Origin: Aquaspirillum serpens DSM 68
GTDB taxonomy: Bacteria; Pseudomonadota; Gammaproteobacteria; Burkholderiales; Aquaspirillaceae
Assembly: GCF_000420525.1 (NCBI RefSeq)
Contig: NZ_ATVC01000001.1
Span: 1-64,000 of the forward strand
DNA: 64,000 nucleotides
Reading direction: 5' to 3'
The notes beneath the pieces were generated by a model. The model had not been told where the DNA came from. It saw only the letters and a list, made by a program, of their open reading frames with translations, and did not search any database. Positions 1 through 64,000 of the stretch are shown piece by piece. The position numbers and the translations under genes are program-made. Numbering within the stretch: the first letter of the stretch is position 1; each line of letters opens with the position of its first letter.

Positions 1-38
1 GGTGTCAGTTGGAATTTGAAGGCTTGAAGTCGTTTCAT
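1..38 (-). CDS. tnpB: TnpB/OrfB transposon-associated nuclease, 5' end only
   Basis: Read on the minus strand from an ATG at 38-36, the first 12 codons give MKRLQAFKFQL followed by T, and the frame leaves the window. This is the typical N-terminus of TnpB (OrfB) proteins of IS200/IS605 and IS1341-type elements, which are RNA-guided RuvC-like nucleases. The call rests on this short peptide and on the palindromic element end 100-140 bases upstream of the start codon (134-175), where the left end of such an element is expected. Whether the gene is intact cannot be seen, and no tnpA is visible in the window. Confidence 0.7.
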   Translation of the reverse strand, partial: MKRLQAFKFQLT

Positions 39-108
39 GCGTTTATTATACAAACAGCAAAGTAAACATTGATTTGTTTTTACTTTACAACCACAACACC
101 AAACCCTA

Positions 109-175
109 AAACGGCTTTGCCGTTTGCGCCTGACATCTCCGCCATGAATGGCGAGGTTTTACGGCGCAGGGGATA
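109..175 (-). mobile_element. IS200/IS605-type element left end with palindromes
   Basis: A perfect 7-bp hairpin with a TTT loop lies at 109-125. It is followed by a second structure whose outer arms GCGCC (126-130) and GGCGC (163-167) enclose a 6-bp hairpin CGCCAT-GA-ATGGCG (140-153). IS200/IS605 ends are subterminal hairpins rather than inverted repeats, and this one sits upstream of the minus-strand tnpB start. A 42-base stretch (134-175) recurs at 43773-43814 with 36 of 42 bases identical, which supports its being an element end and not a local gene terminator. Confidence 0.65.
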
Positions 176-392
176 AGTGACTCCTGCACTATTTAAGAGT
201 AGTTGTACGCCTCAACCAAGGGTTTTGTTGTAATTTTTTAGATTTTTTTGTTTTTGACAAATGTTTCTCAAGTTTACGGGATAGCCGCTCACCACCACAA
301 GTTATGCAAAGACCGTGCACAAAATGCGATAGCTGGCGTATCTTGTGCAATTGATAACAAAAAACACGTCAAGCAAGGAAAGGAAAAAACGT
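176..392. other. Intergenic region with palindrome upstream of pap
   Basis: No gene is visible here. A TTGACA hexamer at 254-259 could be a -35 box for pap, but no good -10 follows at normal spacing. An imperfect 13-bp-arm palindrome at 316-349 (TGCACAA arms, loop ATAGCTGG at 329-336) has the same loop octamer, within CGATAGCTGGCGTAT, as a second hairpin at 63743-63760. The pap ribosome-binding site (AAGGAAAGGA, about 374-385) follows. Confidence 0.5.
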
Positions 393-1901
393 ATGTTTGA
401 ATCTGCTGAACTGGGGCACAAAATCGATAAAGCCCGTTATCAAGAAGAAATGCCAGAATTGCGACAAGCACTACTGGATGCTCAGTATGAATTACGCGAA
501 AAAGGCGATTTTCCACTGATTATCTTAATTAACGGATTTGATGGGGCTGGACGAGGGGAAACATTACACCAATTAAATGAGTGGATGGACCCACGTTTAA
601 TTCAAGTCAGTGCCGAAACCGCCTTATTTTCTTCATCGGAAGAATCAGCACAACGGCCTTGGATGTGGCGTTATTGGAACGCTTTACCCCCAAAAGGTAG
701 AACAGGGGTATTTTTTGGCTCGTGGTATTCGGATGTTTTATTTGGTCGGGTGTATGATAAGACTGATGAAAAACAAGCCATGTTGCAAATTGGGCAAATT
801 TTGGCGTTTGAAAAAAAACTTTGTGCCGAAGGTGCGCTAATTCTGAAATTCTGGTTTCATCTCTCAAAAGAAAAACAGAAAAAACGTCTCAAATCTTTAG
901 AAGCCGATAAAAAGAGCGCATGGCGGGTAACAGAAACCGACTGGAATCATCACAAAATGTACGACCGCATTTATCACCAAGCGGAACAGTTACTGCGGAT
1001 GACCAGCACCGGTGAAGCACCGTGGGTATTGGTGGAAGGGGAAGATGCCCGTTATCGCGACCTCACTGTCGCCCGTGTAATTTACCAAGCCTTACGCAGC
1101 CGCCTCAATCGTGGCGGAGAACGCCGCCATCATGCCGCCGCCGAGGTTGCCCCGCTGTTGCCACCTGTCGATGGCTTGCAATTGCTCGATACGCTGGTTT
1201 TAGATCGTACGGTGGATAAGGAAGAATACAAAACGGAACTGGCCGTTTTACAAGGTCGATTACATGAATTAACCCGCCATCCCAACTTCAAAAAACAGGC
1301 TTTAATGATCGTGTTTGAAGGCAACGATGCAGCAGGCAAAGGCGGCGCAATTCGGCGGGTGACGGCGGCCTTAGATGCCAGACGTTATCGCATCGTCCCG
1401 ATTGCGGCCCCCAGTCAAGATGAGCGAGCCAAACCTTGGTTATGGCGTTTTTGGCGTGAAACACCGAAAAAAGGCGGCATTACGATTTTCGACCGTTCTT
1501 GGTATGGCCGTGTTTTAGTCGAACGGGTAGAAAACTTCTGTTCTGAGCATGAATGGATGCGCGCTTATAATGAAATTAACAATTTTGAACAGCAATTAGT
1601 GGCTGGCAATATCATTGTAGTGAAATTCTGGTTGGCTATTTCGAGTGAGGAACAATTAAAACGCTTTAAAGAACGAGAAGAAACAGGCTTTAAGCGCTTT
1701 AAAATCACTGAGGAAGATTGGCGCAATCGTGAAAAATGGGACCAATATAAGGATGCCGTATGCGATATGATCGACAGAACAAGCACGCAATCTGCACCGT
1801 GGACTTTAGTGGAAGCCAATAACAAATTGTATGCAAGATTGAAAATTTTGCGTACGTTATGTAACGCTTTGGAGAGTCGTTTATTAAAAAGCAACGGATA
1901 A
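393..1901 (+). CDS. pap: Polyphosphate:AMP phosphotransferase (two-domain PPK2)
   Basis: This 502-residue protein has two tandem PPK2 domains, the architecture of class II polyphosphate:AMP phosphotransferases (about 500 residues), which make ADP from AMP and polyphosphate. The second domain has an intact Walker A (GNDAAGKGG) and Walker B-like DRSWYGR. The first has altered versions (GFDGAGRGE, GSWYSDV), consistent with the family pattern in which the C-terminal domain carries most catalysis. The ATG at 393 follows a strong AAGGAAAGGA ribosome-binding site. An in-frame GTG at 345 lies inside a palindrome and has no ribosome-binding site, so it was rejected. An intrinsic terminator follows directly. 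Together with the phasin gene it suggests a polyphosphate- and PHA-storing cell. Confidence 0.9.
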   Translation: MFESAELGHKIDKARYQEEMPELRQALLDAQYELREKGDFPLIILINGFDGAGRGETLHQLNEWMDPRLIQVSAETALFSSSEESAQRPWMWRYWNALPPKGRTGVFFGSWYSDVLFGRVYDKTDEKQAMLQIGQILAFEKKLCAEGALILKFWFHLSKEKQKKRLKSLEADKKSAWRVTETDWNHHKMYDRIYHQAEQLLRMTSTGEAPWVLVEGEDARYRDLTVARVIYQALRSRLNRGGERRHHAAAEVAPLLPPVDGLQLLDTLVLDRTVDKEEYKTELAVLQGRLHELTRHPNFKKQALMIVFEGNDAAGKGGAIRRVTAALDARRYRIVPIAAPSQDERAKPWLWRFWRETPKKGGITIFDRSWYGRVLVERVENFCSEHEWMRAYNEINNFEQQLVAGNIIVVKFWLAISSEEQLKRFKEREETGFKRFKITEEDWRNREKWDQYKDAVCDMIDRTSTQSAPWTLVEANNKLYARLKILRTLCNALESRLLKSNG

Positions 1902-1927
1902 GCAACAATTTTCTATTGCGTATTTAC

Positions 1928-1957
1928 AAAGCCCGTTTTATTATGGGCTTTCTTTTT
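1928..1957 (+). terminator. Intrinsic terminator of pap
   Basis: A 7-bp stem AAAGCCC/GGGCTTT with a 10-base loop is followed by CTTTTTT, 27 bases after the pap stop codon. Confidence 0.8.
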
Positions 1958-1970
1958 TCATACCAAATAA

Positions 1971-2729
1971 ATGATTGCCATGCTTGATCGCACTTTCGCT
2001 ATTCATATTGCCTGCGATCAGGTGCGCTGGGTGCCGGTGGGAGAATTTGGCACCGGTTTGCGCACCAAATTGGAACAGGCGATTGCACAGGCACAGAGCC
2101 TGCGCTTGCCAGTCTATCTCGATTTATCCGAGGTCAGCGCCATTGGTACAGGCGCTTGTCAGTTGTTATTAAAGGCTATCGAGAGCCTACCTCATGGCGC
2201 GTTTCATCTGATCCATTGTCCCCCACTGTTTGCACGACAACTGGGCTTAACCGGCCAGACCACGGCGATCACCGCTGAGATGTCCCACCGCATCCCCCAT
2301 GCGGATCAACAACAGTTGCGTAAAGCATGGTTAAAACGTACCCATGTGCAATTAGCCCGTGAAAGCGATGGCACCCGTTTTGGGCATGGCTGGCTATTGG
2401 AAGTCAATGCTGGGGCGTTGTTATTCCATTTTTCAGAAAAAATTCTGGCCGGGCGGGCGGTTTATCATTTGACCATCGATGGCTTAGATACCACTTGGCC
2501 GTTGCGAATTCGCCATGTAGCGCGTCACAGCGATGCTTGGCGCATTGGCGCGGAGTTTGTGCAAGCACAGGCCGGCCGCGAATTATTGGACGAGTTGGGA
2601 CAGCAATTATTCTGTGATAGCCCGCCACCGCTGCCAACGATTGAACCCGTTGAGCTCCCATCCGAGCCGGTGAAAAGCTCACGCATCATTCCTTTTGTGA
2701 TGCCAACTAAGATCAGTTCTTCTCGCTAA
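1971..2729 (+). CDS. STAS-PilZ domain protein
   Basis: The first ~110 of 252 residues look like a STAS/MlaB-type domain: a beta strand YLDLSEV followed by AIGTGACQLLL, the usual anti-sigma-antagonist layout. After a linker with HADQQQLRKAW, residues from about 120 to 215 resemble a PilZ module (RIRHVARHSDAWRIGAEFV), although the canonical RxxxR and D/NxSxxG signatures are weak. The tail from about 220 is proline-rich. The protein is probably cytoplasmic and may couple c-di-GMP to another regulator. Its 3' end overlaps the convergent EAL phosphodiesterase gene by 17 bases, which fits a c-di-GMP role. The start is ATG at 1971 or the in-frame ATG at 1980; neither has a clear Shine-Dalgarno sequence. 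Confidence 0.6.
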   Translation: MIAMLDRTFAIHIACDQVRWVPVGEFGTGLRTKLEQAIAQAQSLRLPVYLDLSEVSAIGTGACQLLLKAIESLPHGAFHLIHCPPLFARQLGLTGQTTAITAEMSHRIPHADQQQLRKAWLKRTHVQLARESDGTRFGHGWLLEVNAGALLFHFSEKILAGRAVYHLTIDGLDTTWPLRIRHVARHSDAWRIGAEFVQAQAGRELLDELGQQLFCDSPPPLPTIEPVELPSEPVKSSRIIPFVMPTKISSSR

Positions 2730-4029
2730 CGCAATCAGCCAACTCTCCGAGTTCCTGCTGGAAGAATTGTTCTAACGGCATCGGTCTTGCCACGCCATAC
2801 CCCTGCGCGAAATCGACCCCTAACTGTTGTAGATGCGCTTGTAAGGCAGGGGTTTCGACATATTCGGCAATGGTCTGCAAACCGGTGGCCTGCGCCACAT
2901 CGACCATGGCTTTTACAATGGATTCATCGACCGAATGGGGTGCCAGATTACGCACAAAACTGCCATCGATTTTCAAAAAGTCAGCAGGCAAGCGTTTGAG
3001 GTAGTCAAACGAAGAAAATCCTTTACCAAAATCATCAAGGGCAATTTTACATCCTAAACCGCGCAGCCCCTGCACCAGAGCACGGGCGCGGCCTAAATCG
3101 CCCAAGGCACTGGTTTCTGTGATTTCAAAACATAGCTTGTCGGTTTCAATCGGATGCCGCATTAAACTTTGATGCACAAAATCCACCACGCTGGCATCGA
3201 CAATGGTTTGCCCTGATAAATTTAACGCACACTTTGCCACTTGTTGCCGATAGTGCGGATGGTTGGCGAGCCACTCGATGGTGCTGGCGATCACCCAATG
3301 ATCTAACATCGGCATCATACGGAAATGTTCAGCCGCTGGAATAAATTCCCCCGGAGACACTAATTTTCCTGCTTCATCACGCAAGCGCAGCAGGATTTCA
3401 AAATGTAAACCGGTTTCAGTTTGTGGAGACAGCGGCAAAATTTTCTGGGCAAATAAGGTAAAGCGGCCCTCTTGCAGCGCCTGTTGCAAGCGGCTAATCC
3501 AATGCAAACCAGCATGGATTTCTTCACCATAGACCTGTTCCGCCGGCATCAAACCCGGGAGGCGACGCGCACCGGCTTCTTGCACAGCGGCAGTGGCACG
3601 ATGCAGACTGACCTCGTAATCCTCACTGGGCTGGCGTAAGAACACCATATTGCAGCGAATGTCTAAAAAATGACTTTCCCACGGCACCCGCACTTCGGCC
3701 ACTGCTTCAGCAATGCGCTCCAATTCAACCAGTGTTAAGGCTTCATCTAGCGGCACCATCAAAATATACATGCCACCCAACAAGCGCCCCGTTGGCCAGC
3801 CTGCTGGCAGCTCTTGTTCTAACTTGCGCGCCATCAACCCCAGAATACGAGCGCCGGTGTCGCTGCCAAAAACGATTAAGATCGACTCGAATAAATTGAT
3901 GTTCAGCGCCGCTAGGGCAAATGGCCGTTGCACTTGATGCCAACGGCGAAATTCTTTTGCCAATCCAGCGTGATTTAACATGCCAGTGGCTGGATCGCGA
4001 TAGACCGAGGCTTGGCGATGACTGCTCAC
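2713..4029 (-). CDS. c-di-GMP phosphodiesterase, degenerate GGDEF plus EAL
   Basis: Residues ~10-150 form a GGDEF domain whose active-site loop reads LLGGMYIL, so cyclase activity is unlikely. Residues ~185-430 form an EAL domain with the main catalytic elements: ExL as EILLRL, NLSG, EITET, DDFGKGFSSFDYL, KIDGSFV and QGYGVARP, so c-di-GMP hydrolysis is expected. The only available start is a GTG at 4029 with no good ribosome-binding site. It begins just where the upstream membrane-sensor reading frame should continue, so this is most likely the 3' part of a single MASE1-GGDEF-EAL gene separated by a +1 base frameshift near 4020-4030. It may still be translated separately. Confidence 0.8.
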   Translation of the reverse strand: MSSHRQASVYRDPATGMLNHAGLAKEFRRWHQVQRPFALAALNINLFESILIVFGSDTGARILGLMARKLEQELPAGWPTGRLLGGMYILMVPLDEALTLVELERIAEAVAEVRVPWESHFLDIRCNMVFLRQPSEDYEVSLHRATAAVQEAGARRLPGLMPAEQVYGEEIHAGLHWISRLQQALQEGRFTLFAQKILPLSPQTETGLHFEILLRLRDEAGKLVSPGEFIPAAEHFRMMPMLDHWVIASTIEWLANHPHYRQQVAKCALNLSGQTIVDASVVDFVHQSLMRHPIETDKLCFEITETSALGDLGRARALVQGLRGLGCKIALDDFGKGFSSFDYLKRLPADFLKIDGSFVRNLAPHSVDESIVKAMVDVAQATGLQTIAEYVETPALQAHLQQLGVDFAQGYGVARPMPLEQFFQQELGELADCVSEKN

Positions 4030-4948
4030 GCTCGCGCCGCAGGGATACCGCCAACAGTGTCAGATGCAGCGTCAGTCCAAGGACAAATAGAAAAATCTGG
4101 GCTTGTTCTAAAGCAGGAGTAGAAAGTAAAACACTGATCGGAACATGGACATACAACAAGCCAGCCAACATTACCAATAACACGGTGGCCGCGACCAAGG
4201 CGGCTAATAAAGGTGGGGCCGATAATGACAACGCCGCTAGCGCGGGCAACAGCAGAAAATAAGCACTCGGCCACCACAGACCACTGAGGGCAATCACTGC
4301 ACACAACACCACCGCCCCCCATACCAACCACGATACCGCTGGCCATAACGGTAGTTGGTAACGCAACAGCAACACATAGCTCAGCCACAAATTGCCTAAT
4401 AGCAATACCGGCAAGCTATACGCTAATGTGAATGTCAACCATTGACCACTCTCTGCGCCATATAACACCACAGCTAACCCCGCTAAACCGGCGGGGATCA
4501 GTAATAGCGCAGGCAACATCGTTGCCAACCATGCCGACAATAAAGCCGGCAGTGGTAAGCCAGGCCAAGTTTGGTGCAAAGTATGGCGTAGCATACCGGC
4601 AACACCGACCGAGCATACCGCTTGTGCTGCATATAACAGCACGCTTTCATAGCCATGCGGCACACTCCACGGCAGCCATAGCGCCATCCCCACTAAGGCA
4701 CTCAACCATGCGCGCCAGCCATACCCCGCCAGCAAACACGCCAAGACAATATAATGAGGTAGAAATAAGCTGTAGCCGATGCCCTCTAGCTGAAATGACC
4801 ATGTCAGCACACCACAGACAAGACCGATTAACCATGCGAAACTGAGGACGGGTCTGGCACTGACGGCAGCATGTAAAGGCGTCAAACGCAAACCGTGGCA
4901 CATCCCGTTTAGCGCATGGTGAAAGGGCAAAAAAGTTGCATCAGACAT
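3743..4948 (-). CDS. MASE1-like membrane sensor, frameshifted from the EAL protein
   Basis: From an ATG at 4948 this frame encodes about eight hydrophobic helices in ~300 residues, the layout of MASE1-type integral membrane sensors that precede GGDEF/EAL modules. The plausible part ends at about 4027 with SLRREREQ. Beyond that the frame runs antisense-like to 3743 with no recognisable domain, while the adjacent frame continues as HRQASVYRDPATGML, the normal beginning of a GGDEF domain. Removing one T from the CAGTCATCG stretch fuses both frames smoothly. The divergent neighbour at 5078 starts 130 bases away. Interpretations are a true frameshift mutation, a sequencing error, or, less likely, two overlapping genes. 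Confidence 0.6.
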   Translation of the reverse strand: MSDATFLPFHHALNGMCHGLRLTPLHAAVSARPVLSFAWLIGLVCGVLTWSFQLEGIGYSLFLPHYIVLACLLAGYGWRAWLSALVGMALWLPWSVPHGYESVLLYAAQAVCSVGVAGMLRHTLHQTWPGLPLPALLSAWLATMLPALLLIPAGLAGLAVVLYGAESGQWLTFTLAYSLPVLLLGNLWLSYVLLLRYQLPLWPAVSWLVWGAVVLCAVIALSGLWWPSAYFLLLPALAALSLSAPPLLAALVAATVLLVMLAGLLYVHVPISVLLSTPALEQAQIFLFVLGLTLHLTLLAVSLRREREQSSPSLGLSRSSHWHVKSRWIGKRISPLASSATAICPSGAEHQFIRVDLNRFWQRHRRSYSGVDGAQVRTRAASRLANGALVGWHVYFDGAAR

Positions 4949-5077
4949 GAGTAGGCCCAAACAATGGCGAAAAAATGCTGAAAACAGCAGTTTTATAATT
5001 GTTCCTGTAATAATCCCCACTTTAATACAATAGTGGTCATCCGGATAGCCTACTGAGGACAAACCCCGAAAGCAAAT

Positions 5078-6055
5078 ATGCAATATTTTCCAATCTTTGT
5101 TGATTTAAAAGATCGTCATTGCTTATTGATTGGCGGTGGCGAAGTCGCACTCCGCAAAGCACGCTTGTTAGATGCCGCTGGTGCAATACTCACGGTGATT
5201 GCGCCAACGATTGATGATGAACTGCAACAGCTGATTACCGAACGCGGTTGGTGCTGTTATCAACGCCCTTTTGCTGCGTCGGATGTTTTGCTGACCCCTC
5301 GGCCCACGGTGGTGATTGCTGCCACCGACCAATCAAACGTCAATGCAGAGATCTCAACAACGGCGCAAGCAGCAGGTTTATTGGTGAATGTGGTTGATGC
5401 GCCTGCATTATGTAATTTTATTGTGCCAGCGATTGTTGACCGTTCGCCGTTAGTGGTTGCCATTTCAACCGGTGGCCGTAGTCCGGTGTTAGCACGGTTG
5501 ATACGCGAACAAATTGAAGCCTCGGTCCCGCTGCGCTTTCGCGACGTAGCCCAATTTGCTAGCGACTGGCGCGACCGTGTCAAACAGGCGTTGCCGGACA
5601 CTGCTGCTAGACGGCGTTTTTGGGAAGCGGTGTTGCGGGGGCCATTGGTCAATTTACTTCATCAGGGACAACGTGCTGAAGCGGATGACGGTTTGCAACA
5701 GGCACTACAGCAAAGCAAACCGATCAGTGGCAGTCTTCATCTGCTGGCGTTAGGCAGTGGCGATCCTGATTTATTGACACTGCGCGGCCTACAACGCTTA
5801 CAGGCGGCCGATGTCTTTTTCTATCCAGATCACTTAGCCGACAGTTGGCTTACACTAAGCCGGCGCGATGCGCTTTATCAGCCCTATACTGAGCTTGTCC
5901 CTGCCCTACAACGGGCCGAACAACAAGCACAACAAGGCCAAAAAATCGTGATGTTGGTGGAAGGCTACCAATTTCCAGCAGAATATGCCGAATTACAGCA
6001 AAAAAATGCAGAATTACTAATGGAATGGGTGCCGGCAGCAGGTTGTGGTTGTTAA
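5078..6055 (+). CDS. Siroheme synthase-like protein with truncated methylase half
   Basis: Residues 1-210 are a precorrin-2 dehydrogenase/sirohydrochlorin ferrochelatase module (CysG N-domain, Met8-like): an NAD-binding LLIGGGEVALRKARLL, the NFIVPAIVDRSPLVVAISTGGRSP segment (split here by function, about residues 112-135) and a helical dimerisation region. CysG proteins are about 460 residues with a ~250-residue SAM uroporphyrinogen-III methylase. Here only ~110 residues follow, starting LLALGSGDPDLLTLRGLQRLQ, which retains the GxGxGD-type opening. The rest lacks the later methylase motifs and ends in CGC. The enzyme probably does only dehydrogenation and chelation, with the methylation supplied elsewhere. 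It starts a plus-strand run with manX, ptsH and ptsI. Confidence 0.75.
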   Translation: MQYFPIFVDLKDRHCLLIGGGEVALRKARLLDAAGAILTVIAPTIDDELQQLITERGWCCYQRPFAASDVLLTPRPTVVIAATDQSNVNAEISTTAQAAGLLVNVVDAPALCNFIVPAIVDRSPLVVAISTGGRSPVLARLIREQIEASVPLRFRDVAQFASDWRDRVKQALPDTAARRRFWEAVLRGPLVNLLHQGQRAEADDGLQQALQQSKPISGSLHLLALGSGDPDLLTLRGLQRLQAADVFFYPDHLADSWLTLSRRDALYQPYTELVPALQRAEQQAQQGQKIVMLVEGYQFPAEYAELQQKNAELLMEWVPAAGCGC

Positions 6056-6117
6056 AATAACGTCTTCTTCTTTTTCTTTAATCTTGGACAGTGCGCGTTT
6101 CGCGCTGCAAGGGCATC

Positions 6118-6519
6118 ATGATTGGCATTCTGATCGTAACTCACGGTGACTTGGGTCAAAGTCTCATCGCGTGTACTCGCCATATTCTACAACGCGAACC
6201 AGAAAACTTAGCGTGTATGGCGGTGGATAAATCCGATGACCCCGAAAAAAAACTACAAGAAGCACGACAGCTGATTCAAAGGCTAGATAGCGGTGAAGGC
6301 GTGTTATTGTTGTCTGATATTTGCGGCGGCACGCCATCCAATATCGCCACGCGTCTGATTGAACCCGGACGGATTGAAGCAATTGCCGGTGTCAGTTTGC
6401 CGATGTTAGTGCGGGCGGTATCCTATAGCGCGCTGCCCTTAGCAACAGTCATCAGCAAAGCGGTTACGGGTGGTTTGGAAGGTGTTGTACCGCTAGAACC
6501 CTTGCCACCCACCGCGTAA
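6118..6519 (+). CDS. PTS EIIA, mannose-type
   Basis: This 133-residue cytoplasmic protein opens MIGILIVTHGDLG, with His9 as the expected phosphorylated residue, and contains LLSDICGGTPSN, the second signature of EIIA-Man domains. The ATG at 6118 follows AAGGG; an upstream in-frame start at 6091 adds nine residues not typical of the family and was rejected. It stands immediately before HPr and EI with no EIIB or EIIC nearby, the arrangement of betaproteobacterial regulatory PTS loci, so a signalling role is more likely than sugar import. Confidence 0.9.
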   Translation: MIGILIVTHGDLGQSLIACTRHILQREPENLACMAVDKSDDPEKKLQEARQLIQRLDSGEGVLLLSDICGGTPSNIATRLIEPGRIEAIAGVSLPMLVRAVSYSALPLATVISKAVTGGLEGVVPLEPLPPTA

Positions 6520-6574
6520 TACCCTGAAGAAACGGTCAGTAAAACAATCATAATTTGAGGATGACAGGCCTACT

Positions 6575-6844
6575 ATGCTGCAACAAGAAATAGAAATCAT
6601 CAATAAATTGGGTCTCCATGCCCGTGCTTCGAGCAAATTCACCCAAACCGCAGGCCGTTTTCAAAGCGAGGTGTGGATTTCTCGTGCCAGCCGGCGAGTG
6701 AATGGCAAAAGCATTATGGGTGTGATGATGCTCGCAGCAGCAAAAGGCAGCAAAGTCGTGATTGAAACCAATGGCAGCGATGAACAAGCCGCCATGACCG
6801 CTTTGGTCGATCTGATTAACAACCGCTTCGATGAAGCCGAGTAA
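6575..6844 (+). CDS. ptsH: Phosphocarrier protein HPr
   Basis: The product is 89 residues, the normal HPr length. His15 in LGLHARA is the EI-dependent phosphorylation site and Ser46 in NGKSIMG is the regulatory serine position. The start follows GAGGATGACAGG, a good ribosome-binding region. It lies between the EIIA and EI genes and passes phosphate from EI to EIIA. No HPr kinase gene is seen in the window. Confidence 0.95.
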   Translation: MLQQEIEIINKLGLHARASSKFTQTAGRFQSEVWISRASRRVNGKSIMGVMMLAAAKGSKVVIETNGSDEQAAMTALVDLINNRFDEAE

Positions 6845-6878
6845 CTCAGATCTGGTCACAACAACGGAAAGGGCACCC

Positions 6879-8618
6879 ATGAGCATAGCACTTTACGGTA
6901 TCGGTATTGGTGGTGGCATTGCGATCGGACGTGCGCATTTGGTTTCTCATACCACTGCTGATGTCAGCCATTATTTTCTGGAAAGCGCAGATATTCGTGC
7001 CGAGTTGCAACGCTTTGACGATGCGATTCGCACCACACGCAAAGAGCTAGAAATGTTGTGGGGCAGTATTCCAGAGAACGCTCCAGCCGAGCTAGGCGCC
7101 TTTCTGAGTTTGCATATTATGTTGCTCAATGATGCTGCGCTGTCGCGTGAGCCACGCAAAATCATCCAAGCCGAACGCTGCAACGCGGAATGGGCATTAA
7201 AACAGCAAGCCGATCAGCTGATTGCCCAATTTGAAGAAATCGAAGAAGCCTATCTGCGTGAGCGCAAACATGATGTGATGCAAGTGGTGGAACGGATTTT
7301 CAAAAATCTCGCCGGCCAAAGCAGTGCACCGCCTTTGCCCTCTAGCTTGATTGATGATGCGATTTTAGTCGCCCATGATTTAAGCCCGGCTGACATGGTG
7401 TATTTCAAAGATGCCAGTTATGCCGCTTTTGTCACCGATGTGGGGGGCGCCACCAGCCATACTGCGATTTTAGCGCGCAGCCTTGATTTGCCCTCGGTGA
7501 TTGCCACTCACAGCGCCCGCCATCTGATTCATGAAGATGAGTTGATGATTGTCGATGGCCAGCAAGGGGTGGTAATCGTCAATCCAGACGAAACCGTGTT
7601 GGCAGAATACCGCCGCCGGCAACGGGCATGGCGCGCAGCACGCAACAAACTCGCCAGCCTCAAAAAAACCAATGCACAAACGCAAGATGGCACACCGATT
7701 GAGCTCTTAGCCAATATCGAACTGCCAAAAGATGTGGCCGAGGTGGTGGAATCGGGTGCAATGGGGGTGGGATTATTTCGCAGCGAGTTTCTGTTTTTGG
7801 GACGCGACACCCTGCCCGATGAGCAAGAGCAATACGAAGCCTACCGTCATGTCGCAGAACAGCTCAATGGCCGTCCGGTCACCATTCGCACCATGGATTT
7901 AGGGGCAGATAAAAACCCGAAGTGGTCGATTCATGGCACGGGCGATAACCCAGCTTTGGGACTGTGCGGCATCCGCTTATGCCTTGCCGAACCGCAGCTA
8001 TTTCGTACCCAGTTACGCGCTATTTTGCGCGCCTCGGCACATGGGCAAGTTCGCATCTTGTTCCCGATGATCAACGGTATTACCGATCTTAAACAAGCCC
8101 TCGCGCAACTGGACACGGCCAAGCAAGAATTACGCGAAGAAGGGGTAAGCTTTGATGAGAAAATTGCGGTGGGGGCGATGATTGAAGTGCCTTCAGCGGC
8201 ACTCACAGTGAATATGCTGGCCAAGCATGTTAATTTCTTGTCGATTGGTACCAACGACCTGATTCAATACACGCTCGCCATCGACCGCAATGATGATGCG
8301 GTGAGTCATCTCTACGACCCCACTCACCCTGCTGTCTTGTATTTACTGACCCACACCCTGAAAACTGCCGCAAAATTTGGTTTACCGGTGTCCGTGTGTG
8401 GCGAGATGGCTGGGGATAGCAAAATGACCCGCTTATTGCTTGGTATGGGGTTGCGGCGTTTTTCGATGCACCCAGCCAATTTGCTCTCTGTTAAACAAAT
8501 TGTGCTCGATACCCATCTCGACCCCACGGTGGCACAAACCGCTAAGATTTTGCGCGCCAGCGATCCCGAAAAAATCGCCGATCTTCTCACCCAGCTCAAT
8601 ACCCCGCGTGCAGCCTAA
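6879..8618 (+). CDS. ptsI: PTS enzyme I (phosphoenolpyruvate-protein phosphotransferase)
   Basis: This 579-residue protein matches EI length. It has the swivelling-domain active-site histidine in DVGGATSHTAILARS (near residue 190), the PEP-binding GLFRSEFLFL, and the C-terminal SIGTNDLIQYTLA and VCGEMAGD signatures. It transfers phosphate from PEP to HPr in the cytoplasm. The ATG at 6879 follows CGGAAAGGG; an in-frame ATG at 6831 overlaps ptsH and adds an atypical extension. The next gene, a heptosyltransferase, starts six bases after the stop, so LPS core genes may be cotranscribed with the PTS. Confidence 0.95.
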   Translation: MSIALYGIGIGGGIAIGRAHLVSHTTADVSHYFLESADIRAELQRFDDAIRTTRKELEMLWGSIPENAPAELGAFLSLHIMLLNDAALSREPRKIIQAERCNAEWALKQQADQLIAQFEEIEEAYLRERKHDVMQVVERIFKNLAGQSSAPPLPSSLIDDAILVAHDLSPADMVYFKDASYAAFVTDVGGATSHTAILARSLDLPSVIATHSARHLIHEDELMIVDGQQGVVIVNPDETVLAEYRRRQRAWRAARNKLASLKKTNAQTQDGTPIELLANIELPKDVAEVVESGAMGVGLFRSEFLFLGRDTLPDEQEQYEAYRHVAEQLNGRPVTIRTMDLGADKNPKWSIHGTGDNPALGLCGIRLCLAEPQLFRTQLRAILRASAHGQVRILFPMINGITDLKQALAQLDTAKQELREEGVSFDEKIAVGAMIEVPSAALTVNMLAKHVNFLSIGTNDLIQYTLAIDRNDDAVSHLYDPTHPAVLYLLTHTLKTAAKFGLPVSVCGEMAGDSKMTRLLLGMGLRRFSMHPANLLSVKQIVLDTHLDPTVAQTAKILRASDPEKIADLLTQLNTPRAA

Positions 8619-8624
8619 TTTTCT

Positions 8625-9713
8625 ATGCTTGTAGATGCTATCGACTTCACCAACACCCGTCGGGTGTTGGTGATCAAGTTACGTCATCACGGTGACGTGC
8701 TCTTAACTTCCCCCGTGTTGAGTGTGTTAAAACAACATGCGCCCCATCTCGAGATTGATGCGTTGGTCTATGCCGATACGGCACCGATGTTGGCCGACCA
8801 TCCGGCGCTCAGCCAACTGCATTGTTTAGATCGTCAATGGAAAAAACTCGGCCCCTTGCCACAAGCCCAAGCAGAATGGCGTGTGTTACAAGCACTGCGC
8901 GCTCGACAATACGATGGCATCATTCATCTGACAGAACATAAGCGCGGTTCGTGGTTAGCACGGCTTTTACGCCCTCGCTGGGCCATTTCTCCCAGCAACT
9001 TAAATGGCAAATGGTTTCGTAAACCCTTTAGCCATCGCTACCCAGTGATCGGCGGCAATCGGCGGCATACGGTCGACATTCACTTAGATGCCCTGCGGCG
9101 TTTAGGTGTGCCGGTGCAACACTATCACCGCGCTTTATCGCTGGCCATTCCGGCGCTTGTGCACACACAAGCCGAGCAAAAACGACTTGCCCAAGGAATT
9201 AACGGCCCTTATACGGTCATCCATCCGACTTCACGTTGGATGTTCAAAACGTGGCCAACAGCACAGATGGCGCAGCTGATACAGGCGCTGCAACAACAAG
9301 GGCGAACGGTGCTGCTCACGGCAGCGCCCGATGCCGCAGAAATGGCCTGTATCGCCGCGATTCAAGCGCAATTGACCACACCCGCGCCTTCATTAGCAGG
9401 TCAGCTCAGTTTAAAAGAGTTAGGGGCAGTGATTGCTGGGGCAGAGTTATTTATTGGCATGGATTCCGTCCCGATGCACATTGCCGCCGCCACTCAAACC
9501 CCAACTATTGCGCTGTTTGGCCCTTCGGGTGATATCGAGTGGGGCCCGTGGCAAGTCCCGCATCGGGTGTTGATTGCCGAGCACTATCGCTGTCGGCCCT
9601 GTGGTCGTGATGGCTGCGGCGGCAGCAAAATCAGCGACTGTCTCAACGCTATCTCGGTCGAGCAGGTCTTGACTGCCATCGAGCAACTCACCGCAACTGT
9701 TCGGAATCCTTAA
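8625..9713 (+). CDS. LPS core heptosyltransferase, GT9 family (WaaQ/RfaQ-like)
   Basis: This 362-residue GT9 protein starts its fold at RVLVIKLRHHGDVLLTSPVL, the N-terminal signature of the WaaQ branch of ADP-heptose:LPS heptosyltransferases. The C-terminal donor-binding half has VIHPTSRWMFKTWP and the FIGMDSVPMHIAAA/TIALFGPSG motifs. It would add heptose to the inner core at the cytoplasmic face of the inner membrane. It starts six bases after ptsI, and its TAA overlaps the ATG of the next glycosyltransferase by one base. A CRPCGRDGCGG segment near residue 325 is a typical cysteine-rich feature of these enzymes. Confidence 0.85.
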   Translation: MLVDAIDFTNTRRVLVIKLRHHGDVLLTSPVLSVLKQHAPHLEIDALVYADTAPMLADHPALSQLHCLDRQWKKLGPLPQAQAEWRVLQALRARQYDGIIHLTEHKRGSWLARLLRPRWAISPSNLNGKWFRKPFSHRYPVIGGNRRHTVDIHLDALRRLGVPVQHYHRALSLAIPALVHTQAEQKRLAQGINGPYTVIHPTSRWMFKTWPTAQMAQLIQALQQQGRTVLLTAAPDAAEMACIAAIQAQLTTPAPSLAGQLSLKELGAVIAGAELFIGMDSVPMHIAAATQTPTIALFGPSGDIEWGPWQVPHRVLIAEHYRCRPCGRDGCGGSKISDCLNAISVEQVLTAIEQLTATVRNP

Positions 9714-10840
9714 TGTCTATTCGTCGTATTGCAATTGTGCGCCAGCGTTTTAATCCGGCTGGCGGTGCAGAACGTTTTGTCAGTCGCGCCCTCGATGCGC
9801 TCGCTAGCGATGGCCGCGTTGCCGTTACGCTGTTGGCACGCCGTTGGCAGGGAGAAGGCGGCGGAGATCGTCTGACCATCGACCCATTCTATCTCGGCAA
9901 TGTGTGGCGTGATTGGGGGTTTGCCCGTGCAGTACAACAGGCGGTACAACAGCAACAGTTCGATTTAGTGCAAAGCCATGAGCGTATTGTCGGCTGTGAT
10001 ATTTTTCGGGCAGGCGATGGCATTCATGCAACTTGGCTCGCCCAACGTCGCCGCACCCTCGGCACGCTCGGCAAATTGGCTTTGCAGCTCAACCCTTATC
10101 ATCATTACACCTGTGCCGTTGAAGCCAAGATGTTTCGTCATCCGCAACTCAAAGCGGTGATTTGCAATGCGAAAATGGTGCAACACGATATTCAACAACG
10201 TTTTGGATTAACCACAGATCAGCTACCGTTGATCTATAACGGGGTCGATACGCAACGTTTTCATCCCGATTTACATCAACACCGCAGCAGTGTCCGACAA
10301 CAGTTTGCTATTCCAGATCATGCACCGTTGTTGCTGTATGTCGGTTCGGGATTTGAGCGCAAAGGGGTTGGGCGCATTTTGTCGGCTGTGTTACCGCATC
10401 CTGAGGTGCATGTATTGGTGGTAGGCGGTGATAAACATGCGACACGTTACCAGCAACAGGTACAGACCCTTGGTCTCAGCTCACGGGTGCATTTTGCTGG
10501 CGTACAGCAAGAAGTCCGTCCTTTTTATGGTGCAGCGGATGCCCTGATTTTGCCGACTTTATACGATCCTTTTCCGAATGTTTGTGTCGAGGCGTTTGCC
10601 AGTGGCCTGCCGGTGTTCACCACAACTCAATGTGGGGCAGCGGAATGGATTGTTGAGGGCAAAAATGGGATGGTGCGTGATGCGTTGGATGAAACAGGTT
10701 GGCAAGCCGCCATCGCCTTATGGCTCGCCGCCCGACCGCAGTGGCGAACTTGGTCTGCCACCGCTCGCCATTGCGCTGAACCCTACACCTTAGCCTCCAC
10801 CGCCGATGCGCTGATTCAGTTGTATGAAAAGCTACTTTAA
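9713..10840 (+). CDS. GT4 glycosyltransferase, WaaG/RfaG-like
   Basis: This 375-residue GT-B enzyme contains FNPAGGAERFVSRAL at the N-terminus and EAFASGLPVFTTTQCGAAE at the C-terminal nucleotide-sugar site, with the E-x7-E pattern of GT4 retaining transferases. The overall sequence, including the QSHERIVGCDIFRAGDGIHA region, resembles WaaG, the UDP-glucose:(heptosyl)LPS glucosyltransferase; the exact sugar is inferred. It overlaps the upstream heptosyltransferase by one base (TAATG), indicating coupled translation. It is the last gene before accessory island A. Confidence 0.8.
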   Translation: MSIRRIAIVRQRFNPAGGAERFVSRALDALASDGRVAVTLLARRWQGEGGGDRLTIDPFYLGNVWRDWGFARAVQQAVQQQQFDLVQSHERIVGCDIFRAGDGIHATWLAQRRRTLGTLGKLALQLNPYHHYTCAVEAKMFRHPQLKAVICNAKMVQHDIQQRFGLTTDQLPLIYNGVDTQRFHPDLHQHRSSVRQQFAIPDHAPLLLYVGSGFERKGVGRILSAVLPHPEVHVLVVGGDKHATRYQQQVQTLGLSSRVHFAGVQQEVRPFYGAADALILPTLYDPFPNVCVEAFASGLPVFTTTQCGAAEWIVEGKNGMVRDALDETGWQAAIALWLAARPQWRTWSATARHCAEPYTLASTADALIQLYEKLL

Positions 10841-10881
10841 CCGCCTCCCCGCCCTAAAGAGCGGGGATTCATGGCGGCAGG
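10841..10881. mobile_element. IS200/IS605-like palindrome, probable element relic
   Basis: Directly after the waaG-like stop codon, outer arms CCGCC (10841-10845) and GGCGG (10873-10877) enclose a 6-bp stem CCCCGC/GCGGGG (10847-10866). The minus strand reads CCGCCATGAAT, which is also found in the tnpB-linked element end at 138-148, so the two are probably relatives in opposite orientation. No tnpA or tnpB is nearby. It could also serve as the terminator of the LPS genes, although it has no T tract. Confidence 0.4.
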
Positions 10882-11139
10882 AGATTGGTGTGGCGAGTGT
10901 CTATTTGAAGGCGACATTTGCGAAGAGCCAGCAGACCTTTGACAGTTAGCAGTTGCTGAATGAATGCACACTGCACGCAAACCACCTGCTGGCCCCATCA
11001 TGCACTCTGTTCGAGGCAATCTATCGCTGACAGTTTATAAGCGACACAGGCAGCACAAAAACCGATTTTGATGTCTCAAAAAACTTGGTCACTACAGCTA
11101 CCCCCCCTACAGATCAACAAATATTGAAGGATAACCCGA
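10882..11139. other. Leader region of the SIR2 gene
   Basis: These ~260 bases between the palindrome and the SIR2/P-loop gene hold no reading frame I can support. The only site I trust is GAAGGA at 11126-11131, the ribosome-binding site for the ATG at 11140. A run of seven C residues (11101-11107) lies just upstream. Confidence 0.4.
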
Positions 11140-13590
11140 ATGACGACCGAAAACGCGAACAGCTGGGGATTTGAAATCCGTTCCTTTGATCAGCCGGAAA
11201 CCCAGACATTCCTCCGCTCGATCCTCCGTCAGGACTCGTGTGTACCTTTTCTCGGGGCAGGTTTCACTCGCGGTGAGCAGGCTCGATTTGGAAAAGTTCC
11301 GGGTGGTGCGGAATGGATGAATCTGATGTGCCAGCAGATTAAAGCTTCACCTGTAGCAGATAAGCCGTCAGAGGACGAACTTGCGAGTTTTGGGTTTCAA
11401 GATATCTCTGACATCTACTTTAGGGAAAAAATAGTTCCATTGAATACGATAAAGGAAAGCGTAAATTCTTACTTTACCAAGGTTAAGATTACCGACGAGG
11501 CAAAACTGAGGTTTCTCTCAATAGATTGGCCATACATCTACACGCTCAATATTGACGATGGTATAGAAGTCGCCATAGATGGAGTCAAAGTCTTGCCTTA
11601 TAAGAACTTCTCTCGCCACTCTACACGTCGTTACGTGTACAAGCTGCACGGCGATGCCGAGGATGTCCTTACCGCAGCAAACCACGATGATTTGCGCGTT
11701 ATTTTCGGCAAGGCCGATTACATAAAGAGCCTCAGCCAGAATCAATACCTTATTAGCAGTTTGGTCAATGACTTCAGCGAGAAGAACATATTGTTTATTG
11801 GATGCAGTCTTAGTGACGAGTTGGATATTTCGTTCGCATTGGCGAGTGTCTCAGGTAGTGACAGGAATGCTCAGACAGCTAGGATTTTTGTTACAACAAA
11901 CGCCCCAAAGGACTATGTGGAAAAGAGGAAACTGAAGTCGTACGGCATTACAGATGTAGTAGTCGTTGCCGACTACTTCACCTTCTATAACTTTGTCGCG
12001 TCAAGCGCAGAGAGGGAGGATCAGAGACCATCTGCTATCAATACATTTGAGTACAATATCGACAGGGTGCCATCTTTTTCGGACAAGCGGTTCGTTTCGT
12101 ACCTTCTACAGAGTGGGTGGAAGAACACAGACAATCCGTACACTGTGTCGGTGCATAGAGCAGTGGAGTCTACCGTGAGTGACAAGCTCAAAGAAGACAC
12201 ATTGGTTGTCATCTGGGGCAGGAGGTTTTCGGGGAGGTCAACCGTCCTGCAGCGCGTCCTTGCAGATGTACGGACACGGAGGCGATTCCTAATTAACTCT
12301 CAAGCATCTATAAGCGACCAAGTATTCAATACTATCTTCCAGGTACAGGACGCGGTAATTGGGATTGACTCTGGAGCTATCCAATATAACCAGCTCAGAG
12401 AGCTAGCACAGAGAACCGACACGCTGAAAGAAAACAACACGACCGTACTCCTTGCCATTTCACGCGTCGACCTGAATGCACTCGGGAACAGCTATGTGGA
12501 CGAGTCCGTGCATATCGAATCCAAGATTAACAAAAATGATGCCATCAGTCTGAACGAACTTCTGGACCCGTTGGGATTTCAGCGCTGGAACTCGTCCAAC
12601 AGCATCCTTGATAATGTATTCACGCTTGGCTCGTCTTCTATCGCGATGAAAATACTAGGGACCCAATCTAAGCTAAATGAGCACATCACCGCCATTTGTT
12701 CTGATGGAAGGAGCAATCCCCAGATTCGTATCCCTTCTAAGTTTGAGTTCTCGCTGCTCTACTACGTTGCGATTCGACAGCGGATTTTTTCCTTCGTGCA
12801 CCGCACGCTTGCTAACAAATACGGACTCGAATATGTAGCGGACACACATATCACGGAATTCTCAAAGAAATGGGCACCCTTCATCGAGTTGGAAGATACG
12901 GATTCCGTCAGCCGCAGGACTGAGAACTCTGCGTCTGTATTGGTCTGTAATTCATACGCGTGGACGCAGCTGGCGGTAAGACGTTTCTCTGACAAGCTTG
13001 GAGTAGCGGAAACCGCCTCGTTTATCGTAGACCTCTACACGGCCGTGCGTGAGATCGACAAAAACGCGTACGAACTCATTCTGTTCGATAACCTGAACTC
13101 AGTCTACAGCTCAAAGAAATTGTACGAGAAGGACTGGGGTGCAAGCGTAATTACCACGGTTTACGAGAAACTCGCTCAATATTGCGCGCAAGAGCCCGAC
13201 TACTGGCTACAGCGTGCAAAGGGTGTGTACTACCTTTCGAACGACGAAACAAAGATTCGGATCGCCATCGAGTACTGCGAAAAAGGGATAGTCGAGAAGG
13301 CTGTGAGGACAGGGATTAACGCGAAGCTAACGAAGGCGAACCTGCTCGGCAAGCTCTGCAAAGTTACTAGGTTTTGCTGCGACGATGACCTTGCAAAAGC
13401 AATTGATGCCTATGTGGCCGCGATTGAGTGCCGCAACGTCAATAGTTCCTACATCGATGGATTACTGCATAAAAACCAGCAAGAATTAGGTTACATGAGC
13501 GCTGTCTGCAAAGAAGCTAGAAACAAGCCCACCTTGCTTTCAAAGCAACATGAAATCCGATTTATTGATCAATATGTCAACTCTAGGTAG
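11140..13590 (+). CDS. SIR2 plus P-loop (STAND-like) protein, probable anti-phage effector
   Basis: This is an 816-residue protein. Residues ~20-290 form a SIR2-like NAD-hydrolase domain: LGAGFTRG at 38-45, TLNIDD at 135-140 (the TxNxD motif, with catalytic Asn137), KLHGD at 168-172 with the catalytic-position His170, and GCSLSDELD at 221-229. A second domain from ~350 begins VVIWGRRFSGRSTVLQRV, a Walker A-like loop with Arg where GKS/T normally has Lys, followed by a possible Walker B (AVIGIDSG) near 405 and an alpha-helical C-terminus. Bacterial SIR2 domains fused to STAND-type NTPases (e.g. Avs5-like) act as abortive-infection sensors that deplete NAD; that role is inferred here. Frequent AGG/AGA codons and its place between insertion-sequence relics suggest transfer. 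GAAGGA precedes the ATG. Confidence 0.8.
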   Translation: MTTENANSWGFEIRSFDQPETQTFLRSILRQDSCVPFLGAGFTRGEQARFGKVPGGAEWMNLMCQQIKASPVADKPSEDELASFGFQDISDIYFREKIVPLNTIKESVNSYFTKVKITDEAKLRFLSIDWPYIYTLNIDDGIEVAIDGVKVLPYKNFSRHSTRRYVYKLHGDAEDVLTAANHDDLRVIFGKADYIKSLSQNQYLISSLVNDFSEKNILFIGCSLSDELDISFALASVSGSDRNAQTARIFVTTNAPKDYVEKRKLKSYGITDVVVVADYFTFYNFVASSAEREDQRPSAINTFEYNIDRVPSFSDKRFVSYLLQSGWKNTDNPYTVSVHRAVESTVSDKLKEDTLVVIWGRRFSGRSTVLQRVLADVRTRRRFLINSQASISDQVFNTIFQVQDAVIGIDSGAIQYNQLRELAQRTDTLKENNTTVLLAISRVDLNALGNSYVDESVHIESKINKNDAISLNELLDPLGFQRWNSSNSILDNVFTLGSSSIAMKILGTQSKLNEHITAICSDGRSNPQIRIPSKFEFSLLYYVAIRQRIFSFVHRTLANKYGLEYVADTHITEFSKKWAPFIELEDTDSVSRRTENSASVLVCNSYAWTQLAVRRFSDKLGVAETASFIVDLYTAVREIDKNAYELILFDNLNSVYSSKKLYEKDWGASVITTVYEKLAQYCAQEPDYWLQRAKGVYYLSNDETKIRIAIEYCEKGIVEKAVRTGINAKLTKANLLGKLCKVTRFCCDDDLAKAIDAYVAAIECRNVNSSYIDGLLHKNQQELGYMSAVCKEARNKPTLLSKQHEIRFIDQYVNSR

Positions 13591-13689
13591 CCGCTTGCAA
13601 TCAAGAATCTGTACAGACGTTCAGCGGCACTGTAATAGCCAAGCTTTTTGACGGTCACACGTAGTTATAGAAGCCTACGATCTATGGCG

Positions 13690-13805
13690 ACATAACCCAA
13701 GTTCGAGCACCACTGTCAGATACATCCAACCCAACCGTGTGGGATATAGGTAATATCGGCTTCCCACGCTTGAATAAAGATGTCTACTGGTATTAGACCA
13801 TTACA
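13690..13805 (-). pseudogene. IS3-family transposase orfB relic with element tip
   Basis: Read on the minus strand, 13805-13792 is TGTAATGGTCTAAT, taken as the element tip because the same 14 bases occur at 44861-44848 beside an IS3 orfA relic. It is followed after ~20 bases by QAWEADITYIPH (about 13773-13738) and, in another frame, GWMYLTVVLELG (about 13732-13697). The two peptides join into the conserved start of the IS3-family DDE integrase domain (W-x-x-DITYI ... GWxYLxVVLDL). orfA and most of orfB are missing and the fragment is frameshifted, so it is inactive. Confidence 0.75.
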
Positions 13806-13814
13806 ATCAGATAT

Positions 13815-13844
13815 AAAAAAGCCCCCTGCATTCGGGGGCTTTTT
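13815..13844. terminator. Bidirectional intrinsic terminator, purD side
   Basis: The stem AAAAGCCCCC/GGGGGCTTTT has a 7-base loop and A/T tracts on both sides. It would end purD transcription on the minus strand and anything leaving island A on the plus strand. It lies ten bases from the IS3 relic tip. Confidence 0.85.
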
Positions 13845-13875
13845 CAATCTAAGATACCGCTAATTACAAGGCTTG

Positions 13876-15156
13876 TTAGCTACCACGGCGACTTAAGGCA
13901 CGAGCCCCAATATCACGCCGCATTTGACGGCCAGTAAAGCGAATGCGGTCTGCCGTTTCATAAGCACGGTTTTGCGCCATCCGCACACTGTCACCCAACC
14001 CGACCACACATAACACACGGCCACCATTGGTCACCAAGCGGTTGTCAGCATCCAAAGTCGTACCAGCATGGAACACCAAGCAATCTTCCGCTTGAGCAGG
14101 AATGCCTTCGATCACATCCCCTTTCCGTGGCGATTCTGGATAGCCTTCGGCAGCCAACACCACCCCCAATGCCACGCGGCGATCCCATTCGGCTTCGACC
14201 TTATCCAACTGACCATTGATCCCTGCTTCTACCAAGGTCACAAAGTCGGATTTCAAACGTGCCATGATGGGCTGTGTTTCAGGATCCCCAAAACGGCAGT
14301 TAAATTCGATGGTATAAGGGTTGCCTTCGCCATCAATCATCAAACCTGCGTACAAGAAACCCGTATAAGAATGGCCATCACGTTTCATGCCCTGCACTGT
14401 TGGCAAGATAATTTCCCGCATCACACGAGCATGAACTTGTGGCGTCACCACAGGTGCAGGGGAATACGCCCCCATCCCACCGGTGTTCGGGCCTTCGTCA
14501 TTGTCTTTTAGGCGTTTGTGGTCTTGGCTCGTCGCCATCGCCAACACATTCTCACCATCGACCATCACGATAAAGCTGGCCTCTTCGCCGACCAAGAAAT
14601 CCTCGATCACCACGCGGCTACCGGCTTGGCCCATTTTGTTACCCACCAACATATCGTCGATGGCAGCATGGGCCTCGTCCAAGGTCATCGCGACAATCAC
14701 ACCCTTACCTGCGGCCAAACCATCAGCTTTGATGACAATCGGCGCACCTTTTGCTGCCACATAGGCATGGGCAGCCTCAGCATCGGTAAAGGTTTCATAG
14801 CTAGCCGTTGGAATGCCGTGGCGCTTCATAAAGGCCTTGGCAAAATCTTTAGAGCTTTCCAACTGCGCAGCGTATTTTGTAGGCCCAAAAATTTTCAGAC
14901 CTTCAGCACGGAACGCATCGACCACACCAACCGATAACGGCGCTTCCGGCCCCACGATGGTCAGGTCAATTTTTTCGCTCTTAGCAAACGCAATCCATTC
15001 AGGAATGGTTGTCAGCGGTACCGAGTGCAAATCGGAATCGAGGGAGGTGCCTGCATTGCCTGGTGCAACAAAGACCTTGGTGCTGCGTGGCGATTGTGCC
15101 AAACGCCATGCCAAGGCATGTTCACGGCCACCAGAACCGATCACCATGATTTTCAT
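13876..15156 (-). CDS. purD: Phosphoribosylamine-glycine ligase (GARS)
   Basis: This 426-residue ATP-grasp enzyme joins glycine to 5-phosphoribosylamine in step two of de novo purine synthesis. It begins MKIMVIGSGGREHALAWRL, the PurD signature, and has the ATP-grasp VVIEDFLVGEEASFIVMVDG, the family pattern HKRLKDNDEGPNTGGMGAYSP (near residue 210-230), and FNCRFGDPETQ. Length is normal. It lies 32 bases downstream of purH on the same strand and is followed by an intrinsic terminator, so purH-purD form one operon. Confidence 0.97.
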   Translation of the reverse strand: MKIMVIGSGGREHALAWRLAQSPRSTKVFVAPGNAGTSLDSDLHSVPLTTIPEWIAFAKSEKIDLTIVGPEAPLSVGVVDAFRAEGLKIFGPTKYAAQLESSKDFAKAFMKRHGIPTASYETFTDAEAAHAYVAAKGAPIVIKADGLAAGKGVIVAMTLDEAHAAIDDMLVGNKMGQAGSRVVIEDFLVGEEASFIVMVDGENVLAMATSQDHKRLKDNDEGPNTGGMGAYSPAPVVTPQVHARVMREIILPTVQGMKRDGHSYTGFLYAGLMIDGEGNPYTIEFNCRFGDPETQPIMARLKSDFVTLVEAGINGQLDKVEAEWDRRVALGVVLAAEGYPESPRKGDVIEGIPAQAEDCLVFHAGTTLDADNRLVTNGGRVLCVVGLGDSVRMAQNRAYETADRIRFTGRQMRRDIGARALSRRGS

Positions 15157-15188
15157 AATGTAGATATTCCCTGTCTTAACAGTGCAGA

Positions 15189-16766
15189 TTAGTGGCGGAA
15201 ATGGCGGCAGCCAGTGAACACCATTGCAATACCGTGTTCATCTGCCGCCGCAATCACTTCAGCATCACGCATCGAACCACCGGGTTGAATAATCGCAGCA
15301 ATCCCTTGCTCGGCAATCACATCCACCCCATCACGGAAGGGGAAGAACGCATCCGAAGCCGCCACCGCTTGTGTCAAACTCAATCCAGCATCTTGGGCCT
15401 TACGTGCTGCAATACGGGTGGAATCCACGCGGCTCATCTGCCCCGCACCAATACCGGCGGTTTGACCCTTAGCCGCAAACACAATTGCATTGGACTTCAC
15501 AAATTTCGCGACACGCCATGCAAACAACAAATCGGCCAACTGTGCCGCTGTGGGTTGTGCCTTGGTGACCACTTTCAACTCATCGGCCGAGATATTTTTC
15601 AGATCGGGGGTTTGCACCAAAATCCCACCACCCACACGCTTGAGATCAAAACGATTGAACCCCGGCTCGAGTGGCACTTCTAGCACGCGCACATTGGGTT
15701 TTTTCGCAATCAACTCACGGGCTTCTGCCGTAAAAGCTGGAGCAATCAACACTTCGAGGAATTGCGCGCTCACCGCTTCGACGGTAGCGGCATCCACTTC
15801 ACGGTTAAAGGCGATAATGCCGCCGAAAGCGCTGGTGGTATCGGTTGCGAAGGCCAAACGATAGGCAGTCAGTGGGTCTGCTGCAACCGCAACACCACAG
15901 GGATTGGCATGTTTCACAATCACACAAGCCGGCTCGTCAAAGGTTTTTACGGCTTCCCATGCGGCATCGGAGTCTGCGATATTGTTATAGCTCAGCTCTT
16001 TACCTTGCAGCTGGGTGTAATGCGCCAAAGCGCCTAAAGCAGGGTCGAGATCACGATAGAACGCCGCTGCTTGATGAGGGTTTTCGCCATAGCGCATGTC
16101 TTGCACTTTAACAAACTGTGCATTTAAACGATTAGGGAATGCCACGCGCTCTGGCACACCATGCGTCACCCCTTCAACCAAACTGGTCAGGTAGTTAGAG
16201 ATAGCGCCATCATAAGCAGCGGTATGGGTAAAGGCTTTCTTTGCCAGGTTAAAACGGGTCACCCGCGACAGGGCACAACCGTTTTGTTTCATTTCTTCGA
16301 TTAAACCTGCGTAGTCGGCAGCATCAGTCACAATGGCCACATGAGCCCAGTTCTTTGCCGCCGAACGCACCATCGTTGGCCCACCAATGTCGATGTTTTC
16401 AATGGCGTCTTCTAAGGTACATTCTGCTTTTGCAATGGTCGCTTCGAATGGATAGAGGTTGACACAGACCAGATCGATATTGCCAATACCGTGTTCCGCC
16501 ATTTTTGCCACATGCTCAGGCAAATCACGCCGCCCCAAAATACCGCCGTGAATTTTTGGGTGTAAGGTTTTTACGCGGCCATCTAACATCTCTGGGAAGC
16601 CGGTATAGTCAGCGACTTCAATCACCGGTAAGCCTTGTTCGGCTAATAACTTTGCTGTGCCGCCGGTGGAGAGAATTTCCACCCCTTGTTCGGCCAAAGC
16701 ACGAGCAAACTCGACAATACCCGTTTTATCCGAGACGCTAATCAGCGCACGTTCAATCTGTGTCAT
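15189..16766 (-). CDS. purH: Bifunctional AICAR formyltransferase / IMP cyclohydrolase
   Basis: The protein catalyses the last two steps of IMP synthesis. The N-terminal IMP cyclohydrolase (MGS-like) domain begins [16 protein letters not shown] and carries the STGGTAKLL and [16 protein letters not shown] motifs. The larger C-terminal transformylase contains [18 protein letters not shown] and the [10 protein letters not shown] segment near the end. Length (525 residues) is typical. The ATG at 16766 is preferred because GGA stands upstream at a suitable distance; an in-frame ATG at 16775 adds three residues. It follows fis on the same strand, the dusB-fis-purH order known from betaproteobacteria. 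Confidence 0.97.
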
Positions 16767-16809
16767 AACAATCATTCCAAAACAAGTTCAACAAGTGGTT
16801 ATCAAAAGC

Positions 16810-16840
16810 CAATACCAGCACTTTACAATAGCTGGTATTG
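16810..16840 (-). terminator. Hairpin terminator after fis
   Basis: A perfect 10-bp stem CAATACCAGC/GCTGGTATTG with an 11-base loop overlaps the fis stop codon and is followed on the minus strand by GCTTTTG. It would end or attenuate dusB-fis transcripts before purH. Confidence 0.6.
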
Positions 16841-17061
16841 CTTCATTTTTTTACGCAAGGTATTGCGATTCACACCGAGCAAATCGGCGGCGCGGGTTTG
16901 ATTCCCTCCCGCATGATGCAACACCACTTCTAACAGCGGTTTTTCCACCCGAGCCATCACCATATCGTATAGCCCCCAGCAGTCGCTTCACCATCCAAGT
17001 CGTGGAAATATTGTTCCATCGCTTGGCGGATAGCATGAGAAATCGGATCGTGACCAGTCAT
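16823..17061 (-). pseudogene. fis: Fis family DNA-binding protein, apparent frameshift
   Basis: From an ATG at 17061, nine bases after dusB, the frame reads [28 protein letters not shown] and then stops early. After a G5 run (CCCCC at 16973-16977 on the plus strand) the next frame continues [18 protein letters not shown], then [21 protein letters not shown] and ends YQLL. One added G restores a complete ~79-residue Fis, the short betaproteobacterial form, with an intact C-terminal helix-turn-helix. The strong conservation after the lesion suggests a very recent mutation or a homopolymer sequencing error. dusB-fis is the classic operon for this nucleoid protein and global regulator. Confidence 0.8.
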
Positions 17062-17070
17062 AGCATCATT

Positions 17071-18120
17071 TCAACAGGAAGCAAGGGGCAAACAGGCCTC
17101 AACATCTTCATCAGCGAGATAGTGCAAACGCTCGCCATATTGCCGTTGTTGGGCAAAAAACTCAGCAACCGCTGCATATTGCTGTTCGGGATGTTCAAGG
17201 GAATACATAAATTGGCGGAAGGGGTTGCTCCCGCGTAAACCTTTGGTGTACCAAGCAATGTGTTTGCGAGCAATGCGACACCCAGCATAATCACCATAAA
17301 ACGCATACAGCTCTTGCAAGTGCCCCATCAGCAATTGCGCGATTTCATCCACCTCGGGCTCGGGTAAACAATGGCCGGTTTGCAAATAGTGCAAAATCTC
17401 GCGGAATAGCCAAGGCCGCCCTTGTGCCGCACGGCCAATCATAATGGCGTCCGCCCCCGTGTAATCCAAAACAAACTTGGCTTTTTGTGGGGTGGTGATA
17501 TCACCATTTGCGATAACCGGAATCGACAATGCCGCTTTGACTTCAGCAATGGTGTCGTATTCGGCGGCGCCGAGATATTTATCTTCACGGGTGCGGCCAT
17601 GTAGCGCCAATGCCTGAATGCCACAGTCTTGGGCCACTTTTGCCACACGCAATACATTTTTCTCAGTACGGCACCATCCGGTTCGGGTTTTCAGCGTAAC
17701 CGGTACCTCTACTGCCTTGACCACCGCCTCTAAAATCCGCGCCACTAACGGCTCATCTTTCAACAATGCCGACCCTGCCGCCACATTGCACACTTTTTTA
17801 GCAGGGCATCCCATATTGATATCGATGATTTGAGCACCGCCTTCAACATTGCGCCGCGCTGCCTCTGCCATCTGTTGTGGATCAGAACCAGCGATTTGGA
17901 CCGAGATCGGGCCCGGTTCGCCGGTATGATCGGCACGTTTCAAGGTTTTACGTGATGTTGCCAATACGGTATTCGAGGTCATCATCTCGCTCACCGCCAA
18001 ACCTGCCCCAAAATGGCGGCATAAGATACGGAACGGACGATCGGTGACCCCTGCCATGGGAGCCAAAACCAAACGGTTTGGCAACACATAAGGGCCAATC
18101 TGAAAAGGGGAAGCCATCAC
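17071..18120 (-). CDS. dusB: tRNA-dihydrouridine synthase B
   Basis: This FMN-dependent enzyme reduces uridine to dihydrouridine in tRNA D-loops. Residues 10-240 form the TIM barrel: LAPMAGVTDRPFRILCR, the catalytic-cysteine segment IDINMGCPAKKVC, LKTRTGW, LHGRTR, VIANGDI and IMIGRAAQGRPW. The C-terminal helical tRNA-binding domain has RIARKHIAWYTKGL. The 349 residues slightly exceed the usual 320-330. The start is ATG at 18120 or the next codon. It is the first gene of the dusB-fis pair and is divergent from the lipoprotein gene at 18268. Confidence 0.95.
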   Translation of the reverse strand: MMASPFQIGPYVLPNRLVLAPMAGVTDRPFRILCRHFGAGLAVSEMMTSNTVLATSRKTLKRADHTGEPGPISVQIAGSDPQQMAEAARRNVEGGAQIIDINMGCPAKKVCNVAAGSALLKDEPLVARILEAVVKAVEVPVTLKTRTGWCRTEKNVLRVAKVAQDCGIQALALHGRTREDKYLGAAEYDTIAEVKAALSIPVIANGDITTPQKAKFVLDYTGADAIMIGRAAQGRPWLFREILHYLQTGHCLPEPEVDEIAQLLMGHLQELYAFYGDYAGCRIARKHIAWYTKGLRGSNPFRQFMYSLEHPEQQYAAVAEFFAQQRQYGERLHYLADEDVEACLPLASC

Positions 18121-18267
18121 TAAAGTGTGTTATCAAAAAGCGGAAAGCGGCGCATTTTAAGCTGTTTACAGGGTGGCTGACAAAAATTTTGCTTATTTTT
18201 TAAGCAGCTCACTGTTTTTACAACACCCGCTATTGTGGCAGTGCATTTTTCTGGCATACTTCTCACC

Positions 18268-18687
18268 ATGAAACCCGCCCTTTCTTTGCTTTTACTTGCC
18301 CTATTAAGCGCCTGCACATCACAGGTGGGCCTGTTCGCGCCACAACATCAGGTACGGCAGGGCTATCTCTACCAATACCAAGCACAGCCCACCCCTGATG
18401 AGCGCGATATTGAGCTCACTGTTTGGGCTGCACCCTTAAGCGGTGGAGAATGGAAGCTTGAAGATGAGTTGCAACGCTATGCTAAGCGTTATGCCCAAGA
18501 ACAAGACTGCATCAGCTACCGCCTCGATCGCATTACCCTCGGCCAATACAACACCTTTTTTGAAGGGAAACGCTACGTCCGAGGGGTGATGAATTGCACC
18601 AAACGACCTAGCAGCGCTTTGCAACCGACCACCCTAGCGCCAACGCCGGTAGTGCCCTTCCTTGATCGGCAACACGGCGGCAAATAA
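18268..18687 (+). CDS. Small predicted lipoprotein
   Basis: The 139-residue product begins MKPALSLLLLALLSACTSQ, a signal peptide with lipobox LSAC, so it should be lipidated at that cysteine and carried to the membrane. The mature part has no domain I recognise; two cysteines (QDCISY and VMNCTKR) could form a disulfide, and the tail is proline/threonine-rich. The ATG at 18268 was chosen because it starts the signal peptide directly; an upstream in-frame start at 18235 would bury it. A strong terminator follows. It is transcribed alone, divergently from dusB. Confidence 0.75.
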   Translation: MKPALSLLLLALLSACTSQVGLFAPQHQVRQGYLYQYQAQPTPDERDIELTVWAAPLSGGEWKLEDELQRYAKRYAQEQDCISYRLDRITLGQYNTFFEGKRYVRGVMNCTKRPSSALQPTTLAPTPVVPFLDRQHGGK

Positions 18688-18691
18688 AAAA

Positions 18692-18725
18692 CAAAAACGG
18701 TGATCGTTTCCAATCACCGTTTTTT
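18692..18725. terminator. Bidirectional intrinsic terminator
   Basis: A 12-bp stem AAAAACGGTGAT/ATCACCGTTTTT with T/A tracts on each side separates the lipoprotein gene (plus) from rnpB (minus) and can serve both. Confidence 0.85.
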
Positions 18726-18731
18726 AATGTT

Positions 18732-19110
18732 GAGGCAAAGTCAGTCTGTAAGCCGGGTTCTGTGTTAGGCGATAAACGCCCCAGACAGTCATTCCTCTAG
18801 GCCTGCCATTACTGACAGGCTCCAGCAACCTACCCGGGCACAACGCGAGCCACGTTAGCGCGCCCTGCTTGGTCTTGCTTCGAATGGGGTTTAGCCTGCC
18901 GTAGCCTGTTACCAGTTACGCGGTGTGCTCTTACCACACCTTTTCACCCTTACCTGATCTTCTTGCGAAGCCATCGGCGGTTCAGCTCTCTGTTCCACTT
19001 TCCGTCGCCTTACGACGCCTGGCCGTTAGCCAGCATTCTGCTCTATGAAGCCCGGACTTTCCTCCCCCCGTTTACACAGGCGGCGACTGCCCGACCAACT
19101 CTACCGCCAA
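18732..19110 (-). ncRNA. rnpB: RNase P RNA, bacterial class A
   Basis: The minus strand carries the conserved RNase P RNA elements: a 5' helix followed by GGGCAGTCGCCG, then GGAGGAAAGTCCGGGCTTC, GTAAGGGTGAAAAGGTG in the middle and, near the 3' end, CAGAACCCGGCTTACAGACT. It is the catalytic RNA that matures tRNA 5' ends. The ~379-base length is normal for class A. The exact ends are inferred from homologous RNAs. It lies downstream of grxD and ends just before a bidirectional terminator. Confidence 0.95.
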
Positions 19111-19112
19111 GC

Positions 19113-19118
19113 AGTATA
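19113..19118 (-). promoter_or_regulatory. Probable rnpB -10 box
   Basis: TATACT on the minus strand lies 5-7 bases before the expected rnpB 5' end, the normal place for a -10 hexamer. A -35 is weak (TTGGTC at 20-base spacing, inside the grxD 3' end). Confidence 0.4.
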
Positions 19119-19123
19119 ACAGA

Positions 19124-19444
19124 TTAGCTTGCCGCCGCGACCAAGGGTTGCAGTTCGCCGCTTTGGAACATTTCGGTCATGATGTCCGAACCACCGATAA
19201 ATTCGCCCTTGATATACAGTTGCGGGATAGTTGGCCAATTAGAAAATTCTTTGATGCCTTGGCGAATGGCAGGGTCTTGCAACACATCCACCGTCATCAC
19301 GCTTTTTGCTTCACAGGCTTTCAAAATTTGCACTGCGCGAGCAGAAAACCCACATTGTGGAAACTGAGCAGACCCTTTCATATACAGCACGATTGGGTTT
19401 TCAGTCACTTGTTGACGGATAACATCATGGATATTTTGGCTCAT
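19124..19444 (-). CDS. grxD: Monothiol glutaredoxin (Grx4/GrxD)
   Basis: This 106-residue CGFS-type glutaredoxin has the active site FPQCGFSARA, the KxxP-type opening IVLYMKGS, WPTIPQLYIKGEFIGGSDI for glutathione binding, and a TEMFQSGEL C-terminus. CGFS glutaredoxins bind and transfer [2Fe-2S] clusters in the cytoplasm, often with BolA, and have little reductase activity. It stands upstream of rnpB on the same strand. Confidence 0.95.
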   Translation of the reverse strand: MSQNIHDVIRQQVTENPIVLYMKGSAQFPQCGFSARAVQILKACEAKSVMTVDVLQDPAIRQGIKEFSNWPTIPQLYIKGEFIGGSDIMTEMFQSGELQPLVAAAS

Positions 19445-19503
19445 GGCTAAACCTCTAATAGTTGAGTGATTTACTAGGATTTTACGCCCTGTCTATCGTG
19501 GGG

Positions 19504-20382
19504 TCAATTTGTGCCGCGAGCTTGGCTAGCGAGCCATGCCGAAAAATCCGCTGCAACTTCAGGGTGTTTCAACGCATAGTCAACCGTGGCCTTGAGATAG
19601 CCCAACTTTGAACCACAGTCATAACGTTGACCGTGAAAAGGATGTGCTAAAACGGTTTCTTCCCGTAACAGCGCGGCAATGCCATCGGTCAATTGAATTT
19701 CACCACCGGCACCGGGTAGGACATGCTGCAGTTTGTCAAAAATATTGGCCGTTAAAATATACCGGCCAACCACCGCCAAGGTTGACGGCGCTTCTTCTGG
19801 CTTTGGCTTTTCTACGATAGAGGTTACTTGTTGCCATTGTGCATGAGGCGTGACTTGCACAATGCCGTAACTGCCTGTCTCTTGCGGTGCGACATGCTCA
19901 ACACCAAGAATCGAGGACTGTGATTCGGCAAAGACATCGACCATCTGTTGCATAGCACCGGGCGCACCATCGATCAAATCATCTGCCAAAATCACCGCAA
20001 ACGGTTCTCGCCCCACCACCGGACGCGCACATAACACCGCATGACCTAACCCCAACGCCTCGGTTTGACGAATGTAAATACAACTGGCCGAACGCGGCAA
20101 AATCCCCTGCACGGTGTCTAACAGCTTCTGCTTGTTACGCAGTTCTAGTTCAGTTTCTAGCTCATACGCTTTATCAAAATGGTCTTCAATCGAGCGTTTA
20201 TTGCGGCCAGTAATAAAAATTAACTCGGTAATCCCAGCTTCTAACGCCTCTTCAACCGCATACTGAATCAGCGGTTTATCCACCACCGGCAACATTTCTT
20301 TTGGGCTGGCTTTGGTTGCAGGCAAAAACCGTGTCCCCATACCCGCAACCGGAAACACTGCCTTGGTAATTCTCTTTTGCAT
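19504..20382 (-). CDS. galU: UTP-glucose-1-phosphate uridylyltransferase
   Basis: This 292-residue nucleotidyltransferase makes UDP-glucose, the donor for LPS glucose and other envelope glycans. It has [21 protein letters not shown] split over the N-terminal nucleotide loop (residues ~8-28), [29 protein letters not shown] and [12 protein letters not shown], and [13 protein letters not shown]-like motifs near the C-terminus (here [12 protein letters not shown]). The ATG at 20382 is preferred; an upstream in-frame TTG adds two residues. It probably supplies the WaaG-like enzyme encoded at 9713-10840. Confidence 0.95.
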
Positions 20383-20414
20383 ATTCAACTCACAAAAAAC
20401 AGTTTCACATTTAA

Positions 20415-23854
<3,440 letters not shown>

Positions 23855-23950
23855 GCGTAAGGCTTCCCGCTTTATTCAGAATAAGCCGCCATTATAACCA
23901 AAACTGCAACGCCTGCGCGCCGCAACACGGATAGCAAAAATACTGCGTAC

Positions 23951-25921
23951 TTAGACGCGGAATCGCTCTACCAGCGAGGTGAGATCACGCGCTGACGATT
24001 GCAATGCGGTGGCGACTTCTGCGGTTTGTTCAATGTTGCTGGCACTATCGCGCACACGGCTGGCGATGTGTTCGGCATGGTGGGCAATGTTTTGGCTAGC
24101 TTGCCCTTGTTCTGCGACGGTTTGATGAATGCGGCTGGCTTTTTCTAAGGTACTCGCTGCGCCTTGCCGAATGTGGGCCAAGGTTTGTGCGGTATTCGCT
24201 AATAAACGCAAACCATGTTCCATCTGTTCACTGGCAGTTTGCATATCGGTTGCCGCCGAGCTGGTATCTTGACGAATTGCGCCAAGTAGCTGGGTGATTT
24301 CTTGCGTGGCGCTGGCGGTACGTTCGGCCAGTTTACGCACTTCATCTGCCACCACCGCAAAACCTCGCCCCTGTTCCCCTGCTCGCGCAGCCTCGATAGC
24401 GGCATTCAACGCTAATAAATTGGTTTGTTCAGCAATCTCTTGCACCGAGGCGACAATATGGCCCACCGCTTGCGAACGTGCATTTAAGCTATCAATCCGT
24501 TCGGCAGAAACAGTGATACTTTTTGCGGTGAGGCTGATCTCATTCGCCGTCTGCTGCATGGCATCAACCCCTTCATCTGCCAAATGACAGGCCCGTTGAG
24601 CATTGCCTTCGGAGGCACTGGCATCATCGCTGACTTGCCGCATGGCTTGGCTCATTTGTTGGGTGGCCGTAGCAATTTCTGACGAGGCATGGGTCTGCTC
24701 CGCAATCGCTTGTGCCGCCGTATCCGTCCCTTGAGCTAATGTCGATGCAGCAGAGCCTAACTGATGGGCATTGGTGTTCACTTCACGCAAGACGGTAGCA
24801 AAGGTTTCTACTAAGCGGTCGAAAGCCTGTGCCATCTGCGCGACTTCGTGTTCGCCTTTAATCCCCGTACGAGCGGTGAGGTCGAGGCTTTGCCCCATTT
24901 GATCCATCGTGCGATGTAATTTACGCACAGGTTTCAAAATACTGTTCGAAGTAAAACGGGATAGTAACAACACCATCCCTAACACCAATACCGCGACACC
25001 GAGGGCGATTTTAAAGGTCAGTGCTGCCGCTGCCGCCCGCCGTTCTGCTTCATCTTTCATTGCGTAAAACAGCGTGTCTTGCATCCCCTTCATCGCGTCA
25101 ATGCGAAAAGAGGCCAACTCAAACCAGCGTGGTGCTGACACCAAAGCCAGCGGATCGGTACTGACCAACAATTTTTCGCGCAAATTGGGAATATTGGCAT
25201 AGTCATCTGAAGCACGAATAGCGCGATAAACTTCGACCATCACCGGCGTGGCCAAACGCTCAAAAGTTTCTAGGCAACTCGATTGTTGCCCCGCACGCAC
25301 CATCACATTGCGTTTTACCGCATCATTTAACATGCCACGACTTAAAGCGGCATAGACCTCGGCACGTTCCCGACCTGCAAATTCTTTCTCACACAATAAC
25401 GCTTGTAAGGAAGCTGTTTCGCGCGCCAACTCGGCATCGGTTTGCATCTGAATTAAGCTGCTGATGATGGCAAACGAGGCATCAATTGGACGGGCGAAGC
25501 CTTCGACTAACTCTTTTTCGGCAGCTTGACCTTGATCTAAGCGTTGCCGCAGCCCTTGTAATCCCGCTAAATGTTGTTCAAGTTCGCGTACGCGATCGGC
25601 TAAGACAGGAGGCAAGTCGATTTGTTGACTGGCTTGTAACAAAGCTTGTCGGCTTTGCTCTGCGACGGGCCGCGCTGTTTCGATAGACTGGCGCGATTTG
25701 GGATCTGACAGCAGGCCAACCGAGAGTCCACGCTCGGCCTGTAGGGTATGCATTAAATCACCAGCCAGACCCGCAAATACGATCAACTGTGCCGACTCTG
25801 ACAAAGCACTTGCTTCACGCCAATCACGCCACCCTAAATGCGAGGCATAGCCCAGCACAGCACATAACGGCACCAAGACCAATAACACCAGTCGTGTGCG
25901 AATTGATAAGGCAGCAAACAT
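23951..25921 (-). CDS. Methyl-accepting chemotaxis protein with NIT-like sensor
   Basis: This 656-residue receptor has TM1 at ~8-30, a ~270-residue periplasmic region resembling the nitrate/nitrite-sensing NIT domain ([14 protein letters not shown] and all-helical), TM2 ([19 protein letters not shown]), a HAMP domain ([15 protein letters not shown]) and a long signalling coiled coil with the conserved hairpin tip [20 protein letters not shown]. The ATG at 25921 follows GGAAAGGATTCC; an upstream in-frame start was rejected. It is inserted between smc and zipA, and no other chemotaxis genes are in the window. Confidence 0.9.
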
Positions 25922-26017
25922 GGAATCCTTTCCGCAACCGCTGTCACCTAAAACTGGCAAACCGATTTAAGTCGATTCGCCAGCACCTCCCGCGTTACCT
26001 TGTTTAAGGTATTTACA

Positions 26018-26043
26018 AGACTGCCACCGTTAGCCGGCAGTCT
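26018..26043 (-). terminator. Hairpin between smc and the chemoreceptor gene
   Basis: An 8-bp stem AGACTGCC/GGCAGTCT lies ~40 bases after the smc stop codon. On the minus strand only TTG and mixed A/T follow, so it is a weak terminator at best. Confidence 0.4.
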
Positions 26044-26081
26044 GCTTTGACAATTTGCAAAAAAAATAAAAAATATAAAAG

Positions 26082-29000
26082 TCACTGCTCACGCAAATGC
26101 AAGGCTTCAATAATATCCACCGCAACCACACGGCTAACCCCTTGTTCTTGCATCGTAACCCCGATGAGTTGGTTCGCCATTTCCATTGTCAAACGATTAT
26201 GACTAATATATAAAAACTGTGTTCGCTCTGCCATCATCTTAACCAAATCGCAAAAACGTCCTGTATTGGCATCGTCTAATGGTGCATCAACCTCATCCAA
26301 TAAACAAAATGGGGCAGGATTCAGGCGGAACAATGAAAAAACCAAACTCATGGCCGTCAACGCCTTTTCTCCACCCGATAACAGATGAATGGTGGAGTTT
26401 TTCTTGCCGGGGGGCTGGGCAATAATTTGCACCCCTGCTTGCAACACATCGCCCTCAGTCAACACCAACTCTGCCCGACCACCGCCAAACAGCAACGGGA
26501 ATAACTCCGCCATCGAGGCATTTACCTGTTGGAAAGTAGCTTGTAACCGCTCGCGAGTTTCATCATCAATTTTGGCAATGGCATCGTGCAATAATGCCAT
26601 CGCCTGTTGCAAGTCATCAGACTGTGTTTGCAAATAGGTTTGCCGTTGTTGGGCGGCTTGTAATTCTTCCAGCGCCGCCAAGTTAACCGCCCCCAGTTGT
26701 TGAATCGATGCCGCTAAACGTGAGATCTCCGCTTGCAAAGACGAGGCTTTTTGTTTTTCCGGCAATTGCGCCAACAGCGTTTCTTCGTCAGCCTCAGCAT
26801 CAAATAACTCTTGGCTAAAACGCAAAATGGCTAATTGCGCCTCTTGAATTTTTAACAAGGCTTGGCTGATGCTATCGCGTATTGGCACCAGATGTTGTTC
26901 AGCCTGTTGCCGTTGTTGTTCTAATTGGCGCAGTTTTTCCTGCCAGCCGTTCACCGCATCCCTTACTTGCTGTACGGCAAGTAAACAGTTTTCCCGCGCC
27001 AGCACCGCTTCTTCAACTTGCCACAATAGGGCCTCTTCATCAAAACGTGCCGATTCGCTGATGCGCTGTTGTTGGCGGTCGCGTGCTTGTTGTAAGCGTT
27101 GTTGTAAATCGTGCTGGCGACGTTGTAATTCTGCTGTACGTTGTTCAGCTTGTTGCAGCACAAACCGTGCCTGTTGGATAGCTTTTTCTTGTTCTCGTTG
27201 TCGTTGCCGAGCCAGTTGCAACCCCGTTTCTGCATCAAGCCGTTGAATACGCAAGGTTTCGTTTAAATCGGCCAGTTCTTCGAGCTGGGTAGCGCGTTCT
27301 TCCAACTCCACCTCAGCATAATGCAAATCTTCTTGCGCCGACGCATATTGCTCTTGCAATGCCCATTGCTGTTCTGCTGCTCGCTGTTGTTCAGCCTGTA
27401 AAGAAGCATAACCGTGCTGCTGTTTTTGCACTGCCAACTCGGCTTGGTGTAACGCGGTCTGTTGTTGCTTATATTGCTGCCGCAGTTGGACGAGATCATT
27501 AGCGAGGGTATGCAACGCCGCTTCGCTCACCGTCACCTCGGCTTGGCATTGCTGCCATTGCGGTTGTAAAAATTGTTTTTCTTGTTCCGCCTGTTGCCAT
27601 TGTTGTTGTCGATATAAAACGCTGCTATCGACACTGCCTGCATGAAATTGCACACCATAGGCATCTGCCCAATGACCATCACGACAGACCACCCGCTGGC
27701 CATCTCGCAGTTGTCCCTGCCATTGATACACCTCAGCCAAGCTCTCCACACAAAATACCTGTGCTAACACACTGTGCAACCAAGGCAAGACCGCAGTGTG
27801 GGTGAGTTGCACTTGATCCAATAAACAGGGTAACGGCAATGCTGGCACAGTGTTGACCGCCGTGGCGGTGGCAGCCGGATGTAACAGGCGTAGCGCCATC
27901 GGTGGTACCGAAGTCGGATGCACAGGGCTGATTCGGCCATTGATGGCGGCTTGTAAGATGGCCTCGAGTGCCACTTGCCAAGTTGGTGAACATTGCAACG
28001 CTTGGTGCAAAACCGGCGCTTGTGCCAATCCCTGCTCGGCCAACCATGCCGCTTCTTCTTGTGATGAAGGCTGTGTCAATAAAGCAGCAAGGGCCTCTGC
28101 TTTGGCTTCAGCAGCCACCCATGCCGCATGTTGAACTTTGAGCTGTTGCTGTTGTTGGGATAGCTGTTGTTGCTGTTGCTGATAACGCGCTTCTTCCTGC
28201 TGCAGCTGCTCGGCGAGGGTATCAAAGGCGAGTTGACAGTGTTGCCGCAGGTCTTCTGCTTGTTGCCAAGCCTGTTGTCGTTCCTGTAAGGCACTGTTGT
28301 CTTGGCTGTGTGTTAGTTGTTGCAGGCGTTGCTGTAGCTGTTGCAAGCTCTGTTGTAAGTGCTGTTGCCGTTGTTGACTTAAATCGCGCTGGCGCAATAC
28401 CTCGTGATATTGCCGTTGTTGTTGTTGCCATGCCTGATCGAGTTGTTGAAAGGCTTGTTCTGCTTGTGGCAAGTGGTCATCTTCTTCACCTTCTTGCTCT
28501 AGCCCTTGCACTAACTGTTCTTGTGCCAAATCGGATTGCCATTGTGCCTCTTCCAACTGGGGCAACAAGGCCTGTTGTTGCTGTTCTAGCTCGGCAATTT
28601 CGTTTGCCAGATGGGTTGCGTCATTGTGTAAGCGTTGTTGCATCTCGCGCTGATAACGCAATTGCTCTTCGAGCCGTGCTTGGGCAGCCGTGCGTTCAGC
28701 CAGTAGTTGCTGTTGCTGTGCCAATTCATCGTTCGCGGCAAAATGCGCTTCACGCACCTCAATCAACCCTTGTTCACAGGTGGTGATTTGGGTTTGCCAG
28801 CTTTCTTGTTCAGTTTCGAGCTGCGCTAATTGTGTCCGCGCCTGCGCTTCTTGTTGTTGTGCCTCACGTTTACGCAACAAGGCCAATAAATTTTGCTTTT
28901 CGCTGAGGGTTTGTCTGAGCGTTTGATATTCGCTGGCAACGGCGGCTTGTTGCTGCAATTTATCAATCTGCTGCTGCAATTCGCTGCGAATGTCCTCTAC

Positions 29001-29579
29001 TCGCGCCAAATTATCACGGGTATCTGCCAGTCGGTGTTCAGTCTCGCGGCGTCGCTCTTTATATTTAGAAACCCCAGCCGCCTCTTCTAAATAAGCACGC
29101 AATTCTTCTGGGCGGGCTTCGATAATGCGCGAGATCATGCCTTGTTCGATCACCGCATAACCACGCGTCCCGACCCCCGTGCCTAAAAATAGATCAGCAA
29201 TATCGCGCCGCCGCACTTGCTGTTGGTTAATCCAATAGCTGGAATCGCCTTGTCGCGTTAAAACCCGTTTAATCGAGATTTCACCGTACTGGCCCCATGC
29301 CCCTGCGGCACGACCTTCGCTGTTATCAAACACCAATTCTACCGAGGCACGGCTGGCAGGTTTGCGTTGGCCAGAGCCATTAAAAATCACATCCTGCATC
29401 GATTCGCCACGCAGCTGTTTGGCCGAAGACTCGCCCAACACCCAGCGCACCGCATCAATCACATTCGATTTGCCGCAGCCATTCGGCCCCACCACTGCAA
29501 CCAGTTGTCCCGGTATCGGAATCGTCGTAGGGTCAACAAAAGATTTAAAACCAGCCAGCTTGATATGGGTTAGACGCAC
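26082..29579 (-). CDS. smc: Chromosome segregation ATPase SMC
   Basis: This 1165-residue SMC has an N-terminal head with Walker A GPNGCGKSNVIDAVRW (about residues 31-46) and the QxVI element GYAVIEQGMIS, two long coiled coils around a hinge (~510-650), and a C-terminal head with the signature LLSGGEKALTAMSLVFS and Walker B PFCLLDEVDAPLDDAN. It loads on DNA and organises chromosome arms, normally with ScpAB, which are not in this window. The arms are extraordinarily rich in glutamine, including short Q runs. The gene starts 30 bases after a glycosyltransferase stop and is followed by a NIT-type chemoreceptor instead of zipA. Confidence 0.97.
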   Translation of the reverse strand: MRLTHIKLAGFKSFVDPTTIPIPGQLVAVVGPNGCGKSNVIDAVRWVLGESSAKQLRGESMQDVIFNGSGQRKPASRASVELVFDNSEGRAAGAWGQYGEISIKRVLTRQGDSSYWINQQQVRRRDIADLFLGTGVGTRGYAVIEQGMISRIIEARPEELRAYLEEAAGVSKYKERRRETEHRLADTRDNLARVEDIRSELQQQIDKLQQQAAVASEYQTLRQTLSEKQNLLALLRKREAQQQEAQARTQLAQLETEQESWQTQITTCEQGLIEVREAHFAANDELAQQQQLLAERTAAQARLEEQLRYQREMQQRLHNDATHLANEIAELEQQQQALLPQLEEAQWQSDLAQEQLVQGLEQEGEEDDHLPQAEQAFQQLDQAWQQQQRQYHEVLRQRDLSQQRQQHLQQSLQQLQQRLQQLTHSQDNSALQERQQAWQQAEDLRQHCQLAFDTLAEQLQQEEARYQQQQQQLSQQQQQLKVQHAAWVAAEAKAEALAALLTQPSSQEEAAWLAEQGLAQAPVLHQALQCSPTWQVALEAILQAAINGRISPVHPTSVPPMALRLLHPAATATAVNTVPALPLPCLLDQVQLTHTAVLPWLHSVLAQVFCVESLAEVYQWQGQLRDGQRVVCRDGHWADAYGVQFHAGSVDSSVLYRQQQWQQAEQEKQFLQPQWQQCQAEVTVSEAALHTLANDLVQLRQQYKQQQTALHQAELAVQKQQHGYASLQAEQQRAAEQQWALQEQYASAQEDLHYAEVELEERATQLEELADLNETLRIQRLDAETGLQLARQRQREQEKAIQQARFVLQQAEQRTAELQRRQHDLQQRLQQARDRQQQRISESARFDEEALLWQVEEAVLARENCLLAVQQVRDAVNGWQEKLRQLEQQRQQAEQHLVPIRDSISQALLKIQEAQLAILRFSQELFDAEADEETLLAQLPEKQKASSLQAEISRLAASIQQLGAVNLAALEELQAAQQRQTYLQTQSDDLQQAMALLHDAIAKIDDETRERLQATFQQVNASMAELFPLLFGGGRAELVLTEGDVLQAGVQIIAQPPGKKNSTIHLLSGGEKALTAMSLVFSLFRLNPAPFCLLDEVDAPLDDANTGRFCDLVKMMAERTQFLYISHNRLTMEMANQLIGVTMQEQGVSRVVAVDIIEALHLREQ

Positions 29580-29609
29580 AGCAACACGCTCACAACAAAA
29601 AGTCGGCCA

Positions 29610-30656
29610 TTATGCCGCAGTCTCAGCCAAAGACGGCATCAACTGTCGCCAAGCCGATAAACACATCGCCACCGGAATATCCTGCGCCTCATGTGAAGAA
29701 GCCTGTAGCACCCGATGAGACACTTTCCACGGCCGCCAGTGCGTTACATCACTTTGGCCAAAGAAACACACAATCGGTTTCTCCAATGCCGCCGCCACAT
29801 GCATCGCGCCGCCATCGCTGCAAATTACGCTGTCACATAATGCCAAACCAGCAAATAACTGCTCTAGATGTTGCGTTGGGCAAGCACGGACAGGTAATTC
29901 ACTCACCGCATCTAAAATTTGCCGTGCTTTATCATCATCACCGGGGTGGCGCTTATCTTGGTTGCTACCAGGGGACCAAAATAAATGCACAGCAACCTCA
30001 TGTTCAACACACAATGACGTAATCAGCTCGATGAAATGCTTAACCGGCCAACGCTGGCTTGGCTTACGGGCGCTGATGTGTACGCCAACAACTGGCCGTT
30101 TTGCGTCATAGCCAGTAAGCAAGGTTTTTTGATATTCGGTGACTAAAGCGGGATCGGGGTAGAGCGTGGTTTTATCCGGTGGGGTAGCCACCCCCAACGC
30201 CTGTGCCAGAGGCCATAACGCTTCGACATGATGGCAAGGTTCGGTCGGCACAGGAAGGGCGGTGGTCAACCGGCGATCGGGTTGTGCACCGGCAAAGCCG
30301 AGGGTTTTACCAGGGGCAATCCAATGCGCCAAGCCAAGGGCACGGCCGGCATAGCCCGATTGCGCTAAAACAACGGCATCGTAACCAACTTGCCGCAGCT
30401 GCCACAATAATTGCACCTTGCCCCAATACGCACCCCATAACGATTGCCCAGCTAGGCGGTGTTTGCCTTTGGTATAGCAATAGACATGGTTCAGTGCAGG
30501 ATGGCGTGCCAAGACAGGCGCGTTATAGCTATTCACTAAGGCATCCAGCCGTGCCTGTGGCCAGCGTTGGCGTAGGGCGGTCAATAAGGGCGTGGTTAAA
30601 ATCAAATCGCCAATGTTATCGCGCCGGATAATCCGGATAATCAGTATTTTTTCCAT
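29610..30656 (-). CDS. GT9 family glycosyltransferase (heptosyltransferase-like)
   Basis: The 348-residue GT-B protein opens LIIRIIRRDNIGDLILTTPLL, the GT9 acceptor-side signature, and has VVGVHISARKPSQRWPVKHF and VICSDGGAMHVAAALEKPIVCFF in the donor half, close to WaaF/WaaQ motifs. It probably transfers a heptose-type sugar to LPS or a surface glycan at the cytoplasmic membrane face; donor and acceptor cannot be read from sequence. It is the last gene of the glycan cluster, ten bases after wbpP and 30 bases before smc. Confidence 0.8.
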   Translation of the reverse strand: MEKILIIRIIRRDNIGDLILTTPLLTALRQRWPQARLDALVNSYNAPVLARHPALNHVYCYTKGKHRLAGQSLWGAYWGKVQLLWQLRQVGYDAVVLAQSGYAGRALGLAHWIAPGKTLGFAGAQPDRRLTTALPVPTEPCHHVEALWPLAQALGVATPPDKTTLYPDPALVTEYQKTLLTGYDAKRPVVGVHISARKPSQRWPVKHFIELITSLCVEHEVAVHLFWSPGSNQDKRHPGDDDKARQILDAVSELPVRACPTQHLEQLFAGLALCDSVICSDGGAMHVAAALEKPIVCFFGQSDVTHWRPWKVSHRVLQASSHEAQDIPVAMCLSAWRQLMPSLAETAA

Positions 30657-30665
30657 TGCTTCTGC

Positions 30666-31700
30666 CTAACGCTGATCGCGCCAATATTGGATGTACCACG
30701 GTGCAGCGACAGCAAGGCCATCGGGGACGCGGTGGGTAGGTTGATAGCCCAGTAACTGATTGGCTTTTGAAATATCAGCCAGCGAATGTTGTACATCCCC
30801 CGGACGGAAATCGCGATAGATCGGTTCAATTTCCTGCACAGAAGGATCGGCGACAGCAACAGCATCACGAATCCAACGATAGAGCTGGTTTAAATCGGTG
30901 CGTTCGCCAACGGCAACATTAAATACTTCATGGTTTTTCTCTAAGGGGGCGGTAGCGGCTAATAAGTTGGCCTGAATGGCATTGGCGATAAAACAAAAAT
31001 CACGGCTGGTGTATCCATCGCCGTTGATATACACCGGCTCATGTTTCAACAAAGCGCCAAACCATTGCGGCATCACTGCGGCATAGGCACCGAGTGGATT
31101 TTGGCGAGGGCCAAAAACATTGAAATAACGCAGTCCAACGGCGGACACACCATAGCTGCGAGCAAAAACATCGGCGTAGAGTTCACCAATATATTTGGTC
31201 ACGGCGTAGGGCGATAAGGGTTTGCCAATGCGATCTTCTATTTTTGGCAAGGCAGGGTGATCACCATACGTTGAGCTTGAGGCAGCATAGACAAAGCGTT
31301 TGACTCCCGCATCGCGGGCAGCAATTAATAACTGTAAAAAGCCATTGACGTTGCTATCGTGGCTGTTCCAAGGGTCGGCCAATGAGCGCGGCACACTGCC
31401 TAATGCCGCCTGATGCAGGATGTAGTCCACCTCGTTGACAGCTTGTTGGCAGGTTTCAGGATGGCGGATATCGCCTTCGATGAAATGAAAATTGGCCCAT
31501 GCAGCTTCGCCAACCAGCGTACGTACTTCATCGAGGTTGGCTTGATAGCCGGTGGAGAAGTTATCTAGCCCTGTGACGCGCTGTCCTAGCCGCAGTAAGG
31601 CTTCTAAAAGATTGCTACCAATAAACCCTGCACATCCGGTCACTAACCAATGGCGGGGGTGTTGTTGTAGCTGTTGTTGTAATTGTTGGAAGGCTGTCAT
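30666..31700 (-). CDS. wbpP: UDP-GlcNAc 4-epimerase, WbpP/TviC-like
   Basis: This 344-residue extended SDR has the NAD site [19 protein letters not shown], the catalytic YAVTK ([17 protein letters not shown]) and [21 protein letters not shown], which is typical of WbpP-type UDP-N-acetylhexosamine 4-epimerases rather than GalE. It should interconvert UDP-GlcNAc and UDP-GalNAc in the cytoplasm. The UDP-GalNAc dehydrogenase wbpO is close upstream, so the pair makes UDP-GalNAcA for a surface polymer. A decayed toxin gene and its antitoxin lie between the two. Confidence 0.85.
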
Positions 31701-31819
31701 ACCGATTCACCCTGTTGCGCGAATCGGTAATGATAACGCATTGTGTGGTTGGCCTTGGGTTTCGAGCAGAGGATGTCATTTAGCAATGCCTAGAAATACA
31801 GAACCAGATCCCCTCGCAT
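31701..31819 (-). pseudogene. MazF-like toxin relic
   Basis: On the minus strand an ATG at 31819-31817 overlaps the antitoxin stop codon (TAATG), the usual arrangement of such modules, and reads MRGDLVLYF before a stop. MazF proteins commonly begin with a MxRGDxV/Y element. Further on, at about 31750, a shifted frame reads KPRPT followed by QCVIITDS, resembling the GKPRPALV(I) region. Only ~120 bases remain before wbpP. This is a short match made by eye, so the call is tentative; if right, the toxin is dead. Confidence 0.4.
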
Positions 31820-32043
31820 TAGTCTTCCCAACCGTCCAAATCAGCTAACACATCATCCATCAGTTGCTCAATCGCCGTATCAACATGATCAGCTTGAGAC
31901 ACAAGCAAACATTGCCGGCGACATTCCTCTGCAAAATTAGGACGGCGGGTATCTGGCACCCAAATTTGCACTGGTCGTAATCCGGCCATTCTTAAAACAT
32001 GGCGTTGTTTTTGAGCCTGTTGATTTACATGTAGCATCACCAT
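31819..32043 (-). CDS. MazE-type antitoxin (DUF3018-like), orphan
   Basis: The 74-residue product contains KQRHVLRMAGLRPVQIWVPD followed by TRRPNFAEECRRQ, the hallmark of the small MazE-like antitoxin family described as DUF3018, with an acidic C-terminus (LMDDVLADLDGWED) that would bind a toxin. GAGAGG lies 8 bases upstream of the ATG. No intact toxin follows, only a short relic overlapping its stop codon. It interrupts the wbpO-wbpP pair in the glycan cluster. It may persist as an autoregulator or as an anti-addiction gene. Confidence 0.75.
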   Translation of the reverse strand: MVMLHVNQQAQKQRHVLRMAGLRPVQIWVPDTRRPNFAEECRRQCLLVSQADHVDTAIEQLMDDVLADLDGWED

Positions 32044-32142
32044 TTTTTACCTCTCTAATTTTAAAAAGTGATATGCAACAGTATAGAAGGCAATCACAAC
32101 CAGAGAATCCCAACCAACAACTCTTGATCTCTTGAAATCCAA

Positions 32143-33435
32143 TTAAAGCCGCCAAAAACGCATTCCTGCAGCGAGGGCAGCATCGCGGTTGATAATACCT
32201 TTTACATCAATCAACACCGGCGGTGAGCTGCGCAATAGGCTTTGGTAGTCGGTGATGCTGAGCGAGGCAAATTGTTGATGCGCAACGGTGACGATCACAC
32301 CGTCAGCAGGTTTCAATTCAACAAACGGCACCAATTGAATGCCATATTCTTCTAAGGCTTCCGCCACATCCGCCTGTGGGTCGCAGACTTGCACTTCAAT
32401 ACCAAATTCACGCAATTCTTGAATTACATCAATCACCCGTGAATTACGCAAATCGGGGCAATTTTCCTTAAAGGTCAACCCTAATACCGTGACCCGACTG
32501 CCGAGGATATTAACGCCAGCATGAATCATCTCTTTAATCGTACGCTGCGCAATAAAACGCCCCATGCCATCGTTAATCCGGCGGCCAGCTAAAATCACCT
32601 GTGGGCTATAACCGAGTTGTTCTGCTTTATAAGTCAGATAATAAGGATCGACACCAATACAATGCCCGCCAACCAAACCCGGCTTAAATGGCAAGAAATT
32701 CCATTTTGTCCCAGCGGCTTGCAGCACATCGAGGGTATCAATCCCCATTTTTTCAAACAACAGCGCCAATTCATTCATCAAAGCGATATTCAAATCACGC
32801 TGCGTGTTTTCAATCACTTTCGCTGCTTCAGCGACTTTAATACTGCTGGCTTTGAATACACCGGCTTCCACAACCGCACCATACACCGCCGCCACCACCT
32901 CTAAGGTTGCAGCATCTTGCCCCGACACCACTTTACGGATTTTGGTAAAAGTGTGTTCTTTATCACCGGGGTTAATTCGCTCTGGGCTATAGCCAACGGT
33001 GAAGTCTTCCCCACAGCGTAGGCCAGACAAACGCTCTAAAATCGGGACACAAATTTCTTCTGTTACCCCAGGGTAAACAGTCGATTCATACACCACAATA
33101 TCACCGCGTTTTAATGCGCGAGCGACCGACTCGGAGGCTTTTTCAACTGGGGTCAGATCCGGTTGATGAGCATCATCCACCGGCGTAGGTACTGCCACAA
33201 TATGAAAATCAGCTTGGGCTAACACGGCATAGTCGTTGGTATAAGTGACATCCGCCGCTGCCAAATCCGCCGCCGTCACTTCACCAGTGCGGTCATAACC
33301 AGCGGTGAGTTCTTCTAATCGCAATACATTGATATCAAAACCAATTACCGGCGCATGGCGACCAAAGGCCACTGCTACGGGCAAACCCACATACCCTAAA
33401 CCGATCACTGACACTTTACGCGGAATGGTCACCAT
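32143..33435 (-). CDS. wbpO: UDP-N-acetyl-D-galactosamine dehydrogenase, WbpO/TviB-like
   Basis: The 430-residue nucleotide-sugar dehydrogenase has the NAD loop VSVIGLGYVGLPVAVAFG, YESTVYPGVTEE, the hinge segment KVIENTQRDLNIALMNEL, and the catalytic-cysteine motif GLVGGHCIGVDPYYLTYKA. The C-terminal domain follows with VLGLTFKENCPDLRNS. The sequence type fits WbpO/TviB (UDP-GalNAc to UDP-GalNAcA) better than UDP-glucose dehydrogenases. It works with wbpP, 440 bases downstream across the antitoxin gene, and supplies an acidic sugar for LPS or capsule. Confidence 0.85.
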   Translation of the reverse strand: MVTIPRKVSVIGLGYVGLPVAVAFGRHAPVIGFDINVLRLEELTAGYDRTGEVTAADLAAADVTYTNDYAVLAQADFHIVAVPTPVDDAHQPDLTPVEKASESVARALKRGDIVVYESTVYPGVTEEICVPILERLSGLRCGEDFTVGYSPERINPGDKEHTFTKIRKVVSGQDAATLEVVAAVYGAVVEAGVFKASSIKVAEAAKVIENTQRDLNIALMNELALLFEKMGIDTLDVLQAAGTKWNFLPFKPGLVGGHCIGVDPYYLTYKAEQLGYSPQVILAGRRINDGMGRFIAQRTIKEMIHAGVNILGSRVTVLGLTFKENCPDLRNSRVIDVIQELREFGIEVQVCDPQADVAEALEEYGIQLVPFVELKPADGVIVTVAHQQFASLSITDYQSLLRSSPPVLIDVKGIINRDAALAAGMRFWRL

Positions 33436-33474
33436 TATTTTGTATTCCTAAAATCGAAAACCAATGCAATTTTA

Positions 33475-34791
33475 CTAAAAAGAGGTTTTTTGTTCTTCAT
33501 GCAGCACACAAATCCACAAAATACCCAGCTGCAACATAAACCATTCAAACGTTAAATCACGGGTGATATTTTCAATCACCATCCGGCTGGCAAAACCACT
33601 GACCACACAAACCAATAACAAGCCCAAACCACTGCCACGGCGCAATAACAAGTGAAAACCACGCTGGATTAACCACAACAACACCGCACACCACAACGCA
33701 AATCCAAGCCAGCCCATTGCCAACAACCATTCCACCATACCACTGTGGGCATGGCGTGATGGCAGACCAAATTTAGCTTCAACCGCATGAGAAAACGCCT
33801 TACGGGTGAAACCGATACCTTCCGGATATTGCCAGCTTAAACGCAAGCCTTCGGTTAAAAAAGCCACCCGTTCATAGGCAGAGATTTCAACAAGATTGCC
33901 ATCCGCTAGACGCGGCCAAGGATAGCGTTCACTGTCTAGCCAGCTGGGATGTGCGGCGGAGTTGACAGCATAAGGCAGTGTTTCAGCCAAACGCTGCCAA
34001 CGTGGGTCTAGCTTCCACGACAAGAAACCAATCAACGGTACGGCCAAAATCACCAACAACGGCCACAATTTTACCCGTTGCCGAATGGCTGGCGGCAAAA
34101 CGAACAAGGCCAACACCGCCGTTGAGATCAACAACAACGCCATGCCAATCATGCCATTGCGCGCACCGGCCACCACCAATAGGGTAATGGCAGCTAAAGT
34201 AGAAATCGCCAACTGTAATCGCGACACCGGCAACACCGAGCGCAGCTGACATAATCGGGAAAACCCCTCGGCCAAACACATGGCAAATAATAAGTTGGCG
34301 AGATAAGACAATTCGGTCTTAAAGCCAAACAACCCGACAGCATCACGCGGCAAAATGCCTTGCGTCCACCACAGCCGCATATAGTCGGCGAGTTGCAACA
34401 ACATAATCAGCGTCAAGCCCTCGCTAAGACGGCGCAAAGCAGGAAAACCCTGCGCCCCTCGCTGCTGCAACGCGGCGGCGACTGCCGCACCAGTCAATAA
34501 AATGACCCCACCTTTTAGCCATTGCCCCTTGAGTTCTTCTAGGGTCTCAAGGGGATACCACGCCCAAAACAGCTGCAACAACAACCACAAAGACAGCAAA
34601 ATCAGTCCCCAAACCGGTGGGAAATACCACAAGCGGCGGAGGGTATGTCTCACCCCCGGCACTGCCACTGCCCCTGCTAACAGCAGCACAACGAGGCCAT
34701 AACGTAGGCCACTGGTATGCGGTAGAAACCACACCAACAGCAAAGTCAGTAGGCCAAACGACAGCAAACTTGGCAATCTGTCGCGAATCAT
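33475..34791 (-). CDS. O-antigen ligase/polymerase family membrane protein
   Basis: The 438-residue polytopic protein has about ten to twelve hydrophobic segments and a large periplasmic-type loop (~255-345, containing LDPRWQRLAETL and KFGLPSRHAHSGMVEWLLAMG). The H-S/A-x-H-S pattern in that loop and the overall layout match the Wzy_C/WaaL superfamily, which ligates O-antigen to lipid A core or polymerises repeats in the periplasm. I cannot tell ligase from polymerase. The ATG at 34791 overlaps the upstream stop (ATGA), so translation is coupled to the glycosyltransferase before it; a GTG at 34797 is less likely. Confidence 0.75.
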   Translation of the reverse strand: MIRDRLPSLLSFGLLTLLLVWFLPHTSGLRYGLVVLLLAGAVAVPGVRHTLRRLWYFPPVWGLILLSLWLLLQLFWAWYPLETLEELKGQWLKGGVILLTGAAVAAALQQRGAQGFPALRRLSEGLTLIMLLQLADYMRLWWTQGILPRDAVGLFGFKTELSYLANLLFAMCLAEGFSRLCQLRSVLPVSRLQLAISTLAAITLLVVAGARNGMIGMALLLISTAVLALFVLPPAIRQRVKLWPLLVILAVPLIGFLSWKLDPRWQRLAETLPYAVNSAAHPSWLDSERYPWPRLADGNLVEISAYERVAFLTEGLRLSWQYPEGIGFTRKAFSHAVEAKFGLPSRHAHSGMVEWLLAMGWLGFALWCAVLLWLIQRGFHLLLRRGSGLGLLLVCVVSGFASRMVIENITRDLTFEWFMLQLGILWICVLHEEQKTSF

Positions 34792-35894
34792 GACCACACC
34801 TCACCAACAGTAACGACCACCTTTTCTACGGTGACTTGGCGAATACAGGCAAGGCTGCCGGTATGACAGCGATGGGGGGTATGATGGACAAAAGCACAGG
34901 GATAACACGCTGGCCGTTCGATCACAAAGCGGGCTTTTGGCCCTAGTGGACGCTGCTCGCGGGGGTCAGTTGGACCAACAATCGACACCACCGGCACCGC
35001 TAGCGCATCTGCCAAATAGGTAATCCCTGAATCAACCCCGACATAGACGCGGCATTGCTGTAACAGTGCCGGTAATACATCTAGCCCCACCGTGCCCGTG
35101 CTATCTATCACACCAGCGGAGGAGGGCAGTTGTTGTAATAACTGTTGTGCCAATGGCTGATCTGCTGCGCTGCCGATTAACACAATATGAGCGTGATATC
35201 GCTGTTGTAAGGCAGGGATTAACTGTAATAAAAAAGGCGCACCTAATTCTTTTAACTTATTAGCGGCACTGATACCCAAGGCAATATGAGGAACGTTTGG
35301 CGCCAGTTGTAACGCAGGCGGTAACAGGGATGCGGCATTCGGTGCTGGATAGAGTTGTCGTTGTGGTGGCTGCACCCGACAGCCAATCGCATGCAGCAGT
35401 TGTGCCCATTCATCTAATAGCAATGTGCCAACCTGATGTGTGAGGCGATGGGTAAGCAAGCCACTGGCCCAACGCATAGAGCGACTTGGCCGGTCGGGTG
35501 TGATCGCTAGCCGCCAAGGAATCATGGCCCATACACAAATCACCAACCACGGTAAATTCGGGCTGACTAAAATCACTGCATCAAACTGCTGTTGTCGCAA
35601 AGCGCGCACCAGCTGCCATTTACCGCGCCACCCTTGCCACTCGGCAGGTGAGCGTATCTGTCGTTGTTGAATGCGGGGGTCGTGTTGTAATAACGGCGTG
35701 TTCATGGCGGCATGCCAAACCGTAATGTCCTTACCAGCCTCAGCTAACGCGCCGATTAACGGCAGCGTACACACCATATCGCCAATTTTGGCAGTTTGTA
35801 GCAGCAAGATTTTTTGCGGCGGGGTAGCGCGGCGGCGTTGCGTCCACCACTGACACAGCGGCCACCATAACCACGCCAAAATCAAATACATCAT
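34788..35894 (-). CDS. GT9 family glycosyltransferase
   Basis: A short N-terminal hydrophobic stretch (YLILAWLWWPLCQWW) precedes ILLLQTAKIGDMVCTLPLIGAL, the GT9 entry motif, and the C-terminal half has IALGISAANKLKELGAPF and VGVDSGITYLADALAVPVV. It is probably a heptosyltransferase-like enzyme of LPS or polysaccharide assembly with a membrane-anchoring helix. A cysteine-rich CYPCAFVHHTPHRCHTGSLAC (near residue 330-350) is typical of the family. Starts and stops overlap with both neighbours (ATGA), showing tight translational coupling. Confidence 0.75.
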   Translation of the reverse strand: MMYLILAWLWWPLCQWWTQRRRATPPQKILLLQTAKIGDMVCTLPLIGALAEAGKDITVWHAAMNTPLLQHDPRIQQRQIRSPAEWQGWRGKWQLVRALRQQQFDAVILVSPNLPWLVICVWAMIPWRLAITPDRPSRSMRWASGLLTHRLTHQVGTLLLDEWAQLLHAIGCRVQPPQRQLYPAPNAASLLPPALQLAPNVPHIALGISAANKLKELGAPFLLQLIPALQQRYHAHIVLIGSAADQPLAQQLLQQLPSSAGVIDSTGTVGLDVLPALLQQCRVYVGVDSGITYLADALAVPVVSIVGPTDPREQRPLGPKARFVIERPACYPCAFVHHTPHRCHTGSLACIRQVTVEKVVVTVGEVWS

Positions 35895-37093
35895 GTTGTT
35901 TGTCCCAACGCCGAATCGAACACCTGCTCCACACCCTGCACATATTGTTCAATCGAAAATTGTTGTCGTACCCGCGCCGCGCCGGCCTGCCCCAATTGTT
36001 GGCGCAAGCGGTAATCGTCTGCCAAGCGTTGCCATGCTTGGGCCAGTGCAGCAGTATCTTGATAGGGAAATAACAAACCAGTTTCGCCATCTACCACCAC
36101 ATCACGCGAACCACTGACTGCTGATGCCAATACCGGACGGGCGCATAACATCGCTTCGAGCAATACCCGTGGCAATCCTTCGCTGGCGCTGGCGAGGGCA
36201 ACGATATCAGCCGCCGCCATCCACTGCAGTGGTGTGGCTGAAAAACCGACCCATAACACCCGTTCCGCGACACCGCTGCGTTTTGCCAGCAGTTGTAATT
36301 CTGATTTTTGTGGGCCATCTCCAACCACCGCCAGCGCCATATCAGGAACCAGAGCCAATGCCTGAATCAACTCTGCCACCCCTTTTCGAGGCAGCAGCGA
36401 TGCTACCGTCACCGTAAGTGGCAAATCCCGTGGCAAACCCAATGCAGCGCGAGCCGTTTGATAGGCAGGGGGAATCTGTTGCACATCAATCCCGTTCATC
36501 ACCACATGCATCGGGACATCCTGCACCCCGCATTGCTGTAGATGGGTTGCCACACTGGGCGAAACTGCAATCATCGCATCAGCATGATTCGCCGCATGAA
36601 TCGCGGCAGGAGACAGCATCGGACGTGTTCGACAATGTTGAATCACGGCACAACCTGCCAGACGAGCAGCAAAATAGCCTTCTAAATTAGACTCCGGCTG
36701 ATTGTTCATATAAAGGGCAGCAAAGTCCCCTTGCCGGAGTTGGGCCGCAATCTGTTGGGCACGGGGTTGGATGCGCCAGCGATTTTCAATCGCCGCCACC
36801 GCTTGTTGCCGCTGTTTTTTGAAGGGCGTTAACAAACCACGGCTGATTTCTTTGCCCAATTTCGCCCATAGCGGTTGCGGCAGCGGCGGCAAAATGGTGC
36901 AAGGCACTTGCCACTGTTGTAACACCTGTTGGATGGTGTCGCCCTGTCCTTGGCGATAATTGTGATAAAACAGGGCATGTAGGGTAAAGCGTGAACGGTC
37001 GAGACGTTTAATCAGTTCTAACAAACTATTGGTACCGCCGCCCCATTCCTTACCCGTATCGAGCACAAGAATTTTATGTGTTGCTGCCGCCAT
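35891..37093 (-). CDS. GT4 family glycosyltransferase
   Basis: From the ATG at 37093 the product is 400 residues. It begins KILVLDTGKEWGGGTNSLLEL, the glycine-rich acceptor-side loop of GT4 enzymes, and contains TVASLLPRKGVAELIQAL, VGDGPQKSEL and ASEGLPRVLLEAMLCARPVLAS (the E-x7-E donor site). The sugar is unknown. The chosen ATG overlaps the upstream stop codon (TAATG); an in-frame start at 37171 would run 78 bases into the previous gene. It is part of the coupled glycan operon. Confidence 0.75.
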   Translation of the reverse strand: MAAATHKILVLDTGKEWGGGTNSLLELIKRLDRSRFTLHALFYHNYRQGQGDTIQQVLQQWQVPCTILPPLPQPLWAKLGKEISRGLLTPFKKQRQQAVAAIENRWRIQPRAQQIAAQLRQGDFAALYMNNQPESNLEGYFAARLAGCAVIQHCRTRPMLSPAAIHAANHADAMIAVSPSVATHLQQCGVQDVPMHVVMNGIDVQQIPPAYQTARAALGLPRDLPLTVTVASLLPRKGVAELIQALALVPDMALAVVGDGPQKSELQLLAKRSGVAERVLWVGFSATPLQWMAAADIVALASASEGLPRVLLEAMLCARPVLASAVSGSRDVVVDGETGLLFPYQDTAALAQAWQRLADDYRLRQQLGQAGAARVRQQFSIEQYVQGVEQVFDSALGQTT

Positions 37094-38232
37094 TAACTGC
37101 GCTCCAACGAGGGTGGCAGCGCCTTGTGTAAGGCCTGCAACACGTCCTGTTCTGCGATTAAATCCATACACATCGGCTCAGGATGGGGGCAACGCTTGGA
37201 TAAACAGGGCTGACAGGTGCGCCATTTTTGGATCACCTGATGTTTGGTTAAATCTTGATACGGCCCACTGCGCCGCCAATCTGAGACCGCAAACAAGGCG
37301 ACTACCGGTGTCCCCACCGCAACCGCAAGATGCATGATGCCGGTATCAGGCGTTAACAACACCTTCATTCGTTGCACCAAAGTCGGTAGATGTTGCAGTG
37401 GCAAAGCACCGGCGGTAGAGAACACCCGCGAGTCGGCCACCCCAGCCACAATCGCCTCGGCCAAGCCACGTTCTGCCGGTGAACCCGTGATGGCAATCCA
37501 CACCTCTGGCCGTTGCTGTAACAAGGCTTTCGCCACCGCGATATGCCGTGAAATCGGCCACCGGCGGCTGGTTGTCGAAGCGCCCGGCTGAAAACCAATC
37601 AGTGTTGCCGTTGCCGGCAGCCCATAGTGTTGCAAGAGCGTGTTGACTGCTGCGGCACTGTCCGGATGTAACGGCAAATCCATTCGCGCAGGAACGGGCA
37701 CTCCACCAGCTAATTGCGCCACCGCCATGCGTTGTTGAATGCCATGCTCGAAGGCATCCCAATCTAATACTGGCTCGCGGTTAGACAGTAAAAAACGGAA
37801 ACGACTGGTATTCGGTAATTTAAAGCGCCAGCGGGCGCCAGACAGATACGCCAGTGGTGTGGCCTGCGGTTCATTGCTATGCAGAATCGCCACCAGATCA
37901 GGGCGCCATGTCTGCCAGTGTCGGACTTGACGACGAAAATCACGCCAGCGCCCATCATAAGCCGCCACTTGATTGACCAGCGAAGGCACTAACACCGAGA
38001 ACAAAGCTTGGTAGGGTGGATTCACCAACAGGCAAATTTCCGCCTGTGGATACGCTTGGCGTAGGCTGTGTAAGGCTGGCAAAGACATCAAGGTGTCGCC
38101 AATCGCCGTATTTGATAACACCAAGATTCGACCAATCGCCGTAGTCCCCAATTCTGCCGCCGGCGGTGTCGTAACATCATGCCGTGCTCGCCACCGCAAC
38201 CAGTGGTAGAGCCATTGCTCACGCCAACGCAT
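37093..38232 (-). CDS. GT9 family glycosyltransferase
   Basis: This 379-residue protein carries RILVLSNTAIGDTLMSLPAL (GT9 N-terminal motif) after a ~33-residue basic, tryptophan-rich leader that may contact the membrane. The C-terminal half includes LIGFQPGASTTSRRWPISRH and VLLTPDTGIMHLAVAVGTPVV, with CQPCLSKRCPHPEPMC near the end. It is heptosyltransferase-like; the acceptor is unknown. It is coupled with the deacetylase upstream (TGATG) and the GT4 downstream (TAATG). Confidence 0.75.
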   Translation of the reverse strand: MRWREQWLYHWLRWRARHDVTTPPAAELGTTAIGRILVLSNTAIGDTLMSLPALHSLRQAYPQAEICLLVNPPYQALFSVLVPSLVNQVAAYDGRWRDFRRQVRHWQTWRPDLVAILHSNEPQATPLAYLSGARWRFKLPNTSRFRFLLSNREPVLDWDAFEHGIQQRMAVAQLAGGVPVPARMDLPLHPDSAAAVNTLLQHYGLPATATLIGFQPGASTTSRRWPISRHIAVAKALLQQRPEVWIAITGSPAERGLAEAIVAGVADSRVFSTAGALPLQHLPTLVQRMKVLLTPDTGIMHLAVAVGTPVVALFAVSDWRRSGPYQDLTKHQVIQKWRTCQPCLSKRCPHPEPMCMDLIAEQDVLQALHKALPPSLERS

Positions 38233-39056
38233 CAGACCGACACCCTCTTACGTTGGCTATATAAACGGCTCAAGGTTGGCGAACGATAGAGCCATAAACG
38301 GTTTAATAACCAGCGTGCCGGCTTATCTTTAGTCACGATTCGGGGCAATCGTAGGGAATCGCCCTGCGGCAAGACAGTGCCGGGTTGGGTGGTGTAGAGA
38401 TGGTCGAAACCAGCGGCTTGCGCTTCGGCAAGATAGTCCGTATCAAAATAGCCCTGCGGCCAACACAGATGACGCGAGACAGACCCCAAACGGGCATTCA
38501 ATGTCTCACGCGACAGGGCCAAATCTTCAGCTAAACGCTGCCGCCGTTCGGCCACCACCGGAAATAATTTGTCCCAGCGAGTATGAGTGTGGGTGTGGCT
38601 ATGAAACTCAAATGTCCCAGCCCGTTGCGCCGCCTCAATTTCGCTCCAACGCATCATCACATCATCATGACGCTGTTCACGCACTGCGTTCATACAAACT
38701 TTATGAGATGGTGTGGAGGGAAGATCGGCTTGTTGGCCGGCATAAGGCCGCATCGGGCCATCACCAATCCAACCCGTGATGGTAAACAACGTGGCAGAGA
38801 GGCCGGTCTCTTTCAGTACCGGATGGGCATAGACCCAATTATCTAAATAGCCATCATCAAAAGTAATCAGCACTGACTTGGCAGGTAGCTTGCCACCGGC
38901 TAAAAATTGTTGCAGTTGTTGGGCGGTAACGCTTTGATAACCAGCACGCGCCACGGCATGCATTTGGGCCCGAAAATGTTGCGGCGAGATCGTGACTAAT
39001 CCCGGCTCAGGGCTGACATGGTGATACATCAACACGGGTAGCGCTTTTGCACTCAT
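38232..39056 (-). CDS. Polysaccharide deacetylase (NodB/CE4)
   Basis: The 274-residue protein has the NodB-homology motifs VLITFDDGYLDN (motif 1 with the metal-binding Asp pair) and FEFHSHTHTHT (motif 2 with the histidines), preceded by VLMYHHV. No signal peptide is seen, so it probably acts on cytoplasmic or membrane-linked glycan intermediates, removing N- or O-acetyl groups. Related cytoplasmic CE4 proteins are common in LPS and exopolysaccharide clusters. It overlaps the upstream GT4 by ATGA. Confidence 0.8.
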   Translation of the reverse strand: MSAKALPVLMYHHVSPEPGLVTISPQHFRAQMHAVARAGYQSVTAQQLQQFLAGGKLPAKSVLITFDDGYLDNWVYAHPVLKETGLSATLFTITGWIGDGPMRPYAGQQADLPSTPSHKVCMNAVREQRHDDVMMRWSEIEAAQRAGTFEFHSHTHTHTRWDKLFPVVAERRQRLAEDLALSRETLNARLGSVSRHLCWPQGYFDTDYLAEAQAAGFDHLYTTQPGTVLPQGDSLRLPRIVTKDKPARWLLNRLWLYRSPTLSRLYSQRKRVSV

Positions 39057-40162
39057 CGTGATTTCCTCTGCGCCAATAAGCGCGCGTATAAGGCTTCGGT
39101 TTTATCTAACATCGCCGTTAGGCTGAATTCTTGTAACACATGCTGTTGACCGGCGCGCCCGAGTTCGCGGGCCCAAGCAGGGTCGGCCAGTAAACGCAAC
39201 AGCTGTTCTGCCACAGCGTTTTCATCTTCGGGGGTCGCCAATAAACCGGTGCGCTCATGTTGGATCAGTTCAGGTACCCCACCCACGGCAGTGGCAACCG
39301 TTGGCAATCCCAGCCCCAAGCCCTGTGTCACCGCCTGTGGTACACCTTCGGAGCGCGAGGTCAAGAGCGCATAGTCCGCCGCCGCCATAATATCGGGAAC
39401 ATCTTCACGATGACCTAAAAAGCGCACCTGTTGTCCCAATCCCAATTGCTGCACCAAGGCTTCCATATCACGGCGCATCGGGCCATCACCAGCCAATAAC
39501 AACATCGCCTGTGGATAACGCGCCAGCACTTGGGCAAAAGCACGCAGTGCAATTTCATGGCGCTTCACTGCACGGATCACACCGGTCATTAACACAACCG
39601 GCGCTGTCTCACTCACCCCCAACGCTGCCCGCACTTCGGCTCGCGTGCGGCGCGGCTGGAAGGCGGTGAAATCAATCCCAGTTGGAATATTGACTAATTG
39701 GGCCGGCGGAAAACCATTGCTTATCAGTTGTTGCCGCATGGTGTCACCGCAGGTGACGATAGCCGCCGGCAAGCGGTGGATAAAATTGTGCCAACTCCGG
39801 CGCAAGGGAATATTGAGATGGCGAGTGCGCACTAAACAACACCCAGCCCGCCACGCCGCCAAACCACCCGACCAGCTATCTTTACCACTGTGGGTATTCA
39901 CAATATCAACCTGCTGCTGGCGAATCAAAGCCATCAGCGGCCGAATTGTCGCCAGTTCAAATTTCCCTTGAAAGGGCAGTGTGATCACTTCCACCCCTGC
40001 AGCCTGTGCATGGGCAACAATCTGTGCCTGTGGTCGTGTTGCCAAAATCATGCGATGACCACGCGCCGCCATTCCTGCCATTTCGGACACAATGCGCCGT
40101 TCTTGTCCGCCCCAACCATCTGACCATTCTGTGTGCAAAATAGTCCATGTCGTTTTAGTCAT
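39053..40162 (-). CDS. GT4 family glycosyltransferase
   Basis: The product from the ATG at 40162 is 369 residues: ILHTEWSDGWGGQERRIVSE at the N-terminus (Gly-rich acceptor loop), the NTHSGKDSWSGGLAA segment, NIPTGIDFTAF, LAGDGPMRRDMEALV and SRSEGVPQAVTQGLGLGLPTV at the donor site. It probably adds a core or capsule sugar in the cytoplasm. The start overlaps the msbA 3' end by eight bases; an in-frame start at 40213 would overlap further and was rejected. Confidence 0.75.
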   Translation of the reverse strand: MTKTTWTILHTEWSDGWGGQERRIVSEMAGMAARGHRMILATRPQAQIVAHAQAAGVEVITLPFQGKFELATIRPLMALIRQQQVDIVNTHSGKDSWSGGLAAWRAGCCLVRTRHLNIPLRRSWHNFIHRLPAAIVTCGDTMRQQLISNGFPPAQLVNIPTGIDFTAFQPRRTRAEVRAALGVSETAPVVLMTGVIRAVKRHEIALRAFAQVLARYPQAMLLLAGDGPMRRDMEALVQQLGLGQQVRFLGHREDVPDIMAAADYALLTSRSEGVPQAVTQGLGLGLPTVATAVGGVPELIQHERTGLLATPEDENAVAEQLLRLLADPAWARELGRAGQQHVLQEFSLTAMLDKTEALYARLLAQRKSR

Positions 40163-41915
40163 GGGCGGCCTCCTTAAATTGCAAGCGATGTAGCGTGGCA
40201 TACATCCCACCACGGGCTAACAGTTCGGTGTGGGTACCGATTTCGGCAATCCGCCCTTGATGCATCACCACAATCCGATCAGCATTTTCAATGGTGGATA
40301 AGCGGTGTGCCACCACCAGCGTGGTGCGCTGTTGCATCAGGTTATCTAATGCGGTTTGGACTAAGCGTTCGGACTGGGTATCGAGTGCGCTGGTTGCTTC
40401 ATCGAGTAATAAGATAGGCGCATCTTTCAAGATGGCACGAGCAATCGCCAACCGCTGGCGCTGACCACCGGATAAGCGCACGCCTTTTTCGCCAATCAAA
40501 GTCTCAAACCCCTGTGGCATGGCTTCGATAAATTCAAGGGCATTGGCGGCTTTAGCGGCAGCGCGCAATTGTTCTGGTGACGGCGGCACCACACAGCCAT
40601 AGGCAATATTCGCTGCCACCGTGTCGTTAAACAAAGCAATGTCTTGGCTGACAAGGGCAATTTGTTGCCGCAGGCTAGCCAAGGTCAGGGTATCCAGTGC
40701 CAGACCATCTAATAAAATTTGCCCTTGGCTTGGAGCATAAAAACGCGGCAGCAGATTCACCAACGTGGTTTTACCACTGCCAGAGCTCCCCACCAGCGCC
40801 ACTGTTTCTCCGGCAGCGATGGTTAAATCAATCTGTTGTAATGCGCTGCGTTCACTATTTGGATAGGCAAAGCTAACCTCGGCAAACTGAATTTCACCCC
40901 GTGCCCGTTCAAGTTGTGTCTTACCTGTATCCGGCTCAGGTTCAATGTCCAAGAAGTGAAAGACGCTTTCGGCCGCCGCCAAGCCACGTTGTAACGATTG
41001 ATTGACCCCAGTGATGCGTTTAATTGGGGCAAACAACATAATCATCGCCGCCAAGAAACTCATAAAATCGCCGGCGGTGAAGTTGCCACTTTGGGCGCGG
41101 ACACTGGCAAAGTAGATAATCACCGCCAAAGCAATGGAGACCACCAACTGGGTGATGCCAGTGTTCATTGAGCCAATCGAGGTTTGCTTAATTTGGTTTT
41201 GCCGTAATCCTTCAGCCGCCTGCATAAAGCGTTGGGTTTCATGGGCCTGTCCGCCGTACACTTTCACCACGCGCTGACAGTCCACCACTTCGCCCAACAC
41301 TTGAGTCATCTCGCCAATTTGCCGCTGGTTTTGCCGTGTTAATTGCCGCAGGCGTTTACTGACCAAGCGCAAACTCACCGCCACCACCGGAATCATCACC
41401 AAACAAATTAGGGTTAATTGCCAGTCGGTCCAAAACAGCAGAATCAGTAAACCAAAAATCGTCACCCCATCTTTCACCACCACCGTGATGACGTTAAAAC
41501 CGGCATCGGTGACTTGGTTGACATCATTGGTCACCCGCGAAATCACTCGCCCAGAGGCGTTGTCGTCGTAAAAGCTGACCGGCAAACTCATCAATTTGCT
41601 AAACATTTCTGCCCGCAGCCGCCTCACGAGATGGCCGGCGAGATAGGTGGTGGTGGTGTCATTGATATAACTCGCCACACCACGCAATAAGAACAATCCA
41701 ACAATCGCTAACGGTGTCCACAACATAGCCTGTGGATCACGCTCGACAAATCCACCATCAATCAGCGGTTTCATCAAACGTGCAAATAAAGGCTCGGTAC
41801 TCGCCGCCACCGACATAGCGATGAGCGAGAGCAGGAAGATTTTCCAGTAGTCTTTGAGGTAACCAAGTAGGCGGCGATATAAAGCCAGACTTTGAGGAGG
41901 GGAGGAATCCGACAT
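40155..41915 (-). CDS. msbA: Lipid A export ATP-binding/permease protein MsbA
   Basis: This 586-residue half-transporter has six transmembrane helices in residues ~20-320 and an ABC ATPase domain with Walker A LVGSSGSGKTTLVNLL, Q-loop, signature VRLSGGQRQRLAIARAIL and Walker B ILLLDEATSALD, then the H-loop VAHRLSTI. It flips core-lipid A across the inner membrane. The ATG at 41915 was chosen over an in-frame TTG at 41933. It is the first gene of the ~12-kb glycan cluster and lies next to island B. Confidence 0.92.
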   Translation of the reverse strand: MSDSSPPQSLALYRRLLGYLKDYWKIFLLSLIAMSVAASTEPLFARLMKPLIDGGFVERDPQAMLWTPLAIVGLFLLRGVASYINDTTTTYLAGHLVRRLRAEMFSKLMSLPVSFYDDNASGRVISRVTNDVNQVTDAGFNVITVVVKDGVTIFGLLILLFWTDWQLTLICLVMIPVVAVSLRLVSKRLRQLTRQNQRQIGEMTQVLGEVVDCQRVVKVYGGQAHETQRFMQAAEGLRQNQIKQTSIGSMNTGITQLVVSIALAVIIYFASVRAQSGNFTAGDFMSFLAAMIMLFAPIKRITGVNQSLQRGLAAAESVFHFLDIEPEPDTGKTQLERARGEIQFAEVSFAYPNSERSALQQIDLTIAAGETVALVGSSGSGKTTLVNLLPRFYAPSQGQILLDGLALDTLTLASLRQQIALVSQDIALFNDTVAANIAYGCVVPPSPEQLRAAAKAANALEFIEAMPQGFETLIGEKGVRLSGGQRQRLAIARAILKDAPILLLDEATSALDTQSERLVQTALDNLMQQRTTLVVAHRLSTIENADRIVVMHQGRIAEIGTHTELLARGGMYATLHRLQFKEAAHD

Positions 41916-42044
41916 GGGGATAAGACAGACCAACAGATAAGGTCGCGCATTGTACCCCGTATGTCAGGATTAGGGCAGGTTGAGACGAACTGGCACTAGG
42001 TTACCACACATACACCAATTAGATTAAATGGATTTATTTTATGA
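41916..42044. other. Junction between msbA and island B
   Basis: About 130 bases, becoming AT-rich towards 42030-42050. It should hold the msbA promoter on the minus strand, but no convincing -35/-10 pair was seen, and no terminator for the gene ending at 42045. Confidence 0.4.
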
Positions 42045-43178
42045 TTATAAAATAATAGATACTTCGATGTTGCCGTTACCCAAAGTTTCACGGCCACTTA
42101 CCGTGACACGCTTGTCGGTATTAAAAGCCAATAGCACTTCGTCAATGAGCTCAGGAGGAAAAGAGCAGAAATGTTCACTGCCATCATCTGTGCCACGCAA
42201 TGTGAACGTGAAATTGTCTTTGTCCACCTCAGGAATCAGGCCAGAAATTTGGCAAATCCGTTCTTGGGTCGAGCGAGCGTTTCTAAGCGCATTGCTGACA
42301 CGTTTCGATGACTCACGGGTTAGGGGGTAGCGTTTATGAGCGTTCTTGAAAATACGTCCACGTAATTCAACCGACTCAACAATACCAGTTTGTCTTGGAA
42401 CCAGCTTCTCAAGGGCTTCTAGGAGTTCAAGATCAATTTCGCTGGTGTCAGCAGAATCTAATGTTGTTTTGAGTGCCCATTCAATCGCCTGCTGTAGCTG
42501 GTTGCCAATTTCTTCGAATGCCTCACTGAGATCATCAGCAGAGCCACCATCAGGCAACTTGAGCTGCTTGAGATCTGGAAGTTTAAATGCGACCTCAAAG
42601 CTGTTGTAAGCAAACCCCTGTGCCGGTAAGTCATAGAATTGTCGAATGAAGTTGGCCTTCCGACCTTGCGGGCGACCTTTCTCAAACACTCGGCTGGCGA
42701 TTTTCTTAAGCGCAGTCGTTGCACCGTCAATGACTTGGCGGATCACACTGGCCGGAACATTGCCTTCTGACAATCCTTCACCGATTGCTCGCAAAGCAAA
42801 AACGGGCTCCAAGTGAGACCAGAGCATAACGCCAGACTTTGGCAGAACATCAGCTGGAACGTCAGCCAAGGTACAGCGCCAGCTTTTTTGAGGTATTCCG
42901 TTGAAGGAGATATCTACCACCCAAATCCAGGGCTGATTCAATGCATCCCAAACAGATAAAATGCCACTCTTTAGGCGTTCGACGATCTGCGCATTCGTTG
43001 GCACAACAATGAATCGTGAAATTCCATCATCCTCTTCAGCGAGGAAGTAGAGCAACGTCCCAAATAAGCTGGTCGCCGTGAAAATTCTGGGGCCATCGAA
43101 TTCATACAGAATTTCATTAAGTTGAACACCAACGAAAGGTTCGATGCCAAACTCAGGTGCATTAATTTGCCAGTCCAT
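42045..43178 (-). CDS. Uncharacterised protein, second gene of a two-gene cassette
   Basis: I do not recognise a function for this 377-residue protein. The first ~100 residues look like a small beta-rich domain (EFDGPRIFTATSLFG ... RFIVVPTNAQIVERLKSG), similar in style to a domain of unknown function I recall as DUF6575; this is unverified. A middle helical part (~190-260) contains LEALEKLVPRQTGIVESVEL, and the C-terminus is beta-rich again. No signal peptide, membrane helix or catalytic motif is evident. It starts ten bases after the 124-residue gene at 43189-43563, so the two form an operon. It lies in island B, between msbA and the Abi gene. Confidence 0.6.
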   Translation of the reverse strand: MDWQINAPEFGIEPFVGVQLNEILYEFDGPRIFTATSLFGTLLYFLAEEDDGISRFIVVPTNAQIVERLKSGILSVWDALNQPWIWVVDISFNGIPQKSWRCTLADVPADVLPKSGVMLWSHLEPVFALRAIGEGLSEGNVPASVIRQVIDGATTALKKIASRVFEKGRPQGRKANFIRQFYDLPAQGFAYNSFEVAFKLPDLKQLKLPDGGSADDLSEAFEEIGNQLQQAIEWALKTTLDSADTSEIDLELLEALEKLVPRQTGIVESVELRGRIFKNAHKRYPLTRESSKRVSNALRNARSTQERICQISGLIPEVDKDNFTFTLRGTDDGSEHFCSFPPELIDEVLLAFNTDKRVTVSGRETLGNGNIEVSIIL

Positions 43179-43188
43179 ATTCAGTACC

Positions 43189-43563
43189 TCAGGGGCTCAC
43201 GGCCAGAGAAAATGGTTCGGCACGGTCAACACCCTCGTAGGGCCACCAAGTGGTATGAGTGGGATGCCGATTACTCGGCGTCAGCTTGAGAACACCATGG
43301 CATGGCTGCAGTTGACCGCGCATCACATATTGGCCCAATTTCGGAAAGAGCTGGGTCAGGTGTTCGGCATCATCCAATGTACGAAAAAGAGACAAACCAA
43401 CTCGCAGGCACTGTGGGCCAGTCGATTTTTTGCCCAGTTCCTCATGCGACATGAAATCTTCTGCAGTGGGAGGATAGCTTTTCGCAACACGAAACAATTG
43501 ACCATCAGCCGCTTCAGCATCGTCTGGAGGACATCCCTGTGGCCATGAAGAAGGAAAGTTCAT
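43189..43563 (-). CDS. Small uncharacterised protein, first gene of a two-gene cassette
   Basis: The 124-residue product begins MNFPSSWPQGCPPDDAEAA and contains LFRVAKSYPPTAEDFMSHEE and a C-terminal HTTWWPYEGVDRAEPF. I recognise no family. AAGAGA precedes the ATG at 43563. It is followed closely by the 377-residue gene. The soluble, tryptophan/proline-containing sequence gives no hint of a catalytic role; a partner, regulator or adaptor for the downstream protein is possible. A perfect 20-bp tandem duplication lies 51 bases upstream and may be its operator. Confidence 0.6.
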   Translation of the reverse strand: MNFPSSWPQGCPPDDAEAADGQLFRVAKSYPPTAEDFMSHEELGKKSTGPQCLRVGLSLFRTLDDAEHLTQLFPKLGQYVMRGQLQPCHGVLKLTPSNRHPTHTTWWPYEGVDRAEPFSLAVSP

Positions 43564-43614
43564 GGTGTTTCTCTTGGCAAAATAAATAATTCAAAATTTT
43601 AAATCGCCTCATTC

Positions 43615-43654
43615 TGAGTGTCACGCCTAAAGTTTGAGTGTCACGCCTAAAGTT
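43615..43654. repeat. Perfect 20-bp tandem duplication upstream of the cassette
   Basis: The unit TGAGTGTCACGCCTAAAGTT occurs twice in direct, contiguous array. It sits between the two-gene cassette (minus) and the IS200/IS605-like hairpin, where it could be a repressor-binding operator or the scar of a mobile-element end. Confidence 0.7.
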
Positions 43655-43771
43655 GCTGCCAAGTTAACCTCCGACCCCAGCACCACCAGAATTTGCCACC
43701 AGCTGTTTACGAACAGAACACGGCAAACAAACAATCTATCTCTCTGTCCGAAAAAATTTGACTATTACAGA

Positions 43772-43815
43772 TATCCACGCCATGAACGGCGAGGTTTTAC
43801 GACGCGTGGGATAAA
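43772..43815 (-). mobile_element. Solo IS200/IS605-type end, relic
   Basis: The 42 bases at 43773-43814 match 36 of 42 of the tnpB-linked end at 134-175, in the same orientation. The stem is weaker (CGCC/GGCG). No tnpB fragment is visible on its minus-strand side, so it is a remnant. Confidence 0.55.
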
Positions 43816-43841
43816 AATACCCTTTAGAAAAAAGTTTGCCC

Positions 43842-43884
43842 CCGGGGGCATGCTTTCGCAGAGGTCACACCGGGGGCTTGCTTT
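43842..43884. repeat. 15-bp direct repeats before the Abi gene
   Basis: CCGGGGGCATGCTTT (43842-43856) and CCGGGGGCTTGCTTT (43870-43884) differ at one base and are spaced 28 bp start to start. The first also overlaps the palindrome GCCCCCGGGGGC. They lie 70-110 bases before the Abi start, where promoter or operator elements are expected. Confidence 0.5.
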
Positions 43885-43952
43885 GACACAATCCTATCTT
43901 ATCCCTCTTTTTTGAGCAAGTACGAGCAAAAACAACAAGTGGAGAATACTGG

Positions 43953-44648
43953 GTGACGAATACAAAGCTACCGATGCTAGATGCGGCTAGTCTGTCTAAG
44001 GCAGAAGATACTCTCACCAGATCCCGCTTGGGTAAGTACCTGCGAGTAACAAGAAACAACTTACAGCAGGCTCTACGCCTTTATGTATTGAATGCTAAAG
44101 TAAGTGCGGCGGTAATGACCGACCTGCACTATATCGAGATTGCCATGCGCAACAGGTTTGATCGCGAGTTGACAAACCAATACGGCATTAGTTGGTTCAA
44201 CAACACTCAATTCTTGAACCTATTGAATGAGATGACGCGCCGTATTCTGTTGAAAGCACAGAGAAATGCCGAGAAGCACTGGCCTAAGGGGATACCACTG
44301 CCGCCTGGCAAAATCATCGCAGAGTTAACCTTTGGATTCTGGTTGAGACTTACCGACTCGAAGCTAGAACATACGCTTTGGGTTCCTTGTTTGCATAAGG
44401 CTTTTAGCCCAAATAAGGCTCCAAAACGGGCAACATTCAATCAACAGTTGGAAAAGTTACGACAGCTCAGAAATCGCGTTGCCCATCATGAACCAATTTT
44501 TCATCTTGATTTACTGGATACCTGTCGGCGAATTCACGACGTAGCAAAACTACTATGCCCTACAACTGCGCGTGTGATGAGACAGACTAGCACCGTCAAA
44601 CGGCAGGTGATGAAACTGAACAAATATCGCCAGTTGCGCGGAATATAG
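43953..44648 (+). CDS. Abi family protein with HEPN-type motif
   Basis: The 231-residue, mostly helical protein has DLHYIEIAMRNRF (~57-69) and LRQLRNRVAHHEPIFHLD (~169-186). The RNxxAHH core (Arg173, His178) is the R-x4-H signature of HEPN ribonuclease-like domains as found in the Abi_2 (AbiD/F) family. Such proteins act in abortive phage infection and toxin-antitoxin systems; this function is inferred. The start is a GTG at 43953, with GGAG 9 bases upstream. It stands alone on the plus strand in island B after two direct repeats and is followed by an IS3 relic. Confidence 0.75.
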   Translation: MTNTKLPMLDAASLSKAEDTLTRSRLGKYLRVTRNNLQQALRLYVLNAKVSAAVMTDLHYIEIAMRNRFDRELTNQYGISWFNNTQFLNLLNEMTRRILLKAQRNAEKHWPKGIPLPPGKIIAELTFGFWLRLTDSKLEHTLWVPCLHKAFSPNKAPKRATFNQQLEKLRQLRNRVAHHEPIFHLDLLDTCRRIHDVAKLLCPTTARVMRQTSTVKRQVMKLNKYRQLRGI

Positions 44649-44699
44649 ATTTTTACACGGTAAAAATACGGTAAAACACCGCTTCGCCTTCAAATTGTT

Positions 44700-44861
<162 letters not shown>

Positions 44862-44870
44862 CATAGACAC

Positions 44871-44900
44871 AAAAAGGGCGAACACATCGGTTCGCCCTTT
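44871..44900 (-). terminator. Intrinsic terminator of tal
   Basis: An 11-bp stem AAAGGGCGAAC/GTTCGCCCTTT with a 6-base loop lies 25 bases after the tal stop, with TTTTTG following on the minus strand. The IS3 relic tip is ten bases beyond. Confidence 0.8.
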
Positions 44901-44924
44901 AGATACCTTAATTCGCAGAATGGC

Positions 44925-45995
44925 CTATTCCACTGCCGTCAACGCCAATAAAGCAGCGAAAGCGTGTTCAAATAAAACGAGGCCTTCTTGTTGTAGGATT
45001 TCGCCTTCTTGATCGAGGTCGATACCAAGTGCAGCGAGGGCGGCGAGTTGTTGTTGGCTGCCGCTACGGTCACTGTCGAGGGTGGCGGCGGCTTGGCCGT
45101 GGTCACGGAACGCCAACAAAGTGGCATCCGGCACCGTGTTAATGGTTTCAGCACCAATCAACTGCTCCACATATAACACATCAGAATAAGCCGGATTTTT
45201 CGTGCCAGTGCTGGCCCATAACAGATATTGCGGACGCGCCCCTTGCGCTTTCAATGCCGCAAATTCCATTCCATGAAAACGCTCACGATAACGCTGATAT
45301 ACCGAGCGCGCTAAGGCCAGCGCAGTTTTACCCTGTAATTCAGCCGGTAGGCGAGGGTCGAGACGGCTATCAATACGGGATAAGAAGAAACTGGCCACCG
45401 CTTTGACTTGATGCAAGGCATGACCGTCTTGCTCACGCTCATTTAACCCTTGCACATACGCATCCCATGTTGCTTCAACTTGTGCGGCCGAGAACAATAA
45501 GGTGATGTTGACATTGATACCTTCGCGGATTAAATGCCGCAGGGCAGCAATACCAGCAGCAGTAGCAGGAATTTTAATCATGGCATTTGGCCGCTCAATC
45601 GCCTGCCACAAGCGGCGGGCAGCAGCCAATGTACCTTCGACATCATGGGCTAAAGCCGGTGACACTTCGAGGCTGACATAGCCCTCTTCCCCGTGTGTTT
45701 CGCGATAGCGAGGCAACAAAATATCGCAAGTCGCTTGAATATCTGGCAAGACCAATGCTTCATAACGCGCTTCTGCTGACAAATTAGGGTCGGCTTTCAA
45801 CGCAGCTAAATCATTTTGATAAAGGGCATCGTTGGCAATTGCCTTGTGAAAAATAGCAGGGTTGGAAGTGACCCCCGCAATTCCATCTTGTTCAATCCAC
45901 TGTTTTAATGCACCCGACTGCCACAACTCGCGCGATAAATTATCGAGCCAAATCCCTTGTCCAAATGCACGGACTGCTTGTAAGCGAGAGTTCAC
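44925..45995 (-). CDS. tal: Transaldolase
   Basis: This 356-residue enzyme of the pentose phosphate pathway transfers a dihydroxyacetone unit from sedoheptulose-7-phosphate to glyceraldehyde-3-phosphate. It has IWLDNLSRELWQSG and IAGVTSNPAIFHKAI at the N-terminus, the Schiff-base lysine in AMIKIPATAAGI, and QYLLWASTGTKNPAYSD in the C-terminal half. The length and motifs match the longer bacterial class found in Neisseria and actinobacteria rather than the ~317-residue E. coli form. It is monocistronic, with its own terminator. Confidence 0.95.
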   Translation of the reverse strand: MNSRLQAVRAFGQGIWLDNLSRELWQSGALKQWIEQDGIAGVTSNPAIFHKAIANDALYQNDLAALKADPNLSAEARYEALVLPDIQATCDILLPRYRETHGEEGYVSLEVSPALAHDVEGTLAAARRLWQAIERPNAMIKIPATAAGIAALRHLIREGINVNITLLFSAAQVEATWDAYVQGLNEREQDGHALHQVKAVASFFLSRIDSRLDPRLPAELQGKTALALARSVYQRYRERFHGMEFAALKAQGARPQYLLWASTGTKNPAYSDVLYVEQLIGAETINTVPDATLLAFRDHGQAAATLDSDRSGSQQQLAALAALGIDLDQEGEILQQEGLVLFEHAFAALLALTAVE

Positions 45996-46064
45996 AATAG
46001 CTACTCCATCGATTTTTTGTTTTGTTGTATCCAGCCCACATCCTAGCGCGGCTGGGCCATTGCC

Positions 46065-47411
46065 TCAATGCTCACTGTCTTCAACAGAGATTAGACGATC
46101 GCTTGGGAATACCACACTGAATGTGCTGCCGCGCTCTAATTCACTGTCCACTTCTAACCGCGCATGGTGCCGCGCCAATACATGTTTCACGATGGCAAGA
46201 CCAAGGCCAGTGCCACCGGTACCACGCGAACGACCACGATCGACACGATAAAAACGCTCGGTTAAGCGCGGGATATGTTCACGCGCCACACCAATGCCGG
46301 TATCGGTCACACTGAAAACGGCCCGTTCATGATCGGTACCTTTGCCAGCGATGCGCCAGCGCAAGGTAATCGTGCCGCCCTCGGGGGTATAGCGCACGGC
46401 ATTGGAAACCAAATTGCCAAATGCACTATGCAATTCCGATGTCTCGCCAGAGAGATTTATTGGCGCTACTTCAGCCAGTACCACCTGATGCCGGCCTTGT
46501 GATAGCCCTTCGGCTTCGATCAGCAACGTACGCAGCATATCTTCCATTTCCACCACATCATGCGCCGATGAAATCGGGTTGCTTTCTAAGCGTGATAGCG
46601 TCAGCAAGTCTTCCACCAAATTTTGCATACGTTTTGCCTGCTCCATCATCATCGGCAAAAATTGACGCAAGGTCTGGCTATCGACATCAGGCATATCAGA
46701 CAGGGTTTCTAAGAACCCACCTACCACTGTCAGTGGGGTACGCAATTCGTGGGAAACATTGGCGACAAAATCGCGGTGAACGGTTTGCACCCGCTCTAAT
46801 TGAGTAATGTCTCTTGATAACAGCAATTTACGGGTGGAATCGAAGGGAACTAACTGCACGGACAACACCAACTCACCACCTGAACGCATTTGACGCAGGA
46901 TTTGTGGTTGGCTGTATTGCTGTTCGGTGAGATAAGCATGAAAGCCCGGTTGTCGAACAAGATTGGCAATTTGTGAACCAATATCCTGTGAACCAATATC
47001 CTGTTTGCGATTGAGTGAGAAATGTTCGACCGCCATCGGATTAAACCATTCGATCCGATCCAGTTCATCCAGCACCACCACGCCATCGGGCATCGCCTCA
47101 CCCGCATTGATAAAGCGCTCTAATACATTAGCCAGTTTTTTTTGCGACAAGCTCTGTTGCCGGCTTTGGCGATATAACAACGAGAAAACTTGATCCCAAT
47201 TTCCATAACCATCGGGAATTTTGTCCGGCTGAGGGTCATGTAGCCACTGCAACAACGCCCGTAGATGCCACAAATGGAACAATAGCCATAACAGTAAGCC
47301 CGTGCTCAGCACCACTAACCCATATTCGTTCTCGGTGGCCCACGCAACAATGATGGAAACTGCGGCGAGGAGGGAAAATCCTTTGAGACATCGCCAAAAA
47401 AATGCGTTCAC
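46065..47411 (-). CDS. phoR: Phosphate regulon sensor histidine kinase PhoR
   Basis: The 448-residue kinase has two N-terminal membrane helices with a very short loop (FSLLAAVSIIVAWA and YGLVVLSTGLLLWLLFHLW), a PAS-like domain (~95-190, MPDGVVVLDELDRIEWFN), a HisKA domain with the phospho-acceptor in FVANVSHELRTPLTVVGGF, and an HATPase domain (NLVSNAVRYTP, DTGIGV, GGTGLGLAIVKHVL). This is the PhoR layout. It lies four bases after phoB. A tandem 15-bp duplication (46974-47003) repeats DIGSQ inside the PAS region. Confidence 0.92.
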   Translation of the reverse strand: MNAFFWRCLKGFSLLAAVSIIVAWATENEYGLVVLSTGLLLWLLFHLWHLRALLQWLHDPQPDKIPDGYGNWDQVFSLLYRQSRQQSLSQKKLANVLERFINAGEAMPDGVVVLDELDRIEWFNPMAVEHFSLNRKQDIGSQDIGSQIANLVRQPGFHAYLTEQQYSQPQILRQMRSGGELVLSVQLVPFDSTRKLLLSRDITQLERVQTVHRDFVANVSHELRTPLTVVGGFLETLSDMPDVDSQTLRQFLPMMMEQAKRMQNLVEDLLTLSRLESNPISSAHDVVEMEDMLRTLLIEAEGLSQGRHQVVLAEVAPINLSGETSELHSAFGNLVSNAVRYTPEGGTITLRWRIAGKGTDHERAVFSVTDTGIGVAREHIPRLTERFYRVDRGRSRGTGGTGLGLAIVKHVLARHHARLEVDSELERGSTFSVVFPSDRLISVEDSEH

Positions 47412-47415
47412 GCCG

Positions 47416-48105
47416 CTACACCTGTGGAGAAAAACGATAGCCAGTGCCGCGCACAGTCTGGATTAAAGCAGCATGACCGGACGGCTCCAATGCACAACGC
47501 AGGCGGCGGATATGAACATCCACCGTTCTTTCTTCCACGAACACATGGTCACCCCAGACTTGATCTAATAGCTGGGTTCGCGAATGCACGCGCTCGGGAT
47601 GGGTCATAAAGAAATGCAATAAGCGGAATTCAGTCGGGCCCAACTCAACCGGTTGGTCGTGTGCGGAAACGCGATGGGTGGCAGGGTCAAGCCGCAAGCC
47701 CAACACTTCGACTGCATCATCCGTCATTTGTGGCGCACGGCGGCGCAACACCGCTTTAATCCGTGCTTGCAGCTCACGCGGGCTAAAAGGTTTGGTGATG
47801 TAGTCATCCGCACCCGTTTCGAGGCCAATCACCTTGTCTTGTTCTTCGGAACGGGCGGTTAACATAATGATCGGAATGCCGCGTGTGCGTTCATCTGCAC
47901 GCAATTTCTTGGCAAATTCAATCCCAGACGCCCCCGGTAACATCCAGTCTAATAACACCAAATCGGGCAAAGCATTCCGCACCAATGTCCACGCATTTTC
48001 AGCCGAAGCAGCGCGTAAGACATGATGTCCAGCTTGAACCAAATTAAAGGCAATCAGCTCTTGAATAGCAGGCTCGTCTTCAACAAGCAGGATGTTAGCA
48101 GGCAT
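47416..48105 (-). CDS. phoB: Phosphate regulon response regulator PhoB
   Basis: The 229-residue regulator has a receiver domain ([15 protein letters not shown]; phospho-acceptor Asp in [12 protein letters not shown]; conserved Lys in [12 protein letters not shown]) and an OmpR/PhoB winged-helix domain ([19 protein letters not shown] and [13 protein letters not shown]). The ATG at 48105 follows AAGGA; an in-frame start at 48144 was rejected. It is upstream of phoR on the same strand and divergent from the MFS gene. No convincing Pho box was seen in the shared upstream region. Confidence 0.92.
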
Positions 48106-48242
48106 GAACAGCGTCCTTGGCAATGAAAATATTGTGGCAAGCATAAAAACGCTTCGTTACAAAAAGATGAAAAGTCTGGTGCCGATTTTTTTTACTTTCC
48201 AAAAAGAAGTAATATGAAGCACTTTGATTCGAGTTATTTAGC

Positions 48243-49451
48243 ATGCAATCTCCTACCGATCCCCGCGTCATTAAGCGCATCTTGCTCTTCAGTGGTCTTA
48301 TCGTGACCCTCTCAATGGGGATTCGCCACTCATTTGGTTTATACCTATCACCCATGACCCTCGACCTTGGTTGGGGGCGTGAACAATTTGCCTTTGCCAT
48401 CGCGCTGCAAAATCTATTGTGGGGTGCGGCACAACCCTTTACCGGCATGATCGCCGATGTGTGGGGCGCACGGCGGGTGTTAATTGTTGGGGCACTGCTG
48501 TATTTAGTGGGTTTAGTGCTGATGGCTGGTGCTGCTACCCCGCTAGGGTTTGATGTTGGGGCGGGGCTGTTGGTCGGTTTGGGGCTGTCAGGGACGACTT
48601 ATAGCGTGGTGTTTGGCGTGATTGGTCGCGTAGTACCCGCAGAAGGACGCAGCAAGGCGTTGGGTTTAGTCAGTGCCGCCGGTTCAATTGGACAGTTTTT
48701 AATGTTGCCGCTGGCACAAAGCCTAATTTCACAACTGGGCTGGAGTTTGGCCTTGTTGTGTAGTGCTTTGCTGATTGCCTTGATTCTGCCTGCATCACGG
48801 CCTTTGGTCGCCCCCAGCCCACCCAAACATATCAGCCATTCAGGACAAGGCTTACGTCAAGCCCTGCAACAGGCATTTAGCAATCCCAGTTTCTTACTGT
48901 TGGGGTTCAGTTATTTTGTCTGTGGCTTTCAGGTGACGTTTATCGGTACCCATTTACCGGCCTATCTGGCCGATGCCGGCCAATCGGCAGAGTTGGGCAC
49001 GCTGTGTCTGGCGTTAATTGGCTTATTTAATATTGCCGGTACCTATTTATTTGGGCAATGGGGGGGCGTGCATAGCAAAAAACATCTGTTGGCAGTGATT
49101 TACTTTGGCCGTGTGCTATTGGTGGCATGGTTTATCAACACCCCTTTGTCACCCGCCAGCGCCATGTTCTTTGCCGGAGCGATGGGGTTTTTATGGTTAG
49201 CCACCGTTCCACTCACCAATGGGCTGATTGCACAAATTTTTGGGGTGCAATATATGGCAACACTGGGCGGGATTGTGTTTTGTGCCCATCAAGTAGGCAG
49301 TTTTATTGGCGTGTGGATGGGTGGCCGTGTGTTTGACACCACCGGCAGCTATGATTGGATTTGGTACGGCTCGATGGCGCTGGGTGTTACGGCAGCAGCA
49401 TTGTGTCTTCCGATTAAACAACATTCCCTCACACCGGCTCACCCGATATGA
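48243..49451 (+). CDS. MFS transporter
   Basis: The 402-residue protein has twelve predicted membrane helices with a central loop near 190-205, and the MFS inter-helix 2-3 motif appears as GMIADVWGARRVL. It starts IRHSFGLYLSPMTLDLGWGREQF, a style seen in oxalate/formate-antiporter-like and monocarboxylate-type MFS members. The substrate cannot be read from sequence. It is divergent from phoB and overlaps a 36-residue membrane protein at its 3' end by ATGA. Confidence 0.8.
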   Translation: MQSPTDPRVIKRILLFSGLIVTLSMGIRHSFGLYLSPMTLDLGWGREQFAFAIALQNLLWGAAQPFTGMIADVWGARRVLIVGALLYLVGLVLMAGAATPLGFDVGAGLLVGLGLSGTTYSVVFGVIGRVVPAEGRSKALGLVSAAGSIGQFLMLPLAQSLISQLGWSLALLCSALLIALILPASRPLVAPSPPKHISHSGQGLRQALQQAFSNPSFLLLGFSYFVCGFQVTFIGTHLPAYLADAGQSAELGTLCLALIGLFNIAGTYLFGQWGGVHSKKHLLAVIYFGRVLLVAWFINTPLSPASAMFFAGAMGFLWLATVPLTNGLIAQIFGVQYMATLGGIVFCAHQVGSFIGVWMGGRVFDTTGSYDWIWYGSMALGVTAAALCLPIKQHSLTPAHPI

Positions 49452-49558
49452 AATCATGGCTCTGGTATTGGGTATTGATAGTGATATTAGCACTGGCCTT
49501 TATCGCCTACCTTCAACCCAGTTTTATCCTTGAATATGGACAAAGTATGTTGTGTTAA
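49448..49558 (+). CDS. 36-residue single-helix membrane protein coupled to the MFS gene
   Basis: An ATG overlapping the MFS stop (ATGA) begins MKSWLWYWVLIVILALAFIA followed by YLQPSFILEYGQSMLC and a stop. Residues ~4-21 form one hydrophobic helix. The overlap implies coupled translation. I recall similar small proteins ending in a cysteine-containing tail downstream of transporter genes in proteobacteria, but this is not verified. It could be an accessory subunit or stabiliser of the transporter. Confidence 0.6.
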   Translation: MKSWLWYWVLIVILALAFIAYLQPSFILEYGQSMLC

Positions 49559-49572
49559 CACCCAGCCACTGT

Positions 49573-49593
49573 ACCGCCCCGAGCTGGGGCGGT
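49573..49593. terminator. Hairpin between convergent MFS and hisC ends
   Basis: A perfect 8-bp stem ACCGCCCC/GGGGCGGT with a 5-base loop lies between the two convergent genes. T tracts are weak on both strands, so termination strength is uncertain. Confidence 0.5.
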
Positions 49594-49600
49594 GTGTCGC

Positions 49601-50662
49601 TTATTTTGCTAACAACTGTTTTAACACTGCACATAGTGTGGCGATTTCTTGCTCGGTACCAATCGAGATACGCAAGAATTGGTCAATACGTGGTGCATTA
49701 AAGTGGCGAACAATAATGGCATGTTGGCGCAGCTGTGCGGCCAATGTCGCTGCATCGTGTTGGGGATGACGAGCAAACACAAAATTCGCCAACGACGGCA
49801 ATACCTCAAACCCCAATGCAGTGAGTTCTGCCGTCAATGCCTCGCGTGTAGCGATGACTGCCGCGCAGGTTTGTTGAAAATAGGCCTCGTCTTCCAACGC
49901 TGCACTTGCACCTGCCAACGCTAAACGGTCAAGAGGATAGGAGTTAAAACTGTTTTTCACTCGCTCTAAGCCAGCAATCAAATCTGGATGACCGACAGCA
50001 AAGCCCACACGCAACCCCGCCAACGAACGCGATTTTGATAAGGTTTGGGTGACCAATAAATTTGGATACCGCGACACCAATGCAATCGCTGTCTCACCGC
50101 CAAAATCGACATAAGCCTCATCCACCACAATCACCGATTGTGGATGGGCTTGTAATAATTGCTCAATCTCAGCCAAGGGCAAATACCGTCCCGTTGGCGC
50201 ATTGGGATTGGGGAAAATAATTGCCCCGTTTTCTTGCTGATAATCGGCTACCTGAATTGCAAATTGCTCATCCAATGGCACCAAACGGTAGTCAATCCCA
50301 TACAAACCACAGTAAACCGGATAAAAACTGTAGGTAATGTCAGGAAAGAGCAACGGCTTATCCTGTTTCAACAGTGCCATGAAAACATGCGCCAACACTT
50401 CATCTGAACTGTTGCCGACAAAAACATGTTGTCGTGTCAAACCATGCCGCGCCGCGACTGCATCTTTCAGCACATCGCCATTCGGATCGGGATAGAGGCG
50501 CAGGCTGTCATCTGTCGCTGCGCGAATAGCGGCTAAGGCCTTGGGCGATGGGCCATAGGGGTTCTCATTGGTATTGAGTTTGATGAGGTTGTGTAATTTT
50601 GGCTGTTCACCAGGGGTATAGGGTTTTAGGCTGTGAACCACAGCACTCCAATATTGACTCAT
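49601..50662 (-). CDS. hisC: Histidinol-phosphate aminotransferase
   Basis: The 353-residue PLP enzyme makes histidinol phosphate from imidazole-acetol phosphate and glutamate. It has [14 protein letters not shown] at the N-terminus, [26 protein letters not shown], the PLP lysine in [15 protein letters not shown], and [11 protein letters not shown] near the end. The ATG at 50662 gives [15 protein letters not shown], the usual beginning; an upstream in-frame start adds nine residues. It is divergent from hisB, so both halves of the his locus may share a control region. Confidence 0.95.
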
Positions 50663-50767
50663 GGGCTGAACTTTCTTAACAACGGCCACAGTTTTTGCGA
50701 AAAATCAGCAAAAGCGGCGCAGGATAACGATACAAGGTGCATACTTGGCAAACAGGAATGGTATCAT

Positions 50768-50792
50768 GCAGGCAACAGGTGTTTGTGCCTGC
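50768..50792 (+). promoter_or_regulatory. Hairpin in the hisB leader
   Basis: A 7-bp stem GCAGGCA/TGCCTGC with an 11-base loop lies ~35 bases before the hisB start, and TATCAT at 50763-50768 could be a -10 box. No His-rich leader peptide was seen, so attenuation of the enteric type is not supported. Confidence 0.3.
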
Positions 50793-50825
50793 TCGAGAAC
50801 CTTTTATCCCTAAGATGAAATCGCC

Positions 50826-51419
50826 ATGCGGCAAGCCGAAATCACACGAAATACACTCGAAACGCAAATCACTGTTCGCATCAATTTAGATGGGACAGGC
50901 TGTTCTCATTTCGAGACGGGCGTTCCTTTTCTTGATCACATGATGGATCAAATTAGCCGTCACGGTTTGATTGATCTCGATATTGTGGCCAAGGGTGACT
51001 TGCATATTGATGCCCACCACACGGTGGAAGACATTGGTATCACCTTAGGGCAAGCCTTTGCGAAAGCCATTGGTGATAAAAAAGGCATTCGCCGCTATGG
51101 CCACGCCTATGTCCCCCTCGATGAGGCCTTATCACGGGTGGTGATTGATCTGTCTGGTCGTCCAGGTTTGACTTACAACCTTCCCTTTACCCGCGCTAGC
51201 ATCGGTCAGTTCGACGTCGATTTGTTTAGCGAGTTCTTTCATGGTTTCGTCAATCACAGCATGGTAACCCTGCATATTGACAATCTGCGCGGTGAAAACA
51301 GCCATCATCAAGCCGAAACTGTCTTCAAAGCCTTTGGTCGCGCTTTACGCATGGCCTGTGAGTACGACGACCGGATGGTAGGCATCACGCCTTCCACCAA
51401 AGGGACGCTAACGGCATGA
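50826..51419 (+). CDS. hisB: Imidazoleglycerol-phosphate dehydratase
   Basis: The 197-residue monofunctional IGPD (no phosphatase domain) has [19 protein letters not shown], the metal-binding [14 protein letters not shown] and, near the C-terminus, [19 protein letters not shown]. It makes imidazole-acetol phosphate. It is the first gene of a plus-strand his run and overlaps hisH by ATGA. Confidence 0.96.
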
Positions 51420-52057
51420 AAGTCGCAATCATAGACTATGGCATGGGTAATCTACACTCGGTGCTGAAATCAGTCGAAGCGGTCAATCACTCGGGGGCTG
51501 AGGTCTTTCTCACCCGCGATCCTGAAGCAGTGGTTGCTGCCGACAAGGTCATTTTCCCCGGTCAAGGGGCGATGCCAGACTGTATGCGTGAATTGCGCAG
51601 TTATGGCCTTGCCGAAGCCGTGTTAGAAACCACGCGCACCAAACCTTTCTTTGGTATTTGTGTTGGCGCTCAGTTGCTGCTCGACCACAGCGAAGAAGGC
51701 GATACCGCCGGTTTAGGTGTTTTTGCGGGTGATGTGGTACGGTTTGCCAGTGGCTTGGTAGATGCACATGGTCAACGCTTGAAAGTCCCACACATGGGTT
51801 GGAATCGGGTCTATCAAAACCGTGCCCACCCCTTGTTTGCGGGTATTGCTGATGGCGAGCGTTTTTACTTCGTACACAGCTATTACTTTCAACCACAAGA
51901 TGCGGCATTGACGCTGGCGGAAAGTGAATACCCGCAGCGTTTTTCGTGCATCATCGGGCGGGAAAATGTGTTTGCAACACAGTTTCACACCGAAAAAAGC
52001 CACCATGCAGGCTTAAAAATGATGGAAAACTTTTTGGCTTGGGATGGCGTTGCGTAA
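51416..52057 (+). CDS. hisH: Imidazole glycerol phosphate synthase, glutaminase subunit
   Basis: This 213-residue class I amidotransferase supplies ammonia to HisF. It begins [19 protein letters not shown] and has the nucleophile in [15 protein letters not shown], a Gly-x-Cys-x-Gly elbow, and the catalytic His/Glu pair in [13 protein letters not shown]. The start overlaps the hisB stop. It forms a heterodimer with HisF encoded at 52913. Confidence 0.95.
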
Positions 52058-52118
52058 TGCAGGCGAACTCCCGTTTGTAATCAATCTTCTCTGTTAACCC
52101 GATACCCTACAACGCATC

Positions 52119-52862
52119 ATGCTACTCATCCCTGCGATCGATTTGAAAGACGGCCAATGCGTGCGCTTGCGCCAAGGCGAAATGAACGATGCCACTATTT
52201 TCTCGGATGATCCGGTCAAAGTTGCCATTCATTGGCGTGACCAAGGCGCTCGCCGCCTGCATCTGGTAGATCTGAATGGCGCGTTTGCTGGCAAACCCAA
52301 AAACTTCTCGGTGATCCGAGATATTCTGGGCGAGGTAGGCGACGATATGCCCGTCCAGTTGGGCGGCGGTATCCGCGATTTGGATACCATTGACCGCTAT
52401 CTCGACCTCGGTCTGAAATATGTGATCATTGGCACCGCCGCAGTGAAAAACCCAGGCTTTTTACACGATGCCTGTGATGCCTTCCCCGGCCAAGTCATTG
52501 TTGGCTTGGATGCCAAAGATGGCATGGTTGCCACCGACGGTTGGGCAAAAGTCACCCAGCACAATGTGATCGATATGGCGCGCCGCTTCCAAGATTATGG
52601 CGTGGTGTCGGTGATTTATACCGACATTGGCCGCGATGGCATGTTGTCGGGCGTCAATATCGAAGCCACGGTCAAACTGGCACAAGCCTTGACCATTCCG
52701 GTGATTGCCTCTGGCGGCCTAACCAACCTCGATGATGTCAAAGCCTTGTGTGCAGTCGAAAGCGAAGGCATCGAAGGGGCGATTACAGGGCGTGCTATTT
52801 ATGAAGGCACCATCGATTTCCAAGCCGCCCAAACCCTTGCCGACGAACTGTCTGACGCTTAA
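52119..52862 (+). CDS. hisA: ProFAR isomerase
   Basis: The 247-residue TIM barrel converts ProFAR to PRFAR. It begins [20 protein letters not shown], with the catalytic Asp in AIDLKDG, and has [15 protein letters not shown] and [12 protein letters not shown] for the two phosphate sites and second acid. Length is standard. It lies 61 bases after hisH and 50 bases before hisF. Confidence 0.96.
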
Positions 52863-52912
52863 TTTTGTTTATGTGGGCAACGTCCAAGCGTTGCCCCGTT
52901 AAAGAAATCGCC

Positions 52913-53677
52913 ATGCTTGCTAAACGCATCATCCCCTGCCTTGACGTCACTGCTGGTCGTGTGGTCAAAGGTGTGAATTTCTTAGGCCTGCGTGATGCCG
53001 GTGATCCGGTGGAAATTGCCCGTCGTTATGATGAGCAAGGCGCAGATGAACTGACTTTTCTCGATATCACTGCCTCTAGCGACGCGCGCGATATTATTTT
53101 GCACATCATCGAAGCCGTTGCTTCACAGGTATTTATTCCCCTTACCGTTGGCGGTGGCGTGCGCGAAGTGGCGGATGTCCGCCGCTTGCTCAATGCCGGC
53201 GCCGACAAAGTCAGTATCAACACCTCCGCTGTCCTCAATCCTCAGTTAGTAAAAGATGCCGCCGACCGCTTTGGCTCACAAGCGATTGTGGTGGCGATCG
53301 ATGCCAAAGCCGTGTCGCCAGACAACGACCGCTGGGAAGTGTTTACTCACGGTGGCCGTAAGGCAACCGGACTCGATGCAGTGGAATGGGCACAAAAAAT
53401 GCAGGCTCTCGGGGCTGGCGAGATTTTATTGACCAGCATGGACCGCGATGGCACCAAAATTGGTTTTAACCTGCCATTAACCCGTGCAGTCAGCGATGCA
53501 GTTGATATTCCTGTGATTGCTTCCGGTGGCGTGGGTAATGTGCAACATCTGGTCGATGGCGTGTTACATGGTCATGCGGATGCGGTGTTAGCAGCCAGTA
53601 TTTTCCACTTCGGTGAACACACCGTGGAAGAAGCCAAACGCGCCATGCAACAAGCCGGTATCGAGGTGCGTTTATGA
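52913..53677 (+). CDS. hisF: Imidazole glycerol phosphate synthase, cyclase subunit
   Basis: The 254-residue barrel begins [20 protein letters not shown], the HisF signature with the catalytic Asp, and has [28 protein letters not shown] and [13 protein letters not shown] with the second catalytic Asp. It uses ammonia from HisH to make IGP and AICAR. The ATG at 52913 begins the canonical sequence; upstream in-frame codons to 52865 are non-homologous. It overlaps hisI by ATGA. Confidence 0.96.
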
Positions 53678-54072
53678 GTACATGGCTAGATGAAATTCGC
53701 TGGGATAACCAAGGCTTAGTCCCAGTCATTGCCCAAGACGCGAATAGTCAACGTATTTTGATGTTTGCCTATGCCAACCGTGAAGCGGTGGCGTTAACAG
53801 CAGAAAAAGGCACCGCCCACTATTGGACCCGCAGCCGGCAAAAACTGTGGCACAAGGGCGAAGAATCGGGCCATTTTCAACATGTGCGCGAGATTCGTTT
53901 AGATTGTGATGGCGATGTGATCATTTATTCGATAGACCAAGAAGGCGGCATTGCCTGCCATACTGGGCGCGAAAGCTGTTTCTTCCGTGTATTGCGTGAT
54001 GGTGTTTGGGAAATCACTGATGAAGTGAAAAAAGACCCTAGCCAAATTTATGCTCATGGTCACGGCCACTAA
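53674..54072 (+). CDS. hisI: Phosphoribosyl-AMP cyclohydrolase
   Basis: This 132-residue enzyme has [39 protein letters not shown], and the zinc/magnesium site [15 protein letters not shown] with [14 protein letters not shown]. It is monofunctional; HisE is encoded separately 103 bases downstream, as in beta- and many gammaproteobacteria. Confidence 0.96.
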
Positions 54073-54175
54073 TACGCCTTTTCACGCCGCTTTCACCTCA
54101 AGGGTGTAAGTTCAAGTGTGATGCCGACTGAACTTGTCTGTTATTGTTTTGTCCCTTAGAAATTGGAGAGTTAGC

Positions 54176-54499
54176 ATGATTCACGCTGAAGTGCTGTATC
54201 ACATCGCCGACACCTTAGAAACCCGCAAGGGGGCTGATCCAGCCTCGTCTTATGTGTCGAGTCTGTTGCATCAAGGGCAAGACACCATCTTGAAAAAAGT
54301 GGCAGAAGAAGCGGCAGAAACGCTGATGGCCTCGAAAGACGGTGACCGCTTGCATTTGGTACGCGAGGTGGCCGATTTGTGGTTCCACACCATGGTTCTG
54401 TTAACTCACCACGGTTTGCGCCCAGAGCATGTGTTAGACGAATTGCATCGCCGTGAGGGGATTTCCGGTCACGACGAAAAAGCATCGCGGCAGCAATAA
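54176..54499 (+). CDS. hisE: Phosphoribosyl-ATP pyrophosphatase
   Basis: The 107-residue MazG-like helical protein has [34 protein letters not shown] and [15 protein letters not shown], the metal-binding Glu/Asp set of HisE. GGAGAG precedes the ATG at 54176; an earlier in-frame start at 54134 is unsupported. A 103-base gap with a weak 7-bp hairpin separates it from hisI. Confidence 0.95.
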
Positions 54500-54515
54500 C
54501 AAAGAAGGAAATGCG

Positions 54516-54839
54516 ATGAGTGCTTGCCTGTTCTGTAAGATCGCGGCAGGCACGATCCCATCTAAAATCGTGTATGAAGATGAGGACGTGCTGGCCTTTC
54601 ACGACATCAACCCAATTGCCCCTGTGCATTTTCTCATCATCCCAAAACGACATATCGACTCTTTGGCTCATGCCACGGCAGACGATGAGGCTTTGTTGGG
54701 TAAATTATTAGCACTTGCGCCACGTTTGGCGGCTGAACAGGGCTTGAAAAATGGCTTTAAGACAGCCATCAACACCGGACGCGGTGGTGGACAGGAAGTC
54801 TTCCATTTACACATTCACGTTTTTGGCCATCCTGGCTAA
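54516..54839 (+). CDS. HIT family (HINT-like) purine nucleotide hydrolase
   Basis: The 107-residue protein begins CLFCKIAAGTIPSKIVYEDE and has the histidine triad HLHIHVFGHPG at the C-terminus, preceded by NTGRGGGQEVFHLH-type residues. HINT proteins hydrolyse nucleoside phosphoramidates as cytoplasmic dimers. Its place between hisE and tatA is common in betaproteobacteria. AAGGAA precedes the ATG at 54516; an earlier in-frame start overlaps hisE. Confidence 0.93.
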   Translation: MSACLFCKIAAGTIPSKIVYEDEDVLAFHDINPIAPVHFLIIPKRHIDSLAHATADDEALLGKLLALAPRLAAEQGLKNGFKTAINTGRGGGQEVFHLHIHVFGHPG

Positions 54840-54860
54840 GTTTTGAAAAGGTAGTCACTC

Positions 54861-55097
54861 ATGGGTTCTTTTAGCATTTGGCACTGGCTGGTGGTGTTGC
54901 TGGTAGTGGTGCTGATTTTTGGTACCAAAAAATTGCGTAATATCGGCCAGGACCTAGGCGGCGCAGTCAAAGGCTTCAAAGAGGGAATGAACTCAGAGGA
55001 GAACAAAGCAGCAACCGATACCCCTACGGCAAACACCACAGCCAACAAAGAAGGTGGCCGCGTGATTGATGTCGAACCGACTCAAGATAAAAAGTAA
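54861..55097 (+). CDS. tatA: Sec-independent translocase subunit TatA
   Basis: The 78-residue protein has one N-terminal membrane helix ([19 protein letters not shown]), the [10 protein letters not shown] hinge, an amphipathic helix ([11 protein letters not shown]) and a short polar tail. It forms the pore-like oligomer of the twin-arginine export system. It is followed directly by tatB and tatC. Confidence 0.95.
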
Positions 55098-55105
55098 GCC
55101 TTATC

Positions 55106-55459
55106 GTGTTTGAGATCAGCTTCGGCGAATTGATTGTGATTGGGATTGTCGCTTTGGTGGTCATTGGCCCCGAGCGACTGCCCAAGGTTGCACGGACAGT
55201 GGGGGCGTTAATTGGTCGGGCACAACGCTTTGTGCATTCGGTAAAAACCGATATTCAACGCGAGGTCAATGTCAGCGAGCTAAAACAGCTACAAGCCGAT
55301 GTGACCGATGCCGCACGACAGTTTGAAGACAGCGTGCGTAAACACAGCGATGACATTAGCCAGCCGTTGCAAGACGTCCGCGATAGCCTACGCACCACCC
55401 CATCTCCTAATCACACCGACCCCTCTCCTCCTTCGGTTTCTTCTGACAGTAAAAAATGA
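55106..55459 (+). CDS. tatB: Sec-independent translocase subunit TatB
   Basis: The 117-residue protein starts at a GTG (55106) as FEISFGELIVIGIVALVVIG, then PERLPKVARTVG, the TatB version of the TatA/B fold with the conserved Glu in the membrane helix and a Pro after it. A long charged amphipathic region and a proline/serine-rich tail follow. It binds TatC in the receptor complex. It overlaps tatC by ATGA. Confidence 0.93.
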   Translation: MFEISFGELIVIGIVALVVIGPERLPKVARTVGALIGRAQRFVHSVKTDIQREVNVSELKQLQADVTDAARQFEDSVRKHSDDISQPLQDVRDSLRTTPSPNHTDPSPPSVSSDSKK

Positions 55460-56202
55460 GCGATCCCTCGCAACAGCCTCTGATCGCCCACCTCATCGAA
55501 TTGCGTACCCGTCTGATTCGTGCGCTGCTGGGCATCATTTTGGTTTTTCTTGGTTTATTTCACTGGGCTGGTGATATTTATCGGTTATTGGCATTGCCGA
55601 TGATGGAAGTTCTACCCGCAGGGGCCCAGATGATTGCAACCGATGTCACCACGCCATTCTTCGTCCCGATGAAGGTCACCATGATGGTGGCGTTCTTGGT
55701 TTCGCTACCGCATAGCTTGTATCAAGCTTGGGCTTTTGTTGCACCCGGCTTGTATCAACACGAAAAACGATTGGCTTTGCCGTTAATCGTATCCTCATTT
55801 GTGTTGTTTCTCGTCGGCATGGCCTTCGCTTATTTTCTGGTTTTCCCAGTAGTGTTTGGCTTTATGAGCTCGGTGACCCCCGATGGGGTGTCGATGATGA
55901 CAGATATTGATAAATATCTTTCCTTCGTGCTCGGCATGTTCTTGGCCTTTGGCATCACCTTTGAAGTGCCGGTGGTGGTGATTGTGTTGAGCAAGCTCGG
56001 TATTGTCAGCCTAGAACAACTACGCCAAGCGCGGCCTTATGTGATTGTCGGCGCTTTTGTGATTGCCGCCATCGTGACCCCACCGGATGTGTTGTCCCAA
56101 ATCATGCTCGCGGTGCCGCTGTGGTTGCTATACGAATTCGGTATTATGATGGCGCGTTGGCTCGGTAAACCTTCAACTGCCACGGGTAATGAGGAAAGCT
56201 AG
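55456..56202 (+). CDS. tatC: Sec-independent translocase subunit TatC
   Basis: The 248-residue protein has six membrane helices and starts LIAHLIELRTRLIRALLGI, the cytoplasmic N-terminus that contributes to twin-arginine signal recognition. FVAPGLYQHEKRLALPLIV and FGITFEVPVVVIVLSKLGI are family signatures. Translation is coupled with tatB. Confidence 0.95.
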   Translation: MSDPSQQPLIAHLIELRTRLIRALLGIILVFLGLFHWAGDIYRLLALPMMEVLPAGAQMIATDVTTPFFVPMKVTMMVAFLVSLPHSLYQAWAFVAPGLYQHEKRLALPLIVSSFVLFLVGMAFAYFLVFPVVFGFMSSVTPDGVSMMTDIDKYLSFVLGMFLAFGITFEVPVVVIVLSKLGIVSLEQLRQARPYVIVGAFVIAAIVTPPDVLSQIMLAVPLWLLYEFGIMMARWLGKPSTATGNEES

Positions 56203-56205
56203 GCC

Positions 56206-56571
56206 ATGTCAGAACGACATTTACTATGGCTTGCTGCGGCAAGCCTCATCAGCTTAATTTTGTGGACACTGGCATGGGAGCTGTGGCTTGCACCGCTGCG
56301 CCCGGGGGGTTCGTTGTTAGCATTGAAAGCAGTGATTTTATTACTGCCTCTGCGAGGTGTATTAGCCGGTAAACGCTACACCTACCAATGGGCGAGCATG
56401 TTTATCTTGTTCTTCTTTGGTGAGGGCGTGATGCGTGCTTGGTCAGATATCGATCCAACTTCGCGTTTAATGGCTTGGGGAGAGATTGTGTGGTGTACAG
56501 TGTTTTTTGTTACCGCCATTTATTACGCCAAAGCCACCCGTCACAGCCAACCCCGCCGAACGCTTTCTTAA
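56206..56571 (+). CDS. DUF2069 family membrane protein
   Basis: The 121-residue protein has four hydrophobic helices. LAPLRPGGSLLALKAVILLLP followed by LRGVLAGKRYTYQWASMFILFFF (both within residues 28-75) is characteristic of the DUF2069 family of small proteobacterial inner-membrane proteins of unknown function. It begins three bases after tatC and precedes a strong terminator, so it ends the his-tat transcript. Confidence 0.85.
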   Translation: MSERHLLWLAAASLISLILWTLAWELWLAPLRPGGSLLALKAVILLLPLRGVLAGKRYTYQWASMFILFFFGEGVMRAWSDIDPTSRLMAWGEIVWCTVFFVTAIYYAKATRHSQPRRTLS

Positions 56572-56592
56572 ATACTGTCTCTTTTATACGAC

Positions 56593-56626
56593 AAAAAAGC
56601 GCCACCCATAACGGGGGCGCTTTTTT
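56593..56626. terminator. Bidirectional terminator between the tat run and the phasin gene
   Basis: The stem AAAAAAGCGCC/GGCGCTTTTTT (plus inner CCC/GGG) has A/T tracts at both ends and lies between convergent genes. Confidence 0.85.
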
Positions 56627-56659
56627 ATGATCGTTCACTCGCCAGTGGCAAGTCAGCGA

Positions 56660-57250
56660 TTATTTCTTAGCAGCAGGGGCAGCCTGTTTAGTGGCTTGCG
56701 ACACCACTTCGCCAGCCGCTTTAGCGGAATTTGCAGCAGCAGCAACACCCGCTTCAGCCAATTCGGTGCTCACTTTTTTCGCAGTTTTTGCCACGCTGTC
56801 GTAAGCAGCAGTTGCCGAGGTCAACACGTTTTTGATGGCGTTGATGGCTGGCTCACCGGCTGGATTGGTTTTAGCGATTTTGTCCAAGTTAGCGCACAGT
56901 TGTTTGTTGAATTCCAACAGTTGTTCTTCAACAAAAGATTGCACTTCGTTTTGAGTCAACACAGCAGCGTCGTACAGGCTACGTGCGGCGTTCAGCGAGT
57001 TATCCACAGCAGGCTGAGCCAAGTTGGTGGAGATTTCTGCCAGTTTTTTCGGGTCTTTGGCTTCGGTCAGCGCTTTAACTGTCTCAACGTTTTGGTCGAG
57101 GATTTTTTTGCCCAATTCCATGTTCAGCGAAGCAAAACGCTCAGCGGTGGACAGAACGATGTTCGACAGGCGCATTGCCTTCTCTACATTCGCTTGACCG
57201 AGGCTAGCCAGTTGTTCGTGTGCATTTGCGAGAGAGTTAGTGTTCAACAT
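56660..57250 (-). CDS. Phasin family protein
   Basis: The 196-residue, alanine-rich all-helical protein fits the phasin family: LNTNSLANAHEQLASLGQAN, then a long coiled region (LNMELGKKILDQNVETVKAL) and a lysine/alanine/proline-rich tail (KQAAPAAKK) without membrane segments. Phasins coat polyhydroxyalkanoate granules. No PHA synthase is in the window, so storage is inferred. It has its own promoter and a bidirectional terminator. Confidence 0.88.
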   Translation of the reverse strand: MLNTNSLANAHEQLASLGQANVEKAMRLSNIVLSTAERFASLNMELGKKILDQNVETVKALTEAKDPKKLAEISTNLAQPAVDNSLNAARSLYDAAVLTQNEVQSFVEEQLLEFNKQLCANLDKIAKTNPAGEPAINAIKNVLTSATAAYDSVAKTAKKVSTELAEAGVAAAANSAKAAGEVVSQATKQAAPAAKK

Positions 57251-57519
57251 GATGTCTTCCTTTGTGTCTTGAAAAAAAGGCCTGAATAAAAGATCGCAGC
57301 TCAGGCAGCTCTATTAAGAGAGGAAAGACTGCCTTTGTTTGACAGCTTCACTCTATGCTGCACTGCAACATGGTTCAAGAATAAACGTTAAAACAGATTT
57401 GGTCAAGTTTTTATTGCGTTGCACAAAAGTGGCAAGTCTTTAAATTGTCACGATATTTTTCTTTTTGCAAATCTTCGTTTGAATACAAACGCAAATCGTG
57501 TTGAAGAGAGCGCGCAATA
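57251..57519. other. Divergent control region, phasin and minC
   Basis: The 269 bases contain the phasin promoter (57378-57406) and its ~120-base leader on the minus strand. On the plus strand GAAGAGAG lies just before the minC ATG; no convincing minC -35/-10 pair was found. Confidence 0.45.
57378..57406 (-). promoter_or_regulatory. Sigma-70-type promoter for the phasin gene
   Basis: On the minus strand TTGACC (57406-57401) and TATTCT (57383-57378) are separated by exactly 17 bases, giving a leader of about 120 bases to the phasin ATG. Confidence 0.6.
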
Positions 57520-58443
57520 ATGAGTAAACTGCGACTATTGTTTAATTCAATCGCAGTTCATGCGACCATGTCACCTTATAAATCCCCGTTTGACATCAAG
57601 TCTGCCAGTATTGATGCACTTGCGCTGCATCTCTACACGCTAGACCTTGCCCGGCTAGAACAGGCCTTCTCCGTTCGTCTGGCAAAACGTGCGGGTCAAC
57701 TTCTCCACGAACCCACACTGCTTGATTTGGCCACCCTTGAGGTCAACACCAGTGTGGATGAACTATTAGCCTTGCGTGAATTGACCGCACGCTTTGGCTT
57801 ACAAGCGATTAGCATCCGCCATCCTGATCCAAGCCTCGCAGATATTGCGGCGGCAGCAGGTTTAGGGTGGATGCCACCGGTGATTGAAAGCACTCGCTTA
57901 TTAGCAGCGACGGCAGAAGCTATTCCTGATGCCATCGCTACGCCTGCGCCAGAGGCGGACATCCCAGCAACCACGGGGGAAACTGCGGCTGTCGTTGCCG
58001 CAACTGAAGAGGAAGTTTCTGTTTCCACAGAGCAGCCAGCAACCGTTATCGAACAGCATCCGATAGCCGCTGCTGAAACAATAGTGGATAAACCCGCTTT
58101 ACCTACACGGCACAAAACTTTAATCATTGATAAGCCAGTGCGAACTGGCCAACAAATCTATGCTAAAGGTGGTGACCTTATTGTTTTAGCAACCATCAGC
58201 GGTGGTGCCGAAGTGATTGCAGATGGCAACATCCATATTTACGCACCGCTACGAGGTCGAGCACTCGCAGGGGCACATGGCGATATGTCAGCACGGATTT
58301 TTGTGCATCGCTTTGAGCCAGAACTGATTTCGATTGCTGGCTTCTACCGTACTTTCGATACCGAGCCCCCGGTCAGTCTCAAGGGGCACAGCGTTCAGGT
58401 GTATCTGGATGCCGAGCGTTTGGTAATTGCACCATTAACCTGA
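57520..58443 (+). CDS. minC: Septum site-determining protein MinC
   Basis: The 307-residue protein has an N-terminal FtsZ-interacting domain (~20-130), a long acidic proline/alanine/glutamate-rich linker (~140-195, longer than usual), and a C-terminal beta-helix with [41 protein letters not shown] and [10 protein letters not shown]-type motifs for dimerisation and MinD binding. It blocks Z-ring assembly at the poles. First gene of minCDE-oxyR. Confidence 0.93.
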
Positions 58444-58471
58444 ACCACACCAGTTTGATAAGGATAGTACT

Positions 58472-59281
58472 GTGGCAAGAATCATTGTGATTACCTCTGG
58501 TAAAGGTGGCGTGGGAAAAACCACCACCAGCGCCAGCTTTGCTGCCGGTTTGGCTTTACGTGGCCACAAAACCGTCGTCATCGACTTTGATGTCGGTTTG
58601 CGGAACCTTGACTTGATTATGGGCTGTGAACGGCGTGTCGTTTACGACATTATCAACGTCATTAACAATGAATCTTCTTTAAACCAATCACTGATTAAAG
58701 ATAAGCATTGCGACAATCTTTACATCTTGCCCGCCTCTCAAACACGGGACAAAGATGCGTTAACCCTCGAAGGGGTTGAACGGGTCATCAATGAATTAGC
58801 AAAAGACTTTGAATACATTGTTTGTGATTCGCCAGCAGGCATTGAAAAAGGCGCGCTGACTGCACTGTATTTTGCCGATGAGGCGATTGTGGTGACCAAC
58901 CCAGAAGTCGCCTCTGTGCGTGATTCTGACCGTATCCTCGGCCTGCTCGCTTCCAAGTCACGTCGTGCAATCGAAAATCTCGAACCGATTCGAGAACATC
59001 TACTGGTTACGCGCTATGCACCAGAACGGGTAGAAAAAGGTGAGATGCTCTCGGTGAATGATGTGAAAGAAATTCTGCGCATTCCGTTCATTGGTGTGGT
59101 TCCAGAATCTCAGGCTGTATTACAGGCCTCTAACTCAGGGACGCCGGTGATCCATGTCAATGGTGCAGATGCTTCTGATGCCTATAAAGACGTCGTCGCC
59201 CGTTTCTTAGGTGAAGACCGTCCTCATCGATTCTTAGATGTGCAAAAGGTTGGCCTACTCAAGCGCCTGTTTGGAGGCTAA
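58472..59281 (+). CDS. minD: Septum site-determining ATPase MinD
   Basis: The 269-residue ParA-type ATPase has the deviant Walker [43 protein letters not shown] and the C-terminal membrane-targeting helix [10 protein letters not shown]. It starts at a GTG (58472) after AAGGA. It recruits MinC to the membrane and oscillates with MinE. Confidence 0.97.
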
Positions 59282-59288
59282 AACAGCT

Positions 59289-59570
59289 ATGTCCCTGATT
59301 GAAAAAATCTTTGGTCGTACCGAACCAAGCCCACCTGTGCGCAGCGTGGGCAGCGCCGCCGTGGCACGTGAACGCTTACAAATTATCTTGGCACACGAAC
59401 GTGGCGATAATAATGAAGCTGCCCCCGACTATCTCCCCGCTTTACAAGCTGAACTGATGCAGGTGATCTCTAAATATATCCGCATCTCGCAAGAAGACAT
59501 CAAAGTTCAATTCGAGCGGCAAAACAAATTTGAAGTGCTCGAGGTCAATATCATCTTGCCAGAAAAATAA
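59289..59570 (+). CDS. minE: Cell division topological specificity factor MinE
   Basis: The 93-residue protein begins [10 protein letters not shown], continues with [13 protein letters not shown] (the MinD-contact helix) and ends with VEVNIILP-type beta strands. The ATG at 59289 gives the normal length; an upstream in-frame start inside minD was rejected. It is seven bases after minD and three bases before oxyR. Confidence 0.96.
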
Positions 59571-59573
59571 ATC

Positions 59574-60512
59574 ATGACCCTAACCGAGCTGCGCTATATC
59601 GTTGCAGTCGCCCGTGAACGCCATTTTGGCCGTGCTGCTACACGTTGTTTTGTCAGTCAGCCCACTCTGTCTATTGCCGTTAAAAAATTTGAAGAAGAAC
59701 TCGGCATTTCGCTATTTGAGCGTGGCACAGAAATCACCATCACGCCGCAAGGTGAGCCCATTATTCAACAAGCGCAGCTGGTGTTAGAACAGGTTGAACG
59801 CCTACGCTTACTTGCCAGCAGCCAACAAAATCAGCTGGCAGGGCCGCTGCGCTTAGGCATTATTTTCACCATCAGCCCCTATCTCTTACCCAGATTGATT
59901 CCAGCATTACAACAGACCACGCCAGAAATGCCGCTGTATCTGGAAGAGAATTACACCTCGCGTCTGACAGAGATGCTCAAGCTGGGTGAAATTGATGCAG
60001 CGATTGTGGCGGAACCGTTTGAAGAATCGGGTTTAGCCACCCTACCACTGTACGACGAGCCTTTTATTGTCGCCACCCCACGGCAACACCCGTGGGCACA
60101 ACGCACCCAGATTGCACCGCAAGAGCTGGCACAAGAAAGCATTTTGCTGTTAGCACACGGCAACTGTTTCCGTGATCAAGTTTTGGCCTTATGTGATCGC
60201 CACAGCGAACCCTCGCTGCCCCACACGCCCGGATTAGAAAGTTGGCAACATGGTTTACAAGGTAGCTCTTTGACCACTGTTCGCCACATGGTGGCCGGAG
60301 GATTGGGGATTACGGTTTTGCCGCTGACGTCGGTACAAAATGGCGATGAGGCTATGCTATCGCTTATCCCGTTTACCCCACCCGCTCCGACTCGGCGCGT
60401 GGTATTGGCCTACCGCCGGCAATACCCTCGCCAAAAAGCCATCGCCGCCCTCGCCGAAGCGATTTATCAATGTGGATTAGCAGGTGTTACCATGCTGCCT
60501 TCTGTACGCTAA
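59574..60512 (+). CDS. oxyR: Hydrogen-peroxide sensor/regulator OxyR
   Basis: This 312-residue LysR-family regulator has an N-terminal helix-turn-helix (FGRAATRCFVSQPTLSIAVKK) and a C-terminal sensor domain with Cys198 and Cys207 in GNCFRDQVLALC. The nine-residue spacing matches the redox pair of E. coli OxyR (199/208), so peroxide sensing is likely. It starts three bases after minE; minCDE-oxyR linkage is known from Neisseria. Confidence 0.93.
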   Translation: MTLTELRYIVAVARERHFGRAATRCFVSQPTLSIAVKKFEEELGISLFERGTEITITPQGEPIIQQAQLVLEQVERLRLLASSQQNQLAGPLRLGIIFTISPYLLPRLIPALQQTTPEMPLYLEENYTSRLTEMLKLGEIDAAIVAEPFEESGLATLPLYDEPFIVATPRQHPWAQRTQIAPQELAQESILLLAHGNCFRDQVLALCDRHSEPSLPHTPGLESWQHGLQGSSLTTVRHMVAGGLGITVLPLTSVQNGDEAMLSLIPFTPPAPTRRVVLAYRRQYPRQKAIAALAEAIYQCGLAGVTMLPSVR

Positions 60513-60527
60513 CCATCTGATTTTGCT

Positions 60528-61637
60528 ATGAGCACAAAACCACAAGTTCAAATCAATACCAGTTACGGCCCATTCATCATGGAGCTGTACCCAGAACAGG
60601 CCCCAAAAACGGTCAACAACTTCCTCAGTTATGTCGACAAAGACTTTTACACGGGCACCATCTTTCATCGGGTGATCAATCAATTTGTGGTGCAAGGCGG
60701 GGGGATGAATCAAAAGCTACAATTTAAAACCACCGATGCTGCGATTGAACTGGAAAGCAACACTGGCCTTAGCCATCTGCGTGGCACAGTGGCCATGGCT
60801 CGCACCAACGATCCCAACTCCGCCACTTCGCAATTTTTTGTGAATACGGTCGACAACACCAATCTCAATTATCAAAGCAGCACCCAGCCAGGTTATGCCG
60901 TCTTTGGTAAAGTCATTGATGGCCTAGATGTCATTGATAAAATCGAAAAAGCCAAAGTCGCCAACGTCACCATCAGCGGCACGCCCTATCAAGACTTTCC
61001 TTATCCCTATCTGATTTCGATTTACGGTGCAGAACGCTACGAAGCAGCAGCCAATCCCACGCTAACCAGCCATACCTTAAAAGGCAATGCCTACGGCATC
61101 GCAATTGCACAATATAGCGGAGCCCGCACAGATTACGGCGTGAAGTTAACCTCGAACAATACAATCAGCGTTACGAAGCTAGGCGGCAGCTATAGCCCTG
61201 AAACAGTGACAAAGGCATCGCGGCTGGAGTTTACTGATGGCAAATTTGCTTATGACTTGAATGGCAATGCAGGGAAAACGGCCTTGCTGATTAACGCTGC
61301 TTTTGGCCTTAATGCTTTGCAAGCAAATATTGTGAGCACTGGATTGGATTTATTCGATCAAGGGAAATCGATGCAGAGTGTGGTGGCATTGGCAGTGCAA
61401 ACCCCATTGTTCCAATCCCTCGCGGGTGGCAGCGACAATGCGTCGTTTGTCAAAGCGGTCTACCGCAATGTCACCGGCAGTTTACCCGATGCAACAACCC
61501 AAGCGCTCTATCAGGGTATGCTCGACCGTGGAGAAACCACACAAGGCGATTTGTTAGCGGCAGCAGCAACATTACAAGCCAATGCCAATACGGTTGATTT
61601 GGTGGGCTTGGCTAACAGCGGTTTGGCCTATCTTTGA
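60528..61637 (+). CDS. Cyclophilin-type peptidyl-prolyl isomerase with DUF4214-like tail
   Basis: Residues 1-175 form a cyclophilin domain (NTSYGPFIMELYPEQAPKTV, FHRVINQFVVQGGG, ARTNDPNSATSQFFVN). Residues ~185-369 have no known cyclophilin counterpart but resemble DUF4214-type modules of RTX or S-layer-like secreted proteins: a beta segment LEFTDGKFAYDLNGNAGKTA, then SFVKAVYRNVTGSLPDATTQ and LYQGMLDRGETTQGDLLAAA. There is no N-terminal signal peptide, so it is either cytoplasmic or exported by a C-terminal, type I-like route. It follows oxyR by 15 bases. Confidence 0.8.
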   Translation: MSTKPQVQINTSYGPFIMELYPEQAPKTVNNFLSYVDKDFYTGTIFHRVINQFVVQGGGMNQKLQFKTTDAAIELESNTGLSHLRGTVAMARTNDPNSATSQFFVNTVDNTNLNYQSSTQPGYAVFGKVIDGLDVIDKIEKAKVANVTISGTPYQDFPYPYLISIYGAERYEAAANPTLTSHTLKGNAYGIAIAQYSGARTDYGVKLTSNNTISVTKLGGSYSPETVTKASRLEFTDGKFAYDLNGNAGKTALLINAAFGLNALQANIVSTGLDLFDQGKSMQSVVALAVQTPLFQSLAGGSDNASFVKAVYRNVTGSLPDATTQALYQGMLDRGETTQGDLLAAAATLQANANTVDLVGLANSGLAYL

Positions 61638-61656
61638 GACTCTCGCCCCTCTGATA

Positions 61657-61681
61657 GGTGGGCACGGCTTGTGTGCCCACC
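61657..61681. terminator. Hairpin between convergent cyclophilin and SpeE-like genes
   Basis: A perfect 9-bp stem GGTGGGCAC/GTGCCCACC with a 7-base loop lies between two convergent stop codons. No T tract follows on either strand. Confidence 0.45.
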
Positions 61682-61688
61682 CAATGCG

Positions 61689-62492
61689 CTATTGTCTGGG
61701 CAATAGGCGTTGTGCCGTATGTGGATTTTCTGCTTTCAAACGCGAGACAAACGCATCAAACTCGATATTGCATTGCGCTGTCAGTGTATTCGCCTCGGTC
61801 GCCAAGCGATCTAGCCGCAGTACGCTGGGTATCGGTGGACGCATGGCAAGAATGGCCACATTGCCGTGCGTTGTCGCCGGTAGTTGAAATGCCCATCCCT
61901 CAAACAGTCGCGTTACCGTCTGAAAACGCCGCTCGAAAAACGGATCTTTACGCCAAAAATTCAGCGACAACACCCCCTCAGCCGACAAGGCTTGGCGGCA
62001 ATCGTGCAAAAACGGCTCTCGCACCGTGTCCGCGACAATTTCCACGCCATCAAAAGCATCTACCAAAATCAGATCAAACTGCTGTTCACACTGCGCCATA
62101 AAGGCCACGCCATCCATGACGTGAATGGTAAGCCGTTCGCCTTCTTCCGGTAACTCAAACCACTGTCGCGCCGCCGCCACCACTTCAGCGTGCAGTTCAA
62201 CCACCGTGTGCACACTCTCCGGCAGATGTTCATAGCAAAACCGCAGCAAAGAACCCCCACCCAAACCGATATGAAGAATCCGTTTCGGTTGGCGATAAAA
62301 CAGCAATCCACCCATCATCGCCCGTGTGTAGGACAACACCAATTCGGCAGGATGCCCGACATTCATCAGGCTTTGTACCGTATCCGTGCCCAACAACAAC
62401 GCCCGCCCTTCGCCACTTTCGCATACCTCAACCGGCACCCCAGCACGCTGTCGCCGTCTTGCCGTCGGTACAGGCTTATGATGCACAGCCAT
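61689..62492 (-). CDS. Spermidine synthase-like methyltransferase-fold protein
   Basis: The 267-residue Rossmann-fold protein has the nucleotide motif [30 protein letters not shown], and [11 protein letters not shown], as in SpeE-like aminopropyltransferases, but the N-terminal strand and the polyamine-binding region are shortened or diverged. Function may be polyamine synthesis or an uncharacterised transferase. The ATG at 62492 overlaps the ttcA 3' end by 17 bases, so they are one operon. Confidence 0.7.
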
Positions 62493-63453
62493 CCCCTTTT
62501 GGACGGGAATCTAAAATACTGAATACTCGCCGTGGTGATGGGGTGGCAGTTTCATCATCGTCTTCTTGCGGTGGCAATGGATCGTGGAAAGTTTGACGAT
62601 CAAACGCGGTATCACCGTCAGCCATCGGCATGCCTGTCCGCTGTAAATCATGGAAGTTAAACAACCCTGTGTCGGCGAGGTGAGATGGCACCACATTTTG
62701 CAAACTGCGGAACATGGTTTCAATCCGCCCGGGGAAACGCTTATCCCAATCGGCCAACATTTCTTTCACCACCTGCCGTTGCAAATTGGGCTGTGAGCCA
62801 CAGAGATTGCAAGGAATAATGGGAAATTGTCGCTGTTCGGCATAGCGAACAAGGTCTTTTTCTCGGCAATAGGCCAAAGGACGAATCACAATATGTTTGC
62901 CATCATCGCTGATGAGCTTAGGCGGCATGGCTTTTAGTTTTCCGCCGTAGAACATATTGAGAAACAGGGTTTCTAAAATGTCCTCGCGGTGATGACCGAG
63001 GGCAATCTTGGTTGCCCCCAGTTCATCCGCCACGCGATATAAGATGCCACGCCGTAAGCGCGAGCACAGAGAACACGTGGTTTTTCCTTCAGGCACCAAT
63101 TTTTTGACGATGCTATAGGTATCTTCTTCGATAATGCGATATTCAATACCTAATTGTGCCAAATAGGTTGGCAATACATCGGCGGGAAAACCAGGTTGTT
63201 TTTGGTCAAGATTCACCGCCACCAAGGAAAAGTCGATTGGGGCCGATTTTTGCAAGCCAAGCAAAATATCTAATAAGGCATAGCTATCTTTACCACCCGA
63301 CAGGCACACCATCACCTTGTCGCCGGGTTCGATCATTTGGAAATCGTTGATCGCATCGCCAACGTGATGACGCAGACGTTTGGTTAATTTATTGGCTTGA
63401 TAACGTGCTTTTTTCTCGGCGTCAGTGAGCTCAACCGCAACAGAAACAGACAT
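62476..63453 (-). CDS. ttcA: tRNA 2-thiocytidine biosynthesis protein TtcA
   Basis: This 325-residue PP-loop ATPase thiolates C32 of some tRNAs. It has [17 protein letters not shown] (PP-loop), [10 protein letters not shown] and [10 protein letters not shown], whose cysteines hold the iron-sulfur cluster, and [21 protein letters not shown]. The C-terminus has an acidic extension ([16 protein letters not shown]). It starts the operon with the SpeE-like gene. ~90 bases upstream lies a palindromic repeat. Confidence 0.95.
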
Positions 63454-63540
63454 AGGACATCGCCTAACAAACTGAAAAGGCGATGATTTTAGCAGATTGC
63501 ACCGAGGGATTCTCTGGCGGCGTGGGTTGAGGATAGCTGA

Positions 63541-63624
63541 CGTAGGTTGGTTTGCCGGTTGTTTGGCAACCCAACATAACCGACAGCCACATTATGTTGG
63601 GTTACGAATGCAACCCAACCTACG
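63541..63624. repeat. Nested palindromic (MITE-like) repeat
   Basis: The outer arms CGTAGGTTGGTTTGC and GCAACCCAACCTACG pair with one mismatch. Inside, AACCCAACATAA (63568-63579) and TTATGTTGGGTT (63592-63603) form a perfect 12-bp stem. Sequences of the CGTAGGTTGGGTTGC type are widespread intergenic repeats in proteobacteria. The element lies upstream of ttcA. Confidence 0.75.
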
Positions 63625-63742
63625 ATGCTGCACACTACAATCGGGGTCTAGTTGTTCTTATAGTTTGACATACGCATTCCAAATGAATCATATTCGAATC
63701 ACTAGCCACGGGACTAGCGGGCGCAAGCCTCCCCCCGAGGAC

Positions 63743-63760
63743 ATACGATAGCTGGCGTAT
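63743..63760. repeat. Small palindrome with loop ATAGCTGG
   Basis: ATACG/CGTAT enclose ATAGCTGG. The 15-mer CGATAGCTGGCGTAT is shared exactly with the palindrome upstream of pap (327-341), so this is a dispersed repeat. Confidence 0.5.
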
Positions 63761-63793
63761 AGTTGGGTTGCCAGTTGTTTGGCAACCCAACTA
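63760..63793. repeat. Perfect 13-bp-arm palindrome
   Basis: TAGTTGGGTTGCC (63760-63772) and GGCAACCCAACTA (63781-63793) pair perfectly around AGTTGTTT. It shares GTTGTTTGGCAACCCAAC with the repeat at 63541-63624, so they are related. Confidence 0.75.
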
Positions 63794-63798
63794 CGATG

Positions 63799-64000
63799 TT
63801 ACCATATAGGTTTTCTTATCACTATTGCTACATCTTGACATATTGTTTTATCCCACATGAGTATTGGGGATACCACTAATCTTTCCAAAATAATTGTTTC
63901 AAATCCATTTACGTCTCTAACTGGACCATCTCCGAAATGCGGATGACAAATATAACCATCAGTTTTTAATATGCTTTTGAAAGTTTCGTAATCATCTTTC
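63799..64000 (-). CDS. Unknown protein, C-terminal 66 residues (partial)
   Basis: On the minus strand an open frame enters from the right edge and ends at TAA (63801-63799). Its last residues include KDDYETFKSILKTDGYICHP, HFGDGPVRDVNGFETIILE and DVAIVIRKPIW. No family is recognised. The base composition is clearly more AT-rich than the surrounding genes, suggesting acquired DNA next to a repeat cluster. Without the N-terminus its function cannot be guessed. Confidence 0.5.
   Translation of the reverse strand, partial: KDDYETFKSILKTDGYICHPHFGDGPVRDVNGFETIILERLVVSPILMWDKTICQDVAIVIRKPIW

Follow-up and report, generated by a model that had tools for sequence, protein, structure and literature searches.

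We identified a two-gene cassette in Aquaspirillum serpens DSM 68 that is probably an abortive-infection toxin-antitoxin pair, derived from a prophage and belonging to the PD-T4-10 superfamily, in which the first protein (A) would neutralise the second (B) through the N-terminal head of B, and the C-terminal tail of B would act. The cassette lies in a 64,000-nucleotide stretch of the genome (contig NZ_ATVC01000001.1, positions 1 to 64,000), hereafter the window. PD-T4-10 is an abortive-infection toxin-antitoxin system: PD-T4-10B is toxic and is needed for defence against T4, and PD-T4-10A, which could not be deleted, neutralises PD-T4-10B (Vassallo et al., 2022; PMC9519451). The experimental basis for toxicity and protection lies in PD-T4-10, and it is by analogy with that system that B of the window pair would be toxic and A protective.

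A preliminary description of this DNA had recognised no function in either protein and had guessed at a defence, toxin or regulatory pair. The guess was well placed, as homology indicates a PD-T4-10-like toxin-antitoxin defence pair. The proteins are less obscure than that description suggested: the experimentally studied PD-T4-10 family takes in A and also the head of B, which leaves the B tail as the sole new part.

Homology of the gene pair to PD-T4-10

Gene A (43189–43563, minus strand; 124 aa, ATG start) encodes a protein of the PD-T4-10A antitoxin family with a predicted ADP-ribosyltransferase (ART)-like fold. Gene B (42045–43178, minus strand; 377 aa, ATG start) lies 3′ of A at a spacing of ten bases, and the coordinates of both minus-strand ORFs agree with the preliminary description. 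The B protein divides into a head (residues 1–122; 42813–43178, minus strand), which carries the DUF6575 domain common to PD-T4-10B, and a tail (residues 123–377; 42045–42812, minus strand), which is distantly similar to the PADLOC candidate PDC-M32A and differs from the tail of PD-T4-10B. B is present as a single copy in the 2.61-Mb draft genome (119 contigs).

Window A matches the PADLOC profile PD-T4-10_A at E 0.0022, a weak score in a library that gives no curated cut-off, and a relative 82% identical to it matches at E 6.7e-5. In profile-profile comparisons with hhalign, the window A set aligned with an A set from E. coli and Rahnella at 98.4% (6e-15) and with A proteins from other phyla at 99.6% (2e-24). 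Taken together, PADLOC and hhalign establish the homology of A to PD-T4-10A. The Pfam domain DUF6575 was found on the head of window B at E 0.013 and on that of a close relative at E 2.1e-5, both short of the curated cut-off, and we counted B as carrying a DUF6575 head. Both window proteins score weakly by themselves (0.0022 for A, 0.013 for the B head), so the case for kinship with PD-T4-10 rests on their relatives. Pfam, NCBIfam and PHROGs searches of the window proteins gave nothing strong, and searches with full-length B against Pfam, NCBIfam, PHROGs and PDB sequences gave nothing above cut-off. Wherever annotation exists, the plasmid-borne relatives of A (Rahnella, Oscillatoria) and the E. 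coli copies have a DUF6575-annotated gene after them.

The window pair resembles PD-T4-10 in having adjacent, co-directional genes in the order A then B, an A protein of the same family and an N-terminal DUF6575 head in B. It differs in that its genes do not overlap, being ten bases apart. It also differs in its tail: window B and its relatives match PD-T4-10B (PDLC04024) over residues ~20–120 only, and the tails are unrelated by profile comparison, whereas five other loci (L028, L029, L030, L032 and L034) match PDLC04024 over nearly its full length, with E values down to 5e-52. The pair is therefore not PD-T4-10 itself, and since there is no match to PD-T4-10B past the head, homology does not imply that window B is toxic. 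Three E. coli prophage pairs with DUF6575 (L018, L019 and L020), which are not necessarily the validated PD-T4-10, share with the window the A family, the head, the adjacency of the genes and the prophage location, but their B tails are DUF7226-like and their A and B genes overlap by 4 bases.

Pairing of A with the head and exchange of tails

The preliminary description had named rare pairing of the two families as grounds for abandoning its guess. Such rarity was not seen. Of 398 genomes of the phylum scanned with an A profile, 11 matched, the window's own included; in all ten other genomes, a B head lay directly downstream of A on the same strand, as judged with a head profile built without these ten genomes. 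The all-A and all-B alignments were too diverse to serve as scan queries. Exceptions to the pairing are two short A-like proteins from Chloroflexi without an adjacent B, and one DUF6575-head-like protein without A, which is found on a Rhizobium plasmid (L006, 5376–6531) and adjoins an apparent GmrSD/DUF262 ORF. Damaged or altered copies were also observed: A is split over two frames in both L031 and L012, L033 has A and the head fused into one short ORF, and L016 has a B shortened to 169 residues.

B is modular on profile comparison, with A and the head constant and the C-terminal tail drawn from one of about five groups without detectable similarity to one another, an arrangement that looks new. 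The tail types are that of the window, which is PDC-M32A-like; an M63B-like type (L008 and L010); a DUF7226-like type in the E. coli copies (E 5.6e-6, slightly short of the curated cut-off); an M78 peptidase (ImmA/IrrE) type, carried by three genomes; and the tail of PD-T4-10B proper. Tail-tail comparisons by hhalign gave less than 4% for every pair of groups. In head-head comparisons, the window group aligned with three others at 95.7–99.7%; directly against the fourth, the full-length PD-T4-10B group, it reached a weak 4.9% (E 0.008), and the two heads are connected through the M63B-like group, which aligned with the PD-T4-10 group at 95.9%. Neither the M63B-type B alignment nor the B protein of L031 recovered any relatives when used to scan viral contigs.

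Two PADLOC candidates share tail-like regions with these proteins: PDC-M32A with window B (residues 219–360, E 7.1e-5), and PDC-M63B with the B proteins of L008 and L010. They belong to separate two-gene candidate systems, and PDC-M63 was inactive in one native host (PMC12409345).

The trees of A and of the head are broadly congruent, and their distances are correlated (Mantel r 0.82, 0 of 5000 permutations), a value to which near-identical rows and common descent contribute. The window clade joins the M78-tailed loci in the A tree (support 95/98) and two of the three M78-tailed loci in the head tree (92/90). The union of the window clade with M78-tailed loci in the A tree indicates that tails were exchanged while A and the head stayed together. 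In the tree labelling, the window and M63B-like types bear one label, which derives from a full-length alignment; the tails alone do not support merging them.

With A and the head constant and the tail changing, action of A on the head is the simplest interpretation. We infer a mechanism in which A, the antitoxin, would neutralise B, the toxin, by acting on its conserved DUF6575 head, and in which the exchangeable tail would supply either the toxic act or phage sensing; a phage that disturbs A would release B, and the infected cell would be stopped. PD-T4-10, on which the papers searched contain a single study, thereby gains a shape: antitoxin and head stay constant and the tails are exchangeable, an architecture that recalls polymorphic toxins. 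Annotation with full-length profiles misses such systems, as PADLOC matches only one tail type as full-length PD-T4-10.

Predicted fold of A and the assignment of roles

The preliminary description had proposed fold prediction of both proteins as a check. This gave a confident model for A (pLDDT 90.7, pTM 0.84) and, for B, a model reliable for the head alone. The beta-rich ends that the description had ascribed to B were borne out at the N-terminus; in the C-terminal two thirds the model is unreliable (pLDDT mostly <50). A fold search with the B model returned no credible match because the tail is poorly modelled.

The top three Foldseek matches of A in the PDB were RES toxins of RES-Xre pairs (probabilities 0.97, 0.97 and 0.82; E 0.022–0.093), which have the ART fold and include PDB 9r35 (0.97) and 6gw6 (0.82); ParT and other ART proteins came after them. 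Among viral structures, the matches include DarT and a PARP, at E > 0.5. The TM-score between A and the RES matches is ~0.46, and searching PDB sequences with the A profile yielded noise only and no sequence similarity, so that the predicted ART-like fold of A is a lead and not a proof.

Arg25 and Ser58 of A are invariant in 26 of 26 sequences, His103 in the 25 of 25 that have a residue there, and Trp107 is nearly invariant. In the model, which has six strands, Arg25, Ser58 and His103 sit on strands 1, 2 and 5, where ARTs bear their motifs. The third invariant residue is His and not the Glu of the R-S-E catalytic triad; some ART clades use motifs other than R-S-E. A confident model with ART proteins as best matches, in combination with these three invariant residues, appears to be new for A. 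The protein might act as an enzyme, or it might be a binder with a retained ligand pocket. The two Chloroflexi A-like proteins (L013, 1973–2326; L014, 6545–6937) lack the first ~20 residues and keep the Arg, Ser and His.

The ART-like fold may matter for neutralisation. In its strongest form, A would be an active ART-like antitoxin that modifies the DUF6575 head, one enzyme neutralising many toxins with interchangeable tails, which we regard as unlikely though well within consideration. We know of no earlier description of an enzyme antitoxin that neutralises a set of tail-swapped toxins through their head. The enzyme fold predicted for A would suit type VII toxin-antitoxin systems, whose antitoxins chemically modify their toxins; that of HEPN-MNT is a nucleotidyltransferase (PMC11586414). 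The PD-T4-10A family gains in this way a testable idea of the nature of its antitoxin.

ART folds usually occur in toxins, not in antitoxins, and RES is the toxin (an NADase) of its pair, whereas A is the antitoxin of its family. The roles might accordingly be reversed in this subfamily, with the ART-like A as toxin and B as an antitoxin or inhibitor that holds A through the DUF6575 head. Such a reversal would suit RES, ParT and other ART toxins as best structural matches, invariant residues at the places of the ART motifs, and a window B tail that differs from that of the proven toxin. We nevertheless consider it improbable: B alone is toxic in PD-T4-10 and A neutralises it, A comes first in the operon, as is usual for antitoxins, and His replaces the Glu of R-S-E ARTs in the third motif.

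Prophage origin, promoter and integrity

The window pair is prophage-derived as judged from its relatives and remnants. Three relatives on viral contigs (L021, L015 and L022) keep both ORFs, with identities of 82–85% for A and 80–91% for B, and the gene order in L021 and L015 is integrase-A-B. The mobile-element relics mentioned in the preliminary description could be located as an integrase 3′ scrap and two IS-end scraps. The first (43648–43701, minus strand), upstream of A, is a 54-bp prophage tyrosine integrase 3′ end, 80% identical to the end of the L021 integrase (E 4e-6). An IS3-family end scrap (43691–43771) is ~90% identical over ~80 bp to nine other genome sites, one of which has an IS3-type transposase C-terminus alongside, and the end scrap of an element with a tnpB-like gene (43770–43816) has about 20 other copies in the genome, the two inspected copies adjoining TnpB-like ORFs. 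Similarity to L021 breaks off at 42055, just short of the B stop codon, and relative to L021 window B has its final ~10 codons replaced. No empty site was found in four family genomes with orthologous msbA, where tal did not turn up in the upstream stretch analysed (only ~0.5 kb in one of them).

The predicted promoter of the A-B operon (GTGACA-17-TAAAAT; 43596–43624, minus strand) lies 33 bp before A. It is singled out by conservation in three relatives, the motif G[TC]GACA-17/18-TANAAT occurring 15–35 bp before A in the window, L021, L015 and L022, and not by the promoter scan, which by itself found 1 site against 2.3 expected by chance. The perfect 20-bp tandem repeat previously seen before the pair was found at 43615–43654, 51 bp upstream of A. 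A role as a regulatory or att site was set aside, as the repeat is a duplication that runs from the end of the integrase scrap through the -35 box; L021 and L015 have a single copy of the corresponding stretch.

Against these relatives, dN/dS is 0.06–0.09 for both A and B, which denotes strong purifying selection in the lineage as a whole, a measure that very recent decay would escape. As both ORFs are kept in the viral-contig relatives at these values, A and B are real genes and not chance ORFs. The integrase and IS scraps beside the pair and the replaced end of B would be compatible with a decaying, non-working remnant, but the intact frames, the low lineage-wide dN/dS and the retained promoter make decay of the window copy a quite improbable account.

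Genomic neighbourhoods

Turning to the toxin-antitoxin reading in its wider setting, the neighbourhoods of the pair are often prophage or defence-rich and form no conserved housekeeping operon, the context that the preliminary description had held to count against its guess. In the E. coli and Rahnella relatives, A-B is an additional gene pair within prophages; other relatives neighbour type I restriction-modification, AAA_21 (AbiEii-type), GmrSD and PLD-helicase genes. At a PADLOC threshold of E 1e-8, 94 neighbour proteins matched 141 families and 71 control-stretch proteins matched 10, a contrast that is an indication of defence-gene enrichment and not a test, since the families overlap, families and not proteins were counted, and some of the neighbour loci, namely those from plasmids, Paenibacillus and viruses, lack a matched control. 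That the pair is some other prophage gene set, for instance one that regulates lysogeny or superinfection immunity and does not kill cells, is very improbable: its neighbour is the integrase in L021 and L015, and in E. coli prophages it adjoins antitermination or lysis genes, but many relatives lie outside prophages near restriction-modification, Abi-type AAA, GmrSD and helicase defence genes, and toxin-antitoxin activity is proven in the PD-T4-10 family.

The adjoining HEPN/Abi gene of the preliminary description was recovered at 43953–44648 (plus strand; Pfam Abi_2/HEPN-like, E 1.9e-9). It matches PADLOC PD-T4-5 (7.8e-12) and AbiD (1e-9) and is a separate system, a further candidate for anti-phage defence that stands back to back with A-B. 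Between them, a short palindrome with a minus-strand T run (43837–43850) is a possible terminator. Elsewhere in the window, a PhoR-like sensor kinase gene contains an in-frame 15-bp tandem repeat (46972–47004, 2.2 copies), which adds a repeated QDIGS unit.
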